DNA of 64,000 nt from Emticicia sp. C21 (GTDB lineage: Bacteria; Bacteroidota; Bacteroidia; Cytophagales; Spirosomataceae). The stretch's first letter is position 1. Every line of letters starts with the position of its first letter. The DNA is taken from positions 62,001 to 126,000 of the forward strand of contig NZ_QVMT01000003.1 of assembly GCF_003418935.1 (NCBI RefSeq), read 5' to 3'. Positions 1-64,000 of the stretch are shown one piece after another. Both the position numbers and the translations under genes were made by a program. Below the pieces are notes generated by a model. That model saw only the letters and a list, made by a program, of their open reading frames with translations, did not search any database and was not told where the DNA came from.

Positions 1-99
1 CGCAGAGATGCTTTAGGTATCAGCGAAACCGATGAAATTTTAATTAAAGCCAATACAGACTCGGAAATTCTCCTGATAGATGTTCCGATGTCGTTTTAA
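1..99 (+). CDS. Pirin-family protein, C-terminal end only
   Basis: The window opens inside a reading frame whose last 32 codons end at a TAA at 97-99. The peptide contains RDALGISETDEI and ends LLIDVPMSF, which matches the extreme C-terminus of pirin/YhaK-type bicupins, where a conserved hydrophobic strand closes the second cupin barrel. The rest lies upstream of the window. The gene is followed 26 bp later by an FMN reductase and then by a second, complete pirin gene, all on the plus strand, so the three probably form one transcript. Pirins are metal-binding cupins and some have quercetinase activity; the substrate here is unknown. The call rests on a short tail only. Confidence 0.7.
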   Translation, partial: RRDALGISETDEILIKANTDSEILLIDVPMSF

Positions 100-125
100 G
101 CTAAATATCTTAAACCAGAGAAAAT

Positions 126-701
126 ATGAAAATTGAAATCATTTCAGGAAGCCCAAGGCAAGAAAGCGTTACGGCGAGAGTGGCCACTTATTTACAAAAA
201 CACCTGAGCGAGATCACGGATGCCGAGGTAGGCATTATTGATGTAAGAGATTATGAATTACCTTTTGTTCAAAAAGTCTGGACTTCGGTAGACGCGGTTC
301 CTTCAGAATGGAAATACTTGGGTGAACGTATGTTTTCGGCAGATGCGTTTATTCTGGTAACACCCGAATACAATGGTAGCTATTCGCCTGCAATGAAGAA
401 TTTATTAGACCATTTTCCGAAACAATTACATAAACCTTTTGGTATCGTAACAGCTTCGACAGGAATAATGGGTGGTATGAGAGCCAGCCAACAAGTAATA
501 AGCCTGGTTGCTGCTTTGTTTGGTATTGCTTCTCCGCACATGCTGATTGTGCCCACTGTAGACAAGAAATTTGATGCCGAAGGGAATTTAACAGATCCGA
601 CATTCTTTAAAGCGATTGAGATGTTTACCAACGAATATATCTGGTTAGTAAATAAAATAGTAGCCAGAAAAGAAGAACCAGTATTACAACCACATGCCTA
701 G
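126..701 (+). CDS. NAD(P)H-dependent FMN reductase family protein
   Basis: A 191-residue flavodoxin-fold protein. The N-terminus carries the phosphate-binding loop SGSPR (residues 7-11), followed by the family motif TPEYNGSYSP (79-88), which contacts the FMN isoalloxazine, and a glycine-rich STGIMGGMRA segment (111-120). Length and motif order fit cytosolic NADPH-dependent FMN/quinone/azo reductases. There is no signal peptide. It lies between two pirin-family genes with gaps of 26 and 30 bp, so a shared transcript and a link to quinone or flavonoid redox chemistry are plausible but inferred. The substrate cannot be read from the sequence. Confidence 0.88.
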   Translation: MKIEIISGSPRQESVTARVATYLQKHLSEITDAEVGIIDVRDYELPFVQKVWTSVDAVPSEWKYLGERMFSADAFILVTPEYNGSYSPAMKNLLDHFPKQLHKPFGIVTASTGIMGGMRASQQVISLVAALFGIASPHMLIVPTVDKKFDAEGNLTDPTFFKAIEMFTNEYIWLVNKIVARKEEPVLQPHA

Positions 702-731
702 TGTTTAAGGAAACACACTATCTCTGAAATA

Positions 732-1586
732 ATGAAAGCTCGTACTATTCAGAACATTAGTTTTGCAAATGAGGTCCAGATGGGGCCCATGCGAGTAAAA
801 CAACCTTTACCTGCCACCAATATCAGACAGGTGAGTCCTTTTATATTGTTACACCATGCAGGGCCAACTTATCATAACCCTGATGCCAGTAAGCCACGTT
901 TAAGCCCTCACCCACATAGAGGATTCGAACCTGTTACCTTTTTGTTTCAGGGAAAAATCCATCATAAAGATTCTTTAGGAAATGAAGGATTTTTGAATGC
1001 CGGAGATGTTCAATGGATGACTTCCGGCAAAGGCATTATCCACTCAGAAGGGCCATCGGCAGAATTTATGCGCGAAGGTGGTAATTTTGAGTTGATACAA
1101 TTGTGGGTAAATCTGCCTCGTGCACATAAAATGACTGAACCAAAGTATCAACACCTGACTAAAGATACCATGCCTGTAATCAAGGAAGAGGGAATAGAAA
1201 TGCAGTTAGTTGCAGGGAATTATAAAGGTCAGGCAGGCGCGGCTTCTACTTTTTCACCCATATTAGCAATGATGGTAAATTTTGAAGCAGGAGCCAAGAC
1301 TTTCTTTGAGTTACAAGGGTCTTATAATGCCTTAGTGTATGTACTTGATGGAGAAATAAAAACCAACGAAACTATTATAGAAAAATTGAATATGGTCACA
1401 TTCGACCATGAGGGAGAGGGGATAGATTTTGAGGCCATTACCAAAGGCAAACTATTGTTTCTGGCAGGCGAACCTATTCAGGAGCCACTTTCTACCTATG
1501 GGCCTTTTGTAATGAATTATCCTGCTGAATTGAAGCAGGCCATAGAAGATTATGAATTAGGATTGATGGGAGTGCTGGAAGATTGA
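732..1586 (+). CDS. Pirin family protein (bicupin)
   Basis: A complete 284-residue pirin, the usual family length. The N-terminal cupin has the HPHRGFEPVTF motif (residues 60-70) and a GKGIIHSEGP segment (99-108). By comparison with characterised pirins, H60, H62, H104 and E106 are the expected metal ligands and all are present. The C-terminal cupin ends with a PAELKQAIEDYELGLMG helix typical of the family. It is probably cytosolic: no signal peptide is seen. It follows an FMN reductase by 30 bp. Pirins act as metal-dependent dioxygenases or regulators; which applies here is unknown. A hairpin with a T-rich tail follows at once. Confidence 0.92.
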   Translation: MKARTIQNISFANEVQMGPMRVKQPLPATNIRQVSPFILLHHAGPTYHNPDASKPRLSPHPHRGFEPVTFLFQGKIHHKDSLGNEGFLNAGDVQWMTSGKGIIHSEGPSAEFMREGGNFELIQLWVNLPRAHKMTEPKYQHLTKDTMPVIKEEGIEMQLVAGNYKGQAGAASTFSPILAMMVNFEAGAKTFFELQGSYNALVYVLDGEIKTNETIIEKLNMVTFDHEGEGIDFEAITKGKLLFLAGEPIQEPLSTYGPFVMNYPAELKQAIEDYELGLMGVLED

Positions 1587-1595
1587 TTGAAAGCG

Positions 1596-1632
1596 AAAAG
1601 GGTGGTATATTTTATACCACCCCTTATTTTTA
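1596..1632. terminator. Bidirectional hairpin terminator between convergent genes
   Basis: Stem gggtggtata pairs with tataccaccc across a 3-nt T loop, with A-rich sequence on the left and CTTATTTTTA on the right. It can therefore serve both the pirin gene ending at 1586 and the SDR gene whose stop codon starts at 1630. Confidence 0.75.
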
Positions 1633-2433
1633 CTTCTGCACACCCTCTTTAGGGCCTTGCTGTTTATAAACTCTTTCAGCCACAATTTCGTCTGGGGTTA
1701 TACTGCTCATGGCTACTTGTAGCTTATTATTTAAGCCGGATACTACCATATCGTCTCCATTCATCAGGGCATTGTATCCATCCATTGCCACATCGGCTGG
1801 GTCAGCTAGTTTACCATCTTTTACTGTTTTAGAATGTAGCATATCAGCTTTTCTGAAAAAATCAGTAGCTGTTGCTCCCGGTAGGAGGGAAGTAATCACC
1901 ACACCACTATCTTTTACCTCGGCTCGTATCGCTTCAGTAAATGAATGCACAAAGGCTTTAGTACCATGATAAACTGCCTGAAAAGGCCCTGGTACCTTAC
2001 TTGCCACCGAAGCCAGATTCAGAATCTTACCACTTTTTCGCTCAACCATTTCTATCAGAAACAGTTTAGTCAGCGCTACCAGACTGGTAATATTCAACTG
2101 GATAATGTCCATTTCCCGCTCAATATCAGTATTAATAAATTCGCCATATTGCCCTTGTCCGGCATCATTTACTAAAATATCTATCTGTAAGCCTTTTGAT
2201 TTTACAAAATCATATACCTCGAAAGGGGCATTTTTCTTAAATAAATCTTTGGCAAATGTCACTACTTCTATGGTATATGCTGCTGCTAATTCATGAGCTA
2301 CTCTATCTAATTCTTCCTGACTACGGGCGACAATGATAAGGTTATGACCGTCTTTTGCCAATAATCTGGCTAATTCGTAGCCAATACCACTTGTTCCCCC
2401 TGTGATTAATACGTATTTCTTATTCTTTGCCAT
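1630..2433 (-). CDS. SDR family NAD(P)-dependent oxidoreductase
   Basis: A 267-residue classical short-chain dehydrogenase. It has the Rossmann cofactor loop TGGTSGIG (residues 11-18), the structural NDAG motif at 89-92 (NNAG in most members), a serine in LASVAS near 142-145, and the catalytic pair Y155/K159 in YHGTK. The sequence PGATATDF after the active site is typical of YqjQ/DltE-like SDRs that reduce acyl or sugar carbonyls. Cytosolic. It stands alone, converging on the pirin operon through a shared terminator. The substrate is unassigned. The Asn-to-Asp change in NNAG is seen in some SDRs and does not by itself suggest inactivity. Confidence 0.9.
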   Translation of the reverse strand: MAKNKKYVLITGGTSGIGYELARLLAKDGHNLIIVARSQEELDRVAHELAAAYTIEVVTFAKDLFKKNAPFEVYDFVKSKGLQIDILVNDAGQGQYGEFINTDIEREMDIIQLNITSLVALTKLFLIEMVERKSGKILNLASVASKVPGPFQAVYHGTKAFVHSFTEAIRAEVKDSGVVITSLLPGATATDFFRKADMLHSKTVKDGKLADPADVAMDGYNALMNGDDMVVSGLNNKLQVAMSSITPDEIVAERVYKQQGPKEGVQK

Positions 2434-2576
2434 AATTATCTGTATAAATGATTATGCTTTAAGAAGCGCAAAAATATCACCATCATAATTTTGACAGAAA
2501 ATACCAGTTGTTGGGGGAGGATTTCAACAAAACGCAGGTATTTGAGGAAGAATACCCACATGGCACGAAGAGAGTT

Positions 2577-3071
2577 TTACACCTGATATTTCTTTCTGTT
2601 TGAAAGAAAATAGTCAATCAAAACCAAAGAGCTAACGGCAAATAAACACGCTAACATGAGCGCAGGAAGCGCATTGATTTGCCTGATAATTTCGCCCGTA
2701 ACCTGATTAATGTTACTAGCTAGTGGAAGAGGTTTATTGTTCGTTTGAGCCGATTTACCGAAAAGGCTAATTAAAGTTATAATAAAAGTGGCGGTCATAC
2801 CTATACCATACCAGACCCTTTTACTGATAATAGGCTTAAAAACTACCTTACTCTCTAATCGCTCTATATCTTTCATCAAATTTTGAGTAAAATCAATAGA
2901 TGGCTCTTCTATCAGATGTTTCTCCAGTAAAGCGTCTAAAGCCGGATTGACTACAATGGCTTCCTGTGCTTCAATCTTTTGGATAAGTATAGTAGTAAAA
3001 TCAGCCGTTGGCTGGTCTGGTTCTACTGATTGAATCAGTTTTTTTAGCTTGTATTCTTTGTCCTGTGCCAT
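2577..3071 (-). CDS. Putative membrane anti-sigma factor
   Basis: A 164-residue protein of unnamed family, encoded 13 bp downstream of an ECF sigma factor. The N-terminal cytoplasmic half holds two related segments, PTADFTTILIQKIEAQE (21-37) and PSIDFTQNLMKDIERLE (57-73), sharing P-[ST]-x-DFT and a following K/D-I-E. Two membrane segments follow, at about 86-105 and 133-156, with a short polar loop between them. There is no zinc-binding HxxxCxxC motif, so it is not a ZAS-type anti-sigma. The role is inferred from gene order and topology: holding the sigma factor at the inner membrane. The duplicated segment could be the sigma-binding helix. Confidence 0.55.
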   Translation of the reverse strand: MAQDKEYKLKKLIQSVEPDQPTADFTTILIQKIEAQEAIVVNPALDALLEKHLIEEPSIDFTQNLMKDIERLESKVVFKPIISKRVWYGIGMTATFIITLISLFGKSAQTNNKPLPLASNINQVTGEIIRQINALPALMLACLFAVSSLVLIDYFLSNRKKYQV

Positions 3072-3084
3072 CCTCCTGAATTTT

Positions 3085-3633
3085 TTATAACAAAAAATGC
3101 AATTCCTGTTCTAATTTTTTCCTTGCCCGAAACAGCTTAATCTTGATATTATTCATAGCCAATCCTGTTATTTCTTCAATCTCTTTCAACGAATTTTCGT
3201 TCAGATAATATAAAGTAATCAGCAAGGCTTCACCTTTAGGAAGCCGCTGAATGGCCTCCTTTACATATCGCTGCTCTTCTTTTGTTTCTAATGCAATAGA
3301 TGGAGGGCTTGTTTCATCAATTACATAGTTCTGATGAGCCTCATCGTCAATCGTTAAAAACTCTACTTTATTTTTAGGTAACTTATTGAGTGCGGCTCTA
3401 TACACAATGGTATAAAGCCAGGTTGAAAACTTTGATTTATTCTCAAATGTATGAATTTGCTGATAAGCTTTCAGAAAACTTTCCTGAATGATGTCTTCGG
3501 CATCTTCTCTGTTGTTTATAATTTTTAAAGCTACCGTAAAAGCCATGTTTTTGTATTTATTCACAAGAAATGCATAAGAAGCCGAATCTCCCTTTTTTAC
3601 TCGTTCTATATAGGCTTGGTCTTCTGTATACAT
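3085..3633 (-). CDS. RNA polymerase ECF sigma factor (sigma-70 family)
   Basis: A 182-residue sigma factor with region 2 (YAFLVNKYKNMAF through DAEDIIQESFLKAYQ and the promoter-melting FSTWLYTIVYRAALN) and region 4 (RLPKGEALLITLYYLNEN, then a helix-turn-helix with LKEIEEITGLAMNNIKIKL). No C-terminal extension is present, as expected for ECF sigmas. I place the start at the ATG at 3633 (MYTEDQAYIE). A longer frame from 3750 adds 39 residues with no sigma homology. The next gene, 13 bp downstream, encodes a two-TM protein that is probably its anti-sigma factor. The regulon is unknown; many Bacteroidota ECF sigmas serve envelope or nutrient responses. Confidence 0.9.
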   Translation of the reverse strand: MYTEDQAYIERVKKGDSASYAFLVNKYKNMAFTVALKIINNREDAEDIIQESFLKAYQQIHTFENKSKFSTWLYTIVYRAALNKLPKNKVEFLTIDDEAHQNYVIDETSPPSIALETKEEQRYVKEAIQRLPKGEALLITLYYLNENSLKEIEEITGLAMNNIKIKLFRARKKLEQELHFLL

Positions 3634-3802
3634 TAATTCTTGGGTAGTCTTTGTTGTATAGTAAGACAAACATCTGCCAGCGGTGGTTACAGGATAATCA
3701 GTATTTTTTATGAAATTTATTTTTTGAAAAATCTGTAACCAACCATTCATTCCCTTTGTCTTATGGGTGTTAGTTCGATAATCATTTAAAATTACTACAA
3801 AA

Positions 3803-4144
3803 ATGGATGAAATATTAAGAGACGCGTTGGTATCGGTTTCTGCCTTTGCAGGGATTTTCGGTATAGTCTACGTTTATCTGACTGCCCGCAACCGCGAACG
3901 CCTACTGATGATAGAACGCGGCACAGATGCCTCAAAACTGTTTAATTCCAGAGGTCGCTTACAGTTACAGACACTAAAGTTCGGAATGCTTTTCGTAGGC
4001 ATTGCCCTTGGGATTTTAATAGGGAATATTCTTCATAAAAAATATGATTTAGACAAAGGAGTAGCCTTTTTCTCGATGGTATTCCTCTTTGGCGGCCTCA
4101 GCTTAATAATCCACTTTCTTATCGATAGGAAAATCAAAGATTAA
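3803..4144 (+). CDS. DUF6249-like small membrane protein
   Basis: A 113-residue integral membrane protein with three hydrophobic segments: residues 8-27, about 55-75 and 86-107. A basic cytosolic motif, ARNRERLLMIERGTDAS, sits between the first and second. The RxRxxLIERGTD pattern is typical of the DUF6249-type proteins often encoded beside ECF sigma factors in Bacteroidota; the family name is from memory. It is divergent from the sigma/anti-sigma pair with about 170 bp between their starts, so the two may share control. The function is unknown. Confidence 0.6.
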   Translation: MDEILRDALVSVSAFAGIFGIVYVYLTARNRERLLMIERGTDASKLFNSRGRLQLQTLKFGMLFVGIALGILIGNILHKKYDLDKGVAFFSMVFLFGGLSLIIHFLIDRKIKD

Positions 4145-4165
4145 ATTTAAACACAAAATTATATA

Positions 4166-5056
4166 ATGAAAAAGCAAAGTATCTTACTGGCAGCTATCTG
4201 CCTTATGAACCTCCTTTTGCCTTTAGGTAACCTAAAAGCGCAATCAAAGCCCAATTCTCAGACTATTTTTAATGAACTAGCCCAGAAAGATAGTGTTTTG
4301 TTCAAAGCCGTATATAACTGCGAGGTAGATAAAATAGACGGTATTTTAAGCAAAGATTTCATGTTCTACCACGATGGGGGTTACTTTGGTGAAACTTCTA
4401 GTGAATCATCTGCTCAGTTTAAAACCAATTTGCAAAAGAACTTTTGCGATAGAGGAATCAAAGTAAAAAGGCAACTAGTAAAAGGTAGTTTGCAGGTCAT
4501 TGTAGTGAATGAAGAAAAAGCGACGCAATCGGGGGTACAACGTTTTTATATGGGAGAGAAGCTGGTAGAAGAATCTAAATTTTCTCGTGTATGGCAAAAG
4601 CAAAAAGGCTTATGGAAAATGACACAAGAACTGGATTATCTGGTGAATACTAAGTTTGCTTCAAGAACTGAAGGAAATAAGCTCTATAATGAGATTGCTC
4701 ATATGGATAGTGTATTATTTAATGCCTTTAACACACAAGATCAGGAGACAATAAAAAATGTCTTTGACCCAAGCCTCGAGTTTTATCATGATAAGGGAGG
4801 ACTCACTAATTATACCCAGAATATAGATTCATTCAAAACCCTGTTTGCTAATAATAATGGATTGAACCGTAAGTTAGTTGAGGGAAGCATGGAGGTATAT
4901 CCCGTCAAAGATTATGGTGCTATAGAAGTTGGGGAACACACATTCTGTCATAAAGAAAACGGAAGAGATGATTGCGGCACTTTTAAATTCCTGCATATCT
5001 GGCAGAAAAAAGATGGCGTTTGGAAAATTACAAGGGTAGCTAGTTATGACCATTGA
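4166..5056 (+). CDS. Exported protein with two DUF4440/NTF2-like domains
   Basis: A 296-residue protein with a signal peptide (LLAAICLMNLLLPLGNLKAQ, cleavage near residue 26) and two tandem SnoaL/NTF2-like cone domains of about 130 residues each. Both begin with a similar motif (NELAQKDSVLFKAVYNCE near 36; NEIAHMDSVLFNAFNTQD near 175), continue with a tyrosine-histidine-aspartate segment (MFYHDGG; EFYHDKGG), and end in a WQK..G.WK(M/I)T strand. This internal duplication is direct evidence of domain doubling. The family includes ketosteroid-isomerase-like ligand binders and enzymes, but no substrate can be assigned. Probably periplasmic. It lies 21 bp after the DUF6249-like gene and may share its transcript. 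Confidence 0.8.
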   Translation: MKKQSILLAAICLMNLLLPLGNLKAQSKPNSQTIFNELAQKDSVLFKAVYNCEVDKIDGILSKDFMFYHDGGYFGETSSESSAQFKTNLQKNFCDRGIKVKRQLVKGSLQVIVVNEEKATQSGVQRFYMGEKLVEESKFSRVWQKQKGLWKMTQELDYLVNTKFASRTEGNKLYNEIAHMDSVLFNAFNTQDQETIKNVFDPSLEFYHDKGGLTNYTQNIDSFKTLFANNNGLNRKLVEGSMEVYPVKDYGAIEVGEHTFCHKENGRDDCGTFKFLHIWQKKDGVWKITRVASYDH

Positions 5057-5060
5057 TACC

Positions 5061-5230
5061 ACCGCGTCACGCCTCTACTCGTCCGAAAAAGGGCGTGGCA
5101 CGGTTGTGCGCTTAGGTATATATATTATTACAACATCATACATATTATGTAATAATTACTAGTAGATAATTCTCCAAACGCTTTAATCGTGCCACGGACT
5201 TTCTCGGCCGAGTAGAGCCGTGGCACAGTT
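5061..5230. repeat. Hairpin-ended intergenic element, copy 1
   Basis: A 170-bp element. Its left unit (5061-5105) and right unit (5185-5230) are inverted copies of each other, and each unit alone folds into a hairpin (accgcgtcacgcc pairs with ggcgtggcacggt around a loop holding ctctactcg). A 79-bp A/T-rich spacer contains a further inverted repeat, attattac (5124-5131) with gtaataat (5149-5156). A second copy lies at 44897-45083. It fills nearly the whole gap between two genes, 4 bp after one stop codon and 11 bp from the other. It resembles a REP doublet (REPIN) or a small MITE; no transposase is nearby. Confidence 0.8.
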
Positions 5231-5241
5231 ATAATTTACGC

Positions 5242-5730
5242 TTATTTAATACCCTGCAACAATTTATTGGCGCTACCTGCCATATAGCCAAGCCCATCAT
5301 AATTATTATAAAAGGCTATTTGCTCATTTAATACTCTTCTGAATATCTCTTTTGTCTCTTCGCTTTTTCTATTAATAAGCCCGCTAAGGATTGTTCTTTT
5401 TTCTTCGTCAATAAACCATTGTGATAGTATAAAACCATAACTCATAATTGCATGATCATTGAATATTTCAATGGCATCGACTAATTTCTCAACATAAGTT
5501 TCGATAGGATAGCCTTCCATAATACGATTCAGGCATTCGCTAAGCCCTTCTGACAGAAAATCAAAATCTTCGCTATCGTCATAAAAGCCATGACATATGG
5601 TGTCGAAATCTTCAATCGTTAGAGTGCCTTGGTTGGATAGTTGGGCAATCTCCTCAAATACTTGATAGTCTTGATCATTAGTTAATTGACGAGCATTGAT
5701 GATGGATTCTTTATTTAGCTGTGGGTTCAT
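5242..5730 (-). CDS. Hypothetical acidic protein
   Basis: A 162-residue, strongly acidic, helix-rich cytosolic protein (for example YDDSEDFDFLSEGLSE near 50-65), with no signal peptide or membrane segment. I do not recognise the family with confidence. Size, acidity and helical repeats (residues 20-60, 75-110, 120-150) recall contact-inhibition immunity proteins such as the Imm30 type, but no toxin gene is adjacent, so this is only a suggestion. The gene is bracketed by repeat DNA: a complete hairpin-ended element 11 bp beyond its stop and a collapsed remnant of the same repeat about 30 bp before its start. Confidence 0.6.
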   Translation of the reverse strand: MNPQLNKESIINARQLTNDQDYQVFEEIAQLSNQGTLTIEDFDTICHGFYDDSEDFDFLSEGLSECLNRIMEGYPIETYVEKLVDAIEIFNDHAIMSYGFILSQWFIDEEKRTILSGLINRKSEETKEIFRRVLNEQIAFYNNYDGLGYMAGSANKLLQGIK

Positions 5731-5760
5731 TATAAAGTATTATGTAAATATGAAAATTTT

Positions 5761-5774
5761 ACTGTGCCACGATT
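5761..5774. repeat. Collapsed unit of the hairpin-ended element
   Basis: The 14-mer actgtgccacgatt joins the two ends of the unit seen, reverse-complemented, at 5185-5230. The interior between two CAC triplets of that hairpin is missing, as expected from deletion of the stem-loop. Confidence 0.5.
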
Positions 5775-5775
5775 G

Positions 5776-6258
5776 TTAAACATTATAAATATTCTGAAAC
5801 TTACTGATAATATTTGCCTCAGGCAAAATCACCCTTAAGTGATGTTTCATATGCTCTACATAATCTTCCATAATAAAAGCAAGGGTGAAAGGTTTACTTC
5901 CTCCGATACTTATGGTGTTTTGTAGATGTGCTGGATTTACTGATTCTATAATATGTGCAAGGTGCATATTATAGGCATACCAGAAACTAATAATCTTTTG
6001 CCAATTGCTAATATTATACTGCTGTTCAGCTACCCAGAAGTCCTGCGCGTAGCCTACAAATTCAGTATGTGGTTGTGCCATGGTGCGCACAAACTTATGA
6101 TGGTTGTTGGAGGCAGAATCTATCAGATGGCCTAAAATCTCTTTTTTTGACCATTTATGTGGTTGCGGTTTAATGCTGGCATCGGGCTCTGAAATGGCTT
6201 GCAAGGCAGGTAAAACCTCTTGTAATGTCTGGCGTAGGGAGTCGGCAACGGCTTTCAT
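5776..6258 (-). CDS. DinB family protein
   Basis: A 160-residue four-helix-bundle protein of the DinB/YfiT superfamily. The expected metal-binding histidine triad is present: H44 in GHLIDSA at the end of helix 2, and H136 and H140 in EHMKHH near the C-terminus. The KWSKKEILGHLID signature and the total length match Bacteroidota DinB proteins. Members include thiol-dependent S-transferases (bacillithiol or mycothiol type) and proteins of unknown role; this one has no assigned substrate. It is divergent from the methyltransferase gene starting at 6363. Confidence 0.9.
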   Translation of the reverse strand: MKAVADSLRQTLQEVLPALQAISEPDASIKPQPHKWSKKEILGHLIDSASNNHHKFVRTMAQPHTEFVGYAQDFWVAEQQYNISNWQKIISFWYAYNMHLAHIIESVNPAHLQNTISIGGSKPFTLAFIMEDYVEHMKHHLRVILPEANIISKFQNIYNV

Positions 6259-6362
6259 TTTTCTTGATATACTTGTGTTAAAGGCAAATCTGCAAATTAT
6301 CGGGCTGATGTGCTAACATTTGCCTATAAATTACAGTTCATTATCAAAAAAGTAAAAAATTG

Positions 6363-6956
6363 ATGGATACTTTGTTGAATGATGACTATTGGAGTCAACG
6401 CTATGAAGCAGGTGAAACAGGTTGGGATATTGGTTATGTATCTACTCCGTTAAAAGAGTACTTCGATCAATTGACAGATAAATCTGTTTCTATCCTGATT
6501 CCGGGTTGTGGAAACTCTTACGAGGCTGAATATTTGCTTCGACATGGCTTTACGAATGTTACCTTGATTGATATTTCGGCGGTTTTAGTAGAACGTTTGC
6601 AGGAAAAATTACAATTTTACATCGAAAATGGTAATTGTCGGGTAATTCATCAGGATTTTTTCTTCCATCAGGGACAATATGACCTGATTATTGAACAAAC
6701 CTTTTTATCAGCGCTTGACCCTGCTTTAAGACCAAGATATGTAGAGCAGATGCATGATTTACTAAAGCCCGGAGGTAAGCTGGTAGGTGTGATTTTTGAT
6801 TTTCCGTTTGAAGGAGGCCCTCCTTTTGGAGGTTTAAAAGAAGAATACCTAGCTATGTTTGCGCCCTATTTTCAATCTGTTATTTTTGAGAGATGCATCA
6901 ACTCTATTCCTCCACGAGCAGGAAACGAATTGTTTATTCGTCTCGACCGTAAATAG
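6363..6956 (+). CDS. TPMT-like SAM-dependent methyltransferase
   Basis: A 197-residue class I methyltransferase of the thiopurine S-methyltransferase type. The N-terminal YWSQRYEAGETGWDIGYVST motif is the TPMT-family hallmark. The SAM-binding loop LIPGCGNSYEAEYL follows at about 45-60, then an acidic strand end (LIDIS), and finally a PPRAGNELFIRL C-terminus. I start at the ATG at 6363; the triplet before it is TTG and could also initiate. Family members methylate small thiols, selenium or halide compounds. It is cytosolic and lies upstream of an acyl-CoA thioesterase on the same strand. Confidence 0.88.
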   Translation: MDTLLNDDYWSQRYEAGETGWDIGYVSTPLKEYFDQLTDKSVSILIPGCGNSYEAEYLLRHGFTNVTLIDISAVLVERLQEKLQFYIENGNCRVIHQDFFFHQGQYDLIIEQTFLSALDPALRPRYVEQMHDLLKPGGKLVGVIFDFPFEGGPPFGGLKEEYLAMFAPYFQSVIFERCINSIPPRAGNELFIRLDRK

Positions 6957-7003
6957 TAACCTAAAAGCACTATTAATAAACAACCATATAAGAATACATT
7001 TTT

Positions 7004-7525
7004 ATGCAAAAAGCCAGAAAAGCACAGGAATCGCTTACAGTAATGACAGAAATGGTTTTCCCGAATGATACCAATACCCTGGGTAATCTGATGGGTGGAA
7101 ACCTGATGAGATTGTTAGATATAGCAGGCGCTATCGCTGCTCAGAAACACTGTAATCGCATTGTTGTGACCGCATCGGTTGATAATGTTTCATTTAAAGA
7201 AGCTATTCCATTAGGATCAGTAATTACTTTACAGGCCAAAGTAACCAGAGCATTCAATTCATCCCTCGAAGTAGGAATTGATGTGTGGGCAGAGAATATT
7301 CCGGCAGGAACAAAAATCTACACCAACAAAGCCTTTATGACTTTCGTAGCCGTTGACCAGGTAGGCAGGCCAATTGAAGTACCACCTGTTGAACCCGAAA
7401 CTGCCGAAGAAAAAGAATTATACGCCGGAGCACTCCGCCGCCGTCAGTTAAGATTAGTACTGGCAGGCAGAATGAAGCCCGAAGAGGCCAAAGAGTTGAA
7501 AGAGATTTTTAAAATAGACGCATAG
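7004..7525 (+). CDS. Acyl-CoA thioesterase (hotdog fold, YciA/ACOT type)
   Basis: A 173-residue hotdog thioesterase. The motif FPNDTNTLGNLMGGNLMRLLD (about 20-40) contains the catalytic Asn/Asp region and the GG that starts the long central helix. VTASVDNVSF and the NKAFMTFVAVD strand complete the fold. The C-terminal 45 residues form a charged helical tail seen in cytosolic long-chain acyl-CoA thioesterases. It hydrolyses acyl-CoA to free acid and CoA; chain-length preference cannot be read. Its stop codon lies inside the terminator stem shared with the convergent deacetylase gene. Confidence 0.9.
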   Translation: MQKARKAQESLTVMTEMVFPNDTNTLGNLMGGNLMRLLDIAGAIAAQKHCNRIVVTASVDNVSFKEAIPLGSVITLQAKVTRAFNSSLEVGIDVWAENIPAGTKIYTNKAFMTFVAVDQVGRPIEVPPVEPETAEEKELYAGALRRRQLRLVLAGRMKPEEAKELKEIFKIDA

Positions 7526-7546
7526 GCATTAGCCTATGCGTTTTTT
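7519..7546. terminator. Intrinsic terminator containing two stop codons
   Basis: A perfect 9-bp stem, cgcataggc (7519-7527) with gcctatgcg (7532-7540), has a 4-nt loop and six T residues. The thioesterase stop (TAG, 7523-7525) and the convergent deacetylase stop (7534-7536) are both inside the stem. The plus-strand T tract is strong; the minus-strand tail (TCTATTTTAAAAA) is weaker. Confidence 0.85.
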
Positions 7547-8346
7547 AATGTCCGTTCAGGAAATAAATATGGTTGCTCAATTAACCACGAAGTAGTTCTG
7601 AATGTAAAACCCTCACGCTGTAAAAAAGCCATCAACTGGTTGAACCTTTCCCGCATTCTTTTCCCATTATTTCTATGTAAATAAAAAGGATACTTTGCCC
7701 CATTAAGCAAATTGATATAGTCTGTAAATTCCCATGGATGGAAATATAGATGCAGGTAACCATCGGCCTCGGCTACTTTTTTGCATAAGTAGAAAAAATA
7801 CGAGAGTGGATAATTATGAAAAGCTATCCAGAATAAGGGCAAGCGCCATTTTGGAGATACTGATGCCGGCACATGAATCAGGTCATTTTGTTGGAAGACC
7901 GTTCTCGGTATATGCCGATAATCGTATCTGCCTGGCAGGTAAGTTGGGTTATAAGAAGCATTGTAGGCATAGCCTGCTGCCAGCAAATCGGCATCTGATA
8001 CAGGCGCCATGCGCGGCATCCGGAAACCCTTCACTTCTTTTTGCGTAATATTTTCTAAAACCTGCTTAGAAGCCAGTAAATCTTCGGTTTTGTGGCTCGA
8101 ATGATAATAATTGTGCGAAGCAATTTCGTGTCTTCGGCTCAAATCCTTGATACTTTCTGACTGCGCCTTTGCATATACCCCTGTACAATAAAAAGTAGCT
8201 GTTGCTTCGTAGTTATCTAAAATGGTTGTTAAACTCTTCAAGCCAGTGCCTGAGGTATCAATTTGTTCCTCCATCGATGGCTTGCCGCCATATTCAAAAG
8301 GCATATCAAATTCTTCTACATCAAAACTGAGAATAGCTGTTTTCAT
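7534..8346 (-). CDS. Polysaccharide deacetylase (NodB homology)
   Basis: A 270-residue carbohydrate esterase 4-type protein. It begins with SFDVEEFD (residues 7-14; TFDD in the family), has the metal-binding H78-x3-H82 in ASHNYYHSSH, GFRMPRM (107-113) as motif 3, and YFHPWEF near 202-208 supplying the C-terminal histidine. The pattern matches the DUF3473-like deacetylases found in exopolysaccharide clusters. There is no signal peptide, so it may act on the cytoplasmic face. Its start overlaps the GT2 gene end by 26 bp, placing it as the last gene of a three-gene glycan operon. The probable reaction is N-deacetylation of a polymer or lipid-linked amino sugar. Confidence 0.87.
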   Translation of the reverse strand: MKTAILSFDVEEFDMPFEYGGKPSMEEQIDTSGTGLKSLTTILDNYEATATFYCTGVYAKAQSESIKDLSRRHEIASHNYYHSSHKTEDLLASKQVLENITQKEVKGFRMPRMAPVSDADLLAAGYAYNASYNPTYLPGRYDYRHIPRTVFQQNDLIHVPASVSPKWRLPLFWIAFHNYPLSYFFYLCKKVAEADGYLHLYFHPWEFTDYINLLNGAKYPFYLHRNNGKRMRERFNQLMAFLQREGFTFRTTSWLIEQPYLFPERTLKNA

Positions 8347-9280
8347 AAATATTGTGTTCCTGAACGATGTATAGTGGGCGCTCCTTATTCTGAATAAGTA
8401 TTTTGCCTATATACAAACCTATGATTCCTAAAATAAATAAGTTTAATCCACCAAAAAAGGCAATGGTAATGATTACCGAACTCCAGCCGTCAACTGCTTC
8501 ACCACTAAAGAAACTGTAAAGCACATAAGGCAAATACAAAAATGAAGCAAGAGCAATCAAAAGACCCACATAAATAGCGCCATGAAGCGGTTTCACACTA
8601 AAAGACGTAATACCTGCCATAGCCAGCTTAATCATTTTCTTCAGGGTATATTTACTTTCACCCGAAAAACGCTTATGCGGCTGATAAGGGATATTGATTT
8701 GCTTAAATCCAATCCACTGAATCATACCGCGCAGAAAAACGTCTTGTTCTTTTGAGTTTTTCAGGGTTTGCGCCACCTGTCTGTCTATCAGACGAAAATC
8801 TGCCTGTCCTGGTTCCAGAGAAAGGTTACTCAAATTGTTGATTACCTTATAAAACCACTGGCTTGATTGCTTCTTGAACCATGACAAATCACGGTCTTCT
8901 TCTCTCAATGTATTTACAATGTTTACCCGTTTCTGTAGCCATGTCTCAATCAGGGCTGGTATCATAGCAGGCGGATGCTGCAAGTCGCTGTCCATCATAA
9001 TAATCGCATCGGCATCGATCGAATCAATGCCTGCTTTTAAGGCAATCTGCTGCCCGAAATTTCTTGAAAAAGAGAGATATTTTACCGAACTATCTTCTCG
9101 TGCGAGATTTCTGATAATCCGAAGTGTCCCATCAGTACTGCCATCGTTTACAAAGCAGAACTCGAAAGAATAAGGTAGCCCATCAATGACATTCTTAACA
9201 GCATTGTAGAAAACGAGTACGTTTTCGTTTTCGTTGTAAGCAGCTGACAGAATACAGATTTTTAGTCTTGAAATATCCAT
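8321..9280 (-). CDS. Glycosyltransferase family 2 (DPM1/GtrB type)
   Basis: A 319-residue membrane GT2. The GT-A domain has SAAYNENENV at the N-terminus, FVNDGSTDGT, and the metal-binding DxD in MMDSDLQHPP. Two C-terminal membrane segments (roughly AIYVGLLIALASFLYLPYVL and IITIAFFGGLNLFILGIIGL) match polyprenyl-phosphate glucosyl/mannosyltransferases. I start at ATG 9280 (MDISRLKICIL), where homology begins; upstream codons to 9349 lie inside the preceding gene. It overlaps that gene by 19 bp and the deacetylase by 26 bp, so the three are translationally coupled. Likely job: making a lipid-linked sugar donor for the GT87 partner. Confidence 0.88.
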   Translation of the reverse strand: MDISRLKICILSAAYNENENVLVFYNAVKNVIDGLPYSFEFCFVNDGSTDGTLRIIRNLAREDSSVKYLSFSRNFGQQIALKAGIDSIDADAIIMMDSDLQHPPAMIPALIETWLQKRVNIVNTLREEDRDLSWFKKQSSQWFYKVINNLSNLSLEPGQADFRLIDRQVAQTLKNSKEQDVFLRGMIQWIGFKQINIPYQPHKRFSGESKYTLKKMIKLAMAGITSFSVKPLHGAIYVGLLIALASFLYLPYVLYSFFSGEAVDGWSSVIITIAFFGGLNLFILGIIGLYIGKILIQNKERPLYIVQEHNIYENSYSQF

Positions 9281-10422
9281 TTTTTGTCGGTTAGGGAGTG
9301 TTTGTCGGTTAGTAATTGGTAAATGCACGCAAACCATAAAACACAACAAGGGAAAGCCTTGAGTGAGTAGATGATGAAAAGGTGCCGTATATGGGAAGGA
9401 AAAACGTCAAATGCTGTGAGCGAGGTAAAGACAAGCACTGTACCAAATAAGACCCATACCCAAGGCTTAATAGGGTACTCTTGTGTAATAAACCAAATAG
9501 CTATCCCCGAAACCGCTATGATATAAGTAGAGGATTCGGAAGAAGAAGAAAAGATAACTACGAATATCAGGATAGTGGCCAGGTATCGCAGTTGGAAAAT
9601 GATATTGTTATAATAATTAATACGCAACAAAGGAGCCAGTTGTAAAAGCAAACCCGGAACGATGAAGATCAGATTAGAAAGGTTTAGTCCGCCCACACGT
9701 CTGAAAAGGCCCATCAGCGATACATCCTGATAGCTGCCTATGCCCTGGCTTCCGGTCTGATTGGAAAGGTTTTTCTCAACCAGACTATGATACCAATCTA
9801 CATATGATTGTGTGACAAACGCCGGAGAACTGATAATCATAGGCAATACAAAAAGTACTCCTGCCCAGAATACCGACGAGTAAATATATTTAAATTTATG
9901 TTTCGAAAATAGCCAGAAAACCAATCCTACAATCCCGTAAAGTTTTACAAAAGCACCAATCATGACAAACAAAGGTGCCCAGAAATCTTTCTCTTCTTTC
10001 ACAAAATACCATGAAAGAATTATTAATGCGCCAATGCTCGGATTGACCTGTGTATTGTGTGAAGAGGTATTCAGATCAACAATACATATCATCAATACTA
10101 TCCAGAGATTGACGTCTTTGAGAGGGAGGGTTTTAAATGCTTTATAAAGTACAAAAGCGTGAAAGGTTGTCCAGAGAACTAAGCCGATGTAGTCAGGGAA
10201 GACAGTAAAAGGCATTATAATCAGACCAAAAAATGGGCCGTAGTGATTGGTATCGAAATATTCGTTTGGGTAAAGACTATAAAGATTAGTTTGGGCAATG
10301 AGGTGATGGAAAACACCTTTGTAAATGGCGTAGTTATTCGAAGGACGGAAATAATGTATTAAACCTACAACAGCAGGCAAGATGAACCACGCAAGACGTG
10401 GCATCTCTTTTCTTATTCTCAT
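9262..10422 (-). CDS. Glycosyltransferase family 87-like integral membrane protein
   Basis: A 386-residue polytopic protein with about ten hydrophobic segments. The N-terminal region FRPSNNYAIYKGVFHHLIAQ followed by an NLYSLYP motif and YGPFFGLIIMP is characteristic of DUF2029/GT87 proteins, GT-C enzymes that use polyprenyl-phosphate sugars. The start is the ATG at 10422; a TTG at 10455 would add 11 residues. It is the first gene of an operon with a GT2 and a polysaccharide deacetylase, which makes a coherent lipid-linked-sugar and glycan-modification set. Acceptor and sugar are unknown. The operon ends in the strong terminator at 7519. Confidence 0.8.
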   Translation of the reverse strand: MRIRKEMPRLAWFILPAVVGLIHYFRPSNNYAIYKGVFHHLIAQTNLYSLYPNEYFDTNHYGPFFGLIIMPFTVFPDYIGLVLWTTFHAFVLYKAFKTLPLKDVNLWIVLMICIVDLNTSSHNTQVNPSIGALIILSWYFVKEEKDFWAPLFVMIGAFVKLYGIVGLVFWLFSKHKFKYIYSSVFWAGVLFVLPMIISSPAFVTQSYVDWYHSLVEKNLSNQTGSQGIGSYQDVSLMGLFRRVGGLNLSNLIFIVPGLLLQLAPLLRINYYNNIIFQLRYLATILIFVVIFSSSSESSTYIIAVSGIAIWFITQEYPIKPWVWVLFGTVLVFTSLTAFDVFPSHIRHLFIIYSLKAFPCCVLWFACIYQLLTDKHSLTDKKWIFQD

Positions 10423-10600
10423 AAATAATAGTAGTATGACCGAAATCTTATGCAAGATAATGAATAGATTCTGAACTACTGATATTGGTTGGAATAAATT
10501 GTATGGATTTAATTTTTAATTAATTGGCCTTATGAAATATTAATGTTTTTGCAACTATGAATATCATAGCAGATATTTTGATTTTGTCATGTTTGCACAC

Positions 10601-10636
10601 AAAAAAAGCGGCAGCCTCTCTCGAAACTGCCGCTTT
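10601..10636 (-). terminator. Intrinsic terminator after hpf
   Basis: Read on the minus strand, aaagcggcag and ctgccgcttt form a 10-bp stem around a 12-nt loop, followed by seven T residues. It lies 18 bp past the HPF stop codon. Confidence 0.85.
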
Positions 10637-10654
10637 GCTTATATAGAAACCTGA

Positions 10655-11017
10655 TTAATATTCATCTTCAACCAATTCTTCTGCTCCTATTTCTATTTCA
10701 GGTTTTTTATGCTCCACTATATTTTTCTTATCTTTAAATTTCTTAATCTGTGATTTTAGTATTTCAATTAATAAATCTGTAGCTTCTTCAAATGTATCTC
10801 CTTTTTGTTCTACAAAGATTGTCTGGCCTGGAACAATTAATTTAACTTCAACGAGTTTCTTTTGAACTTTACTTTTTTCACCTTTACCTAATTTCAAAAA
10901 TACCTCAGCGCTTGTTACACGGTCGTAAAAGGTTTCTATTTTATTTAACTTGGTTTGAATGAAACCGACCAATCTTGGGTCAGCATCAAAATGTACTGCA
11001 TGCACATGAATCTTCAT
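10655..11017 (-). CDS. hpf: Ribosome hibernation-promoting factor, short HPF/YfiA family
   Basis: A 120-residue protein starting MKIHVHAVHFDADPRLVGFI. It has the beta-alpha-beta-beta-beta-alpha fold of HPF/RaiA: two long amphipathic helices, a central EVFLKLGKGEKSKVQKKLVE region, and FVEQKGDTFEEATDLLIE ahead of the last helix. It lacks the long C-terminal dimerisation domain, so it is a short-type factor that binds the 30S decoding region in stationary phase or stress. The acidic tail (EIEIGAEELVEDEY) is typical of Bacteroidota members. It is monocistronic, with its own terminator and a 13-bp inverted repeat upstream that may carry regulation. Confidence 0.93.
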   Translation of the reverse strand: MKIHVHAVHFDADPRLVGFIQTKLNKIETFYDRVTSAEVFLKLGKGEKSKVQKKLVEVKLIVPGQTIFVEQKGDTFEEATDLLIEILKSQIKKFKDKKNIVEHKKPEIEIGAEELVEDEY

Positions 11018-11055
11018 AACTCACTAATTTAAAGTTAAAAAATATATTAACTGTT

Positions 11056-11113
11056 CAGATTCATAAATCAAATATTTAGTTGTGTTGTTGTTACTGCTAA
11101 ATTTATGAATCTG
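11056..11113. promoter_or_regulatory. 13-bp perfect inverted repeat upstream of hpf
   Basis: cagattcataaat (11056-11068) and atttatgaatctg (11101-11113) are exact reverse complements separated by 32 bp. They lie 39-96 bp upstream of the HPF start. It could be an operator for a dimeric regulator or a leader hairpin. Confidence 0.45.
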
Positions 11114-11264
11114 GGGTTTCAAAGAACTATCTTAGAACTAACCTATGAAAAAAAATAATACCAGTCAAGAAGAATTTAAAGAAATTTATCTGCCGGATAC
11201 CTAAATGATTGAATCTCAAAGCATTGCCGTCTATATACGAAAATCAGACTTTTAAAAAAGCATA

Positions 11265-11316
11265 AAAGCTAAAAATTATTAACTATTTAATAGCGGAATT
11301 AATAATTTTTTATGCT
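11265..11316. repeat. A/T-rich inverted repeat
   Basis: aaaaattattaa (11271-11282) pairs exactly with ttaataattttt (11299-11310) around a 16-nt loop containing agcgg. Flanking gcata and tatgc can extend the stem past a small bulge. Its role is unknown. Confidence 0.5.
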
Positions 11317-11650
11317 TGATAACTTGCTTATTTTCAGTGGTTTACAGGTTAAATATTGAGCAGGTCTATTAGTAAGCTAAACAGAGAAATCATCATAAAT
11401 TTTTATGAATAGATTTTAGTGGTTTCTAAGCAAATTCTAATCCAATTTTATATTTTTGTTTGAGAAACAGGTAGGAACACCTACTATTACAGTACTGATG
11501 GCAAATCATGACAACAATCAACACATTGGGCATGAAAATACCCGTCTTCAGAATGCCTGGGATAGTATTTAACCCATATTGCACTGTTGAAAATGTAATA
11601 ATTTGCCGACTAAAAAAGTTTATAATATACACACATTCAACTCTTTGATT

Positions 11651-14098
11651 ATGAAAAAATTAGCGTCAATATTTGCTGTTGCTGCTATGCTGTTCGCCTT
11701 CACCTTCCCTGAGGGGCTGGCTGATAGCATTGTGAATCAATTCAATAAATATGCAGGTACTTACCCACAGGAAAAAGCTTATCTGCATCTGGATAAACCC
11801 TACTATACAGCCGGAGAAACCATCTGGCTGAAAGCTTACCTTATAGAAGCAGCAACAAACTTACCCGATACTGCAAGCATTCCGCTGAATGTCGAATTGA
11901 TAGATAACCAATTGGGCAGAGTAGTTACCAAGAAAATATTCAAATTAGAAGGGGGCATGGCTGCGGGTGATTTTGCATTATCTGATAGCCTGCGTTCTGG
12001 TTACTATCGACTGCGGGCCTATACTAACTGGATGCGGAATTTTGATGAAAGCCTTATGTTCAGCAAGGAGTTTAAAGTATACAAAATTGGTGAGGAGATA
12101 GCGCCGACTAAATTCAGCGTACAGGAAATCGACTTTCAGTTTTTTCCTGAAGGAGGTCAGATTGTAGAAGGCATGGACAATAAAATAGCTTTTAAAGCTA
12201 CTGATATAGTAGGCAATGGGATTGATGTAAACGGCGCGATTGTGTCTGACAAGGGAGATACAGTTATGATATTCGGGAGTGAGCATCTGGGAATGGGTGT
12301 GTTCAATTTCAAGGCTGTGCCTGGAGAAACTTATACGGCAAAAATCAAATACCGCAACATTTTTGAAAAAGAGGTGCCATTCCCCAATATAGAAAAGGAA
12401 GGATTTATTATGGGGGCAGAAGGGGTAGTTGATAAAAACCTGATACGCTTGTATGTGGGACATAATTACAACAAACCCAAAGGTAGTGGTGATATTGTAA
12501 TAGTGGGGCAGTCGCAGGGAAGAATCTGCTATGTAGCCCGAACTCCGGCACATAATAAGGCCATGTCTGTAAAGATTCCTAAAGACAAATTCCCTGAGGG
12601 TGTGGCGCAATTTACTGCTTTTGATGAAACGGGTCGTCCCCGCTGTGAGCGACTGGTTTATATCTATAAAGAAGATTATGTCAATGTGAGTATCACACCC
12701 AACAAGCGGAGCTACCTGCCTAAGGAAGAAGTAAAATTGGAAATTGAAGCGAAAGATATGGACGGGCAACCGGTTGAGGGTAATTTCTCGGTGGTAGTAT
12801 CTGATGGCAAGCAGGTATTAATGCCACCGCACGAAGAAAATATCCTGACTTATTTGCTCTTGAGTTCAGATGTAAAAGGTAAGATTGAGCAACCTGATTA
12901 TTATTTCTCCCAAACTAAACCGGAAGTGCGCAGGCACATGGATATTCTGATGCTGACACAAGGTTGGAGACGTTTTAAGTGGGAAGATATTCTGAAACCG
13001 ACATTGCCGGAACCTCTTTTCGCATTAGAACAAGGAATAGGTATCACAGGAGAAATTACAAGACCGAACGGGAAATTATTTGAAAAGCCCGTGAATATTA
13101 CTTTTATGCTGTGGTTAGGCGAAGATGATCGCCGCTTTGGAACTGGTCAGGCAGACGTGGAGGGTAGATTCTCTTTACAAAACCTTGATTTTAATGGCAC
13201 AGGTAAAATTCTGGTTCAGGCAGTAGTAGGTAAGTTGAACCGTAATACCAAGATTTTTGTCAACAGACCGTTACCACCTAGATTGCAGAGAAATCTTTTC
13301 CCTTTTAATCCGATAACTTTTGATGAAAACGATTTAGCCGATTATCTGAAAAGAACCGGAGATGATCTGGCCATAGAAAAATTGTTGAGAGAAAGAAGAG
13401 AGCGGATGCTTGAAGAAGTAACCATCAAAGCAAAAAGAGAAAAAGAGAAAGAGAGCAGGGTATTATACACGCATGCTTCTAACTCTTTGAAAATAACTCC
13501 TGATATGCAGGTGTCAGGCAATGTGATAGATTTGCTGAGAGGAAGAGTACCGGGGGTACAGGTATTAGGTAGTGCAAGTGACCCTACCGTAATTATCAGA
13601 GGTATCAGCTCCATTATGGGATCAACTGAACCTACCTTTTTGTTAGATGGTATGATGGTAGATAAAATGACTTTATTAAGTATTCCGGTTTTTGATGTAG
13701 ACAAAATTGATGTATTGAAAGGAGCCGATGCTGCTATTTATGGGTCAAGAGGAGGAAATGGGGTAATATCGGTACTCACCAAAAGAGGAAGCTCTGGCAA
13801 TGACGGCGGACCACCTCAAGGAATTGATGTAAGTGATATATTTGGTTATGCAGTACCGAAGGAATTTTACTCGCCGAATTATAACGAACCCCGTACAGAA
13901 GATTTTACAGCCAATGCCAGACCTGATTACCGATCAACTATTTATTGGGCACCTACTGTAAAAACCAATGCTAATGGCAAGGCAACCATTTCTTTTTTTA
14001 ATACCAATGCCGAAACAAATGTCGATGTCAGGTTGGAGGGAATGGCTTTGATAGGAATGCCTGTGCGGGCAAAAAGTAGCTATTTAGTAAAAAAATAG
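11651..14098 (+). CDS. MG2-domain protein with C-terminal TonB plug domain and no barrel
   Basis: An 815-residue exported protein. It has a signal peptide (MKKLASIFAVAAMLFAFTFP), then a macroglobulin-like MG2 domain beginning EKAYLHLDKPYYTAGETIWL and further beta-sandwich domains to about 480. A TonB-dependent-receptor plug lies at about 600-715 (LRGRVPGVQVLG, IRGISS, FLLDGMMVD, IDVLKGADAAIYGSRGGNG, VISVLTKRG). After the plug only about 80 residues remain, including a STIYWAPTVKTNANGKATIS segment, so there is no outer-membrane barrel. This is a recognised Bacteroidota architecture, not a truncation. I start at ATG 11651; an upstream in-frame ATG at 11603 would spoil the signal peptide. The ligand is unknown. 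Confidence 0.85.
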   Translation: MKKLASIFAVAAMLFAFTFPEGLADSIVNQFNKYAGTYPQEKAYLHLDKPYYTAGETIWLKAYLIEAATNLPDTASIPLNVELIDNQLGRVVTKKIFKLEGGMAAGDFALSDSLRSGYYRLRAYTNWMRNFDESLMFSKEFKVYKIGEEIAPTKFSVQEIDFQFFPEGGQIVEGMDNKIAFKATDIVGNGIDVNGAIVSDKGDTVMIFGSEHLGMGVFNFKAVPGETYTAKIKYRNIFEKEVPFPNIEKEGFIMGAEGVVDKNLIRLYVGHNYNKPKGSGDIVIVGQSQGRICYVARTPAHNKAMSVKIPKDKFPEGVAQFTAFDETGRPRCERLVYIYKEDYVNVSITPNKRSYLPKEEVKLEIEAKDMDGQPVEGNFSVVVSDGKQVLMPPHEENILTYLLLSSDVKGKIEQPDYYFSQTKPEVRRHMDILMLTQGWRRFKWEDILKPTLPEPLFALEQGIGITGEITRPNGKLFEKPVNITFMLWLGEDDRRFGTGQADVEGRFSLQNLDFNGTGKILVQAVVGKLNRNTKIFVNRPLPPRLQRNLFPFNPITFDENDLADYLKRTGDDLAIEKLLRERRERMLEEVTIKAKREKEKESRVLYTHASNSLKITPDMQVSGNVIDLLRGRVPGVQVLGSASDPTVIIRGISSIMGSTEPTFLLDGMMVDKMTLLSIPVFDVDKIDVLKGADAAIYGSRGGNGVISVLTKRGSSGNDGGPPQGIDVSDIFGYAVPKEFYSPNYNEPRTEDFTANARPDYRSTIYWAPTVKTNANGKATISFFNTNAETNVDVRLEGMALIGMPVRAKSSYLVKK

Positions 14099-14158
14099 CT
14101 ATATTAGCTATAAATACGAGTCTCTGATGATTTTAATGCGATTGAAATAAGGGATTTA

Positions 14159-14188
14159 TTGCAAAACCAAGAAAAAATTTTACTTTTG
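14159..14188 (+). promoter_or_regulatory. Bacteroidota-type promoter of the Rrf2 gene
   Basis: TTG at 14159-14161, a 19-bp spacer, and TACTTTTG at 14181-14188 match the Bacteroidota -33/-7 consensus. The predicted leader to the ATG at 14264 is about 70 nt. Confidence 0.65.
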
Positions 14189-14263
14189 TTTGATTCATCC
14201 GGGAATATAGCTAATTATGCTCCGAGAATGAACCAAATAAAAATCACGTCAGCATACTAATAA

Positions 14264-14707
14264 ATGATTTCTAAAAAAGCAAAATATGCACTAAAAGCTT
14301 TGAAGCTCCTTTCGGAAAGGTTTGACTCAAAGCAACCTGTTCTTATTGCTGAAATAGCCGAAAAAGAGAATATTCCGAAGAAATTTTTGGAAGCCATATT
14401 GCTCGAATTGCGTAATAATGGGATATTACATAGCCAGAAAGGCAAAGGAGGGGGGTATCAGTTAAGGCTGCCACCCGAGCAGGTAACTATCGCAAAAATT
14501 GTACGGATTGTTGATGGGCCTATTGCCCCTATGTTGTGTGTGTCGCTACACTTTTATGGTAAATGTGATGATTGTGATAATGAAGTAACCTGCCGTATCA
14601 GACCAATTATGGAAAAAGTAAGAGATGCGAACCTGGCAGTTTATGAACATACCACATTAAAAGACCTGTTAGAAGAAACGCCACTACTCATGGAGCATAA
14701 TAATTAA
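14264..14707 (+). CDS. Rrf2 family transcriptional regulator
   Basis: A 147-residue Rrf2 protein. The N-terminal winged helix (AKYALKALKLL to LEAILLELRNNGILHSQKGKGGGYQL) has the family's GKGGGY wing. Cysteines at 92, 101, 104 and 110 (CDDCDNEVTC) fall in the region that carries the [2Fe-2S] cluster in IscR/NsrR/RsrR-type regulators, so redox or nitric-oxide sensing through a cluster is likely. It has its own promoter at 14159 and a terminator at 14731, so it is monocistronic. No isc/suf genes are nearby, so its targets are elsewhere. Confidence 0.9.
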   Translation: MISKKAKYALKALKLLSERFDSKQPVLIAEIAEKENIPKKFLEAILLELRNNGILHSQKGKGGGYQLRLPPEQVTIAKIVRIVDGPIAPMLCVSLHFYGKCDDCDNEVTCRIRPIMEKVRDANLAVYEHTTLKDLLEETPLLMEHNN

Positions 14708-14730
14708 AGTATTAATACAGAACAGTTATA

Positions 14731-14757
14731 ATAGCCCTCAGAAAGAGGGCTATTTTT
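14731..14757 (+). terminator. Intrinsic terminator of the Rrf2 gene
   Basis: atagccctc pairs with gagggctat around AGAAA and is followed by four T residues after the stem. It lies 24 bp past the stop codon. Confidence 0.85.
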
Positions 14758-14817
14758 GTATACGAGGTATTGGTGTATTAAATATCTTCCCGAGATTTAG
14801 GAACAAATAATGCAGAA

Positions 14818-14863
14818 GAGAAAAAAGAGAGGGATTACCTCTCTAGGCGAGCCCCTCTCTTTC
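14818..14863 (-). terminator. Terminator-like hairpin after the M23 gene
   Basis: On the minus strand, aaagagaggg (14824-14833 on plus) pairs with ccctctcttt (14853-14862), followed by a T6 run. It sits about 80 bp past the M23 stop codon. Confidence 0.65.
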
Positions 14864-14939
14864 TGATAGTTTGTTCATTATGCGATTTGATCATCACACG
14901 TATATTTAAGACGTTAATTTTTTGATTGGTCACATATTC

Positions 14940-15854
14940 TCATGCCCTCGAACGTCTTCTCTTCTTTTTATCCTCTACAGGTAATACCTCATTTTTTACA
15001 ATCTGTGCTTTAAATGCCAGCGTTGGCAAAACCTTAGCCTTTACCTTCATTGGCCTGATATTCCAATGATAAGCCAATGGTTTTAAATCGGCAGCAATGC
15101 GAGGGTCAAGCAGTGTAGCAGCATTTTTTAACCAGCCATAGGTATTAATAGGAGTCGGATTGCCCTCTTCATCTATTCTTAAATAAGTCAAATGCAAATG
15201 TGTATCCGAACGCTTCATGGCGGCATTATAGCCTGTGCGACCGATAATCGATATTTTTTGTCCGGCTTTTACTATATCACCTGTTTTTACATAGATTTCT
15301 TTCTGGTGGGCGTAGTACCAGAGTCCACCTGTAGAAGTATCATAAACCCAGATATAATTGCCTCCTCTATACTCACTGCCCGGTTGCCAGTCGTTTTCTG
15401 TGCCTATTACTACTCCATCACTTACTGCCAGAATACTTACATAATCTCCGGTTCTATCGTCTTTACAATCCTGATTTTTGTCTTTAATAAAAATATCATG
15501 TGCCGGGTGACTGCCTTTTGCATTCTGGTCGAATAAATCATAGCCAGCCGCGTGAAAACCACTACCGTTTTTGCCACCAACTGCTCTATAATCAAAACCC
15601 ATTAGCGGGAAGAAGATATTTACCTGCGAAGAATCATATGATACTGTTGGGTTTGCCTCCTTCATGATATGCATAATCTGCTGAAAACGATTGCGGGCTT
15701 CTTCGGGCGTAGCTCTGTATTCGCGTATATCAACTAATAAAGGTTTATACCCATTAATGGCACTCTGGTAGTTATCATAGGTAATGGCTGAAGTATCCTT
15801 CTGATAAATCAGAAGGTTCAGGCAGAAAGCAAGAACGTTAATCATACTTTTCAA
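14940..15854 (-). CDS. M23 family metallopeptidase (LytM type)
   Basis: A 304-residue peptidoglycan endopeptidase-like protein. The zinc site is complete: H116 and D120 in SHPAHDIF, H221 in the HLHLT motif (219-223), with H183 (YYAH) and H219 as the other catalytic histidines. The domain is interrupted by a longer loop than classic LytM (KDKNQDCKDDRTGDYV) and followed by a basic C-terminus ending KKKRRRSRA. The N-terminal hydrophobic stretch (MINVLAFCLNLLIYQ) suggests export; a start at the next Met (residue 4) is also possible. It probably cleaves cell-wall crosslinks in the periplasm. A terminator-like hairpin follows at 14818. Confidence 0.87.
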   Translation of the reverse strand: MKSMINVLAFCLNLLIYQKDTSAITYDNYQSAINGYKPLLVDIREYRATPEEARNRFQQIMHIMKEANPTVSYDSSQVNIFFPLMGFDYRAVGGKNGSGFHAAGYDLFDQNAKGSHPAHDIFIKDKNQDCKDDRTGDYVSILAVSDGVVIGTENDWQPGSEYRGGNYIWVYDTSTGGLWYYAHQKEIYVKTGDIVKAGQKISIIGRTGYNAAMKRSDTHLHLTYLRIDEEGNPTPINTYGWLKNAATLLDPRIAADLKPLAYHWNIRPMKVKAKVLPTLAFKAQIVKNEVLPVEDKKKRRRSRA

Positions 15855-16024
15855 TTATTGAATGGCCTATATGTGGAAATTAAACAAATTAATCAATTAA
15901 GCCTACAAATTACGCCTTTTTTGCCCAAATTATTGTATGGAATTTATCAAACGGCTTGATTTATGTTTGAGATGGGATTTATGATGTATCAATTGTGAAA
16001 GAACATTAAGTGGTGATTTGAATC

Positions 16025-16128
16025 TTAACCACGGAGGCTCACGGAGTTGAAAAACACGGAGTATCACAGAGTTTTTAAAATTCACTCTGTGATACTCCGT
16101 GCAAAACTCCGAGTCACTCCGTGGTTAA
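16025..16128. repeat. Long intergenic hairpin of the ACCACGGAG family
   Basis: ttaaccacggag at 16025 is mirrored by ctccgtggttaa ending at 16128. The inner 18-mer cacggagtatcacagagt (16055-16072) is exactly complementary to 16084-16101. The arm contains repeated CACGGAG words. It sits 10 bp beyond the efflux RND gene's stop codon. Similar CACGGAG/CACAGAG repeats occur in many bacterial genomes (from memory). It may act as a transcript-end structure. Confidence 0.8.
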
Positions 16129-16137
16129 AAAACAAGA

Positions 16138-19100
16138 TTACTCCAAATCCCGTAAAGTATGCACATGATGGCGATAGAAGAAGCGATAAATAATCGGGAA
16201 AATCAACAAAGTCAAAATCGTTGCTGAAATCAACCCACCAATTACCACAATCGCCAATGGTTTTTGTGTCTCCGAGCCGATACCAGTGGATATAGCCGCA
16301 GGCAATAGCCCAATGGCTGCCATCAGTGCTGTCATTACCACCGGACGAATTCTGGATTTAACACCCTCTTTAATAGCATCATCCAACGACATCCGGGAGG
16401 CAAGATTCTTGTTAAAGACCGAAATCAGAATAACCCCATTCTGGACGCATATCCCAAACAAAGCAATAAATCCAACCCCGGCCGAAATACCAAAGATAGT
16501 ACCCGTAGTGTGCAAAGCCAGAATTCCCCCAATCAAAGCAAAGGGTACATTAACTAATACCAGACCTGCATCTTTAGCATTACCGAACATGATAAACAGA
16601 ATGACGAAGATAGCAGCCAGACATAAGGGAACTACCTGACCCAAACGCTCACTGGCACGTACCTGATTCTCAAACTCGCCGGTCCATTCAATGCTGGCAT
16701 CTCTATCCAGTTTCACTTTTTGTGCCACCTTTGCCTGTGCCTCGGCAATGGTACTACCCAAATCACGTTCACGAACTGAGAATTTCACCCCGATGAAACG
16801 TTTGTTTTTATCACGATAGACAAAGGCCGGACCTGTTACGGTTTCAATGGTAGCTATCTCTTTCAAAGGTACTTTGGTGCCTCTGGTGGTAGGAACTAAC
16901 AGACTGCTCAAATCATCTTCATCTTTACGATATTCTTGCAAATAACGTATTCTGATATCAAACTTTCTTTCGCCCTCATACATGATGGAAGCAGTTTTAC
17001 CACCAATCGCCATTTCAATTACCGCCTGCGCATCACTGGTTTGTACCCCATAAAAAGCCATGCGTCGCAGATTGAGATTTACACGCATTTCCGGCTGACC
17101 CACATTTCTTAAGATACCGATGTCTTTAATACCCGGCACATCTTTAATGGCTTCCAATACCTCATCTGCATACTTGTTCAGATCATCCAGATTATTCCCA
17201 AAAATCTTTACGGCATTAGAAGCATTCATCCCTGCCACTGCTTCTGCCACGTTGTCGATGATAGGTTGTGAATAGTTATAGTTCACCCCTTGAAACTGCT
17301 TCAATTCCTTATCCATTTCCTCAATCAGCCCATCAGTTGTGATTTTCCTTGTCCACTCTTTCTTAGGTTTCAGATTTACCTGCATCTGCACGTAATAAAA
17401 TCCTGACGGGTCAGTACCATCATTGGAGCGACCTGTTTGTGATAGCACCCCATTTACTTCAGGATATTTCTGTAGTTTATCCCGCAGGGTATGCACCATT
17501 TTAACAGTTTCATTCAGCGACATACTCATCGGCATTTTGGCTTCTACCCATAGCGCACCTTCGTTCAATTGAGGCAAAAACTCAGTGCCTAATAAGACTG
17601 TTGAGGCAAATGTAACACCCATAAAAACAAAAGACATCAATACACTTAGGCGCTTGTTTCTATAAGTCCAGCCAAACCATGCCGTAATACCTTTATCGAA
17701 GAACCGAACAATCGGGTTGTTTTTCTCTTTTACGTTTTTCTTCAATAAAATTGAACACAAGACGGGTACGAGCGTCAACGTAAATATCAAAGCTCCTAAT
17801 AAGGCAAAACCTAATGTCCATGCCAATGGGCTGAACATCTTGCCCTCTACCTTCTGAAAGCTGAAAATAGGCATCAGGGCAGTAATGATAATCAGCTTGG
17901 AGAAGAAAACGGCTTTACCCATTTCGGCTCCTGTCTTCTTAATCAAACCTAATTTGGAAAGCTTATTAAACTTTTCCATGCCCACTTTATGGGAGAGACG
18001 GTCAAGTGCCACAAATATTCCCTCAATCATCACCACCGCCCCATCGATGATAATCCCGAAATCGACAGCTCCCATTGAAAGAAGGTTGGCTGACATGCCT
18101 TTGAGCCGCAGACAGAAGAAAGCAAAGAGCAAGGCTAAAGGAATGATAATTGATACAATCACTGTCGTTCGCCAGTCAGCCATGAATAAGAGTACGATAA
18201 CCGTTACCAGAACAATGCCTTCGGCCAGATTATGTAAAACGGTTTCGGTACAGAATTTCATCAGATTATCACGGTCGTAGAAAGTAACCATTTTTACGTC
18301 TGATGGCAGAATCTTGTTATTCAGTTCATCAATTTTGGCTTTTACACGTTCCAACACCTCACTCGGGTTTTCGCCTTTACGCATGACTACGATGCCCTCC
18401 ACTACGTCGTCATCATCATCCAGACCTACCTGTCCTACACGTGGGAAATTTGATTCAGTTATCTGTGCTACGTTTTTCACATAAATAGGCGTACCATTGA
18501 TATTTTCGATGATGATATTTTCAATATCCTCCTCTTTGGTCAATAAGCCCAGGCCTCTTACTACATAAGCTTGTCCGTTCTTTTCTATCACATCGCCACC
18601 TACGTTTACATTGCTTTTGCTAACAGCATTGTAAACCTCTAAAGGCGTAATATCATATTTATGCAAAAGCAATGGATTAACCATGATTTCGTAAATCTTC
18701 TCACGCCCACCAAAAGCCACCAAGTCAGCTACACCTGGAACGGCTCTTAACTGACGGTCAATTACCCAGTTCTGAATCGTCAACAAGTCTTTGGAATCGC
18801 GGTTCTTGCTTTTTAGCGTATAGCGGAAAATCTCACCAGTTGGACCATAAGGAGGCTGAACATCAGGCTCAACTCCCTCTGGCAGGCTAACTGTTCTTAA
18901 CTGATTATTCACCTGCTGACGGGCAAAGAAGTCGTCTACATCGTCTTCAAAGATGATTTTCATTACCGATAGCCCAAACATCGTGATACTCCGCACATTG
19001 GTTTTCTTCTGCACAGAGTTCATAGCTACCTCAACCGGAATCGTAACAAAACGTTCAATTTCTTCGGCACTACGGCCGTTCCATTCGGTTACGATAATTA

Positions 19101-19248
19101 TTTGTGTGTTAGTTACGTCGGGAAAAGCTTCAATAGGGGTATTCAGGTAACTGATAAATCCGGCAATGGATAGCACCCCTACAAAAAAGAAAGTGAAAAA
19201 GCGGTTCTTTAAAGAAAACGCTATGATATTTTTAATGAATTTATTCAT
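16138..19248 (-). CDS. CusA/CzcA-type heavy-metal efflux RND pump
   Basis: A 1036-residue inner-membrane RND transporter with twelve expected membrane helices and two large periplasmic loops. The first helix region (NRFFTFFFVGVLSIAG) and the NTPIEAFPDVTNTQ segment are typical of HME-RND pumps. The helix-4 signature VDFGIIIDGAVVMIE near residue 400 carries the acidic proton-relay residues specific to the CzcA/CusA branch. It exports divalent or monovalent metal ions (Co/Zn/Cd or Cu/Ag; not distinguishable here) using the proton gradient. It is the last gene of an operon TolC-adaptor-pump, with 109 bp between adaptor stop and pump start. Confidence 0.93.
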   Translation of the reverse strand: MNKFIKNIIAFSLKNRFFTFFFVGVLSIAGFISYLNTPIEAFPDVTNTQIIIVTEWNGRSAEEIERFVTIPVEVAMNSVQKKTNVRSITMFGLSVMKIIFEDDVDDFFARQQVNNQLRTVSLPEGVEPDVQPPYGPTGEIFRYTLKSKNRDSKDLLTIQNWVIDRQLRAVPGVADLVAFGGREKIYEIMVNPLLLHKYDITPLEVYNAVSKSNVNVGGDVIEKNGQAYVVRGLGLLTKEEDIENIIIENINGTPIYVKNVAQITESNFPRVGQVGLDDDDDVVEGIVVMRKGENPSEVLERVKAKIDELNNKILPSDVKMVTFYDRDNLMKFCTETVLHNLAEGIVLVTVIVLLFMADWRTTVIVSIIIPLALLFAFFCLRLKGMSANLLSMGAVDFGIIIDGAVVMIEGIFVALDRLSHKVGMEKFNKLSKLGLIKKTGAEMGKAVFFSKLIIITALMPIFSFQKVEGKMFSPLAWTLGFALLGALIFTLTLVPVLCSILLKKNVKEKNNPIVRFFDKGITAWFGWTYRNKRLSVLMSFVFMGVTFASTVLLGTEFLPQLNEGALWVEAKMPMSMSLNETVKMVHTLRDKLQKYPEVNGVLSQTGRSNDGTDPSGFYYVQMQVNLKPKKEWTRKITTDGLIEEMDKELKQFQGVNYNYSQPIIDNVAEAVAGMNASNAVKIFGNNLDDLNKYADEVLEAIKDVPGIKDIGILRNVGQPEMRVNLNLRRMAFYGVQTSDAQAVIEMAIGGKTASIMYEGERKFDIRIRYLQEYRKDEDDLSSLLVPTTRGTKVPLKEIATIETVTGPAFVYRDKNKRFIGVKFSVRERDLGSTIAEAQAKVAQKVKLDRDASIEWTGEFENQVRASERLGQVVPLCLAAIFVILFIMFGNAKDAGLVLVNVPFALIGGILALHTTGTIFGISAGVGFIALFGICVQNGVILISVFNKNLASRMSLDDAIKEGVKSRIRPVVMTALMAAIGLLPAAISTGIGSETQKPLAIVVIGGLISATILTLLIFPIIYRFFYRHHVHTLRDLE

Positions 19249-19357
19249 GAGAAATTTGCTTTAGGAGCTAACTCAATGTGTATGATTGGCCATAGTATTC
19301 TTGCAGGATATACCATGTATACCCTTTTACGTTAGCGACAACGATTAATGGCTGGTC

Positions 19358-20461
19358 TTAGTCGTTCAGGGCATCATATACCAGCAATTGCTGGCTGGAA
19401 ATGATTTTCTCGCCTGCATTCAGACCTGACTCTATATAAGCATTGTCTCCTACAGTTTTGAAAATCTTTACCTGACGGGTTTCTATATGCTGTCGGTCTT
19501 TGAAAACCATTACCCACTGTTTGCTCTTATCAAAAATGACAGCTTTAGCAGGAATCGCAAGCATTGATTGCGGTTCTTCATGGTATACTCTCACAATAGC
19601 AAACATTTGTGGTTTAAGCGTATAGCCCGGATTTGGCAGGCGGATACGCACTTTCATTACCCGACTTTCAGGGTCTAGTACATTGAAGATTTTATCAATT
19701 TTCCCTTTAATCTTTTTATCAGGGTCGGCCAATGTTGTAATATCGCAGGTATAACCTACTTTCACTTTATTAATGTCGGTTTCGTACACATCGGCCAGAA
19801 TCCATATATCGCTCAAATCTGAGATAGTGAAGAAATTATCAATGTTTTCGATATTGAAATCCATGCCCTCTACTGCATTTTTCTCAATCAAAAAGCCCGA
19901 GATAGGTGATTTTATCTGATAAGTCGCCTCTTTGCCTATATCATAAATCTTCATGGTTTCGTTTACGCGTTTCAATTCAGATTCGGCTTTTTGCACTTCC
20001 TGACGGGCATTCACCACATTTTTTTCAGGTTCAAGCCCCGATTTGAATAGTTCTTCTTCTACACCCAGATTTTTTCTGGCGATTTGCAGGTTCGACATTG
20101 CCATGCTCAACTGATTGTCCATTTCAGCTACCTGACGGCTTCTGATAATGGCCAATACCTGCCCTTTTTGTACATAGTCACCTAACTGCACATTCAGTTT
20201 TTCAATATTGCCATCTACTCGCGGGAATACCTTCGCCACTTTGTCTTCGTTGGCAGTTACTTTTCCGCTTAGTTTTACTTCTGATAGTAGTACTTTCGTA
20301 GCCACTTCATCGAAGCCTAACTTCGACATCATGGTATCGGTCAGAACGAAGTTTCCTTTCGCGGGTTCTTCTTGCTTTTTCTCACTTTGGCAGCTCTGGA
20401 AAAGCAACGATGCCATGAGTAAAAAGCTGAATAAATAAAAAATCGGTTTTATATTTTTCAT
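19358..20461 (-). CDS. RND efflux periplasmic adaptor (CusB/CzcB type)
   Basis: A 367-residue membrane-fusion protein. The N-terminus is a lipoprotein signal with C24 in FQSCQS. The biotinyl-lipoyl-like half-motifs (GNIEKLNVQLGDYVQKGQVL near 90-108; QIKSPISGFLIEKNAVEGM near 180) flank a coiled-coil hairpin of about 70 residues (MDNQLSMAMSNLQ to MKIYDIG), followed by beta-barrel and membrane-proximal domains. It links the inner-membrane pump to the TolC channel. There is no His/Met-rich metal-binding extension. The upstream TolC gene ends 22 bp away, so co-transcription is very likely. Confidence 0.92.
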   Translation of the reverse strand: MKNIKPIFYLFSFLLMASLLFQSCQSEKKQEEPAKGNFVLTDTMMSKLGFDEVATKVLLSEVKLSGKVTANEDKVAKVFPRVDGNIEKLNVQLGDYVQKGQVLAIIRSRQVAEMDNQLSMAMSNLQIARKNLGVEEELFKSGLEPEKNVVNARQEVQKAESELKRVNETMKIYDIGKEATYQIKSPISGFLIEKNAVEGMDFNIENIDNFFTISDLSDIWILADVYETDINKVKVGYTCDITTLADPDKKIKGKIDKIFNVLDPESRVMKVRIRLPNPGYTLKPQMFAIVRVYHEEPQSMLAIPAKAVIFDKSKQWVMVFKDRQHIETRQVKIFKTVGDNAYIESGLNAGEKIISSQQLLVYDALND

Positions 20462-20483
20462 TGTCTTAAAATTTGTCTGATTA

Positions 20484-21776
20484 TTATGGCAAGCTGATAA
20501 CTTCTTTGCCTGCCATGAAATTGATTTCTTCTATGGCATTGATACGGTCGTTCTGCAGGCGATTCATCTGCACAGCGCTGCTTTTATAAGATTCATAAAA
20601 GTCGATAAATTCGAGCATGGATATAATCTGCTTCTCGAAACTGGCCTTTACATTATCAAAAAGCTTGTCGAAGTCAATCATAAAGGCTTTGTCGTAGCCT
20701 TTGTAAAGTTGGTCAGCTTCCACTGCCTTTCTGTAAGCCAGTTGTATATCACCAATCACTCTGTCTTCCTGACTTACAAGCTGCTTCTGTGCCGACTGAA
20801 TACGGTATTCAGCTGCTTTGATATTCCCCTGATTTTTATTGAAAATGGGTAAACCTATCTGAAACGTAGCCGCAAAATAATTGGGTACACTACTACCTGC
20901 CCGGTCGTAGCTAAGACCAGCCTGCAAATCAGGCACTTTAAGAGCCTTCTGATACACGAGATTTTGTTGTTCGTATTTCAGTGAAGATTGTTGGAGTCTT
21001 AAATCAGGACGATTTTCGAGTGCTGTAGTAATCAGATTATCAATTGTAAGCGTCTGAATGTTCAGGGCATCAATCACGTTCTTATCTACCTGCGGAATAA
21101 AAAAGACCTCCTTACGCGTGCCTGTAATGGTGCGCAAAATTACCTGACGTTCCATTATCTGTAATTTCAGATCCTTGCGTTCGGTTTCCAACGAAAACTG
21201 TAAGGCTCTTACACGCGTAATATCTTTGATAGGAATAATCCCCTTTTGCAGCAATGTATTCATGCCTGTCAGGGTCTTCGCAAGAGAAGCCAATTCTTCA
21301 TCATATATTTTTACGATACCTTGTAGAAAGTAGAGGTCGTAAAAATTATTACGCAATTCATATTTTAAGCCTCTTAGTGCATTGTAATAGTTATCTTCTG
21401 CTATTTGCGTACTTGTTTCAGCCAAAGCCGTGCGTTTGGTACGTTTTCCTGCCAGATAAAACAACTGTTGCAATTGAACCGCCTGTTGGGTAGTCGGTGA
21501 GCCTTTGGCATCGTTTAAACCTAAAACAGGCAATAGGCTTCTGGTGCTGTTATTATAGAGCATCTGCTCGAATGACAGCGTGGGGTTCTCCCATAATCTG
21601 GCCTGGATAATTGTGGCACGATTGGCCTCAATATCAAATTTATGCGCCATCAATAAGGCATTTTTCTGTAGGAATATATCTTCCAACTCCCTCAAATTTA
21701 TCTTCAGAGAGTCTCCGGTAGCAAAAGCCTGCGCACAGAAAAGCCATAGAAAAGCAATTTTTTGTATTCTTTTCAC
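20484..21776 (-). CDS. TolC family outer-membrane efflux channel
   Basis: A 430-residue outer-membrane factor with a signal peptide (KIAFLWLFCAQAFA). It shows the duplicated long-helix pattern of TolC proteins: ANRATIIQARLWENPTLSFE in the first half and QNLVYQKALKVPDLQAGLSY in the second, each with the N/Dx3-L-x3-Q spacing of the tunnel helices. ENPTLSFEQ and NYFAATFQIGLPIFNKNQGN mark the beta-strand entries. It begins the adaptor-pump set 16138-21776 and forms the exit duct of the metal efflux complex. Confidence 0.92.
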   Translation of the reverse strand: MKRIQKIAFLWLFCAQAFATGDSLKINLRELEDIFLQKNALLMAHKFDIEANRATIIQARLWENPTLSFEQMLYNNSTRSLLPVLGLNDAKGSPTTQQAVQLQQLFYLAGKRTKRTALAETSTQIAEDNYYNALRGLKYELRNNFYDLYFLQGIVKIYDEELASLAKTLTGMNTLLQKGIIPIKDITRVRALQFSLETERKDLKLQIMERQVILRTITGTRKEVFFIPQVDKNVIDALNIQTLTIDNLITTALENRPDLRLQQSSLKYEQQNLVYQKALKVPDLQAGLSYDRAGSSVPNYFAATFQIGLPIFNKNQGNIKAAEYRIQSAQKQLVSQEDRVIGDIQLAYRKAVEADQLYKGYDKAFMIDFDKLFDNVKASFEKQIISMLEFIDFYESYKSSAVQMNRLQNDRINAIEEINFMAGKEVISLP

Positions 21777-21837
21777 GGTAATGTAATTATTGTAAATACG
21801 ATTAGAAACGCAGCTTTGAAGGGGCTGTCAAAAGCTT

Positions 21838-21923
21838 CAACCCCACACCCCAACCCCTCCGCAGCGGCGGCGGCTCCCCATTGTTGGGAAGGGTTAGGAC
21901 GGTCGCCCGCTGGCGTGGGGTTG
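21838..21923. repeat. CCCCACACCCCAACC repeat with two G/C-rich tracts
   Basis: An imperfect palindrome beginning caaccccacaccccaaccc and ending cgtggggttg, with ctccccattgttggg inside. A second copy is at 63146-63263. Two tracts of almost pure G/C interrupt it, at 21861-21873 (gcagcggcggcgg) and 21899-21913 (acggtcgcccgctgg). In the other copy, similar tracts fall at different positions. It lies between the TolC gene and the small exported protein. Confidence 0.7.
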
Positions 21924-22002
21924 TAAAGGCAAAATAATTTCTTACCTCTTTTTTTGAGACAGTTCCATGTTTTTGATTAGAAAAAATAAGCAGAAGAAGG
22001 TA

Positions 22003-22356
22003 TCAGATGAGCCAGATGCAATTAAGAAGATAGATACACTGGCTTTTAAAAAAGTTTAAAGTTTTTTGAACAAATACGGCTGATAAAGCATTCTCTTTTA
22101 AGAAGAGATAAGCATAGGTGCTTAAATGACCATAGTCACTTTGTTTATCGTTTAGATTATGTATAAAGTAATAATTAGTACGGAAGTCTATCGAAAGGTA
22201 GTCGTCAGCATTTCGCGAAGTATTTTTTTCTTTGTTAGCCGTTGTACGTATGCCCTTAGCGGTAGCAAGCGAAAGCGAAGTTACTTTTTGCTCACTGGCA
22301 AAGAGTAGCCCACTCAGACTTAAAAACAGTATAAGATATGTTAACCGCTTGAACAT
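22003..22356 (-). CDS. Small exported protein upstream of the efflux operon
   Basis: A 117-residue protein of unrecognised family with a signal peptide (LTYLILFLSLSGLLFA, cleavage near 21). The mature part is polar, with an NYYFIHNLNDKQ segment and a STYAYLFLKENALS segment; the last 20 residues are hydrophobic with two cysteines (QCIYLLNCIWLI). Position, strand and export all suggest it heads the CusABC-type operon; small exported proteins at this place are common in Bacteroidota metal-efflux loci. The 226-bp gap to the TolC gene contains a repeat element, so the link may have been interrupted. No metal-binding motif is evident. Confidence 0.6.
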   Translation of the reverse strand: MFKRLTYLILFLSLSGLLFASEQKVTSLSLATAKGIRTTANKEKNTSRNADDYLSIDFRTNYYFIHNLNDKQSDYGHLSTYAYLFLKENALSAVFVQKTLNFFKSQCIYLLNCIWLI

Positions 22357-22676
22357 TACTTTTTTTATAAAAGGAAGTACTTTTTATAATAACCCGAAAA
22401 GGTTTTAACGCCTGAACAAAAAGATTTGATAAAGATTGTTTTAATACCATAATCTATGCAAAACTTTCCAAATACAAAGTTAAGGTATACCGAACACTTA
22501 AGCGGACAAATGTTCCTTAAGAATTTATTAAAAGTTGTTTTTCAGTGCAAAAAGTCATTGATATTATCCTATTCATTCGGCATTAACCTTGCTTGCTTTT
22601 AAGTTATATACTTGGAAAAGTACAAATATGGGGCTAACTTTGCATAGACAAATAAGGTAAGGAGCGAAAGAATTAC
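22357..22676. other. Divergent promoter region
   Basis: 320 bp between divergent genes, without a credible open frame. The right end holds a clear promoter (22612-22642). Nothing diagnostic was seen for the leftward gene. Confidence 0.5.
22612..22642 (+). promoter_or_regulatory. Bacteroidota-type promoter
   Basis: TTG at 22612-22614, a 20-bp spacer and TAACTTTG at 22635-22642 match the -33/-7 consensus. The transcript would start near 22650, about 27 bp before the start codon, with a purine-rich aaggtaaggagcg leader. Confidence 0.75.
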
Positions 22677-24158
22677 ATGAGTAAAAAAACATCAGCAATG
22701 GAAACCATCTATGAGAAAAATCTGGGTACCAAGCAAAAAGCATTACGTATCAATCTGAACAGTCAGATTTACGGGTGTTTTGCTGAAATTGGGGCAGGTC
22801 AGGATGTAGCGGCTAATTTTTTTAAGGCAGGTGGGGCATCAAAAACAATTGCCAAAACTATGTCTGCCTATGATATGACCTTCTCTGATGCCATCTACGG
22901 CGTGATGGAGAATGGTCGGTATGTGTGTGAACCCCGTTTGATGAGTATGCTAGACCATGAGTATGGTCTGCTGATTGAACGCCTGGGGGAAAAAAGGGGT
23001 GAAACTTCTACGTTTTTTGCATTTTCGGATACAGTAGCGGCATTGAACTATCATAAAACCAATGACGCTCACGGCTGGATGGGGGTGAGGTTTCAGCTGA
23101 CACCTAAGGGCGGCTACAACGATATTATTATTCACGTAAAAATGCTGGATAATGATAATGTATTGCAACATCAGGCTTTGGGAACATTAGGGGTTAACCT
23201 GATGTATGGTTGCTATTTCTATAATAAAGACCCTGAAACTTTGTTGCTCTCGTTGATGGACGATTTAACGAAAGACCGGATACAGATTGACATGATTCGC
23301 TTTGAAGGGCCGGATTTTAAGGATGTTGACAATCGTTTGATGAGCTTACGTCTGGTAAGTTATGGTTTTTCAGATATTGCCCTTTTTGGAGCAGATGGGA
23401 AGAATCTACAACCATCGGAGGTCCTTTTCAGAAAACATGCACTGGTCTTGAGAGGAAGATTCCGCCCGTTGGTGAATGTACATCTGGATATGCTCGAAAC
23501 AGGCCGTAAGCAGTTTATGCGTGAGCCTGATGTAGAGAAAGATAAAGTAGTAGTGCTCTCTGAAATTACCTTGCAGGGGTTGAAACAGGCTGACTCGGAA
23601 ATTGACGAAAAAGACTTTCTGGATAGGGTAGATATCCTCTGTTCTCTGGGACAAATGGTGATGATTTCAAACTATCAGGAATACTATAAACTGGTGGCGT
23701 ATCTCTCAAAAATCACCAAGCTGAAGATGGGGCTGATTATCGGTTACCCGAATCTGGAATACATTTTTGAGGAGAAACACTATACCGATTTACCAGGGGG
23801 AATTCTGGAGTCTTTTGCGACATTATTCAGCAGAAACCTGAAATTATTTGTGTATCCGACCTATCAGAACAATAATATCATGAACAGTATGCGCTTCACA
23901 CCGCCCATACATTTACTTGATTTATACCGTTATCTGATAGCCAATAACAAGATTGAGGATATACACCATTATAACGAGAAAAACCTTACGATTAACACCG
24001 ATAAAACCCTCGAATTGATTAAACAAGGAGAGGAAGGCTGGGAAGAAAACGTCCCTGACGAAGTAATAAAAATGATAAAAGACCGTTGTTTGTTTGGCTT
24101 CCCTTGTGTAGTTGTACCGGGCATGAGCAAGCACGACATGGCTACAGAAGAGAAGTAA
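22677..24158 (+). CDS. Conserved hypothetical protein, 493 aa
   Basis: A soluble 493-residue protein without signal peptide or membrane helix. The N-terminus (KALRINLNSQIYGCFAEIGA followed by GQDVAANFFKAGGASKTIAK) and the segment EPRLMSMLDHEYGLLIERLG are highly distinctive. From memory this family is widespread in Bacteroidota and cyanobacteria without an agreed function; automated names for it vary and I do not trust them. It has a strong promoter (22612) and a purine-rich leader. The downstream gene on the same strand encodes an exported Ig-like protein 67 bp away. I assign no activity. Confidence 0.75.
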   Translation: MSKKTSAMETIYEKNLGTKQKALRINLNSQIYGCFAEIGAGQDVAANFFKAGGASKTIAKTMSAYDMTFSDAIYGVMENGRYVCEPRLMSMLDHEYGLLIERLGEKRGETSTFFAFSDTVAALNYHKTNDAHGWMGVRFQLTPKGGYNDIIIHVKMLDNDNVLQHQALGTLGVNLMYGCYFYNKDPETLLLSLMDDLTKDRIQIDMIRFEGPDFKDVDNRLMSLRLVSYGFSDIALFGADGKNLQPSEVLFRKHALVLRGRFRPLVNVHLDMLETGRKQFMREPDVEKDKVVVLSEITLQGLKQADSEIDEKDFLDRVDILCSLGQMVMISNYQEYYKLVAYLSKITKLKMGLIIGYPNLEYIFEEKHYTDLPGGILESFATLFSRNLKLFVYPTYQNNNIMNSMRFTPPIHLLDLYRYLIANNKIEDIHHYNEKNLTINTDKTLELIKQGEEGWEENVPDEVIKMIKDRCLFGFPCVVVPGMSKHDMATEEK

Positions 24159-24225
24159 TTGGTAACTGAAAAAGTTGATTATTACTTGATTTACCAATTT
24201 TTAAATGATTTACTGTATGATTAAA

Positions 24226-25791
24226 ATGAGAACTAACATACTGATTTTTAGTTTATTAGTATTTTTTCAACAAGCATTCGCACAAGACTCACCAAAAATT
24301 GTTTTACCTGCAGGCACCGATTGGACACAACTGAAAGAAGGCATACCTGTTTCGTTTAACCTGAAAGTAGAGGGTAAAAATTGTGAAAAATATCGTTTCT
24401 CTATTCCGCAAGGAAAAGTAGAAGGTATGGAACTTGATTCGCTCGGTGGATTCCATTGGAATCCCTCTTTCGATTTGGTTGACCGTCTGGCCGGATTCAA
24501 GTATCAACAGGTGATTTTTGAAGCCCGTTGTGATACTGCCGCTGATGCCATTTCGTCAAAGGTGGAATTCAGGATTCAGCACGTAAACCGTGCGCCTATG
24601 GTAAGAGACCTGAAACCATTTTACGTACAGTATAATACGACAAATATCTATAAATTTGACCGTTACTCGGTTTTTGATGAAGATAATGACCCAATTGTGG
24701 TTGTACCATCAATGGAAACTCTGCCGGAGGGTATGAAGATGTCGTCGCAGGGAGAGGTTTCGTGGACACCCTCGCTTACGCAATTCAAACAGATAAAAAA
24801 CCAGCCTATCTATATAGAGTTTTATGTAGAAGACCAGCCATCAAAGGCGCAGGCAAAAGGCCGTTTGAAAATAGAAGCTACGCAAATAGATTTGCCACCC
24901 GAAATAGTAGTAGTGCCTCGTGAGAGCAATTTCTTCATCAGAGAAAATCAGACAGTTAGCCTGCGGTTTTATTTGTCAGACCCGAATGGTGATGATGATA
25001 TTCAGGTATTTGATTTTCTGACAGATAATCAGAACATCACGAAAGATATGCTGGTGAAGAATACGCCTAATCAATATGAGTTTATCTTCAAGCCCAACTA
25101 TGATTTTGTAAGAGACCCGTTGGATACTTTGGCATTTACGGTAGATTTCTTTGTATTAGATAAAACCAAGAAACGTGATGTAAAAACCATCAGATTTGTG
25201 GTGAAAAATGCCATTAACGAAGCAGAAACCGACCAGAAATTATATAATCTGTACAGAGGAACCCTGCTAAGAGGCTGGGAGCTGATGGAGCAGTTGAAAG
25301 AGAAAGAATCTGAACTGAAAAAGCTGTATTCTCAAGCCAAAAAAGGCAAGAAGAACCGTTCGATAGTGAATGCTTCTTTAGGGGCTACTACCAGTTTATC
25401 TTCATTCCTGATTCCGAAAGAAAAGCCTGATCAGCAAAGATTGGTTTCAACCCTTGGCGGTACAACCGTGCTGACGATTGGCACATTAGAAGCGACAGAG
25501 GTAATCGGTAAATCGATGAAAGATCTGATAGACCGATTGAATTATATTATCGAAAAGAAAAATGAGATTCAAAGCAAAGGAGATATTTTTGCACGTGATT
25601 TCTCTTTAAAATCTTCCCGCAGAAGTCCTGATTTTATCAGAAAAGTCGATGATTTTATGAATGCCATGAGTCTGAAAGGCTTGGTAGTATTGGATTTAGA
25701 TGCCGGATGGGAGCCTAAAAATAAGCCAACTGATAATAATATTAAGAAGACTTTTAAGGATTTTAACCCGGAACAACCAACGCCGAACTGA
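24226..25791 (+). CDS. Exported Ig-like (He_PIG type) domain protein with helical C-terminus
   Basis: A 521-residue protein with signal peptide MRTNILIFSLLVFFQQAFAQ. The mature N-terminal 330 residues hold cadherin/putative-Ig-like repeats marked by the G(M)-x-x-x-x-x-G-x-x-x-W-x-P pattern (EGMELDSLGGFHWNPS; EGMKMSSQGEVSWTPS). After a linker comes a highly charged helical region (WELMEQLKEKESELKKLYS) and a glycine/alanine-rich hydrophobic stretch near 395-425. The start at 24226 gives the best signal peptide; longer in-frame starts at 24205 and 24217 exist. It is likely a periplasmic or surface structural protein. Confidence 0.65.
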   Translation: MRTNILIFSLLVFFQQAFAQDSPKIVLPAGTDWTQLKEGIPVSFNLKVEGKNCEKYRFSIPQGKVEGMELDSLGGFHWNPSFDLVDRLAGFKYQQVIFEARCDTAADAISSKVEFRIQHVNRAPMVRDLKPFYVQYNTTNIYKFDRYSVFDEDNDPIVVVPSMETLPEGMKMSSQGEVSWTPSLTQFKQIKNQPIYIEFYVEDQPSKAQAKGRLKIEATQIDLPPEIVVVPRESNFFIRENQTVSLRFYLSDPNGDDDIQVFDFLTDNQNITKDMLVKNTPNQYEFIFKPNYDFVRDPLDTLAFTVDFFVLDKTKKRDVKTIRFVVKNAINEAETDQKLYNLYRGTLLRGWELMEQLKEKESELKKLYSQAKKGKKNRSIVNASLGATTSLSSFLIPKEKPDQQRLVSTLGGTTVLTIGTLEATEVIGKSMKDLIDRLNYIIEKKNEIQSKGDIFARDFSLKSSRRSPDFIRKVDDFMNAMSLKGLVVLDLDAGWEPKNKPTDNNIKKTFKDFNPEQPTPN

Positions 25792-25894
25792 TTCTTAAAT
25801 TAATCTTAAATAATTCTTAAAATTTTCTTAAAGAAAATGCAATACTATACAATCGCATGCGTTTTTGAGGTATAATCAAAACCTTAAGAAACCT

Positions 25895-26827
25895 ATGCGA
25901 TTTTATTTTTTATCTAAAGCAGCGTTATTCGGAGCAATGGGCTGCTTCTTCATGGCTTGTTCAAGCAAAGTAGATTCTGATTTTAAGGCAGAACAATCTG
26001 ACATAGCAGCAGATACTGTTATAGTAGGAGAAAAAGAGGAAACACCAAATACACCTGCCAACCCTGCTGATGCCTCTCAAAGAAAGTTCCTCCGCACAGC
26101 CGACATGCAATTTAAGGTAAAAGATGTCCGGAAATCCTCTGAACAAATCGAAGATCTCACTAATAAATATGGCGGCTTTGTTACTTACTCTCATATGCAC
26201 TCAGATGAACAGGAAAAGAAAACAGTGATTATCAGTGAAGATTCATTGCTAAACATAAGTTTAGTAACTGTAGAAAATGATATTATTATCAGAGTACCCA
26301 ATCAGCATTTACCAAGCATACTGAAAGAATTGAATAGCATGATGCTATATGTAGACTACCGCACTATCAAGGCAGAAGACGTTAGGCTGCAAATATTATC
26401 GAATGATTTAGCTAATAAACGACAGGAGAAATTTGTAGACCGCAATCAGAGCGTACATAAGGATAGAAAAGAGAATATAGGCACGGCCGTAGAAGCAGAA
26501 GAAACTCTGCTAGACCACCAGACAGTGGCCGATAATCATAAAATCCAGAACCTGAGCCTGCAAGACCAGGTAGATTTCAGTACACTTACCATTAAGCTAT
26601 ATCAGGCTGCATTTCTGAGTAAAGTAATGGTTGAAAATCGCCAGCATATTGATAATTACAGACCTAATGTTTTTATGCGCATCTGGGATTCTGTGAAAAC
26701 GGGGTGGATGTTTTTGGAGGATGTGATTGTGATATTGATGAGATTGTGGGTGTTTATTTTGTTAGGTGGAGTAGGAGTTTTCTATTGGCAGTCTAGGAAG
26801 AAAACTCAGGATGTGATTAAGAGTTGA
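25895..26827 (+). CDS. DUF4349 domain lipoprotein
   Basis: A 310-residue protein with a lipobox ending at C22 (GCFFMACSSK). The central part matches DUF4349: RKFLRTADMQFKVKDVRKSS, then EQIEDLTNKYGGFVTYSH, VRVP-like IIRVPNQHLPSILKELNSM, and a coiled-coil segment (DLANKRQEKFVDRNQS). One C-terminal membrane helix (VIVILMRLWVFILLGGVGVF) is followed by a short basic tail. It is anchored at both ends, a typical DUF4349 layout; the function is unknown, possibly envelope stress sensing. I start at ATG 25895; a TTG at 25865 is in frame. Confidence 0.82.
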   Translation: MRFYFLSKAALFGAMGCFFMACSSKVDSDFKAEQSDIAADTVIVGEKEETPNTPANPADASQRKFLRTADMQFKVKDVRKSSEQIEDLTNKYGGFVTYSHMHSDEQEKKTVIISEDSLLNISLVTVENDIIIRVPNQHLPSILKELNSMMLYVDYRTIKAEDVRLQILSNDLANKRQEKFVDRNQSVHKDRKENIGTAVEAEETLLDHQTVADNHKIQNLSLQDQVDFSTLTIKLYQAAFLSKVMVENRQHIDNYRPNVFMRIWDSVKTGWMFLEDVIVILMRLWVFILLGGVGVFYWQSRKKTQDVIKS

Positions 26828-26865
26828 TCAATACTGTTAATACGGATTCTGTTATTTCTTTTATT

Positions 26866-26969
26866 GTGAAACATCGTGGCCGTCGTGTACATTGTGGCAA
26901 AATAAAATATTTCCGAAAAGTTGCCGCAAAGTACACAAGGGACACGGGGACGCCCAGTCAATGTTTCAC
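26866..26969. repeat. Imperfect inverted repeat bounded by GTGAAACAT
   Basis: gtgaaacat (26866-26874) and atgtttcac (26961-26969) bound an imperfect hairpin. Matching inner words are tgtacattgtggcaa on the left and ttgccgcaaagtaca on the right. The right arm is longer by about a dozen bases. It sits between convergent genes and may work as a bidirectional transcript end. Confidence 0.55.
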
Positions 26970-26998
26970 TATTTATTCTTTGCAGAGTAGCCATCTAG

Positions 26999-27550
26999 TT
27001 AATATTCCAAAGGTGGCCCAACCACCTGCATGTCATGGTTAGTAAATAGTTTAGCGCCTTCCTGTGGAGATGGTTCTCCCTTGATTGTTCCTATGCTGCG
27101 AAAGAAATCTTCCATTTTTCCAGATGGTTGGAATAGAAAGAACATCTGCCCTTTATCGCTCGTTTGGGCAAAAGTATGAGGTACCTTACGAGGTAGAAAA
27201 ATCGTGTCTCCACCTTTAAGCGTATACTTTTCTTCTCCTACCTGAAAGAGATATTCACCTGATACCACAAAGAATATCTCATCCTGATTTGGATGAATGT
27301 GTAGTGGCGGCCCACCTTTTTCGTTGCCTACATATTCAAAAACGCTTAATTGCCCGTTGGTATCTTTGGTTGAAACCTTGATATTATTAGGGTTTTTGCC
27401 GTTAACCATCGTTTTCTCATGAAAGCGACTTTCGTTGGCTTTTACAACAAAGCCTTTTTCGGTGCGCTCTTCGGTAAATTCAGATAGTTTTGCTGATGCT
27501 ATAGTGGGAGCGGCTAGTGCCGATGTCAGTAAGAAGTTTCTTCTTTGCAT
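26999..27550 (-). CDS. Exported cupin-domain protein
   Basis: A 183-residue single-domain cupin. The N-terminus MQRRNFLLTSALAAPTIASA has the twin-Arg-Asn/hydrophobic pattern of Tat or Sec signals in Bacteroidota. The cupin motifs are GGPPLHIHPNQDEIFFVVSG and GDTIFLPRKVPHTFAQTS, with the expected metal-binding His, His, Glu and His. I start at ATG 27550; codons up to 27616 are leader. The gene is downstream of an AraC regulator on the same strand (about 80 bp). The substrate is unknown; quercetinase-like or sugar-binding cupins are alternatives. Confidence 0.85.
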   Translation of the reverse strand: MQRRNFLLTSALAAPTIASAKLSEFTEERTEKGFVVKANESRFHEKTMVNGKNPNNIKVSTKDTNGQLSVFEYVGNEKGGPPLHIHPNQDEIFFVVSGEYLFQVGEEKYTLKGGDTIFLPRKVPHTFAQTSDKGQMFFLFQPSGKMEDFFRSIGTIKGEPSPQEGAKLFTNHDMQVVGPPLEY

Positions 27551-27630
27551 AGTTTTAAATGATATGATGCAAAGTTGAGATAAGTACAGAAATGTTTGGT
27601 GGTAAAAAAACGACAACTATTTAAGAATGA

Positions 27631-28467
27631 TTAATATGTATCAGCATCCCCAAAGGCTCTTTCAGGAGAAGATAAATCTATCAAATGAAATTCGTTAGGT
27701 GTTTGTTGGGTAATTGCCTTATAATCTTTTACCAGGTGCTGATAATCGTGGTAACCATATTGGATGGCAATGCTTAACCAATCCAATTTTGGGAATTGGT
27801 TTTTTAAACGAAAGGCATTCTCAAAGCGAATAATCTTCTGATAGTATTTGGGAGATACGCCCATGCGCTCCATAAACTTACGTTCATATTGACGGGTACT
27901 CAGACAAGATTCCTTGGCTAACCAATCAATACTCAGGTTTTTCTCAGTATGCAACATCAGATTACATACTTTATCTAAGGCGTGTATATCAAGTTTGCTT
28001 TGCCTGATTCTTCTGGAAAGAAACGATTCTATACACTCAATCATGGAACTGACATGAACTGCTCCTGCCAGCCTTTCGTTTATTTCTTTTAGCTCAGCCG
28101 CCGGAAAAACTGTTTCAGCATCAACATAGGCATTGGTAATTTCATAAGAGGGAATACCTGTAAGCCGATACAAAGCACCCGGACGAAACACTATCTGAAA
28201 CAGCAAAAAATCTCTCCCTACATAGCGGTTACTTACTTCATTTTGCTGTCCGAACAAGACAGATTGCAGATTTGAAAATGTTTTACCGCTACTAATATAT
28301 TTAACGGTTTCGGTATCTTTTGGATAAAAACTCAGACAATGCTCGGGGCGAGGTGGATAAGGTTTAGGTGGGATAGAACTAATATCAGTAAACTGAAAAT
28401 CTACCACCCGATAAGTACGGACAATATTGTTCAATGCCTGACCTGGTGGAAAGAAATACAGCCCCAT
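27631..28467 (-). CDS. AraC family transcriptional regulator
   Basis: A 278-residue regulator. The C-terminal 100 residues form a double helix-turn-helix: SIDWLAKESCLSTRQYERKF, then GVSPKYYQKIIRFENAFRLK and the second HTH with AIQYGYHDYQHLVKDYK, ending in QTPNEFH. The N-terminal 150 residues resemble the DUF6597-type sensory domain seen in Bacteroidota AraC proteins (YFFPPGQALNNIVRTYRV). It lies immediately upstream of the cupin gene on the same strand, so it plausibly controls that gene and itself. The effector is unknown. Confidence 0.88.
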   Translation of the reverse strand: MGLYFFPPGQALNNIVRTYRVVDFQFTDISSIPPKPYPPRPEHCLSFYPKDTETVKYISSGKTFSNLQSVLFGQQNEVSNRYVGRDFLLFQIVFRPGALYRLTGIPSYEITNAYVDAETVFPAAELKEINERLAGAVHVSSMIECIESFLSRRIRQSKLDIHALDKVCNLMLHTEKNLSIDWLAKESCLSTRQYERKFMERMGVSPKYYQKIIRFENAFRLKNQFPKLDWLSIAIQYGYHDYQHLVKDYKAITQQTPNEFHLIDLSSPERAFGDADTY

Positions 28468-28602
28468 ATGATTAATGATAGCAGGTTTAATTGATAGCCT
28501 GATAGATAAAACCTACGCAAGGTATTGAACTAAACTGGAAAATAATGGAATATAAGACGTATTTTACTAAGTGGGAAATATAAGTACTATTCCAAGATTG
28601 TC

Positions 28603-28634
28603 TTGCACATTCAAGCGATTTTCTTGTAACTTCG
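28603..28634 (+). promoter_or_regulatory. Bacteroidota-type promoter of fabH
   Basis: TTG at 28603-28605, a 21-bp spacer and TAACTTCG at 28627-28634, one mismatch from TAnnTTTG. Predicted leader of about 18-20 nt before the ATG at 28660. Confidence 0.6.
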
Positions 28635-28659
28635 TGGCTGGATTCAAACAGCAACAAAT

Positions 28660-29715
28660 ATGGTCAATTCAAAAATAGCAGGTATCGGTTTTTATGTACC
28701 TGAGCAGGTAGTTACTAATGCAGATTTAATGAAGGTTATGGATACTTCTGACGAGTGGATACAGGAGCGTTCGGGCATTAAAGAAAGAAGATACGGCAAG
28801 AAACACGAAGAAACACCCACCACGATGGCGGCAAACGCTGCCAGAATCGCATGCGAAAGAGCGGGCATCAAACCGGAAGAAATAGATTTTATTGTATTCG
28901 CTACCCTAAGTCCTGACTATTATTTTCCGGGTTGTGGTGTGCTATTACAACGTGAGTTAGGTATCACCCAAAAAGAAATGGGGGCTATTGATATCAGAAA
29001 TCAATGTTCGGGTTTCATTTATTCACTTTCGGTAGCCGACCAGTTTATTAAAACCGGTATGTATAAAAATATACTGGTCGTAGGCTCTGAGATGCACTCA
29101 ATGGGTCTTGATTTCACCACCCGGGGGCGTAATGTAGCGGTTCTTTTCGGTGACGGCGCAGGAGCAGTAGTGCTACAACCTACTACTGAAGAGGGTAAAG
29201 GTATACTGACCACACATTTGCATTCAGATGGTACTTATGCAGAAGAATTGGCCTTGATTAGCCCTGGTAGCCACGGAGGGAAACATTTAGGTAAAGAGCA
29301 ATTCGGTTTCCCTGATGCTTTGTATGGAGAAATCTTTGTCTATGAAGACCTAATTGAAAATAAGACTTATTACCCGAATATGAACGGACAATTAGTGTTC
29401 AAAACAGCAGTTACAAAGTTCCCTGAGGTAATTATGGAAGCATTGAATAAAGTAGGCTTAACGCCTGCTGATATAGACTTGCTGGTACCACATCAGGCCA
29501 ATCTACGTATTGCCCAGTTCGTGCAAAAGACTTTAAGATTACCAGACGACAAGGTATACAACAATATCATGAAATACGGTAATACCACAGCGGCCTCTAT
29601 TCCAATCGCTCTATGCGAAGCCTGGGAAGCAGGCAAAGTAAAAGATGGCGACCTGGTATGTCTGGCTGCCTTTGGTAGTGGCTTTACATGGGGCTCGGCG
29701 TTGATTAGATGGTAG
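28660..29715 (+). CDS. fabH: 3-oxoacyl-ACP synthase III (KAS III)
   Basis: A 351-residue thiolase-fold condensing enzyme. The catalytic triad is intact: C116 in RNQCSGFIYSL, H278 in VPHQANLRI and N308 in YGNTTAASIP. The C-terminal GSGFTWGSALIRW is the classic FabH ending. It condenses acyl-CoA with malonyl-ACP to start fatty-acid synthesis. The protein is about 20-25 residues longer than E. coli FabH, with the extra length mainly around SPGSHGGKHLGKEQFGFPDA (200-220); Bacteroidota have such KASIII paralogues. No fab/acp genes adjoin, so this may be a secondary copy. Confidence 0.88.
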   Translation: MVNSKIAGIGFYVPEQVVTNADLMKVMDTSDEWIQERSGIKERRYGKKHEETPTTMAANAARIACERAGIKPEEIDFIVFATLSPDYYFPGCGVLLQRELGITQKEMGAIDIRNQCSGFIYSLSVADQFIKTGMYKNILVVGSEMHSMGLDFTTRGRNVAVLFGDGAGAVVLQPTTEEGKGILTTHLHSDGTYAEELALISPGSHGGKHLGKEQFGFPDALYGEIFVYEDLIENKTYYPNMNGQLVFKTAVTKFPEVIMEALNKVGLTPADIDLLVPHQANLRIAQFVQKTLRLPDDKVYNNIMKYGNTTAASIPIALCEAWEAGKVKDGDLVCLAAFGSGFTWGSALIRW

Positions 29716-29720
29716 AAGAG

Positions 29721-29811
29721 ATTGAGTGATAGAGTGAATTAGTGATTAAAAATGAAGAATAGCGATTTTAAACTATAATCACTCATTCACTCAATCGCTA
29801 AATCACTCAAT
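29721..29811. repeat. Inverted octanucleotide array, locus 1
   Basis: Left arm 29721-29748 reads as 8-mers attgagtg, atagagtg, aattagtg, then atta. The right arm 29776-29811, reverse complemented, reads attgagtg, atttagcg, attgagtg, aatgagtg, atta. The arms differ by one octamer unit (3 versus 4). It lies between convergent genes and forms a long hairpin. Confidence 0.8.
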
Positions 29812-29842
29812 ATATTTTTTTTACAAAAGTCATTTTAGAATC

Positions 29843-30595
29843 TTATTGCATGAGCATCATAGCATCGAGGCTTACCTGAATATCATCTCTTACCTTCTTG
29901 ATGCTATAATTCATTGGGTAATACCCTGCCTTCTCAAACTTGGTCGGTAACGGCAAAAGCTTATTTACATTCGGGCTTCCTTTCAAAAACTCATGGGCTA
30001 TCATCGGCTCAATAAATGTCATTTTCCCGTCATAAGAGCCATAGATTAAGGTTTCAGTAAACTTGCCTGTTCCTGCTAGTTCAGGTGATTTTGGATCGGC
30101 CCAGTGAACACCCATCGCAGGTACACCAGCCGGAAGACGGATATAGCCATTAGGTATAAACCCAGCCGGAGGAAGATTATCAAACTTGGCAGGTGCCATT
30201 GGATAAGGAGGAATCGCCTCACGTTCAGCCTGAGACTGAATGTAGAAATGCATATCAAAATGCGCAACATCGTAAGTACCCGGAGGTTCATGACCCGTAT
30301 GCAGATAATCAATCATGATGTGGCTGAAAGGCGTTTTGCCTACTGCCTGAGTTGGTAAAGCTAATACTAAAGCTACACCAGTGTGAGGGATGTTGTCGAG
30401 CGCTCCTTTGGTAAGCGTAATACCGATAGACAGTGGTTTGTTGTCGGCTGCAAAGGTTACCCATGAGTAGGCTTTGCCATTGCCTAAAGTTTGTTCAGTG
30501 CCTTTGTAGGTTGGGTTACCCGGAGCTTCTTCGTTTTTCTCGCAGCCCATCAGTAATACAAACGCTACCAGCGTTAAGGTAAGAAGGTGTTTCAT
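29843..30595 (-). CDS. Lipoprotein, DUF5602/TTHB210-like
   Basis: A 250-residue lipoprotein (lipobox LMGCEK, C18). The mature domain has several His-containing motifs: SHIMIDYLHTGHEPPG, YDVAHFDMHFYIQS and GVHWADPKSPEL, suggesting a metal site. The pattern of HFDMHFY and MGVHW, plus FIEPMIAHEFL, fits the TTHB210-like (DUF5602) proteins as I remember them; no function is established. It is probably attached to the inner face of the outer membrane. It converges on fabH across the octamer array. Confidence 0.62.
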   Translation of the reverse strand: MKHLLTLTLVAFVLLMGCEKNEEAPGNPTYKGTEQTLGNGKAYSWVTFAADNKPLSIGITLTKGALDNIPHTGVALVLALPTQAVGKTPFSHIMIDYLHTGHEPPGTYDVAHFDMHFYIQSQAEREAIPPYPMAPAKFDNLPPAGFIPNGYIRLPAGVPAMGVHWADPKSPELAGTGKFTETLIYGSYDGKMTFIEPMIAHEFLKGSPNVNKLLPLPTKFEKAGYYPMNYSIKKVRDDIQVSLDAMMLMQ

Positions 30596-30956
30596 AATAC
30601 GTGAAATAATTTATTAGATTGGAAAATGATTTATAAACGGTAACAGGCAGACGACGAGATAATGCAAAGTTGGTGAAATTTATAAGGTGAACGTTAGCTC
30701 AAATAGAACAATCTTTAACTCATTTTGGACATTCTTATTGAGTGGTAGGATTAAATAGAGGATTCTACAAAACCTTTGTAAGAAACAGTATTTTTACACC
30801 ACTTACATTTAATAATTGCTATAAACTGGAAAAAAAAATAATATACCACAGAATATTTTTTAATAGTATTTGAATTAATATTTTCTGTAAATTGCGCATA
30901 ATCTGAATATTGTTCTAAAAATCTGTAACTAAAAAACTACCGCTCGGCGGCCACTT
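30596..30956. other. A/T-rich upstream region without a gene
   Basis: 361 bp between divergent genes. No credible coding frame. It is strongly A/T-rich apart from the G/C tract at 30939-30954. No clear -33/-7 promoter pair was found. Confidence 0.5.
30939..30954 (+). other. G/C-rich microtract just before a start codon
   Basis: accgctcggcggccac lies in very A/T-rich sequence and ends 2 bp before the ATG at 30957, where the ribosome-binding leader should be. Its reverse complement matches 14 of 15 positions of the tract at 38422 (ggccgccgMgcggt core). Confidence 0.7.
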
Positions 30957-33900
30957 ATGAATCTTCGATTTATACTATTCTTCTTATTAACAACTTCGTT
31001 TCATTCGTATTCACAAAGACTTTTAAAAGACATTGCCTCTTCTGATGCAAGTTCGAATATTAATCAGAGTTTCGTAGATTTTAATAATAATCTGATAAAA
31101 GGCGATACGCTATTCTTTCTGGCTCAGGATACTTCTTTTTTCTATAAACAATATAAAGATATCTGGTTTACAACTGGTACAGCAGCGAGCACAAGGAAAG
31201 TAACCAGTGGGGATTATTATTCATCAAGTTTTTATACCTTTCTGACTTCTTTTAAAGGTAAAGCTTATTTTAAAAACCTATATGAGCCAAATTTATATGC
31301 TGCTGATGGCAATACCATTACGGTTGTAAAGACTTTTAACAATAGTATTATTAAAAAGGCAGGTATTATAAATGGATGGCTCTATGTATTTGTAAGTAAT
31401 AATACCAACAATACTTTAGAACTGTGGAAAACTGACGGCACTGAAGCCAACACAAGTAAAATAACCGATGTGTATAGCGGTACACATTTCTTTTATGATA
31501 CGCTATATGAAAGCAATTTTTTAAGTACAGGAGAAAAAATTTATTTTAAGCTTACAACTGATGCTTATGACAACGAACCATGGGTTACAGACGGAACCTC
31601 AAATGGTACCAGACTATTAAAAAATACAGTCAATGGACCAAGTTTACTTAAGGACTTTAAGAAGGTGGGTAATACCGTCTTTTTTTGTGCTTATAACACC
31701 ATTAATCAATCTAAATTATGGAAAACCGATGGCACTGAAGCAGGAACGGTTGTGGTTGCTGACGCCATTGATGGCAATCAGAATTATAATCCCCAGACTA
31801 GTATAAGCTATAACAATGAATTGTATTTTATAGCAAACGATAATAAATTCTATAAAACTGATGGGAGTACCATCACATTAGTACGAGATAATCTAACAGT
31901 ATTGCATAATCAACTGATGTTGGGAGATATTGTAAAAATGAATGATCTGATGTATTTCATCAGAAAGAATGCTTTTGATTTCGAACTATGGAAAAGTGAT
32001 GGAACAAACAACGGCACACAAAAGATTAAAACAATCCTGATGACCCCCTATAATAATTATATGAACATCAGAATTCTTGCCGGAACTTCAAAAATATACT
32101 TTCAATTGGCAGTGACCAGTGGTGGGGTATTTGAAAATATTACCCAGCACTGGGTAAGCGATGGCACTGCTGAGGGAACTATCAATATCAGTACGCTGAA
32201 TCCTATTTTTTCTAATGGTTCTTATAATGATCAACTGGCTGTTGTTGGTGATACCTATTATTTTACTGCCTATGACGCCCTCAACGGTTTTGAGTTATGG
32301 AAATCTAATGGTACACCGATAGGTACCATGATGGTGAAGAATATCAACCAAAGTGTCACTTCTTCTGCTCCGGCACAGTTTGTAGCGTTCAATGATGAAG
32401 TCTATTTCACGGCTGATGATATAAAACATGGACGTGAAATCTGGAAAACAGATGGTGCCTCTGCCAATACTACGCTGGTAGCAGATTTGAATGCGAGTTC
32501 TATTTCTGATATAAATTATTCCTCTGACGTTTCAGGGATGATTGCCTATAATGATGTAATTATTGCGCAAATTACTCATCAGTTAGTGAAGTTTAACAAA
32601 ACTATGCCTCCAACAGTTTTTTTTGTTTCAACTCATGGAAATCCAAAGAACCCTGAATTTACCAGATTTAATAATAAAATTTATTATAAGGGCTGGGTTA
32701 ATGATAATAACCCCGGAGGCGGAGGCTATGAACTTTTTGCAACTGATGGCACTGATGCTGGTACCGCTAAAGTGAAAGATTTTAGTAACTATTATTTAGG
32801 CGGAGATCCGAGTAACCTGCTGGTTTGGGACGGCTTATTATATTTCATAACAGAAGATAATACCAAAATATGGAAAAGTGATGGAACCGAAATAGGTACA
32901 GTTTTAGTAAAAAACCTTACGGGGGGTACTATTAAATCAAAATTTTATGAGGCAAACGGTGTGCTGTTATTCCTTTATGAAAGCCCAACCTATGGGCTTG
33001 AATTATGGAAAACCGATGGCACAGAGGCAGGTACTGTTTTGGTAAAAGATATTAATCCGGGTGTAGGAGGGGCTGGCATCACAAATCCGGCTGTGTATAA
33101 TAATAACCTCTTTTTCGTGGCTACTAACGGAAGCAGTTATGCCCTCTACAAGTCTGATGGCACCAGTGCCAATACTCAGGTTTTTAGTAGTGTAATAAGT
33201 ACTAACATACCTGCAGTATTTAAGAACAAACTATTCTTTATCTCCTATGATCCAAACGGTTATGCGTTATGGGCAATAGACGGAAATTCGGCGCCGGTTA
33301 AAATACAGAAATTGACAAGTACTATGCATAATGCGGGTGCTGCTGTATTGATGAATGTGAATGAAGAGATACTTGTTTTTGACGTAGCCCCTAATACCGC
33401 CAGGCACGAATTATGGGCTTCTAATGGTACCACAGCAGGCACAAAACTGGTGAAAATTATCCGGCAAAAAGAATTCAATGATACTTCCATAAGGATTACG
33501 GAATATATTTATAATAACCGTAAACTCTATTTTGCAGTTGATGACGGAATTAATGGGAAAGAACTCTGGATGTGGGATTTCGATTGTCAGGAATTGATGA
33601 CTATCACCAATCCTATCACTCAGGATTATGATTATACAGTTGATAAATATATAGTGGGCAGTAATAAAATTAATGCCAACATAAAAGCGAGTTATAATGC
33701 TAACAAATACATTACGCTCAATCCAGGATTTGAAACAAAAGCAGGTGCCCGTTTTTCGGCTACTATGAATGGCTGTATCGTGGTTGCTACCTCGTCTAAT
33801 TCAAGTTCGAACGAGCCTGTTTTTAAGAATTTCCCTACAAAAGTAGATGCTATGCCAGGTATTATTCAATTTTTGAATAACCCTATAAATGCTGAATTAC

Positions 33901-34034
33901 TATCGGTATATCTATCAGAAAAAGAGAACAATAAAGAACAGAATATAGTCTGGATTTTTGATGAATCGCCGGATAAATATATCTTAAAAATGCATGTAAA
34001 TGAGAAAGAGTATATAGGTTATCTTAACAAATAG
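30957..34034 (+). CDS. Large exported protein with ELWKTDGT repeats and 3-coathanger domain
   Basis: A 1025-residue exported protein (signal peptide FILFFLLTTSFHSYS). From about residue 50 to 870 it contains many copies of the beta-propeller-like ELWK-[TS]-DGT-x-x-GT-x-x-V-x-[DN] repeat, spaced 45-60 residues; clear cores occur near 155, 260, 445, 690 and 820. Residues about 880-940 (IVGSNKINANIKASYNANKY, then ITLNPGFETKAGARFSATMN) match the 3-coathanger stack domain. The last 80 residues are charged and do not show a clear type IX sorting domain. It is probably a surface or secreted protein. The G/C tract adjoining its start codon is unusual. Confidence 0.75.
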   Translation: MNLRFILFFLLTTSFHSYSQRLLKDIASSDASSNINQSFVDFNNNLIKGDTLFFLAQDTSFFYKQYKDIWFTTGTAASTRKVTSGDYYSSSFYTFLTSFKGKAYFKNLYEPNLYAADGNTITVVKTFNNSIIKKAGIINGWLYVFVSNNTNNTLELWKTDGTEANTSKITDVYSGTHFFYDTLYESNFLSTGEKIYFKLTTDAYDNEPWVTDGTSNGTRLLKNTVNGPSLLKDFKKVGNTVFFCAYNTINQSKLWKTDGTEAGTVVVADAIDGNQNYNPQTSISYNNELYFIANDNKFYKTDGSTITLVRDNLTVLHNQLMLGDIVKMNDLMYFIRKNAFDFELWKSDGTNNGTQKIKTILMTPYNNYMNIRILAGTSKIYFQLAVTSGGVFENITQHWVSDGTAEGTINISTLNPIFSNGSYNDQLAVVGDTYYFTAYDALNGFELWKSNGTPIGTMMVKNINQSVTSSAPAQFVAFNDEVYFTADDIKHGREIWKTDGASANTTLVADLNASSISDINYSSDVSGMIAYNDVIIAQITHQLVKFNKTMPPTVFFVSTHGNPKNPEFTRFNNKIYYKGWVNDNNPGGGGYELFATDGTDAGTAKVKDFSNYYLGGDPSNLLVWDGLLYFITEDNTKIWKSDGTEIGTVLVKNLTGGTIKSKFYEANGVLLFLYESPTYGLELWKTDGTEAGTVLVKDINPGVGGAGITNPAVYNNNLFFVATNGSSYALYKSDGTSANTQVFSSVISTNIPAVFKNKLFFISYDPNGYALWAIDGNSAPVKIQKLTSTMHNAGAAVLMNVNEEILVFDVAPNTARHELWASNGTTAGTKLVKIIRQKEFNDTSIRITEYIYNNRKLYFAVDDGINGKELWMWDFDCQELMTITNPITQDYDYTVDKYIVGSNKINANIKASYNANKYITLNPGFETKAGARFSATMNGCIVVATSSNSSSNEPVFKNFPTKVDAMPGIIQFLNNPINAELLSVYLSEKENNKEQNIVWIFDESPDKYILKMHVNEKEYIGYLNK

Positions 34035-34079
34035 AAAATCTTATTTTACTAAAATCTTTTTAATAAGCCATAGAAACAC

Positions 34080-34107
34080 AATAGCCCCGAAAGAATCCGG
34101 GGCTATT
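34080..34107. terminator. Hairpin between convergent genes
   Basis: aatagccccg (34080-34089) and cggggctatt (34098-34107) form a perfect 10-bp stem with an 8-nt loop, placed 46 bp and 22 bp from two convergent stop codons. T tracts are weak on both sides. Confidence 0.65.
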
Positions 34108-34128
34108 GCTTTATGGAGGGGGTTATTA

Positions 34129-36141
34129 TTACTCAATTTCAATAATCTTGAACTCCGTACGGCGGTTGGTCTGGTGTTCATCCTCAGTCCTGGCATTCTT
34201 AATCAATAACTCACTTTCACCATAACCTCTGGCTGAAATACGGGCTTTATCTATTCCCTTAGAAACAATGTAATTCACGGCAGATTCTGCACGTCTCTGA
34301 GACAGACGTTGGTTATACACCTCGGTTGCACGGGAGTCTGTGTGCGAGCCTAACTCAATTTTGATAGTCGGATTATCATTCAGTACCTGAACGAGTTTAT
34401 CCAACTCTATAGCAGCATCAGTTCTGATGTCCCATTTATCCAGATCATAATAGATATTTTCAACACGGAATGTTTTCTCCAAAGCTATTTCTTCCAGATT
34501 CAACGTTGTATAAAACGTAGTATCGGTAATGGCTTTAGTGAGTAGTGATTGCGGAATAGCCCGACCATTCATTGAAAAATCTTCACGTTTGGCCAGATAA
34601 TTCTTTTTGCTGCCCAGAATCACATAATCACCATCTTCCTGCACACCAATAGGGCCAAACCTGCCATCTTTTCTGGTAACTATCTCGGTCATTGGCTCTT
34701 CCTGACCAGTGGTTAGGATTTTTATTCTTACCGAATCTAAAGGTATATTTTCGTTATTGGCATTTTTGGTATAAACCGTACCTGCCAGATAATATCTCAC
34801 CGTTTTGATTTCAGTAGGTTTACTTAAGCTATCTGGTTTTGAAATCGGAATCAGAGGCGATTTGCTTGGGTCATTTGTAGCTACGTCAGGCTGGGGTGCT
34901 TCATAATAATAAATATCATCGTCGCCCGTACCTCCGGCTCTGTTTGATGAGAAGAAAATATCTCCTTTTTTACTCATCACCAAGCCAAAATCATCCATGT
35001 TTGAGTTATAGGGAGCACCCATATTTTCGACGGTGATTTTACCGGCAGAACGAACGGCTATAAACAAGTCAAGTTTACCCAGACCCGGATGTCCGTCAGA
35101 GGCAAAATATAATCTGCCGTCTTCTGATACATAAGGAAACATTTCATCACCTGCTGTATTTACTTCTTTACCCAGGTTCACCGGATTACCGAAACGACCA
35201 GAGGCATCCATATTGACACGATACAGGTCAATACCCCCTAAACCTCCCGGACGATTTGACGCAAAATAAATCGTTTTACCATCACGTGAGAAAGCAGGAG
35301 AACCATCCCAACTGGCAGAATCTGAGGCACTCACATAACGTGGTTCTGTCCAGCCGGTACCATCTACATAGCGCGAGATATACAAATCCATATCAGGCGA
35401 TAAGTCTTTTCTCTTACCTGTATTCCCTCTGGCATAAATCATTGTTTTACCATCAGGTGAAAACGTTGGTGTACCCTCGTTACGTTCTTCATCAAAAAGC
35501 GCTGCGCTGAATTTCTCCGGTTTTCCTAGTTCTGCCATCGAACGCGCCAATCTGGCTTTATACAAACCCACGTACGGTAGACCGTTAGAGTAGGTTTTAC
35601 CTTTGCGTGAAGCAGTGAAAACCAGTTCATCTCCATGTATCATCGGAGAGAACTCCGCTCCTGCAGTGTTAATCTGAGAAAGATTTTTGAAAGTAACTTC
35701 AGTTTGTTTTTTCTTTAATTCACCTATAATTTTCAGCGTATTCACCTCACGGTAGGCTTTTTCATTATAGGCTTTAATAGTGCTTTTAGAATCGATAAAC
35801 TGTTGAAGCTCTCTAAGCGCCATATCATATTTTTCGGCAGCTTTTAGTGCAAAAGCATAATGGAAATGCGCTTCAGGTATCAATAATTTTGCTTCAAAAG
35901 CTTTTTCGTAATAGGGGATAGCTTCAACCCAACGATTCGACAAACGATAGGCTTCCGCTATTTTGTAATTCAAATTCGCTTTTTCACTTTCGGCAATATT
36001 ATTTACCTTTGCCAGGTCTTTAATAGCCAAATCGTACTGACCTTTTTCGAAACTTGCCAGACCTCGTTTGTACATTTGGAGTTGCGCAAAAACACCATTC
36101 GAAAGGAGCAGAAGTGTAATGAGATAAAATATTTTTTTCAT
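34129..36141 (-). CDS. OmpA family protein with TPR and PD40 repeats
   Basis: A 670-residue envelope protein. It has a signal peptide (MKKIFYLITLLLLSNGVFAQ), TPR-like helices (about 20-150), a PD40/WD40-like propeller (about 170-430; FSPDGKTMIYA, FSRDGKTIYFASNRPGG, VSEDGRLYFASDG), an SdrD-like linker (about 450-545) and a C-terminal OmpA domain with IYYDLDKWDIR and the peptidoglycan-binding GSHTDSRATEVYNQRLSQRR. This order resembles PorE-like proteins of the type IX secretion system, but many paralogues exist in Bacteroidota, so the role stays open. I start at ATG 36141; codons to 36177 precede the signal. Confidence 0.88.
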   Translation of the reverse strand: MKKIFYLITLLLLSNGVFAQLQMYKRGLASFEKGQYDLAIKDLAKVNNIAESEKANLNYKIAEAYRLSNRWVEAIPYYEKAFEAKLLIPEAHFHYAFALKAAEKYDMALRELQQFIDSKSTIKAYNEKAYREVNTLKIIGELKKKQTEVTFKNLSQINTAGAEFSPMIHGDELVFTASRKGKTYSNGLPYVGLYKARLARSMAELGKPEKFSAALFDEERNEGTPTFSPDGKTMIYARGNTGKRKDLSPDMDLYISRYVDGTGWTEPRYVSASDSASWDGSPAFSRDGKTIYFASNRPGGLGGIDLYRVNMDASGRFGNPVNLGKEVNTAGDEMFPYVSEDGRLYFASDGHPGLGKLDLFIAVRSAGKITVENMGAPYNSNMDDFGLVMSKKGDIFFSSNRAGGTGDDDIYYYEAPQPDVATNDPSKSPLIPISKPDSLSKPTEIKTVRYYLAGTVYTKNANNENIPLDSVRIKILTTGQEEPMTEIVTRKDGRFGPIGVQEDGDYVILGSKKNYLAKREDFSMNGRAIPQSLLTKAITDTTFYTTLNLEEIALEKTFRVENIYYDLDKWDIRTDAAIELDKLVQVLNDNPTIKIELGSHTDSRATEVYNQRLSQRRAESAVNYIVSKGIDKARISARGYGESELLIKNARTEDEHQTNRRTEFKIIEIE

Positions 36142-36332
36142 TGTATAAATGGGTAGGGCCACCATACACGCCCACAATTTTTATAGGTTGTAGCTATAAG
36201 TTTATTGTTAATCACCAACACAAACAGAGGCTTGCTATAACGCCTTGAATTTTCCTCCAATTTATATGTTTGACCTAATAACTCAAACGATTTTATGTGA
36301 GAATTGTTGTATCCGAAAAAATATAAGTAAAT

Positions 36333-37139
36333 ATGGCAATAATTATTACTGAAATAAACATTTACCCCATTAAATCTTTGGGAGGAATCTCGCTTCATTC
36401 AGCGCAGGTAGAAGACAGAGGGCTACAATATGACCGCCGTTGGGTGTTAGCTGATAGCGAGAATATGTTCAGAACTCAAAGAGAAAATGAACAGATGGCC
36501 CTGATTGAGGTAGCGATAGAATGCGATGGTCTGAAAGTAAGTCACCGCAAGAAAGATATTGCTCCATTAAAAGTGCCGTTTGACCCTCAAACAAATGATA
36601 ATCAAATGATTACTATCTGGGACGATGTGGTGAGAGGCGTAAGAGTAAGTGATGAAGCCGATGCCTGGTTTACCGAAGTTTTAGGAAAAGAAACGCGTCT
36701 ATACTACCAGCCTGATGATTCTATCCGACCGACAGACCCTAAATATTCAATCACACACGAAGAACATACAAGTTTTTCTGATGCTTATCCGGTTTTAATT
36801 ATTGGGGAGTCAAGTCTTAATTACCTGAACGATAAACTGGAGGAAAAAATGGAAATGAAGCGTTTCCGGCCGAACTTGGTTTTTTCAGGTGGCAAAGCGC
36901 ATGATGAAGATAATTTCAGATACTTTCAGGTAGGAGAAGCCAAACTGGTAGGTGTAAAACTCTGTGCGCGTTGTGTACTCACAACCATCAACCCCGAAAC
37001 CGCTGAAAAAGGCAAAGAACCGCTGAGAACATTAGCTCAATACAGAAAAAATGGCAGTAAAATTTTATTCGGGCAGAATCTTTTAGTGGTTGAAAAGGGG
37101 CAGATTAAGATAGGGGATGAGATTGTTTTGGAAATTTAG
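36333..37139 (+). CDS. MOSC domain-containing protein (MOSC_N type)
   Basis: A 268-residue protein with an N-terminal MOSC_N beta-barrel (ITEINIYPIKSLGGISLHSA, then RGLQYDRRWVLAD) and a C-terminal MOSC domain (RFRPNLVFSGG, AHDEDNFRYFQVGEAKLVGV). The conserved cysteine that holds the molybdenum cofactor sulfur in mARC/YcbX proteins is in KLCARCVLTTINPETAEKGK. It lacks the C-terminal ferredoxin domain of YcbX. Likely function: molybdenum-dependent reduction of N-hydroxylated compounds, which needs an electron donor from elsewhere; the cytochrome b5-like protein encoded at 38557 is a possible partner (inference). The stop codon lies in an octamer repeat. Confidence 0.87.
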   Translation: MAIIITEINIYPIKSLGGISLHSAQVEDRGLQYDRRWVLADSENMFRTQRENEQMALIEVAIECDGLKVSHRKKDIAPLKVPFDPQTNDNQMITIWDDVVRGVRVSDEADAWFTEVLGKETRLYYQPDDSIRPTDPKYSITHEEHTSFSDAYPVLIIGESSLNYLNDKLEEKMEMKRFRPNLVFSGGKAHDEDNFRYFQVGEAKLVGVKLCARCVLTTINPETAEKGKEPLRTLAQYRKNGSKILFGQNLLVVEKGQIKIGDEIVLEI

Positions 37140-37316
37140 TGATTTGGTGAATGAGTGATTGTGTGATTAGTGTCTTGAACTTTGCCGCGACGGCGGACCG
37201 TTTTAACTGATTAAGCTGATTATTATGATTAACTAGAAAAAATGGTTCTTAATTATATCAAGTAAGATTATGGTATCAGTTAAATCATGAAATCAGGTAA
37301 ATCATAGTTCAAGACA
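37136..37316. repeat. Composite repeat: single octamer arm plus GTCTTGAACT hairpin
   Basis: 37136-37169 is a one-sided octamer array (tttagtg, atttggtg, aatgagtg, attgtgtg). It overlaps the MOSC stop codon. Next, tgtcttgaact (37171-37181) is inverted at 37306-37316 (agttcaagaca), with related TGATTA/TTAACTGAT words inside both arms. The left arm is interrupted by a G/C tract, ccgcgacggcggaccg (37185-37200), absent from the right arm. The element ends 9 bp before the next start codon. Confidence 0.7.
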
Positions 37317-37325
37317 TCATTCTTA

Positions 37326-38150
37326 ATGAAAACCAAACCTACCAATATCCTCCAAACCCTCCACTACTTAAGCCTGGATGTAGTGATTGGAGCACTATTG
37401 AGTAGTATCATGTTCTGGAAAATGTCTGATGCAAATAGCCAGCCCAACGCTTTGGTATTAGTAGTTTTAGCAATATGCACCTGGATTATTTATATCTTCG
37501 ACAGACTACTGGATAATATTAAATCAGAGCCGCAGGATGCCCGGCATCAGTTTCATTTTACTCATCAGTATTATCTGCAGGTAGTCGTTATCGTTTTATC
37601 TATTCTGGCACTCTTTCTCGTTTTCTTTTTACCCAAGCCTGTTATCATTTTTGGAATAGTTTTTTCGGCATTCCTGCTTCTTTATTTTTTTTTACTTCAA
37701 AAGAAAACTTCTGCATCAGCCTATCATTATTATAAAGAAATTGCTACTGCACTATTGTATAGCCTACCCATTTTTGGGAGTGCTTTTGTAGGTAAAGCTG
37801 TAGGCTTCTGGCAATATTTATCGGCTTTTAATTTCATCCTGCTTGTTCATCAAAGCATCCTGGTATTTTCCTGGTATGAAATGCAGGAAACGCCAGAGGC
37901 AAAGAATTTTGCTCAAAAAATAGGAAATAAGGGTGTCAGATGGATAGTAGTAGGCATTACTATTCTGATGGGAGTCAGTTTTTCAGCAAGTGCAGAGGGC
38001 TATATGCAGAACGTATTTCTGATAGAGTTTGCTATGGCTTGTGCTACTCTGGCCGTTTTTATTTTCTCTAAAAAACTCTCCATTAACCAACAGTATCGTT
38101 GGGTAGGTGAACTGGTGTTCTGGTTGCCTGGGGTGCTTATTTTTTCTTAA
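37326..38150 (+). CDS. UbiA-like integral membrane protein
   Basis: A 274-residue protein with eight to nine membrane helices. The segment IIYIFDRLLDNIKSEPQDAR near residues 55-75 has the D-x3-D arrangement of the first prenyl-diphosphate-binding motif of UbiA prenyltransferases, and YYKEIATALLYSLPIFG lies where the second half of the fold would be. A clear second Asp motif is not evident, so activity as a prenyltransferase is uncertain. It overlaps the convergent 80-aa gene by 14 bp at the 3' end. Its leader is formed by a repeat element ending 9 bp upstream. Confidence 0.6.
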   Translation: MKTKPTNILQTLHYLSLDVVIGALLSSIMFWKMSDANSQPNALVLVVLAICTWIIYIFDRLLDNIKSEPQDARHQFHFTHQYYLQVVVIVLSILALFLVFFLPKPVIIFGIVFSAFLLLYFFLLQKKTSASAYHYYKEIATALLYSLPIFGSAFVGKAVGFWQYLSAFNFILLVHQSILVFSWYEMQETPEAKNFAQKIGNKGVRWIVVGITILMGVSFSASAEGYMQNVFLIEFAMACATLAVFIFSKKLSINQQYRWVGELVFWLPGVLIFS

Positions 38151-38379
38151 GACGTTGCTCAATATTTTTAGGCTTTTCATCTTTTTTAGCTTCTGCCTCC
38201 TTTTTTTCTTTAATCTTTCTTAGGCCCCTACGATAGGTATAGTAGAGAAAACCAGCCAAAGAAAACATCAGAAAGAAATAGCTATCGCTCAAAGGTACTT
38301 TCTTATAAAGCGCCTGATCGACGAACATAACCAAAAAAGCTAAACTAGCAAAAAGTATAATTGATTCAATGAGTTTCAT
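38137..38379 (-). CDS. Small two-helix membrane protein
   Basis: An 80-residue protein with two membrane segments (IESIILFASLAFLVMFV; SDSYFFLMFSLAGFLYYTY) and a lysine-rich cytosolic tail (KIKEKKEAEAKKDEKPKNIE). I do not recognise the family. It overlaps the convergent UbiA-like gene by 14 bp. Its start codon abuts an octamer repeat array, which therefore forms its 5' untranslated region. Given the downstream order (cytochrome b5-like gene then this gene on the minus strand), it may be co-transcribed with that gene through the repeat. Confidence 0.6.
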   Translation of the reverse strand: MKLIESIILFASLAFLVMFVDQALYKKVPLSDSYFFLMFSLAGFLYYTYRRGLRKIKEKKEAEAKKDEKPKNIEQRLKKK

Positions 38380-38573
38380 GAGTGAATAACTAATTAGTGA
38401 TTTAGTGAATTAGTGATTGAGCGGCCGCCGCGCGGTGATTATAATCTTGAATGCGGACGTCGCGCGGGTGAATTGTGAATTAGTGAATAATAATGAAACA
38501 TAGTGTGCCTTTATGTACATATTTGGTAAATTCTAATCACTAAATCGCTCAATCACTCATTCACTCAATTTTC
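38380..38573. repeat. Inverted octanucleotide array with two G/C tracts, locus 3
   Basis: Left arm 38380-38420 (attagtg, atttagtg, aattagtg, attgag) and right arm 38533-38573 (reverse complement attgagtg, aatgagtg, attgagcg, atttagtg) are inverted octamer arrays. Two near-identical G/C tracts interrupt the left side: 38421-38437 and 38453-38470, both of the form gcggNcgNcgcgcgg followed by tg. The right arm encodes the last residues (LSE) and stop of the cytochrome b5-like gene. Confidence 0.8.
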
Positions 38574-38787
38574 CCACCGCCTTAAACCTCTGGAAAACAC
38601 CCTCTGCGTGCGGTGCGTCTTTCAGTTCATCGGTTAGGTCTTGTCCGGCCCAGTGTTCATAGTGTTTACCGTTACGCCATAACCTTGAATGGGTTACATC
38701 ATAGATAATCGACTGATAGGCAATCCAGATTTCTTCCTTATCCTGACCATTACGCAAAGCCAACTGATTTCGGGTATACTCTTTCAA
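38557..38787 (-). CDS. Cytochrome b5-like heme-binding protein
   Basis: A 76-residue single-domain protein of the cytochrome b5/MAPR-like family. EEIWIAYQSIIYDVTHSRLW is the first strand-helix unit, and NGKHYEHWAGQDLTDEL with APHAEGVF carries the candidate heme-contacting histidines (H42 or H45, and H60). Cytosolic, no signal. It could donate electrons to an oxidoreductase such as the MOSC protein at 36333 (inference from proximity only). The final codons and stop TGA lie inside the octamer repeat, so the repeat has become part of the gene's end. Confidence 0.85.
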   Translation of the reverse strand: MKEYTRNQLALRNGQDKEEIWIAYQSIIYDVTHSRLWRNGKHYEHWAGQDLTDELKDAPHAEGVFQRFKAVGKLSE

Positions 38788-39026
38788 TAGAATTTTTTCT
38801 GCAAAGGTCGTAAAGATTTATGAATGCTGACAATGAAAATTCAGATTAATTCGTTTCCCTGATATTTAGTCGCTGATTATTACAACCATTTTCTCAAAAA
38901 ATACGTCAATATAGTTAGAGAAATTTTTTTTTAGTTTATATTTAAGCCATATTTGTCGCGTGTTCTATTGCGCAACTATAATGTTGATTAAAAAAGGTTG
39001 AAAAACATATTCAAAAATAACATTCT

Positions 39027-39467
39027 ATGAAAAAGATTGCCATTCTATTGTTTGCTTGTAGTTTTTTCATCTTTTCTTGCGGAAAAGATAATAAGACTGT
39101 GCCGGTGTCAGAAAAAATTAAAAAGAACTGGGTTGCTAATACAGTGAAAGAGGGTACTGCGATTGTGTATACCAAAGGAGCAGCCAGCAACACTAAACCA
39201 GGCTATTCAAGTTTTCAATTAAGATTATTAGCTGCGCCATCAGCTACTTTGGTAGAATTTGATGGTAATACATTTTCTGGACAGTACGAACTATCAGGTG
39301 AAACAAAATTGATTCTGAAAAACCTGAGCCCTGCCCCAACAGGTACTGGCGGAACTATAGAATTTAACATTGATTCGATTACCGATACACAATTGGTATT
39401 GACGCGTACTACACCAAGCCAAAAAACAGGTGGTACTACCAATACATATACCTTGACTATCCAGTAA
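39027..39467 (+). CDS. Hypothetical lipoprotein
   Basis: A 146-residue lipoprotein (lipobox IFSCGK, C18). The mature part is a small beta-rich domain with Thr/Gly-rich C-terminal strands (LVLTRTTPSQKTGGTTNTYT), resembling the lipocalin-like or DUF4923/DUF5004-type proteins common in Bacteroidota; no specific family is certain. Monocistronic, with a strong terminator at 39491. Confidence 0.7.
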   Translation: MKKIAILLFACSFFIFSCGKDNKTVPVSEKIKKNWVANTVKEGTAIVYTKGAASNTKPGYSSFQLRLLAAPSATLVEFDGNTFSGQYELSGETKLILKNLSPAPTGTGGTIEFNIDSITDTQLVLTRTTPSQKTGGTTNTYTLTIQ

Positions 39468-39490
39468 GGGACAAAGGTCTTGAGACAAAG

Positions 39491-39517
39491 GGTGGGCTGA
39501 AAAGTCCACCTTTTTTT
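39491..39517 (+). terminator. Intrinsic terminator
   Basis: ggtgggct pairs with agtccacc (one G-T pair) around a GAAA tetraloop, followed by seven T residues, 24 bp past the lipoprotein stop codon. Confidence 0.9.
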
Positions 39518-39571
39518 GTGTATCTTTGTGAAAAAATAGATATTAGCAGAGTAGAACATTGAACAGGAGCT

Positions 39572-40594
39572 ATGGAAAGAACAGAACTGAATGCATTGGG
39601 AGAGTTCGGCCTGATTGACCGGATAAAATCAAAATTTACCACACAAAACCCTGAGACTATTACAGGCATTGGCGATGATGCCGCTGTAATAGATTTAGGT
39701 GACAAATACATGCTTATTTCGACGGATATGTTGTTGGAGGGAATTCATTTTGATTTATCTTACGCACCACTTCGCCATTTAGGTTATAAGGCTGTAGCCG
39801 TGAATGTATCTGATATTGCCGCCATGAATGGCATAGCCAAGCAGATAACCGTAAGTATAGGCTTAAGCAATAGAATATCGGTTGAAGCCGTTGATGAAAT
39901 TTATGAGGGCATTCGTTTTGCCTGCGAAGATTATAAAGTAGATCTGATTGGGGGCGATACCTCTGCTTCACGCTCAGGGCTGATACTTTCTATAACCGCA
40001 ACGGGCTTAGTAGATAAAGACAAAATAGCCTATAGAAATGGCGCAAAAGTCAACGATATTTTGTGCGTAACAGGCGATTTAGGTGCGGCTTATTTCGGTC
40101 TGCAGATATTAGAAAGAGAGAAGCAGGAATATCTGGCAAACCCAAATATGCAGCCTGATCTGGAAGAGAAATCTTATCTGGTAGGTAAACAGCTTAAACC
40201 TGAAGCCAGAGCGGATATTATACACGAATTGGCCGAAGCGGGCGTTGTACCCACATCAATGATTGATATTTCTGATGGGTTGGCCTCTGAAATCATCCAT
40301 TTAAGCACGCAATCTGGCGTAGGAGCATTGATTTTTGAAGAGAAATTACCGATTGAAGATATTACGATGCTGACGGCATCAGAATTTAATATAAGTCCAA
40401 TCACGGCGGCATTGAATGGCGGAGAAGATTATCAGCTACTATTTACCGTAAAACAGGCCGATTTTGATAAAATAAAGAACGTGTCAGATATTACGCCAAT
40501 TGGCTATATGACTGAAGATAAGGCCGTAGAACTGGTATTGAAAAGTGGAGCAAAGGCAAGCATCAAAGCCCAGGGCTGGAATCATTTACAATAG
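39572..40594 (+). CDS. thiL: Thiamine-phosphate kinase
   Basis: A 340-residue ThiL of the PurM/SelD ATPase superfamily. Signatures: GEFGLIDRIK at the N-terminus, the ATP/Mg-binding GIGDDAAVID near 35-44, STDMLLEGIHFDLSYAPLRH, VNVSDIAAMNG, GGDTSAS, and near the C-terminus SMIDISDGLASEI and LNGGEDYQLLFT. It phosphorylates thiamine monophosphate to thiamine diphosphate in the cytosol. The next gene (NlpC/P60) starts about 20 bp downstream, so the two may be co-transcribed. Confidence 0.95.
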   Translation: MERTELNALGEFGLIDRIKSKFTTQNPETITGIGDDAAVIDLGDKYMLISTDMLLEGIHFDLSYAPLRHLGYKAVAVNVSDIAAMNGIAKQITVSIGLSNRISVEAVDEIYEGIRFACEDYKVDLIGGDTSASRSGLILSITATGLVDKDKIAYRNGAKVNDILCVTGDLGAAYFGLQILEREKQEYLANPNMQPDLEEKSYLVGKQLKPEARADIIHELAEAGVVPTSMIDISDGLASEIIHLSTQSGVGALIFEEKLPIEDITMLTASEFNISPITAALNGGEDYQLLFTVKQADFDKIKNVSDITPIGYMTEDKAVELVLKSGAKASIKAQGWNHLQ

Positions 40595-40615
40595 TTATAT
40601 ACAGTGATAAACGCA

Positions 40616-41797
40616 ATGTATTATTCCCTGAACACTCGTAACAAACTTTACTTATTAATTCTGTTTACCTGCCTGAGCAATGCCCTGTTTGCCCAGGTAA
40701 ATCAAACGCCTGTTACACATCCAACGGTGCATGCCATTATTGAGCAGGTGAAGAAAAAATATGCGCCTGATAAAAGGGTAGCTGTTTTTCAGGTAGATTT
40801 AGATAGTAATTTACTGGTAGGTAAAACCAATTTACCGTTAGCCAAAAAGGAGTTAATGAGTCGTTTGAAAACCAACGGTTATAACCTGGCTGATGAAATA
40901 CGGGTTTTGCCTGAGGAAGAAGAATTAGAAGATAAAATTTATGCTTTAGTGAATGTATCTGTTGCTAATATCCGTTCACAACCCAAAGAATCAGCTGAAC
41001 TGGCAACACAATCATTGCTGGGTACAACGTTGAAAGTATTAGAGAAAGAACGAAACTGGTATCTGGTACAAACACCCGACCATTATATAGGTTGGGTAGA
41101 TGGTGGTACTATCAAACGCAAACTCAAAGATGAGGTAGAAGCTTATCAGAATCAAGCGAAGCTAATGTATGCCAGACCTTTTGGATTTGCATTTACAGAA
41201 GCCGACGAAAATACGCAAACAGTTTCTGATCTCACCTGGGGAGATTTATTTGTGGTAAAAGACACCTTAACAGATTTTTATGAAGTGATATACCCTGATG
41301 CTCGCAAAGGTTTTATCCCAAAACATGAAGCTATATCTTATCAGGATTGGAAGAAAATGACTAACCCCAATCCGGAAGCCTTGACTAAAACAGCTTTCCG
41401 TATGATGGGTTTGCCTTACTTATGGGGTGGTACCTCATGGAAAGGGGTTGATTGCAGCGGTTATATGCGCATGGTATATCAGACCAATGGCATTTTACTA
41501 CCCAGAGATGCGTCTCAACAGGCTTTTGTGGGTGAAGATGTAGCTTTTGAAAAACTAAGCGTAGGCGATTTACTATTCTTTGGCGAGAAAGCTACGCCTG
41601 AAAAACCTGAGCGAGTCGTACACGTAGGTATGTGGCTGGGCAATAATGAATTTATTCATTCATCCGGAATGGTAAGAATCAGTAGTTTTGATAAAGATTG
41701 TGCCAATTATGATGCCGGTAACGCGAATCGTTATCTGAGAGCGAAACATATATTAGGAGTAGGTGCTGAGAAAGGAGTGGTTTCACTGAAGAATTGA
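40616..41797 (+). CDS. NlpC/P60 (C40) peptidase with SH3 domains
   Basis: A 393-residue exported protein. The signal peptide is LYLLILFTCLSNALFAQ. A central bacterial SH3 domain (VNVSVANIRSQPKESAEL, ending WYLVQTPDHYIGWVDGG) is followed by a second SH3-like unit and the C40 domain: YLWGGTSWKGVDCSGYM with catalytic C280, LSVGDLLFFG, and VVHVGMWLGNNEFIHSSG with the catalytic histidine. It likely cleaves peptide stems of peptidoglycan in the periplasm. I start at ATG 40616 rather than the GTG at 40604, as the signal peptide fits better. Confidence 0.9.
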   Translation: MYYSLNTRNKLYLLILFTCLSNALFAQVNQTPVTHPTVHAIIEQVKKKYAPDKRVAVFQVDLDSNLLVGKTNLPLAKKELMSRLKTNGYNLADEIRVLPEEEELEDKIYALVNVSVANIRSQPKESAELATQSLLGTTLKVLEKERNWYLVQTPDHYIGWVDGGTIKRKLKDEVEAYQNQAKLMYARPFGFAFTEADENTQTVSDLTWGDLFVVKDTLTDFYEVIYPDARKGFIPKHEAISYQDWKKMTNPNPEALTKTAFRMMGLPYLWGGTSWKGVDCSGYMRMVYQTNGILLPRDASQQAFVGEDVAFEKLSVGDLLFFGEKATPEKPERVVHVGMWLGNNEFIHSSGMVRISSFDKDCANYDAGNANRYLRAKHILGVGAEKGVVSLKN

Positions 41798-41879
41798 TTT
41801 GGGATTTTTATTTGTCAAATCAACACTTATTCTATAATTTTAGCGTATCTATTCAACGCCTATAAATACAACCTGTTCA

Positions 41880-44800
41880 ATGAAAAAATCAATCATTTTT
41901 TCTCTCTCTGTTTTATTACTGGCCGGAGCCTGTAAACAAGCCCCTAAAACGCTTCCTGATGAAGAATATGCCAAACTATCTGACGAAGACAAGCGTAAAC
42001 CCGAACATGCAGTTGACGGTATACAATTAGCTGATCCTGATTTAGAAGTAACGTTGTTTGCCTCTGAACCCATGATGATGAACCCTACCAATATGGATAT
42101 TGATGCCAAAGGTAGAGTATGGATTTGTGAGGGGTATAACTATCGCAATAAGCTTAATCCGCAGAATCCTTATAACAAAAAGGGCGACAGGATTCTGATA
42201 TTGGAGGATACTGATAAAGACGGTAAAGCCGATAAAACAACTGTATTTTACCAGGGCGAAGAAATCAACTCGGCTTTGGGAGTATCAGTTTTAGGTAATA
42301 AAGTAATTGTTTCGTGTAGTCCTAACGTTTTTGTATTTACTGACGAAAACGGTGATGATAAAGCAGATAAGAAAGAAATACTTTTCTCGAATCTGAAAGG
42401 AAATCAACACGACCACGCTATTCATGCCTTTAGTTTCGGGCCTGACGGCAAATTGTATTTCAATGGCGGTAATGAGGTTGAGACTTTGCATGATAAAAAT
42501 GGAGTTGAGCTTAAAGATGACTTAGGCAGACCATTCTCTACTTATAGACAAGGAAAAGTGTATAGATGTAATCCGGATGGCTCGAATGTTGAGTTATTAG
42601 GACAGAATTTCAGAAATAACTACGAAGTAGCAGTTGATTCGTATGGCAGAATGTGGCAGTCGGATAACGACGATGATGGAAACAAAGGCGTGCGTATCAA
42701 CTATGTAGTAGATTATGGTAATTACGGTTTCAAAGATGAAATGACAGGCGCAAGCTGGCAGGAACGCCGTACCAATTGGGAAAGTGAAATACCGCTACGC
42801 CACTGGCATTTGAACGACCCGGGTGTTATGCCTAACCTTCTGCAAACTGGTGCTGGCTCGCCAACGGGTATGATTGTGTATGAAGGTGATTTATTGCCGG
42901 AGAAATACCGTAATCAGGTAATCCACTGCGATGCAGGGCCGAATATTGTACGCTCATATGCTGCTGAAAAAGATGGCGCAGGTTTCAAAGCGACCATTAA
43001 TAATATCCTTGACGGCTCAAAACGCGACCAATGGTTCCGTCCATCGGATGTGACGATGGCGCCTGATGGCTCTATCTTTGTAGCAGACTGGTATGACCCG
43101 GGTGTGGGTGGCCACGCCATGGGAGATAGCCTACGAGGACGCATCTACAGAATTGCCCCAAAGGGTGAAAATTATTCAGTACCGACTTTTGATTTTGAAA
43201 CACCGGAGGGTTGTGTAAAAGCTTTGCAGAATCCGAATATTGCCGTTCGCTACCTGGCTTGGACAAAGCTCAATAGCCTACAGAAAAAAGCAGAAGATGC
43301 TTTGGTAGACCTATGGGAATCAGACAATTCTCGTATGCGTGCCAGAGCTTTGTGGTTACTAGGCAATATCAAAGGAGAAGAAAAGAAATATATTGATGCG
43401 GCATTGGCTGATAAAGATGAAGACATCAGAATTACAGGTATCCGTCTGGCTCGTGAGTTGAAAATGGCGGATATTGCCATGCTGAAAAAACTATCGGAAG
43501 ACCCATCTCCACAAATTCGTAGAGAGGTTCTTTTAGCGCTTCGTCATAATACAAGTCCTGAAGCTGCTGATATCTGGACGACCTTAGCTACTCAATACGA
43601 TGGCAAAGACCGTTGGTATTTAGAGACACTAGGTATTGCTGCGGATAACCAATGGGATGCTTTTTTTGCGAAATACATTGCCCGTGTTGGAGATAAATGG
43701 AAAGTTGATAATAGTTCAAAAGATATTGTATGGAGAAGCCGCTCAACAGATAACGTATATCGTTTGGCTGAATTGGCTAAAACTGCTACCGGTGCTGATA
43801 AACTACGATATTTCAGAGCCTTTGATTTCCAGACAAGCCCAGACAAAACCAAGGTATTATTCGGTATGTTAGATGGGGGCAATGCACCTGCAGATATTAA
43901 AACCTTAGTATTTAAGCATCTGGATATTGAAAGTGCCAAGAAAGATCCATTATATGCCAGTTTATTGCCGAAAGTATTAGAGGGCATACAGAATCCGGCT
44001 GATTATCTTGACCTTGTGAAACGTTATCAGTTAAAAGACCAATCGCCACGTCTGGTGAATATGGCAATGATTGATAGTGTGTTTGGAGGAGAAGCTGCCA
44101 GAACGCAGGTAAGAATCAACGGTATCGGTGAGTTTCAGAAGTTAACCAAGAGTAAGGATGAAGCCGTGGTGCTGAAAGCCATTAATATGTATGGCAGTGT
44201 AGATGATAAGCCGGTAACCGATTATCTGATAACCTTATTCAATAATAAGAGCCTGAGCCAACCAGTGCGTGAAAGAGCCATGCAGGCGATGAATGGCTGG
44301 AATAGCGAAGAGATTCTATGGGATTTGGTAAAAGCTAAGAAAGTACCGGAAGATGTAATGCCGATAGCTAAAAAACTATTATTGGGTACCTGGCATGGCG
44401 ATATTCGCACCGAAGCTATGAAAATGTTTGGTGCTGATATTGATAAGTCAATAGGCAATGTAAGTGATTTAGTGAAACTGGCAGGTGATGCTAATAAGGG
44501 CCATGAGGTATTTAAAATGTATTGCGCAACCTGCCACGTAGGCAAAGGTGAAGGCACCAACTTTGGCCCGGCCTTGTCGGAAATTGGCAGTAAATTATCT
44601 AAAGAGGCATTGTATACGGCCATTATGAACCCAAGCCAGGGAATTAGCTTTGGCTTTGAAGGCTTTAAGGTGAAATTGAAAAACGGCACCGAAGTGGATG
44701 GTATGATTCTGACCAAGACCGAAAACGAGATAACGATGAAAGCTTTGGGTAGTGCAACACCAACTACTTATAAGCGTTCAGAAATTGCTTCTCAAGATGC

Positions 44801-44888
44801 CTTGAAAGAATCATTAATGCCTAAATTCCCACTTCAGAAACAGGAATTTGTGGATTTAGTAGAATATTTATCGACATTGAAAAAATAA
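41880..44888 (+). CDS. PVC-type heme-binding CxxCH protein (propeller, HEAT, cytochrome c)
   Basis: A 1002-residue lipoprotein (lipobox LAGACK, C18). Residues about 50-430 form a beta-propeller of the putative membrane-bound dehydrogenase type (MMMNPTNMDIDAKGRVWICE; MAPDGSIFVADWYDPGVGGH). Residues about 440-850 are HEAT-like repeats. A C-terminal cytochrome c domain has CATCH near residue 882, GPALSEIGSKLSKEALYTAI, a likely distal Met, and VDLVEYLSTLKK at the end. The architecture is known from Planctomycetes and Bacteroidota and is linked to periplasmic oxidation of sugars or similar substrates. A mobile-like repeat follows its stop codon by 8 bp. Confidence 0.92.
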   Translation: MKKSIIFSLSVLLLAGACKQAPKTLPDEEYAKLSDEDKRKPEHAVDGIQLADPDLEVTLFASEPMMMNPTNMDIDAKGRVWICEGYNYRNKLNPQNPYNKKGDRILILEDTDKDGKADKTTVFYQGEEINSALGVSVLGNKVIVSCSPNVFVFTDENGDDKADKKEILFSNLKGNQHDHAIHAFSFGPDGKLYFNGGNEVETLHDKNGVELKDDLGRPFSTYRQGKVYRCNPDGSNVELLGQNFRNNYEVAVDSYGRMWQSDNDDDGNKGVRINYVVDYGNYGFKDEMTGASWQERRTNWESEIPLRHWHLNDPGVMPNLLQTGAGSPTGMIVYEGDLLPEKYRNQVIHCDAGPNIVRSYAAEKDGAGFKATINNILDGSKRDQWFRPSDVTMAPDGSIFVADWYDPGVGGHAMGDSLRGRIYRIAPKGENYSVPTFDFETPEGCVKALQNPNIAVRYLAWTKLNSLQKKAEDALVDLWESDNSRMRARALWLLGNIKGEEKKYIDAALADKDEDIRITGIRLARELKMADIAMLKKLSEDPSPQIRREVLLALRHNTSPEAADIWTTLATQYDGKDRWYLETLGIAADNQWDAFFAKYIARVGDKWKVDNSSKDIVWRSRSTDNVYRLAELAKTATGADKLRYFRAFDFQTSPDKTKVLFGMLDGGNAPADIKTLVFKHLDIESAKKDPLYASLLPKVLEGIQNPADYLDLVKRYQLKDQSPRLVNMAMIDSVFGGEAARTQVRINGIGEFQKLTKSKDEAVVLKAINMYGSVDDKPVTDYLITLFNNKSLSQPVRERAMQAMNGWNSEEILWDLVKAKKVPEDVMPIAKKLLLGTWHGDIRTEAMKMFGADIDKSIGNVSDLVKLAGDANKGHEVFKMYCATCHVGKGEGTNFGPALSEIGSKLSKEALYTAIMNPSQGISFGFEGFKVKLKNGTEVDGMILTKTENEITMKALGSATPTTYKRSEIASQDALKESLMPKFPLQKQEFVDLVEYLSTLKK

Positions 44889-44896
44889 AATCTTAG

Positions 44897-45083
44897 GTTC
44901 ACCGTGTCACGCCTCTACTCGGATTAATAAGGGCGTGGCACGGTTAACTGGGGAGTAGCTTACAATTAAGAAACATTTGCTAGCTTATTTCACATGCAAC
45001 GCAATAACTAAAATATAATTCTCTGGAATGCCTAACTGTGCCACGCCTTATTACGGACGAGTATAGGCGTGACACGGTAAACC
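44897..45083. repeat. Hairpin-ended intergenic element, copy 2
   Basis: The second copy of the element at 5061-5230, here 187 bp with the outer GGTT/AACC included. The left unit (44901-44945) folds alone into a perfect 13-bp stem with one G-T pair (accgtgtcacgcc with ggcgtggcacggt). The right unit (45034-45078) is its inverted copy with a few changes. The A/T-rich spacer (44946-45033) does not resemble the spacer of copy 1. The element ends 3 bp before the start codon of the SelW-like gene. Confidence 0.85.
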
Positions 45084-45086
45084 AAT

Positions 45087-45371
45087 ATGAAACCAAAAAT
45101 CACTTTAGAATATTGCCCCAAATGCCATTGGCTGATGCGTTCAGCTTGGATGGCACAGGAACTCCTGACTACTTTCGAAGAAGAGTTAGGAGAAGTAAGT
45201 CTTCGCCCTAGCGAAGTAGCAGGGAGGTTTCAGGTCATACTAAATGAAGAGGTAATCTTCGACCGTAAACGCGAAGGTCACTTTCCAGAAATAAAAGAGC
45301 TTAAGCAATTGGTAAGAGACTTGGTTGCACCTGAAAAGTCTTTGGGGCATAGTGATAGAAAAAGCGGTTGA
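45087..45371 (+). CDS. SelT/SelW/SelH (Rdx) family redox protein, Cys form
   Basis: A 94-residue thioredoxin-like protein. EYCPKCHWLMRSAWMAQELL holds the CxxC redox motif (C10, C13) in the place where eukaryotic SelW has Cys-x-x-Sec. GRFQVILNEEVIFDRKREGH and FPEIKELKQLVRDLVAP complete the Rdx fold. Cytosolic; the partner is unknown. The leader and ribosome-binding region of this gene are provided by the repeat element ending at 45083, so its expression may depend on that hairpin. A palindromic repeat overlaps the stop codon at the other end. Confidence 0.88.
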   Translation: MKPKITLEYCPKCHWLMRSAWMAQELLTTFEEELGEVSLRPSEVAGRFQVILNEEVIFDRKREGHFPEIKELKQLVRDLVAPEKSLGHSDRKSG

Positions 45372-45496
45372 AACCGGAAAATGATAAATGTAAAATGCAA
45401 AACCGAAAAAGGAAAAAAAGTGAAACGATACTCTTTCAAATCTTTTATAAAACCCCTTTTACATTTTTCTGTTTTACATTTAGCATTTTTCGGTTT
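45371..45496. repeat. Inverted repeat of the AAACCGAAAAATG family
   Basis: aaaccggaaaatgataaatg (from 45371) is inverted at 45472-45496 (ttttacatttagcatttttc then ggttt) with two mismatches over 25 bp. A second, shorter aaaccg/cattt alternation fills the inside. It sits between convergent genes and begins at the last base of the SelW-like stop codon, a likely bidirectional transcript end. Confidence 0.7.
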
Positions 45497-45504
45497 AAAA
45501 CATA

Positions 45505-46104
45505 TTACTCATAATTAGGGATATTCCGTCCAAGAACAATATCTCGTTTCCCAATCCAAACGCCTGTATCATTTTTAGTAAGCTTAATAAGGCCGCTTCC
45601 TCCTCGGTTTTCGTCGCGGGCTATTTCTTCTTTGGTTAAGAATTTATCTCCTTCAAACCGGTATTCGTCTATATAATATTCAGTTTTACCAGGCTCTTTA
45701 ATAGTAGGGTGGATATGCGCCGGAATGGTTGCATTAGGATAAGAAGCAGGTCTGATGCTAACAAGTTTATATCGGCCTAAATTATCGGTTTTTACCCATC
45801 CCCGAAGTTTGCCATGACGTTTGGTGCATGCATCGCCCGTACCTCTTGAATAATTACCTTTTGCGTCGGTATGATAGACATAGAGAATCACGTCAGGGGC
45901 AGGTGTTTTGCCATCTTTCTGATAGATGATTCCTGTAATCTCCATAGGCTCACCTTCCTCATCTTTATCCGAAATCCGGGTTGCCCAGGATAAGTTGGCG
46001 GGCATTCTTTGATAAATAGCTTCACAGCATTCACAAGGACCACCTACTTTTTTTTGAGCTGATAGTCCAAAGGGTAATAAGAGCATTAAAACTAACTTTT
46101 TCAT
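45505..46104 (-). CDS. Exported intradiol dioxygenase-like protein
   Basis: A 199-residue protein with signal peptide MKKLVLMLLLPFGLSAQ and a Cys-rich start of the mature protein (GGPCECCEAIYQ). The fold matches intradiol ring-cleavage dioxygenases: ITGIIYQKDGKTPAPDVILY, YHTDAKGNYS, GWVKTDNLGRYKLVSIRPAS and the metal-binding PAHIHPTIK. Tyr and His ligands expected for non-heme Fe(III) are in place. Exported members of this family are frequent in Bacteroidota; whether they cleave aromatic rings is not known. Start chosen at ATG 46104 for the signal peptide. Confidence 0.82.
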   Translation of the reverse strand: MKKLVLMLLLPFGLSAQKKVGGPCECCEAIYQRMPANLSWATRISDKDEEGEPMEITGIIYQKDGKTPAPDVILYVYHTDAKGNYSRGTGDACTKRHGKLRGWVKTDNLGRYKLVSIRPASYPNATIPAHIHPTIKEPGKTEYYIDEYRFEGDKFLTKEEIARDENRGGSGLIKLTKNDTGVWIGKRDIVLGRNIPNYE

Positions 46105-46221
46105 GTTGAAAATGTTTAAAAATGAACAATTGATAAAAAAAAGCAAATAGCCAGCTAAATGATAAAGTCGTAAACTCTATCATTACCCTTATTTTAAGCA
46201 TTACATACAGATGTTTAAATA

Positions 46222-46331
46222 ATTGAGCGAGTTAGTGATTGAGTGATTTGTTAATTGCTTTAATAAATAAGTGATTGTCAGATAGTATGTTTTTTTAATC
46301 ACTCATTCACTAATTCACAAAATCACTCAAT
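46222..46331. repeat. Inverted octanucleotide array, locus 4
   Basis: Left arm 46222-46250 (attgagcg, agttagtg, attgagtg, atttg) and right arm 46297-46331 (reverse complement attgagtg, attttgtg, aattagtg, aatgagtg). Two of the octamers are shared exactly with loci at 29721 and 38380. The stop codon of the response regulator gene (46327-46329) is within the right arm. Confidence 0.8.
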
Positions 46332-47082
46332 GTATTAAGTTCTCCTTATAATTCCGGCTCATGCGTAATACCTTAGTGTTTTTTAGTATTACTGAGTAAT
46401 CGCCGTTGAAGTGTGATTGTATTTCTTTAATAAAATTGATATTGACAATAGTGGAGCGATGGATTCGTACAAAAGTCTTAGGATTGAGTTTTTGCTCAAA
46501 ACTAGACAGCGTTTCATATAGCAGATGCTTCGATTTCTCGGTTTGCAGGCATATATAATTCCCCTCGGCTTCTATATATATCAGGTCAGCAGTTTTTAAT
46601 AATTGTATCCGTCCACCATCTTTTACTGTCACAATTTCGGGATAGTTAGGCTGGGCAAATTGCTGAAAAAACTGACTATATTTATCAAAAATGGGAGTTA
46701 AATCTTGTTTATTGGTTAATTGTAATTGCTTTAATGCCTTCTGAAAAGTTTTGTCGAAACGCTCTTTATCAAAAGGCTTTAGCAGGTAATCAATCGCATT
46801 GGCTTCAAAGGCTTGCAGAGCATAGTTATCAAAAGCTGTTACAAAAATAATGAGTGGTAATTTATCTGTATTCAGGCTTTTGGCTAATTCTATTCCATTC
46901 AGTTCTGGCATCTGAATATCAAGAAAAACCAAGTCTGGTTGGTGTTTATCTATAGATGCTAGCGCCTCTTTACCATTTTTACAAACAGCTACCACTTGTG
47001 CCTGCGGATAATCCTGCAATTGTTTTTGCAGAATTTCTCTGGCTATCGATTCGTCGTCGGCTATCAGAACTTTGTAGGTCAT
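46327..47082 (-). CDS. LytTR family response regulator
   Basis: A 251-residue response regulator. Receiver domain: acidic pocket D9/D10, phosphoacceptor D55 in LVFLDIQMPELNG, and the conserved Lys in DYLLKPFDKERF. The C-terminal LytTR DNA-binding domain (about 150-250) has the family's IYIEAEGNYICLQT and FVRIHRSTIVNINFIKEI motifs. It overlaps the sensor kinase gene by the ATGA arrangement (47079-47082), so the two are translationally coupled. It likely controls its own operon, which encodes three small exported proteins and a redoxin fusion. Its stop codon lies in a repeat. Confidence 0.94.
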   Translation of the reverse strand: MTYKVLIADDESIAREILQKQLQDYPQAQVVAVCKNGKEALASIDKHQPDLVFLDIQMPELNGIELAKSLNTDKLPLIIFVTAFDNYALQAFEANAIDYLLKPFDKERFDKTFQKALKQLQLTNKQDLTPIFDKYSQFFQQFAQPNYPEIVTVKDGGRIQLLKTADLIYIEAEGNYICLQTEKSKHLLYETLSSFEQKLNPKTFVRIHRSTIVNINFIKEIQSHFNGDYSVILKNTKVLRMSRNYKENLIH

Positions 47083-48146
47083 TTTAATAGGGGTAAAGTG
47101 ATAGTTACCGTAATGCCGTTGTCGGGGGTATTGCTTGCAATATCGAGTGTTGCTTCTTCGCCAAAAAGATTCTTCAAGCGTTCCTGAGTATTCATCAATC
47201 CAATGCCAAAGCTGAAATGCTGAAAGGTTTCAATACCATTGTCTTTTACCAATAATTTCAGTTTGTTTTGCCCATTCTGTGCCGAAATCTCTATTTTACC
47301 TTGTTTGGCAAATGGCTCAATGCCATATTTTACTGCATTTTCCACCAAAGGTTGCAGGAGCATAGGCGGTACAAAAACTTTCTGTAATTCGTTATTGATA
47401 AGTATCTCATAATCTAACCGTTCTTCAAACCGTACTTTCAGAATATCTAAATATAATTGCAAAAGATGTACTTCGTTTTTAAGTGGAACGAGATCATCGT
47501 TATTTTCTTTCAGACTCAGGCGTAACAAATCGCTTAGTTTCATCAGCATTTTAGTGGCCTTTTCGGTATCTCCTTTTTGCATTAAGCCAATGATATTATG
47601 ATGCGTATTGAAAAGAAAATGCGGTTGTAACTGCATTTTCAGAAAGCCTAGTTTGGCATCAGATAACTGTTTTTCGAGATAAGCTTTATCCACCTGCGCC
47701 TGTTGAAACTGACGGAAGATACTATAAGCTTTATGCGCTGCCAGAATTATCCAATAATTGACAAACTCATTAAAAAGAGAAACCGCCAGATTCCGTTTGA
47801 AAATAACATGAAATTGTGTTTGTCCGATAAACAGATTCCAGAACCAGGTAACAAGTACTGAATAAACTATTACGGCAAGAAAACTGATACCCAAAGAAAT
47901 CAATAGATTCAATAATAGATTCCGGACTAGATGAGGTGATTGCAGAGGTAACTTTTCTCCTAGCCAGAACACCACAAAAGTGATGGGTATATATAGCAAC
48001 CATTTAATCTTGAAAATCAAAGTATCAGCCCATACTACAGGATGGCCCCTTAAAGCACTGAACAGCAAGTCTTGCCCAATCATTAATAAAGTAACGATAA
48101 GCCAGAATGCCGGAATCAGGTAGTATTTGAGTTGCTTGATTTTCAT
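47079..48146 (-). CDS. LytS/YehU-type sensor histidine kinase
   Basis: A 355-residue membrane kinase. Four membrane helices fill residues about 8-140 with no large periplasmic domain. A coiled coil (QQAQVDKAYLEKQLSDAKLG) leads to the His_kinase domain with phosphoacceptor H176 in MQLQPHFLFNTHHNII. The ATP-binding domain has the N-box PLVENAVKYGIEP and the G-box GIGLMNTQERLKNLFGE. It overlaps both neighbours by 4 bp (ATGA). The absence of a sensory loop suggests it detects its ligand within the membrane or through a partner such as the exported proteins encoded just upstream. Confidence 0.93.
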   Translation of the reverse strand: MKIKQLKYYLIPAFWLIVTLLMIGQDLLFSALRGHPVVWADTLIFKIKWLLYIPITFVVFWLGEKLPLQSPHLVRNLLLNLLISLGISFLAVIVYSVLVTWFWNLFIGQTQFHVIFKRNLAVSLFNEFVNYWIILAAHKAYSIFRQFQQAQVDKAYLEKQLSDAKLGFLKMQLQPHFLFNTHHNIIGLMQKGDTEKATKMLMKLSDLLRLSLKENNDDLVPLKNEVHLLQLYLDILKVRFEERLDYEILINNELQKVFVPPMLLQPLVENAVKYGIEPFAKQGKIEISAQNGQNKLKLLVKDNGIETFQHFSFGIGLMNTQERLKNLFGEEATLDIASNTPDNGITVTITLPLLK

Positions 48147-48652
48147 TCTACTGTTTTCTTCTGAACTCTGTTGAGCGTATAGTTAAAATGCTCATTGCCT
48201 GTCAGAATGTTTTTATCATTATCCAGGAAAAACAATACATTGTCATCTCCTTTCAACAGGTAAATAGTTTGCTGGTTAGCTGCTTCTAAAGCAAACACAA
48301 AGTCGTCGGAGTCTTCTTTTGTGCCTTTTATAATATGCCAGTTGCCTTTACGGATATCCTGTCTGAAAAACGAACCCTCTAAAACATAGGTAGTAGGAGC
48401 TTGTGTATCAGGATTCTGATAAAGATAGAGCCCCCATTTAGTTTTAAAGCATTCCGGCGAAACCTCTTTTTTTAAGGTAGCAGCTAATTCCTGGCACGCT
48501 CCTCTTCCCTCGAAAACACCGTAAACATCTTTGCCTGATGGAAAAGGTTTAGACGAAGTAGTCGGATAAGGCTCATTTTCTACACCTTTCGTTTGGGGAT
48601 AGGCATTGAAACAGGTTAGAACCACTATAAATTTTAGCATGATATTTTTCAT
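48143..48652 (-). CDS. NlpE-like exported protein
   Basis: A 169-residue exported protein (signal MLKFIVVLTCFNAYPQ). The pattern VFEGRGACQELAATLKK near 50, YVLEGSFFRQDIRKGNWHII, and the C-terminal YLLKGDDNVLFFLDNDKNIL with HFNYTLNRV matches the NlpE N-terminal fold found in Bacteroidota as small exported proteins. NlpE senses copper and surface contact in enterobacteria, where a CxxC matters; here the two cysteines C54 and C69 are spaced differently. It overlaps the histidine kinase gene by 4 bp, strong evidence that it works with that kinase. Confidence 0.65.
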   Translation of the reverse strand: MKNIMLKFIVVLTCFNAYPQTKGVENEPYPTTSSKPFPSGKDVYGVFEGRGACQELAATLKKEVSPECFKTKWGLYLYQNPDTQAPTTYVLEGSFFRQDIRKGNWHIIKGTKEDSDDFVFALEAANQQTIYLLKGDDNVLFFLDNDKNILTGNEHFNYTLNRVQKKTVE

Positions 48653-48658
48653 AATTTA

Positions 48659-49138
48659 TCAGAGTTTTGCTTTACTAAAGGTATAACTATAACCTGAGTT
48701 TCCTATCATCAGTCCACGTTGACTGTCTAATAGATGAATGGAATTATCGCTCAATTTAACAAAAAGCAGATTCTTGTCTATACCATGCAATGTAACCTGA
48801 TAAACAATGGCATTGGGCTTGGTTTTTGTGCCTTTCTGAATAGTCCAATGGCCTGAAAACTCAGCTTTCTTCTCATCTATAAACCCGCTTGTGTTCGATC
48901 TACTCATGCCAAATCGATAGACTAATTTCACGGCCGCAGGTGCATTGGCTTTCTGCGGTGAAAGGGTCATAGTCCATTTGGTAAAATCACATTCCTTATC
49001 ATCTTTAATGCCCAATAAAGGTTTGATAATGTTCCCACAGGGGCTTGTTCCAACAAAAGTTGCAAATGGTTTGACTTCCTGTGCATAAGCCACAAAAAAT
49101 ACTCCGTTGAGGATTAACAATTGAATGATTTTTTTCAT
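48659..49138 (-). CDS. Exported protein, divergent NlpE-like paralogue
   Basis: A 159-residue exported protein (signal LLILNGVFFVAYAQ). Its layout parallels that of the next gene: FVGTSPCGNIIKPLLGIKDD, KWTMTLSPQK, HWTIQKGTKTKPNAIVYQVT, KNLLFVKLSDNSIHLLD and a final GNSGYSYTFSKA that echoes the neighbour's HFNYTLNR. I infer a diverged tandem duplicate. The gap to the next gene is 6 bp and to the preceding one 2 bp, so it lies in the middle of the tight operon. Possible redox or metal-related sensing; unproven. Confidence 0.6.
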   Translation of the reverse strand: MKKIIQLLILNGVFFVAYAQEVKPFATFVGTSPCGNIIKPLLGIKDDKECDFTKWTMTLSPQKANAPAAVKLVYRFGMSRSNTSGFIDEKKAEFSGHWTIQKGTKTKPNAIVYQVTLHGIDKNLLFVKLSDNSIHLLDSQRGLMIGNSGYSYTFSKAKL

Positions 49139-49140
49139 AG

Positions 49141-49494
49141 TTAAAGTTCTCTTTTTTTGCCGTCTTTATCAACTAATACCAGTTTGGTGCCATCCTTTTT
49201 TGCCAGGGCATGTAGACCTACTTCGGTTGAATTGTTAAGCAAAACCAAACCCGAACCGTTTTCGTCTGCACCTAATTTTACGCGGATGGTACCTGTTTTA
49301 TCTATCAATCGCATAATTACGGAACCATCGTCTTCAGTTTTGAATGAAACGCGTTTTACACCTGCTTTGTCGACCAGTTCAAATTCTTTTACTCTGATTT
49401 TATCGAAGTTTTCCTCACTGGGTTTGGCTGCAATAAACAGCATTAACAATAAGTTAAAGGCGCTAAGCAAGATTGGCAATCGTTGATTTTTCAT
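49141..49494 (-). CDS. Small exported or anchored protein with short beta repeats
   Basis: A 117-residue protein with an N-terminal hydrophobic segment (LPILLSAFNLLLMLFIAA), then short beta units with the core DK-x-G-x-x-R-V: residues about 43-52, 65-76 and 109-116 (LVDKAGVKRVSF; LIDKTGTIRVKLGA; LVDKDGKKREL). This repetition suggests a small beta-structure. The family is unknown to me. Gaps of 2 bp downstream and 26 bp upstream place it firmly in the 46327-51014 operon. Confidence 0.6.
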   Translation of the reverse strand: MKNQRLPILLSAFNLLLMLFIAAKPSEENFDKIRVKEFELVDKAGVKRVSFKTEDDGSVIMRLIDKTGTIRVKLGADENGSGLVLLNNSTEVGLHALAKKDGTKLVLVDKDGKKREL

Positions 49495-49520
49495 TGTTTT
49501 ATCTATTTAGAGTTGAAGTA

Positions 49521-51014
49521 TCAGAAATTTAATAGAGAGGTAAAATTTTCTTTATCCGTATCGAAATTGACGAATTTTTTTGTAATAACCCGCTTTTTAT
49601 AGGCAAAAATGGTATTCTTTACTTTTGGATTTATTTCGTAAACTCCTGCCGTTTCTGCATCAGTCGGAGAGGAGATAAAAGTAAAGGCTACATTCTTTAA
49701 GTTTAATTTTTTAGCGTAATCGCTTAGTTTTTGTTTTAGTAGACTTTCATTCTCATGTTTGGGATTCATGAAAACAATAAAGGTTTTCCAGTTATTGGCG
49801 TTTTTAGTCAGGTATTGAGCCTCAAGAAAACTTAGCATCTTCTCATAATCTTTTAAGTCGTCGTTTATCCAAACCATGAGTCCTTCGGTTTTAGCACCGT
49901 ATTTACACATAGGGCAGGTTTTAGTGCCTTTGTCTTTGCCTGATACATGATAAGGGTCGAAAGCAGGCGCGCCTTCACCTACAGCAATGCCGGAATTTTG
50001 TGCCATAGCATTGAAAGTAATAAAAAAGATAAGAAATGATGCCTGGAGCATAAGGCGGGATGATTTCATAACAGGAAATTTTTTGCTGAGGAAAAAGAGT
50101 AAAATGCTACCGAAAAATAAACAAAACAGATTAAAAATCAAAAATTCAATATCAGATTTTTCAGAGGCTACTTTCGATAAATCAGTCCGATTCACTTTAA
50201 TCACTCTTACCTGATTGAGATCATTATTTTCTAATACCCATAGATTACCAACTTTATCAAATAAGCCACCTGTAGGATGCCAGCCTAACGGACTAGTATA
50301 AGCAATAGTGACTTTCCCGTTGGGAGCAATTTTGCGGATTTCACGGTTTTCGTAGATAGTTACATAAACATTTTCATTGTTGTCTGTCCACATGCCAAAT
50401 ACACTATGATTAGGCGTAAGCCTCAATTTATGGCCTCGTACATCGTCTACGTTCAGAGAAACCATTGTTACTTTGCCGTCTTTTATTTTCATTAAGTCGT
50501 TATCATCCACATAATAGAAAGTGCCATCATCCTGGCAATACTGCCAGCGTACATCAGTTGTTTTAAGGGTCTGCACGATGGCTACCTTACCATCCGGAGT
50601 ACGTTTCATGAGAATACTCTCTTTTTTGCCGCGTTCTATCCAATACATATTCTCCTGAGCATCGCGGGTGAAGCTATAATTGCTCAAAAAACCTTCGGTA
50701 TTAGGTATTACTTTGGTGAACTGGCCTTTAGCATTATATTTCCATACAAAATGTCCCCATTTATCAATGGCTTCGCCTTCATACCAGAGATTTTCTCCAA
50801 ATAGGTTGTCCTGTTTATCCATATAGAGTTCATGGGTATGAACGTTCGGTACTACTATGGTTTTGGTTTTACCGTCAGCTGATACTTTCCAGACTTTGGC
50901 TAAGTCGGTGTAGAATATCTCTCCTTTGGAATTAGTAACAATACCTATACCTGGGTGTGCCAGAATATTAACAGAGACTGAAAGACAAATGATGATGAAT
51001 AATAGCTTTTTCAT
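49521..51014 (-). CDS. Fusion of exported NHL-like propeller and CPMC redoxin
   Basis: A 497-residue protein. Residues 1-285 have a signal peptide (LLFIIICLSVSVNILAHPG) and NHL/SMP-30-like propeller blades (GIVTNSKGEIFYTD; YVTIYENREIRKIAPNGKVT; GLFDKVGNLWVLEN). Residues 290-312 form a membrane helix. From M316 (ATG at 50069) the sequence reads as a second protein: a signal-peptide-like MKSSRLMLQASFLIFFITFN, then AMAQ, and a thioredoxin-like domain with C367-P-M-C370 and FIVFMNPKHENE. It looks like an in-frame fusion of two exported proteins, first in the operon ending with the LytS/LytTR pair. Confidence 0.72.
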   Translation of the reverse strand: MKKLLFIIICLSVSVNILAHPGIGIVTNSKGEIFYTDLAKVWKVSADGKTKTIVVPNVHTHELYMDKQDNLFGENLWYEGEAIDKWGHFVWKYNAKGQFTKVIPNTEGFLSNYSFTRDAQENMYWIERGKKESILMKRTPDGKVAIVQTLKTTDVRWQYCQDDGTFYYVDDNDLMKIKDGKVTMVSLNVDDVRGHKLRLTPNHSVFGMWTDNNENVYVTIYENREIRKIAPNGKVTIAYTSPLGWHPTGGLFDKVGNLWVLENNDLNQVRVIKVNRTDLSKVASEKSDIEFLIFNLFCLFFGSILLFFLSKKFPVMKSSRLMLQASFLIFFITFNAMAQNSGIAVGEGAPAFDPYHVSGKDKGTKTCPMCKYGAKTEGLMVWINDDLKDYEKMLSFLEAQYLTKNANNWKTFIVFMNPKHENESLLKQKLSDYAKKLNLKNVAFTFISSPTDAETAGVYEINPKVKNTIFAYKKRVITKKFVNFDTDKENFTSLLNF

Positions 51015-51197
51015 AATCCTTAATGATTTTGATGAACAAATCTATAAGGGATATAGAAGCTATTAAATGAGATTATGATAAGACGATGGAATGGTGTGGT
51101 GAGGTGAGGGAAAAATGCCCCAGCCCCTAAAGGGGAGTTCTTGCAAAAACAACTTTGGCGATTTAACGGTCAATCATTATGGAAAATGTAGTACGAT

Positions 51198-52268
51198 TTA
51201 AGGCTTCTTCATCTGTTTTATCCACTCTTTCATCAATTCTATACCTTCTTTGTGGTTGGTTTTTCGGCCTACTTCGGGCATCATTTCGCCGGGATCGGTT
51301 GATTCTATGCGATATAATAAGATGGATTCATCAGGCTTACCCGGTACAATATCAAATTTACGATTACCCGACCCACGACCTGCCGCTACAGGTGTTTTAA
51401 GAATACCCATAGCTAAAGGGTCTGTTTCATGAATACTCAGATTTAAACCGGAAGTCTGGGCGGGTCCGCCTAACCGATGGCAATGCGCACAGTTAATATC
51501 TAACCAGATGCGTGCCCTTTCTTCGATGCTTCCTGATTCCGGTTTGTTCCAGACAGGAGCTTTAGGTACTTGTTCGATGGCCGGTAAGTCTTGAAGGATA
51601 CCTGTTTTTTGCCAGGCTGTTAACTGATTTTCTGTGCCTTCCGGTAATCCCCATGCCCGATAATTACCATTGAGTTGTCGGGCTGATGGACCGATTGGTG
51701 ACATCTGCTCACTACGGTTGTGACAGCCCTTACACTGATTCAGATTCGGTATGCTGTATTCATGTTTCTTCTTTTTGCCGTTCAGGTCAATATAGCTTAC
51801 TTCTTTGGTATCACCTGCTACTTCCAGAAAGGCATCAGTTTGCTCATCATTCCAGACATAAACCAGTGCTTTCCAGCCATCATTTTCATGGATTAACAGA
51901 CGGGTTTCCATAATTCTGCGACCTTTATCTGTATTTCTGAAATCGTTGGGATAGTAGAAAGTTTTAATAAGCGTTGTTCCTACCGGAAAGCTTAATACTT
52001 CTTTGTCGTTGTAAGTCGCTTTTGTGCTTTCAGGTAATTTGACAAAGCGTAGTTTTTCAGCATAATCGCTGAAAAGAGGGGTATTAAGTGAAAAAGGGAT
52101 TACACCTTTAGCGGGTTTTTGTTCGGCTAGGGTGCCTTCAAAAAAGGAATAGTCTGAGAGTTTTTCCTTGGGCATGCTTGGTTGTATTTCCTGTTTAACA
52201 TCCTGTTGATTGAAGGAAGACAAACCAAAAATGCCCAGGGCTATCAATAATAATACGAATCTTTGCAT
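51198..52268 (-). CDS. SO2930-type diheme c-type cytochrome
   Basis: A 356-residue periplasmic protein with signal peptide MQRFVLLLIALGIFGLSS. Two heme-binding motifs, CKGCH (in LNQCKGCHNRSEQMSP) and CAHCH (in LDINCAHCHRLGGPAQTSGL), and FDIVPGKPDESILLYRI with MMPEVGRK near the end, match the family described from Shewanella SO_2930. The conserved neighbour is a parallel beta-helix protein, also present here 58 bp upstream on the same strand. The pair likely acts in the periplasm on an unknown substrate. Start chosen at ATG 52268. Confidence 0.9.
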   Translation of the reverse strand: MQRFVLLLIALGIFGLSSFNQQDVKQEIQPSMPKEKLSDYSFFEGTLAEQKPAKGVIPFSLNTPLFSDYAEKLRFVKLPESTKATYNDKEVLSFPVGTTLIKTFYYPNDFRNTDKGRRIMETRLLIHENDGWKALVYVWNDEQTDAFLEVAGDTKEVSYIDLNGKKKKHEYSIPNLNQCKGCHNRSEQMSPIGPSARQLNGNYRAWGLPEGTENQLTAWQKTGILQDLPAIEQVPKAPVWNKPESGSIEERARIWLDINCAHCHRLGGPAQTSGLNLSIHETDPLAMGILKTPVAAGRGSGNRKFDIVPGKPDESILLYRIESTDPGEMMPEVGRKTNHKEGIELMKEWIKQMKKP

Positions 52269-52326
52269 TGAGAATAAAAGAAACAAGAGCGACTAAGAGT
52301 CCTCAAATCATTCCATGGTATGTGTT

Positions 52327-53508
52327 TTAATCAATTTTTGCCATTTTCAGACTTTCCAGACTGCAGTCATGTGCCGAGGCATCGCGGGAAACATTCTTGA
52401 AATTATTCGCTACATCTAAATTGGCAAAACTTACATTTTTATTGTTTTTGATACACAAAACTTTGGTAGGATTTTTTGCGTCTACAATGCCATCCCACTG
52501 GATATGTGGTACGTCTTTACCAAATCTCAGTTTGAATCTATACATCTGTCCGAAACGACCCTTTCCGGTAGCTTTAACGTTCTCACGCTCATAAACATTG
52601 TCATGAATATTAATAGCTTCCGGATATGGATAATAAGTCGGGTCTTTGATAGGATTTTCTGTAGTGAAATACGAGATAATTCCTGTGCTCACTGACTTGT
52701 TGTTTACAATCTGATTATCGAATATCTCTACATGATTGGCCGCTAAAATCAGTATGCCAGTGCCATCAGGTACTTTACCTACGATATTACCTTTTGGGGC
52801 AAAATTAGGTAGGTTGTTGTGGTGAATATTGTTTTTATAAACACGCGTATAGCCGCCTTTTTTCAGAATCAAATCTGGTAAGTCGAAAACAAGAATACCA
52901 CCGGTGTTTTCGGTAGCTTCATTTTCGTATACATCAGCATTCAGAGAGTTTTCAATCTCGATGCCTGCCACATTGTGGTAAGCACGTGATTTACGTACAA
53001 TAATATCTTTCGACTGCCCTACATAGATGCCCGCATCAGAAGCGCCGATGGCTTCACAGCCCTCAATCAATACCTTTTCACATTGAACTGGATACAGTCC
53101 ATAAGAGCCATTTTCTTTTTTAGGTTTGCCTGTCCATTCAGTTTTTACGTTTCTGAAAGTGATGCCCTTTACATTCATGGTTTTTACGGCATCACCTTTG
53201 CTATCCTGCACGGTCAGGTCTTCGATAATGATGTTTTCAGCATTGGAAACCCGGATTCCCTCGGCGCCTTCGGTTTGTCCTTTGAACGAAAGAATGGTTT
53301 TGTCTTTACCTTTTCCTTTGATGGTGATGTTCTTTTTACCTTCCATTGAGAGGCTGGCCGAGAAAGTGAACGAGCCTTCATCTAACTGAATCGTAGAACC
53401 GTTTTCAGCCATGATAAACTGTGTCTGATAGCGTTTCTGCACGTCTTTTTGTGCAAAGCCCACGGCACTAATCAAAAGTGAACTTAGTAGAAAAGCGATT
53501 TTTTTCAT
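52327..53508 (-). CDS. Parallel beta-helix domain protein (partner of the diheme cytochrome)
   Basis: A 393-residue exported protein (signal IAFLLSSLLISAVGFA). The core is a right-handed parallel beta-helix of pectate-lyase-like coils: IEDLTVQDSKGDAVKTMNVK, RNVKTEWTGKPKKENGSYGL, IVRKSRAYHNVAGIEIENSL and YENEATENTGGILVFD. Coils carry repeated N/D at turns. It matches the conserved beta-helix protein co-encoded with SO2930-type cytochromes. Its exact activity is unknown; polysaccharide binding or cleavage is plausible. It is upstream of, and probably co-transcribed with, the cytochrome. Confidence 0.88.
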   Translation of the reverse strand: MKKIAFLLSSLLISAVGFAQKDVQKRYQTQFIMAENGSTIQLDEGSFTFSASLSMEGKKNITIKGKGKDKTILSFKGQTEGAEGIRVSNAENIIIEDLTVQDSKGDAVKTMNVKGITFRNVKTEWTGKPKKENGSYGLYPVQCEKVLIEGCEAIGASDAGIYVGQSKDIIVRKSRAYHNVAGIEIENSLNADVYENEATENTGGILVFDLPDLILKKGGYTRVYKNNIHHNNLPNFAPKGNIVGKVPDGTGILILAANHVEIFDNQIVNNKSVSTGIISYFTTENPIKDPTYYPYPEAINIHDNVYERENVKATGKGRFGQMYRFKLRFGKDVPHIQWDGIVDAKNPTKVLCIKNNKNVSFANLDVANNFKNVSRDASAHDCSLESLKMAKID

Positions 53509-53649
53509 GAGTATAATAGGATTGAATGAACAGACTTCAAAGTAGGCAGAATTTATTGAGATAAGTATTTGATAAATGTCAAATAAAATGGCAGATATTG
53601 CCTCTATTAACCGCCTGAATAAATGAATAGTAAAGATAAAACTTATATT

Positions 53650-54228
53650 CTACTTCTGCCCCCGTACTCTACTCAATGTTTCAAGTTTAATACCTAAAAA
53701 GGAAGCCAGGTATTTCAAAGGGATACGTTTAATAAATTCGGGTTTGTGTTGCAACAGGTATTCGTACCGCTGTTTGGCTGAAAGCGTCTGCAGGATGATT
53801 TTTATCTCTTCCATCTGTATCAGATATTGCTCGGCCAATAAGCGTCCTAATCGTTCGATTTCATGAAATTGATTAAAGAGCTTTTGCAGGTCTCCGTGCT
53901 TAATCACAATCGTTTCTGTATCTTCTAATGCCTGAATATTGGTTAAACTGGGTTTTTGCGAGAAGAAACTGTGTGTAGACACCGCTACGGCATTCTCAAA
54001 GCCAAACCATGTATTAATTTCGTCGGTATTAGCATCTTCAAAATATTCACGTACGCAGCCTGATAGAATGAAATGTAATTCGTCGGATATGTTTCCCTGA
54101 CGCACCAGAAATTCTTTTTTATAAAAATTCCTTTGTGCCAGAAAAGGCAAAATGGCTTCGATACTTTCGGGCGAAAGTGGATGAATTTGCTGAATAAACT
54201 GGAGATAATTTTCTAGTGCAGGAAGCAT
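53650..54228 (-). CDS. Crp/Fnr family transcriptional regulator
   Basis: A 192-residue regulator with an N-terminal cyclic-nucleotide-binding-like beta-roll (NFYKKEFLVRQGNISDELHF; REYFEDANTDEINTWFG) and a C-terminal helix-turn-helix (IPLKYLASFLGIKLETLSRV). It lacks Fnr-type iron-sulfur cysteines. The ligand pocket is not the canonical cAMP pattern, as in most Bacteroidota members. It is divergent from the esterase gene at 54339, sharing a 110-bp control region, and could regulate it. Confidence 0.9.
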   Translation of the reverse strand: MLPALENYLQFIQQIHPLSPESIEAILPFLAQRNFYKKEFLVRQGNISDELHFILSGCVREYFEDANTDEINTWFGFENAVAVSTHSFFSQKPSLTNIQALEDTETIVIKHGDLQKLFNQFHEIERLGRLLAEQYLIQMEEIKIILQTLSAKQRYEYLLQHKPEFIKRIPLKYLASFLGIKLETLSRVRGQK

Positions 54229-54338
54229 ACTAAAAAGAAATAGCTACACAATATTAGTAGAAAAGTGTCAGAAACAATATTTTTTTTCAACTTTGTAAAA
54301 TAACCATCATATATACACCCTCTCAAAAAAAATACTCA

Positions 54339-55256
54339 ATGAAAAAATTGTTTTTAATGCTATTCGCCATGGCGCTTATGTCAAATCTTTATGCTCAAAA
54401 CGAAACTATTCTGCTTTATACTGGCACTGCACCAGGGTCAACAGGAAAGCAGGTACCGGAGGATTCTAAAACCACTGATGGTATTACACGGGTAAAAGAT
54501 GTTACCCAACCTGCTTTAATTGTTTATCCAGCTAAGAAAAAAACTACTGATGCTACCGTGATTATCTGTCCGGGTGGTGGTTACGGTATTCTGGCTATAG
54601 ACCACGAGGGGTACGATATTGCTAAATGGTTTAATGAGAGAGGCATGACCGCCTTTGTATTGAAATATCGTTTACCGCAGGAGGATTTATTTGATAACGA
54701 CGAGATAAGACCCTTACAAGATGCGCAACAGGCTATCAGAATTGTGCGTAAAAATGCCGCTAAGTATGGCGTTTCTCCCGATAAAGTAGGTATCATGGGT
54801 TTCTCGGCAGGAGGCCACCTCGCCTCTACAGCCTCTACGCATTTTGCTACGCAGGTAGGAGATATAACCGACCCATCAGTCAGTGTGCGACCAGATTTCT
54901 CTTTATTGATTTATCCGGTTATTACTTTTAATGATCGTTTTACACATTTTGGTTCAAGAGATAATCTGATTGGTAAGAATCCTCCGGTTGAAAAGATTGA
55001 ATGGTATTCGAATGATAAACAGGTTACTAAAGACACGCCACCTACGTTTTTGGTAAGCACAACTGATGATGGCGTACAACCTGAAAACAGCATTGCGTAC
55101 TTTCTGGCTTGCAAGAAAAATAAAGTACCTGTAGAAATGCATATCTACGAAAAAGGTGGGCATGGGTATGGATTGAAGAAAAAAGGCAGAGGCCCTGTAG
55201 AAACCTGGGCAGCACGCATGGAAGATTGGCTGAAGGATAGGAAGTTGATGAAATGA
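54339..55256 (+). CDS. Exported alpha/beta hydrolase (esterase)
   Basis: A 305-residue exported hydrolase (signal LMLFAMALMSNLYAQ). Oxyanion-hole segment CPGGGYGILAIDHEGYDIAK, nucleophile elbow GFSAGGHLAS, acid in TTDDGVQPENS and histidine in KGGHGYGL follow the BD-FAE/acetyl-esterase-type fold. A likely role is de-esterification of plant polysaccharides or acetylated sugars in the periplasm. A Crp-type regulator is encoded divergently, and an intrinsic terminator follows at 55299. Confidence 0.9.
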   Translation: MKKLFLMLFAMALMSNLYAQNETILLYTGTAPGSTGKQVPEDSKTTDGITRVKDVTQPALIVYPAKKKTTDATVIICPGGGYGILAIDHEGYDIAKWFNERGMTAFVLKYRLPQEDLFDNDEIRPLQDAQQAIRIVRKNAAKYGVSPDKVGIMGFSAGGHLASTASTHFATQVGDITDPSVSVRPDFSLLIYPVITFNDRFTHFGSRDNLIGKNPPVEKIEWYSNDKQVTKDTPPTFLVSTTDDGVQPENSIAYFLACKKNKVPVEMHIYEKGGHGYGLKKKGRGPVETWAARMEDWLKDRKLMK

Positions 55257-55298
55257 GAGCGTCTCGAAAAAAAATATTGAAAAATGCTTGACAAGGCT

Positions 55299-55333
55299 AA
55301 TTTTCTTAATCACCATTAAGAAAATTATTTTTT
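55299..55333 (+). terminator. Intrinsic terminator
   Basis: aattttcttaat (55299-55310) and attaagaaaatt (55315-55326) form a perfect 12-bp stem with a CACC loop, followed by a T-rich tail (attttttt). It follows the esterase stop by 43 bp. Confidence 0.8.
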
Positions 55334-55353
55334 AACTGTAAACATTTTATAAT

Positions 55354-56040
55354 ATGCCTTGTACACATAAATTTTTCGGACACAATTTGCATCAGAATGG
55401 AGCTTTTGGTTTGATACCTAACTGGGATTTTAAAACTTTAATTATTGGAACTTTCAATCCTGAAAATATTTGGGCGGATGAAAATATGGCAGGATATTTT
55501 TACGGAAGAAGACGTAATTATTTTTGGTCTGCTATTGGCCAATTTGGAATATTGCAGGATATTGAAAGAAATAATACAATTCATCAATTTCAATTTCTGC
55601 AAGAAAAGAAAATAGGATTAACGGATTTACTTATTAGAATTGAAGATGCAGATATTACGAATCTAAACCATGTCGCTAAGATAAAAACCTACGGAGATAA
55701 GGAAATTGAAAGTTTTCATGATTTTTTCTGGAATACGGAGCAAATTATAAATACAATATTAAATAAAAAAGTAGAAGCTGTTTATTTTACATGGCTTGGG
55801 AAGTCCAATAGGATTCGTAATCCTTTTAACTCATTTGAGAACCAAATGAGAATTGTTGAAGACTTCTGTGATAATAATGGAATTTTAAATTGTCGATTAT
55901 ATACTCCTTCAGGACAAGGATTAAGGAGTGGTACTCCTAGGATTAATAAATTGATCAATCAATGGTATAACCATAATGGAGGGCAAGAATTCCCATTTAG
56001 ATCTCCTAATTTTGATATAAATAATTATCCGTTTCAATAA
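55354..56040 (+). CDS. Uracil-DNA-glycosylase-superfamily-like protein
   Basis: A 228-residue cytosolic protein. TLIIGTFNPE (28-37) resembles the GxNPG motif of UDG/TDG enzymes, and GYFYGRRRNYFWSAIG (47-62) resembles the YYxxPRNxFW segment of family 4/5 and hypoxanthine-DNA glycosylases. LYTPSGQGLRSG near 187-198 sits where the second catalytic motif would fall. The active residue set is not clearly conserved, so glycosylase activity is tentative. Base composition is more A/T-rich than the neighbouring core genes, suggesting recent acquisition. A 50-bp perfect palindrome follows its stop codon. Confidence 0.55.
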   Translation: MPCTHKFFGHNLHQNGAFGLIPNWDFKTLIIGTFNPENIWADENMAGYFYGRRRNYFWSAIGQFGILQDIERNNTIHQFQFLQEKKIGLTDLLIRIEDADITNLNHVAKIKTYGDKEIESFHDFFWNTEQIINTILNKKVEAVYFTWLGKSNRIRNPFNSFENQMRIVEDFCDNNGILNCRLYTPSGQGLRSGTPRINKLINQWYNHNGGQEFPFRSPNFDINNYPFQ

Positions 56041-56046
56041 TATTCT

Positions 56047-56096
56047 TTCAATAAAATCCTTTGAAATATACGTATATTTCAAAGGATTTTATTGAA
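56047..56096. repeat. 50-bp perfect palindrome without loop
   Basis: Bases 56047-56071 (ttcaataaaatcctttgaaa then tatac) are the exact reverse complement of 56072-56096. There is no spacer and no mismatch. It starts 6 bp past the stop codon of the UDG-like gene. It can extrude as a cruciform in DNA or fold as a strong hairpin in RNA; GC content is low. Confidence 0.9.
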
Positions 56097-56114
56097 GTCT
56101 AATTTTAAATTTAT

Positions 56115-56285
56115 ATGAAGAAAAAGCAAAAAAATAGTTTAGATCAAAAACAACCTCAACCCAAAGATTTCTGGGATTCTCTTTCACCGAGAGTAAAAGA
56201 GCGAATAGAACAAGGCTTAGCAGATGTCGATGCTGGAAGATATTCTCCAATAAAACCTGTAATTGAAAGATTAATGTCGGAGTAA
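56115..56285 (+). CDS. Small protein, 56 aa, antitoxin-like
   Basis: A 56-residue basic-then-acidic peptide starting MKKKQKNSLDQKQPQPKDFW. The segment FWDSLSPRVKERIEQGLADV, followed by DAGRYSPIKPVIERLM, resembles the small antitoxin components of RelE/ParE-type modules, with the L-x-x-x-V-K-E-x-I-E-x-G-L core. No RelE/ParE toxin gene is adjacent, so it may be an orphan. It ends 1 bp from the stop codon of the convergent gene at 56287. The reading frame is clear from codon usage, but its small size keeps confidence moderate. Confidence 0.5.
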   Translation: MKKKQKNSLDQKQPQPKDFWDSLSPRVKERIEQGLADVDAGRYSPIKPVIERLMSE

Positions 56286-56286
56286 A

Positions 56287-56853
56287 TTAATTCAATCGCC
56301 TCATAATCAGCCCCTTCACCACCTCATAAAACATATGCGGTTTCATGGTTCGCCAGTTGTCTATCATTTGTAGGGTGCCACCAGAATTGATATAAGAATC
56401 AACATGATAGCGTTTGAATTCTTCCAGAATAAAATTGGGGAAGTTTACGGCAGCTATCCAGCCATCTTCTACGTCTTCATACCATTCTTCGTAATAATCT
56501 TCTTCGCCTCCATGAAACTGGAAAAGGTTTTCTCCTATCAGTATGTATTGATTAATGCCTTCTCTGGTTAAATGGTCTATTACGTTTCGTTTCAGCCACA
56601 TGACATCATTATGCAGGGTATCATTCCATTCACCAAATAGCTCAATAACGGCGTATCGCAGGTCATAATCAGCTATCAGGAGTTTGCAATACAAGGTTTC
56701 GGACTCTATATTATCCCAGTTTGGGTCGATGTAATAACCATAAATGTTATCCTCATATTCTATCCCATAAGTGCGACCATAGAACGGAGACCGTTCGTCT
56801 TCTTCGGCCAGATAATATCTTTGCCAATTATAAAAGGGTTCAATTTCGTGCAT
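56287..56853 (-). CDS. Hypothetical acidic protein
   Basis: A 188-residue cytosolic protein very rich in Asp, Glu, Tyr and Trp (LAEEDERSPFYGRTYGIEYE; FHGGEEDYYEEWYEDVEDGW), with no signal peptide. The final residues (MKPHMFYEVVKGLIMRRLN) are basic. The family is not one I can name, although similar proteins seem confined to Bacteroidota. No catalytic motif is evident. Its role is unknown. Confidence 0.65.
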   Translation of the reverse strand: MHEIEPFYNWQRYYLAEEDERSPFYGRTYGIEYEDNIYGYYIDPNWDNIESETLYCKLLIADYDLRYAVIELFGEWNDTLHNDVMWLKRNVIDHLTREGINQYILIGENLFQFHGGEEDYYEEWYEDVEDGWIAAVNFPNFILEEFKRYHVDSYINSGGTLQMIDNWRTMKPHMFYEVVKGLIMRRLN

Positions 56854-56932
56854 GTGGATTTATGTTTAAGAAAATTCAGCAAATAAGGTTTACTTTCTAA
56901 GGCATAGGCTTAGTTCTAAAGCAGATAAAGTG

Positions 56933-57103
56933 CTATTTGTTTTCGTAGTTTTTCAATAATTCTTTGGCAGGTACTTCTTTCACGTTGCCGTCTTTATCTG
57001 CAATAACAAGCGTATCATTAGTTAATGCACTCTTTTCAATAAGCCTCTTTATGGCAAGATTCAATCCAGCCATAATTTTTTCGCTAAATTCAGTTGATTT
57101 CAT
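56933..57103 (-). CDS. Small protein overlapping the zeta-toxin pseudogene
   Basis: A 56-residue helical protein (MKSTEFSEKIMAGLNLAIKR, then LIEKSALTNDTLVIADKDGN and VKEVPAKELLKNY). Its ATG (57103) overlaps the 3' end of the zeta-toxin remnant by 14 bp, a typical toxin-antitoxin coupling, so it is the likely antitoxin or accessory partner. It is intact even though the toxin is broken. The family is unassigned. No other gene lies within 80 bp downstream. Confidence 0.6.
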   Translation of the reverse strand: MKSTEFSEKIMAGLNLAIKRLIEKSALTNDTLVIADKDGNVKEVPAKELLKNYENK

Positions 57104-57670
57104 CTTTTTGTTTATTTAGTAATGTCCACAAATCAGGATTAATTACCTCAATTTCTTCATTACTCATTTTTTGACCAATAAATTGAGGTGCATTATCAGA
57201 ATTATCAACGATTACTCCATTGTCAACTATTGGTAAATATAGCTTAAAAAGATTTTGAATCCCTCTAAAATATCTTCTTTTTATTGTTTCAGATGGAATA
57301 TTATGCCCACCTGCTTTAACTCTTTTTAAAACTCTCTTTTGCGCAGCATCAGGAGATGAAAGCCAGAAAAAAGCTAATTTTACTTCATGACCTTGGAATT
57401 TCGCTTATTTTATTAACGAAACGTACCTCCTGTAGCCAGTGTAGTTTCAAAGGCGAGAGTAAGGTTTTCTGCCATTAAAGTATGAATACGTTGTAGTATA
57501 ATTCTCCCCGCTTCAATCGCTACGCTTTCAGGATTAAAAGGGGAAAGTCCGGCTGCAATATTATCGGCATTCACAAACTCTCTACAGTTAAGCATTTCAG
57601 GCAAAGTCGTATAAGAGGCAGTTGTTTTTCCTGCCCCGTTGCAACCTGCTATGATATAGAGTTGTGGCAT
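57090..57670 (-). pseudogene. Zeta-toxin family kinase, disrupted
   Basis: The frame from ATG 57670 encodes 85 residues with a Walker A GCNGAGKTT (9-17), VNADNIAAGLSPFNPES and FETTLATGG, typical of Bacteroidota zeta toxins of about 190 residues. It then meets a stop at 57413. The missing half continues in another frame down to 57092: AKFQGHEVKLAFFWLSSPDA, AAQKRVLKRVKAGGHNIP and NPDLWTLLNKQ. Joining the halves needs a one-base shift near the GGAGG run and removal of a TAA within ATAAAATAAGCG. Two lesions make sequencing error less likely than decay. It lies 5 bp after the patB-like stop codon. Confidence 0.8.
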
Positions 57671-57675
57671 AATTC

Positions 57676-58821
57676 CTACTTCAATTCCAGTACTGTTTTC
57701 ATTCTCCTGACCGCTTCCACCAGATTACTCATAGGGGTACCGAAATTGAGACGGATAAAGCCTTTGCCATCAAAGAACATTTCTCCTTCTGATATACCCA
57801 CGCCTGCTTCTTCCAGTTTGTGCGCTAAATTTTCAATACCTGCTTCACGTATATCTATCCAGGCCAGATAAGTAGCTTCTAATGGTAACATTTTGAAACC
57901 TTTAAATGCATTCATTTCTTTGAGAATATACTCATGATTTTTGCGTAAATAAGCCAACAGTTGCTGATGCCATTCTTCACTATCTCTATAAGCCGCCAAT
58001 GCCGCATAATACCCATAGGCAGAAACCATTGGCTCTAAAATATAGCGCATACTCGCATATTTTGCTCTCAATTCGTCATCAGGAATAACCGCAAACGAGC
58101 AGCCTAAACCTGCAATATTAAAGGTTTTACTTGGTGCTAATAGCGTTACTGTATGCTTTTCAGCCTCCGGACTTAATGTTGCAATTGAAACATGTTTCTT
58201 GGTTTCGTCCAGAATTAAATCACAATGGATTTCATCGGCACAAATCACAATATTATTGGCTACACAAATATCAACCAAAGTCTGCAACTCTTCTCTTGTA
58301 AAAACTGTGCCAGCCGGATTGTAAGGATTGCACAGCATAAATATTCTGGTACGTGGCGTAATAGCCGCTTTGATTGCCTCAAAGTCCAGTGTCCAACGAT
58401 TGTTTACTTCTTTCATTGGTACTTTTACCAATTTCTTTTTGGCAGCAATCGGGGCTTTCATGAAAGGTCCATAAATCGGCACGGTGGTTATTACCTCATC
58501 GTCGTCATTGCCAACACACATGCAAGTCAGGGTAAGGCCGGGAACCATGCCAGGTAGCCAAACCAACCATTCTTTCGGTACTTTCCAGTTGTGTTTTTCC
58601 TCTAATCGTTTAAGCGTTACTTCAATCAGTTCATCAGGCGTTTGCCAGTATCCTATTATTCCTTCTTTCGTTACTTTATCTAATGCTTCAAGTATGGCAG
58701 GAGAAGCTTTGAAATCCATATCAGCCACCCACAAAGGAATAATATCTTTACCTGCATATTTCTTCCATTTCACACTATCCGTCTTTGTACGGTCAATCAC
58801 TTCATCAAAATCGTAAATCAT
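57676..58821 (-). CDS. PatB/MalY-type cystathionine beta-lyase
   Basis: A 381-residue PLP fold-type I C-S lyase. The N-terminal VIDRTKTDSVKWKKY and PLWVADMDFKASPAI motifs are family hallmarks. PLP ligands are present: N165 in NPYNPAGT, D196 in CADEIHCD and Schiff-base K232 in LAPSKTFNIAG; the C-terminal FIRLNFGTP supplies the carboxylate-binding Arg. It cleaves cystathionine or cysteine conjugates to homocysteine or a thiol, pyruvate and ammonia. Downstream lies the zeta-toxin remnant; upstream is the MTA/SAH nucleosidase (14 bp gap), consistent with a methionine-cycle operon. Confidence 0.93.
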   Translation of the reverse strand: MIYDFDEVIDRTKTDSVKWKKYAGKDIIPLWVADMDFKASPAILEALDKVTKEGIIGYWQTPDELIEVTLKRLEEKHNWKVPKEWLVWLPGMVPGLTLTCMCVGNDDDEVITTVPIYGPFMKAPIAAKKKLVKVPMKEVNNRWTLDFEAIKAAITPRTRIFMLCNPYNPAGTVFTREELQTLVDICVANNIVICADEIHCDLILDETKKHVSIATLSPEAEKHTVTLLAPSKTFNIAGLGCSFAVIPDDELRAKYASMRYILEPMVSAYGYYAALAAYRDSEEWHQQLLAYLRKNHEYILKEMNAFKGFKMLPLEATYLAWIDIREAGIENLAHKLEEAGVGISEGEMFFDGKGFIRLNFGTPMSNLVEAVRRMKTVLELK

Positions 58822-58835
58822 GTAACAATAATAAT

Positions 58836-59654
58836 CTATAGTTTTTTAAGTATTTCTTTTACTAAAGTGGCCGAATTATCGGAAGCAATTTTCTTAAATG
58901 TCTGAAAATCAACCGATGCTTTTTCGTTGGCCTTATCGCTGATGCTTCTGATAATCAGAAACGGAATATTTTGCTGAAAACATACCTGAGCTACTGCTGC
59001 TCCTTCCATTTCGGTGGCACTAGCCTGTAAGGTTTTTTCAAAATTACCGACGGCTGTACTTGAAGTAACAAAGGTATCTCCAGTAACAATAGTTCCGACA
59101 CTTATGTTCGGTTGAGAAGCGGCTGCCGGCATTTTTTGCAGCGTTACTTCTTTGGCTGCGCTCAAAGCCTGCAAGACTAATAGGGAATCGGAAGAAAAAT
59201 AGAGTGGGTTCAATTGCTTGGTGATGGGATTTCTGGTAGCATTGGTGCTTAAACCCTCGTTGGTTAATCTGCCATAATCATGGTAAGTTAATTTATTGCC
59301 AATCACTATGTCTCCCTGTTTTAATGCTTCGCTGATACCACCGGCAATGCCTGTAAAAATGACTGATTTCGGGTGAAATTCTTTAATAATCAGCGTAGTT
59401 ACCACCGCAGCATTTACTTTACCGATACCTGTTTCAGTCAATACTATTTTTTTGCCATTCAGTTTGCCTGTCTTGAACTGAAATCCCAGGATGCTTTTGG
59501 CCTTTATATGGCTCATTTCTGATTCCAGCAATTGAATTTCTTCGGGCATAGCGCCTAAAATAGCAATTCTTTGTGCGAATGTTTGGGTTGAGCTGAAAAA
59601 TAAAATGAATAAAAGGAATATGCGTATTTGGTAAAATAGATTTAAAAGATTCAA
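58836..59654 (-). CDS. mtnN: MTA/SAH nucleosidase with signal-peptide-like N-terminus
   Basis: A 272-residue protein: a 28-residue signal-like N-terminus (QIRIFLLFILFFSSTQTFAQ) and a complete MTA/SAH nucleosidase (RIAILGAMPEEIQLLESEM; VFTGIAGGISEALKQGDIVI; the purine/ribose-binding ATEMEGAAVAQVCF; and ISDKANE with the catalytic Asp). It hydrolyses methylthioadenosine or S-adenosylhomocysteine to adenine and the thio-ribose. I start at the TTG 59654. A longer frame from ATG 59849 adds 65 residues read out of a CCCTACGGG-family repeat, which are unlikely to be native. Export would place the enzyme in the periplasm, which is unusual. Confidence 0.8.
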   Translation of the reverse strand: MNLLNLFYQIRIFLLFILFFSSTQTFAQRIAILGAMPEEIQLLESEMSHIKAKSILGFQFKTGKLNGKKIVLTETGIGKVNAAVVTTLIIKEFHPKSVIFTGIAGGISEALKQGDIVIGNKLTYHDYGRLTNEGLSTNATRNPITKQLNPLYFSSDSLLVLQALSAAKEVTLQKMPAAASQPNISVGTIVTGDTFVTSSTAVGNFEKTLQASATEMEGAAVAQVCFQQNIPFLIIRSISDKANEKASVDFQTFKKIASDNSATLVKEILKKL

Positions 59655-59802
59655 TATACCATCCCTACGGGACTTAGGTATTAAGTCAGTTATTTTGTCT
59701 ACCGATATAACATCCCTACGGGATATTTTTAAGTCCCAGAGGGACGATATATCGGTAGACAAAATGGTCTTTTTTGAACCTGATATCCCGTAGGGATAAT
59801 AT
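59655..59802. repeat. Nested hairpins of the ATCCCTACGGGAT family
   Basis: attttgtctaccgatat (59692-59708) and atatcggtagacaaaat (59749-59765) are exact inverted copies. Between them are two small palindromes, atccctacgggat (59712-59724) and gtcccagagggac (59733-59745). Outside them catccctacggga at 59660 is mirrored by tcccgtaggga at 59785. It lies directly upstream of the nucleosidase frame. Repeats with this core occur in several Bacteroidota (from memory). Confidence 0.8.
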
Positions 59803-59860
59803 ATTTTAGTGTTACACAAAGAGTAAAAGGATAGATACTTTTGTTTCATTGATGAAGATT

Positions 59861-61168
59861 TTAATGTCCTAAATATAAAGCCCAGAGTGCAAAAATATCG
59901 ATCACGATAAGCATCCAGGAAACTTCTTTTGATTGATTGGTGGCCAATTTGATAATTGTCCAGGCCAGAAAGCCCCAGATGATTCCTTGAGTGATAGAAT
60001 AGGTAAATAGAATCAGAACCATTGCCAGAAAGGCCGGAACGGCATCATCTAGCTTATCCCAATTGATTTTGGTGATGGGTTTTATCATCAGTACACCTAC
60101 TACTATCAGGGCAGGAGCAGTGGCGATGGCAGGAATAATACTCAACAGGGGAGACAAAAACATGAAAGGCAGAAACAATATACCTGCTGTGATGGCAGTA
60201 ATGCCCGTTCTACCTCCCTGGCTGATTCCCACGGCTGATTCTATATAAGCTGTTCCGGGGCTTGTGCCTAATAAACCTGCCATGGTTGTAGCTACTGCAT
60301 CGGTTAACAATGATTCTTTTATATTGTGCGGTTCTCCATCTTTATCATAGAGATTGGCCGCTTCGGCAACACCTACGAAAGTTGAAAGGCTATCAAATAA
60401 GTCGGTAAAGACAAAGGCAAAAATGACGGGAATCAGGCTTATTTTTAAGGAGTTGATAATATCTAGCTGGAATAGCAAACTGAAATCAGGGGCTGAAAAT
60501 ACGCCTTGCCAGGTTACCAGAGTTTTCTGACCGAAATTGATGGCTGAAGCATCACCCCAATATCTGCCGATAGGGATTGCCAGAAGCGTAGTCAATAGGA
60601 TACCTATGATAATGCCGCCTTGTACACGTTTTACCAGTAAAATCATGGTTATAGCCAAACCCACCAGAAAGGTTATCACGATAGGGTCGTGCAGACTGGT
60701 AACACCAATAATCGTTGCCGGATTGCCTACGATAAATTTGGCATTGGCAAAGCCTATAAGCGTAATAAACAACCCGATTCCTGCTGATATAGCATAGCGC
60801 AGAGGTTTTGGAATAGCTTTAACAATTTGTGAACGGATATTGAAGATTGAAAGCAATAAAAACAAAATACCCGCCCAGAAAACCGCTCCCAAGGCTACCT
60901 GCCACGAAATACCCATGCCTTTTACGGCCGTAAATGTAAAGAAAGCATTCATACCCATGCCCGGAGCGACTACAATCGGGTTTTTGGCGTAAATGCCCAT
61001 CATGAGGCTACAAAAAAATGAAAGCAGCACAGTGGCAGTAAGCACGCCATTGAACGACATACCCGATTGGCTCAGGATAGCGGGGTTCACTACAATGATA
61101 TACATCGTAGCCAGAAAAGTAGAGACACCCGCCAGGATTTCGGTTTTTAGTAGAGGTTTAGGAGGCAT
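59861..61168 (-). CDS. NCS2-family purine permease (AzgA/PbuG type)
   Basis: A 435-residue permease with about 13 membrane helices. Characteristic segments: KTEILAGVSTFLATMYIIVV at the N-terminus, VVAPGMGMNAFFTFTAVKGM, PKPLRYAISAGIGLFITLIG, the substrate-site TDLFDSLSTFVGVAEAANLY, and LLGTSPGTAYIESAVGISQG. These match adenine/guanine/hypoxanthine transporters of the AzgA branch rather than uracil/xanthine types. It carries purines into the cell with protons. It stands upstream of the nucleosidase that releases adenine, separated by a repeat element; together they suggest adenine recovery from outside the cytoplasm. Confidence 0.92.
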   Translation of the reverse strand: MPPKPLLKTEILAGVSTFLATMYIIVVNPAILSQSGMSFNGVLTATVLLSFFCSLMMGIYAKNPIVVAPGMGMNAFFTFTAVKGMGISWQVALGAVFWAGILFLLLSIFNIRSQIVKAIPKPLRYAISAGIGLFITLIGFANAKFIVGNPATIIGVTSLHDPIVITFLVGLAITMILLVKRVQGGIIIGILLTTLLAIPIGRYWGDASAINFGQKTLVTWQGVFSAPDFSLLFQLDIINSLKISLIPVIFAFVFTDLFDSLSTFVGVAEAANLYDKDGEPHNIKESLLTDAVATTMAGLLGTSPGTAYIESAVGISQGGRTGITAITAGILFLPFMFLSPLLSIIPAIATAPALIVVGVLMIKPITKINWDKLDDAVPAFLAMVLILFTYSITQGIIWGFLAWTIIKLATNQSKEVSWMLIVIDIFALWALYLGH

Positions 61169-61847
61169 ACAGGAATCTTTTACAAATTGTTTTGCAAGAT
61201 AAATGGATAAAACTTAATTTTCTGAAAATCTGAGGAAATGTTGGAGAAAGAGATTTTACCAATTAAAGTTGTCTGAAAATTTGAACGACAGCAGATGATT
61301 TTTTATTATGCAGTTAAATTGTAGTGCCAACAGACCATTCTTGCTTCAAGTGTTGAGATGAATAATAGGGTATGCCTTAATTAGTTTGTCTTCATAGTCT
61401 TGGGTTGTTACTTTTTTTACCTGAAAAAAAGTAACCCTGGCCGGGCGCCCAAAAAGCAGGCATCATTTAAACTCGTACAATTAAAAATCTGATAGACCTT
61501 TCCTCTATTCATTATTTTAACCCGGATTTTTAATCGTAATCAAACAGGAAATGATGTTTTAAGGTTACAATTTTTAATTGTATCATATATACGTTATTCT
61601 GACTCAGTATAAATTTTTGTCATGTAAGTTTTGACAAGGGTCAGTAATTGATAGAAAAATATAGTACTTGCTGACTTTTATATTTGTTAGCTAATAGTTT
61701 AATCCCATAGTAAGAATTCGGCTTTTGAAGGAGTAACGAGCTGATGTCATTAATGCAAACCTCACTCCTACATCCAAAACGTCTTTATTCCCATGCAAAG
61801 AAACAAAATTGTTCCACTGTATTATAATTATTCAACCTTAATAAATC
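61169..61847. other. Noncoding region with hairpin repeat
   Basis: About 680 bp without a credible gene. It contains the GTTAC(T)n hairpin and G/C tract at 61407-61450. I found no promoter with both elements for either neighbour and no RNA gene. Confidence 0.55.
61407..61450. repeat. GTTACTTTTTTT hairpin with adjacent G/C tract
   Basis: gttacttttttt (61407-61418) pairs exactly with aaaaaaagtaac (61424-61435) around a short loop. The G/C tract cctggccgggcgccc (61436-61450) comes immediately after, followed by aaaaagcagg. It looks as if a G/C tract had been placed in an AAAGTAACCAAAAAGC repeat, a common type in Bacteroidota. Confidence 0.65.
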
Positions 61848-63137
61848 ATGAATCGTAAAGATTTTATTCGTACTTCTGCCTTAGCCACAGGGGCTTTAGT
61901 TTCTCGTCCGTTTATCACCTATGCTACACAAGCTAAATACAAAACTGCCTTGATTGGTGCAGGTTGGTGGGGTACAAATATTGTGAGAGAGGCCATCAAA
62001 TCAGGTGAATGTCAGATTGTAGCTGTCTGTGATGTTGACGACAGACAAATCAAGCAATGTCTGGGAGAAATAGGCAAACTGACTAACGACCAACCGAAAA
62101 TCTATAAAAACTATCAGGAATTACTGCAAAAAGAAAAACCTGAAATTGTCATCAATGCTACACCTGACCACTGGCATGCTTTGATTGCCATTGATGCGAT
62201 GAAAAGCGGAGCACATGTGTATCTGGAGAAACCCATCGGACATACCATTAATGAGGGAAAAGCCATTGTAAAAACTGCCCGTGATACCCAAAAAATCTGT
62301 ATTACAGGTTTCCATCGCCGTTATTCGCCACATAACGTGAGCGGACAGGAGTTTTTGAAATCGGGTAAAGTGGGTAAAATCAAAGAGGTACGCGCCTTTG
62401 TAACTTATAATTTCGGGCAAGGTAAAGTGGTGCCTGATGAGCCTACTCCGGCAGAAATAGATTGGAATATGTGGTGTGGCCCGGGCCCTTTAGTGCCTTA
62501 TAACCGAGCTATTCACCCGAGAAACTGGCGTAATCAGATAGATTTTGCCAATGGTATGGTTGGCGACTGGGGCCCACACTGGTTTGACCAGATTTTGTGG
62601 TGGACAGACGAAATTGCCCCTAAAAAAGTATATTCAATGGCAAGTACAAAGTTTAATACCAATAACAATAATGCCCCTGAGAGTCAGGTAGTAGCTTATG
62701 AGTTTGAAGATTTTACGTGTACGTGGGAACATAGTACGTTAAATGGCAGACCTACTTCAAAAACAGAAGAAGTAGGGGTATATTTCCATGGCACAGAGGG
62801 TACTTTCCATATGGGTTGGACTAAAGGCTGGACATTTTTCCCGAGAGATACCAAGAAAGAAATCATCCATCAGGATCCTGTTTTGAATTTGCCGGATTTG
62901 CAGAATATTGACCTGGTTTTTGCTGACTTATTAAAGTCTATCAAATCAAAACAATTGCCATTTGCAGATATTCTGAAAGGCCATAGAGCTACCAATATGA
63001 GTTTATTAGGTATGGCAGCGTTGAAAGCAGGTAAAAGCCTGGAGTGGGATAGAGAAAAAGAAGTTTTCCTTGACCCAACTGCTAACAAGTACCTGAGCAG
63101 ACAGTATAGAAAGGGTTGGGTGTATCCGAAGGCTTGA
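61848..63137 (+). CDS. Gfo/Idh/MocA family oxidoreductase, exported
   Basis: A 429-residue oxidoreductase. The N-terminus MNRKDFIRTSALATGALVSR is a Tat-like signal of the kind common in Bacteroidota and Planctomycetes family members. The Rossmann loop is LIGAGWWGTNIVRE (35-48); EKPIGHTINEG (about 127-137) carries the conserved EKP, and TGFHRRYSPHNV follows. The middle segment GDWGPHWFDQILWW contains the catalytic-type His. It probably oxidises or isomerises a sugar with tightly bound NAD(H). It is encoded alone; the substrate is unknown. Confidence 0.92.
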   Translation: MNRKDFIRTSALATGALVSRPFITYATQAKYKTALIGAGWWGTNIVREAIKSGECQIVAVCDVDDRQIKQCLGEIGKLTNDQPKIYKNYQELLQKEKPEIVINATPDHWHALIAIDAMKSGAHVYLEKPIGHTINEGKAIVKTARDTQKICITGFHRRYSPHNVSGQEFLKSGKVGKIKEVRAFVTYNFGQGKVVPDEPTPAEIDWNMWCGPGPLVPYNRAIHPRNWRNQIDFANGMVGDWGPHWFDQILWWTDEIAPKKVYSMASTKFNTNNNNAPESQVVAYEFEDFTCTWEHSTLNGRPTSKTEEVGVYFHGTEGTFHMGWTKGWTFFPRDTKKEIIHQDPVLNLPDLQNIDLVFADLLKSIKSKQLPFADILKGHRATNMSLLGMAALKAGKSLEWDREKEVFLDPTANKYLSRQYRKGWVYPKA

Positions 63138-63145
63138 TGCTATTT

Positions 63146-63263
63146 AACCCCACACCCCAACGGCAGCGGCCGACCGTCCCTCTCCCCATTGTTGGGGAGA
63201 GGGGCACTTTGTTCTCTTCCCCATTGTTGGGGCGGACGCCGCGGAAGGGTTAGGGATGGGGTT
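63146..63263. repeat. CCCCACACCCCAACC repeat, second copy, with two G/C tracts
   Basis: aaccccacaccccaa opens and ggatggggtt closes a palindromic element that contains ctccccattgttgggg twice. G/C tracts cggcagcggccgaccgtcc (63161-63179) and gcggacgccgcgg (63232-63244) interrupt it at positions different from those in the copy at 21838. It begins 8 bp past the oxidoreductase stop codon. Confidence 0.75.
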
Positions 63264-63419
63264 CTTTCCGAAAACTTTTAAGATACTTCTCTATTACGCT
63301 ATAACCACTCTCATCAAATAAATCCCTACCATATTCCCACCTTTCCAACACCTCATCACATATCGGTTTGCATTGTAGCAAAATATCGACTTAATTTATT
63401 CAAAAATTAGCTAATCGAA

Positions 63420-64000
63420 ATGCCAACTTACGGACAAATTAAAAGACAGATAGATTTAAACCCTTTCGCCCTATTGATGCTTCGGAATGAGCTAAAGGCT
63501 TTACCAAGCATTATTCAGGAAGATGAATACATTGATGCCTCAGTGCATGGCTACTGGAACAACCGACATGTATTGCTTTTGGCTACTACTAAACGCATCT
63601 TGTTGGTAGATAGTGACCAATATGGCGATGTAGAGGTGATTGAATTTCCCTACGATAAAACTGTAACGGTGCGCTGTCCGACACCGGATTCTGTGGTTTT
63701 TGGTACGGCTGAGCGAAAGGTAAAAGTTGACAATACCATAGAAGAATATATAGATGCTTTTTATAAAGTAGTAAATGCCCGACTGGAAGGAAAAGAACCA
63801 CAGATTTATCGGGAGCGCGATATCTATTCCAAAAATGCTGAGCAGGGACAGGAGGCATATTCAGAACAAAATCAGCCGGAATATACCAGTAATCCGTTTC
63901 ATGTATTACTGAAAGGCCTGGATGGAATTACGAAGATGATTAATCCTGATGTAAAGGTCAATCAGACAGAAAATGCGAAGCCTCACAAACCAACCGAGCA
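63420..64000 (+). CDS. Bacterial PH-domain protein, truncated by window end
   Basis: The first 193 residues of a protein that runs off the window. It starts MPTYGQIKRQIDLNPFALLM, and the segment HGYWNNRHVLLLATTKRILL, followed by VDSDQYGDVEVIEFPYDKTV, matches bacterial PH (bPH/YokE-like) domains: an inner-leaflet or protein-interaction module. The C-terminal visible part (EYTSNPFHVLLKGLDGITKM) is a linker of unknown structure. No signal or membrane segment is seen so far. The promoter region overlaps the end of a repeat-rich gap. Confidence 0.7.
   Translation, partial: MPTYGQIKRQIDLNPFALLMLRNELKALPSIIQEDEYIDASVHGYWNNRHVLLLATTKRILLVDSDQYGDVEVIEFPYDKTVTVRCPTPDSVVFGTAERKVKVDNTIEEYIDAFYKVVNARLEGKEPQIYRERDIYSKNAEQGQEAYSEQNQPEYTSNPFHVLLKGLDGITKMINPDVKVNQTENAKPHKPTE

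Follow-up and report, generated by a model that had tools for sequence, protein, structure and literature searches.

The two near-identical GC-rich tracts at 38421 and 38453 of the window (the whole 64-kb stretch of contig C23 analysed here, approximately 39% GC, from the 6.64-Mb genome of an Emticicia, family Spirosomataceae) are members of a family of clean 14- to 16-bp insertions, a reading that is supported by the comparison of homologous copies. The inserts are alike in structure more than in sequence. Each consists of a 4-base stem, a loop of three or four bases, a second 4-base stem and a tail of three or four bases (4+3+4+3, 4+4+4+3, 4+3+4+4 or 4+4+4+4). The two stems pair in helix 1. 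Helix 2 joins two composite stretches, one formed by the final three bases of the loop plus the adjoining base of the 3' stem, the other by the final three bases of the tail plus the adjoining target base. The helices interleave as X n Y X' n Y', with the target supplying the last base of Y'.

Both tracts are present where the first-pass annotation had placed them, and their copy number is beyond chance. The sequence GCGGNCGNCGCGCGG is found at both sites, and 17 bp lie between the tracts; the first (38421-38435) reads GCGGCCGCCGCGCGG with TG next, and the second (38453-38467) reads GCGGACGTCGCGCGG with GTG next. The tracts of the window, with the palindrome that holds these two, are as follows.

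38421 to 38434, plus strand: 14-bp insert GCGG-CCG-CCGC-GCG with target base G38435; helix 1 has 4/4 pairs and helix 2 has 4/4
38453 to 38466, plus strand: 14-bp insert GCGG-ACG-TCGC-GCG with target base G38467; helix 1 has three Watson-Crick pairs and a G.T, helix 2 has 2/4
38382 to 38576, no strand assigned: octamer-array palindrome with both of these inserts in its left arm; the right arm (38530-38576) is without an insert
37186 to 37201, minus strand: insert ACGG-TCCG-CCGT-CGCG with target G, within a GTCTTGAAC..CTGATT repeat and conserved in Emticicia sp. BO119 (G007)
30940 to 30953, no strand assigned: tract CCGC-TCG-GCGG-CCA, ending 3 bp 5' of an ATG at 30957; the sample shows no repeat around this tract
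21859 to 21873, plus strand: tract CCGC-AGCG-GCGG-CGG with target C, in a CCCCATTGTTGGGG-type palindrome missing from orthologous sites
21900 to 21915, minus strand: tract CGCC-AGCG-GGCG-ACCG in the opposite arm of the same palindrome as the 21859 tract; its loop is identical and its stem compensated
61435 to 61450, no strand assigned: 13-14-bp GC insert in a AAAAGTAACCAAAAA repeat, a clean gap against locus L119; weak fit to the grammar
63162 to 63177, minus strand: D-type insert ACGG-TCGG-CCGC-TGCC with target G (G000:C23:125161-125177)
63229 to 63244, plus strand: shortened A-type tract GCGGACGCCGCGG at the joint of TTGGG and GAAGGG, in a palindrome of the type that carries the 63162 insert

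The nine tracts that the first-pass annotation had grouped as a wider family are, in essence, a true group: those at 38421, 37185, 21861, 21899, 63161 and 30939 have a full four-pair helix 1 and the one at 38453 has three pairs with a G.T, although 61436 and 63232 fit less well. That annotation held that the tracts lie only between genes, which is so for those listed in the window but not elsewhere, where they occur inside tRNA-like and transposase sequences; and the A/T-rich repeat in which it saw them is just one among several unrelated tract-bearing repeat families. The annotation had not picked up the grammar of secondary structure, the bias towards repeated DNA or the distribution through the family. 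The octamer array was not reported by tandem-repeat finding, and an Rfam search of the 64-kb window gave zero matches. The tract at 30940-30957 sits at the expected ribosome-binding position of a 1025-aa ORF, where an effect on translation is possible.

The genome contains the pattern of the two tracts 24 times exactly; with up to two mismatches there are 68 matches genome-wide, versus 8 for the pattern read backwards. Intergenic GC-rich segments, a count that takes in some from outside the tract family, number 22 in 246 kb of our genome (G000), against 1.0 expected under a first-order Markov model; the relatives' stretches have 6 (1.0 expected; Emticicia agri 17J42-9, G001) and 4 (0.7 expected; G007). 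The first-pass annotation had allowed that such counts might match a shuffled background, and genome-wide they lie far above it. Among 11 genomes of the genus, at one mismatch or fewer, G001 has 127 matches, G000 48, G007 23, G004 6, G009 5, G010 4, G005 3 (its reversed control has 6) and G008 2, with 0 in G002, G003 and G006, and a scan with the two-helix grammar in Emticicia returned 91 matches versus 4 in reversed sequence. Two fixed subtypes, A and D, recur across genera of the Spirosomataceae. The A type is present in 83 of 222 family genomes; one of them, G066, has three exact copies, the first within an IS, the second within a tRNA-like copy and the third at L194. Outside the family, matches to A in an order sample of 390 genomes came to 0-2 per genome (3 in one), nearly all of them in family f12, where reversed controls were similar in size, and a class sample had matches in 3 of 227 genomes, our own counted. 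Thus, in these two samples the A type is not enriched beyond the Spirosomataceae. Within the family, D (at most one mismatch) is found in 104 of the 222 genomes, with reversed controls at 0-3 per genome, and it abounds in genera where A is scarce or absent, so the dominant type varies by genus. The occurrence of identical 15-17-mers in unrelated targets and in many genera points to a conserved source or continuing spread; an evident chromosomal template did not come to notice.

That the tracts are the footprint of a tiny insertion, as the first-pass annotation had proposed, is borne out by clean 14-16-bp differences between homologous copies. The three Emticicia stretches (G000, G001 and G007) are largely collinear, with identity mostly of 75-88%. 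The orthologous octamer palindrome in E. agri has neither the 38421 nor the 38453 insert, Emticicia sp. BO119 carries a different repeat at the position of the palindrome, and locus L023 is a paralogous site of the 38453 insert. At several sites one or both relatives are without the entire tract-bearing palindromic repeat (e.g. 21861 and 63161), and at 237591, in the numbering of the GC-rich-segment scan, repeat and tract are likewise absent as a whole from one or both relatives. Empty sites therefore exist, as opposed to tracts fixed in all relatives from an ancestor, although the 37185 tract is common to the sister species G007 and is therefore older; it is contained in the public record L067, and NZ_JACETV010000005.1 holds an orthologous copy.

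Among homologous copies there are 48, 22 and 16 distinct indel sites at 14, 15 and 16 bp, versus 4, 9, 2 and 2 at the neighbouring lengths of 12, 13, 17 and 18 bp, and the GC content is at least 0.75 at 35, 15 and 14 of the three main classes. For this count the overlapping loci L136, L206, L137 and L029 were left out, distinct flanks were counted, and inserts alike up to strand and rotation were taken as one. Small indels are also common (5 bp at 36 distinct sites, 6 bp at 31), so that 14-16 bp forms a second peak of the spectrum. Between Emticicia paralogues 37 gaps measure 13-16 bp, and the GC content is 0.8 or higher in 26; alignments of orthologues, which are mostly coding, yielded nine, of which one was GC-rich. 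In a second genome set (12 loci of other genomes together with G133, G136, G137, G140, G186 and G193) 16-bp gaps made up 18 of the 36 gaps of 5-40 bp, and all 18 were GC-rich. Insertion is precise, a point that we count as established, and takes place between R and G: among the 43 of 61 sites with an orientation score of at least 4, A or G precedes the insert in 36 and G follows it in 41, the latter figure being inflated because the score rewards a G after the insert. No clear target-site duplication was seen in the aligned copies, where mostly a single G is ambiguous and a few sites shift more widely; a 1-bp duplication of G is compatible with the data where insert and target both begin with G. 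The lengths of the inserts agree with the layouts from 4+3+4+3 up to 4+4+4+4.

The length and structure grammar and the covariation that goes with it are likewise counted here among the observations. The stems differ but their pairing is mostly kept (GCGG/CCGC, CCGG/CCGG, CAGG/CCTG, GTGG/CCAC, TCGG/CCGA, ACGG/CCGT and others), and the tails of verified inserts are mostly (N)GCG, ACG, CCG or TGCC. Across 39 distinct inserts helix 1 has a mean of 3.38 of 4 pairs, versus 2.56+-0.12 in shuffles given equal freedom, and the two helices together have 6.15 of 8, versus 4.29+-0.15 (the maximum of 300 shuffles being 4.69). Eleven of the 39 are fully paired, where shuffles give 0.06, and in seven helix 1 reaches only one or two pairs in the best joint parse. 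When the parse is fixed by helix 1, helix 2 has 40 of 60 pairs versus 32.2+-3.0, a moderate gain that was reached in 51 of 5000 permutations. In an alignment of 13 16-mers with their target base, one of two (14 and 13 sequences) that were picked and oriented by hand, 98.1% of the helix 1 positions pair, and both partners vary at four of four pairs; for helix 2 the pairing is 94.2%, and both partners vary at two of four. The pairing extends to the target. An A there lies opposite a guide T in L156, L202, L153 and L115, and also in L185, whose tract-free counterpart L209 has G; where the target is G its partner is usually C. The commonest subtype, the 14-mer GCGG-ACG-, has an A.G mismatch at the target base, and exceptions are found in L200 (guide G, target A) and in L137 (a D copy followed by T). 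The folding energy of single inserts, tried for eight, showed no clear gain over dinucleotide shuffles (z from -1.61 to +0.31), with two 15-mers adopting helix 1 and six 17-mers helix 2. Energy is uninformative here because strings of G and C fold regardless, and it is covariation rather than folding energy that supports the structure. Pseudoknots share the X n Y X' n Y' arrangement. A true pseudoknot is doubtful because the loops are so short, and we infer that alternative hairpins or intermolecular pairing are the likelier forms.

We found the tracts predominantly in repeated and mobile DNA, a preference that we also count as established. In a 1.33-Mb sample of Emticicia, 58 tracts are intergenic and five lie in ORFs of at least 100 aa; within the sampled part of its own genome the flank is repeated at 56 of the 58 and four of the five, versus 191 (G000), 270 (G001) and 102 (G007) per 1000 intergenic sites taken at random. 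Both for the tracts and for the controls the counts of repeated flanks are minimum values, and the copying of repeats that already bear a tract contributes some of the excess. One set of G001 stretches in the sample had been selected for A-type tracts, and the other stretches for synteny with the window. Local inverted repeats are only weakly enriched (in the G001 sample, at 10 of 45 tracts versus 40 of 300 random sites), so hairpins alone do not explain the preference for repeats. The hosts include octamer arrays, palindromes of the CCCCATTGTTGGGG, CCCTACGGGA and CCCCTTTAGGGG types, and an element of approximately 212 bp with TTTAAACATACTCT ends, in which copies L009, L021, L113, L120 and L123 have a tract in common at one site; some tracts have evidently spread with their host repeat. 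This MITE-like repeat, whose ends are AGAGTATGTTTAAA/TTTAAACATACTCT, occurs in G001 and G000 at L009, L021, L113, L115, L120, L123 and L126, with up to three different tracts per copy. At loci L252, L253, L254, L264 and L265 of G133 and G136, D tracts occupy the two arms of CCCCTTTAGGGG palindromes as exact inverted pairs with a spacing of approximately 50 bp; these arms may have been homogenised, and other copies are single-armed. At L087 (G000:C23, approximately 200.0-200.5 kb) several CAATTGCTATTGA repeats carry a tract-like GTGGCCGCCACGCG joined to G, and the orthologous spot in G001 and G007 has A/T-altered versions that resemble the decay of an old tract.

In other genera the tracts lie, by our reading, near the stem-loop junctions of tRNA-like copies, in the anticodon arm and the T-arm. 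The tRNA-like copy of L196 is exactly 14 bp longer than the copy next to it, and L192 holds tandem tRNA-like copies with A and D tracts. The L192 array (2981-3813; G082:C1, approximately 6.390 Mb) has seven A tracts at a spacing of approximately 136 bp, six of them with a D tract 36 bp further on; its units are tandem 3' halves resembling tRNA-Val, and the array may be either the decayed remnant of an integration site or an independent repeat. IS3-like transposase sequences also carry tracts, and one element can hold several independent inserts. Alignment to L209, which is tract-free, shows 14-16-bp gaps at five places in L137 and at three in L206, two of the L137 gaps being absent from L206, and the comparison of L156 with L148 reveals seven 14-16-bp inserts in a single IS alignment of 783 columns. 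In alignments of at least 300 columns among the IS loci, indels are of 14-16 bp or of 1-3 bp, with one of 5 and one of 8. By our own reading of the frames, transposase motifs are interrupted between TWS and MDF in L137, L142 and L148 and between DNGP and EF in L141 and L146. Nested tracts are found at L189 and L251. A plasmid megablast with the L137 IS gave zero matches, and a plasmid blastn with L209 gave zero matches at 80% query coverage; among the matches listed for L209, 20 records are 13% matches to IS3-like sequence. With the L148 IS as query, plasmid blastn found a Hymenobacter IS3 element at 66% identity; its aligned length falls short by 44 bp (1166 vs 1122), a difference that is suggestive only.

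The best mechanism that we can offer for these observations, and one that we hold tentatively, with more doubt than belief, is the single-strand insertion of mini-hairpins by an HUH-like enzyme. The tracts would be micro-elements of 14-16 nt whose single strand could form two interleaved 4-bp helices. They would be inserted as single-stranded DNA, Y would act as a guide that selects, by base pairing, the joint Y' between tail and target, and the exposure of single-stranded or folded DNA would make repeats, IS copies and tRNA-like arrays favoured targets. There is precedent in the way that HUH/Y1 transposases, both those of IS200/IS605 and those of REP systems, pick their cleavage site; the available part of PMC8266576 describes a guide that pairs with the cleavage site in IS608 and in one REP system whose stems measure 5 bp. 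No tract of the strict grammar was found within approximately 1-4 kb on either side of ten Y1 transposase genes from nine genomes, and a looser scan of these neighbourhoods gave one partial D match of 11 bases, at L233. The presence of Y1 does not follow that of the tracts: 181 of the 222 family genomes have Y1 genes, tract-poor ones included, and G070 has tracts with no Y1 match. Reverse transcriptase (RVT_1 in 101 of 222) is, by eye, unmatched to tract abundance; G125, a genome 87% complete, has 44 exact tracts and no RVT_1 match. Argonaute fares likewise by eye, with Piwi in 18 of 222 and in none of G000, G001 and G007, so that no RVT_1, Piwi or Y1 match in the 222 genomes tracks the tracts.

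The main rival is a repeat-directed genome defence, comparable to fungal repeat-induced mutation, in which multi-copy or mobile DNA would be recognised by the cell and mini-hairpins, most of them frameshifting, placed within it. Of the readings considered, this one best accounts for the bias towards repeats and IS: flanks are repeated at 56 of 58 intergenic tracts versus 10-27% of random intergenic sites, the seven inserts of the 783-column alignment stand beside IS indels that otherwise measure 1-3 bp bar the two named above, the conserved transposase motifs of diverged IS copies bear inserts, and inserts of 14 and 16 bp change the frame. Inserts of 15 bp preserve it, however, non-coding palindromes carry tracts too, RVT_1, Piwi and Y1 do not track the tracts, and the tract-free L209 is also without a long transposase ORF in its aligned part (pieces of 77-106 aa). 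We consider this defence possible but doubtful. Its fullest form, in which a bacterial system senses multi-copy or mobile DNA and writes into it mostly frameshifting two-helix hairpins of 14-16 bp, the joint being chosen by pairing of the hairpin with one target base, would be an insertional analogue of repeat-induced mutation and is rather doubtful. The tracts could instead be selfish micro-elements that insert anywhere, persist only in dispensable DNA and are then copied with their host repeat, as suggested by the common tract site of the 212-bp copies, the D tracts in both palindrome arms and the presence of the 37185 tract in the sister species. Yet only two of the 58 intergenic tracts lie in unrepeated DNA, which makes up approximately 73-90% of random intergenic sites in the sample, and among 13-16-bp events the GC-rich ones are 1 of 9 in the mostly coding orthologues versus 26 of 37 in paralogues, so we regard this account as unlikely.

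Synthesis at broken ends, untemplated or by snap-back (an addition like that of terminal transferase, with hairpin priming), would yield the order X Y X' Y' and could account for variable stems with their pairing kept, for the match of Y to the target base and for the nested tracts of L251 and L189; but identical A and D 15-17-mers across many genera and targets are unexpected of untemplated addition, making it improbable. A binding site for a chromosome-organising or regulatory protein, which the first-pass annotation had also suggested, would fit a motif that recurs through the family and is mostly intergenic in Emticicia, but here the sequence varies while the pairing is kept, tracts lie within transposase genes and pseudo-tRNAs, and sister species differ in their presence. 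This reading is disfavoured, and we think it very improbable. The programmed repair product that the same annotation proposed is possible. Assemblies do err in repeats, but an artefact of assembly or data is scarcely credible given tracts in the single-contig genomes G066 and G082 and in many independent genomes, the orthologous copy in NZ_JACETV010000005.1, and the structural grammar with its covariation.

If insertion of mini-hairpins as single strands is the correct reading, the tracts would rank among the smallest insertion units defined for cellular DNA, a structural code would tie each insert to its target, and something in the Spirosomataceae would be adding DNA preferentially to repeats and transposases. 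It opens to test how a hairpin of 14 nt can be mobile, or be written without lasting duplication, and whether repeat-directed inactivation exists in bacteria. Annotators should be warned, because IS copies, tRNA-like repeats and REP-like palindromes of this family can hold inserts of 14-16 bp.

The exact tract strings had no match in the literature searched, and no system of this sort was among the best matches listed. Rickettsia palindromic elements are palindromes that insert in genes, as some tracts do, and are approximately ten times longer. In fungal repeat-induced point mutation the changes concentrate in repeated DNA, a likeness to the tracts, but they are C-to-T changes rather than insertions. 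MITEs and other DDE transposons have terminal inverted repeats and a target-site duplication of several bp, a combination that the tracts lack. The products of diversity-generating retroelements or retrons need a reverse transcriptase, for which G125 has no RVT_1 match, and prokaryotic Argonaute defence needs a Piwi-domain protein, which G000, G001 and G007 are without. Transposition of IS200/IS605 is not known to leave a target-site duplication, and the tracts resemble it in this respect, a 1-bp G being possible. A further likeness would lie in the recognition of a single-stranded hairpin and the choice of the junction by base pairing of an internal guide, as described in the portion of PMC8266576 available to us; but IS200/IS605 has a fixed target of 4-5 nt where the tracts have only R and G, its guide lies 5' of the hairpin and theirs in the loop, and the tract is too short for two ends. 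Yeast mitochondrial GC clusters are also GC-rich palindromic micro-elements, mostly intergenic and variably present, but in the excerpted account of PMC4478555 they are mitochondrial, measure for example 42 nt and have a putative AG target duplication, which the tracts do not show; the tracts are bacterial, 14-16 bp long and prefer repeats. REP/REPIN elements with TnpA-REP (RAYT) combine a short tag and a hairpin, have many copies and are thought to be mobile (PMC3733652 and PMC8266576, in part), the tags being GTAG or CGTC and the stems 5-13 bp (GTAG) or 8-9 bp (CGTC) in the passages of PMC3733652 to hand. The tracts differ from them in having no GTAG or CGTC tetranucleotide next to the hairpin, in their 4-bp stem of hypervariable sequence, total length of 14-16 bp and interleaved second helix, and in their presence within IS genes and tRNA-like copies; REP elements are mostly extragenic, and of the tracts 58 are intergenic and five in ORFs in Emticicia, with transposase genes among the hosts in other genera; and while GTAG-type REP copies flank their Y1/RAYT gene, strict-grammar tracts are near 0 of the 10 Y1 loci in the nine genomes. 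Since no known system has its full defining set of features in common with the tracts, we file them under none and rate them as categorically new in kind, the nearest conventional reading being a degenerate single-strand REP-like system.
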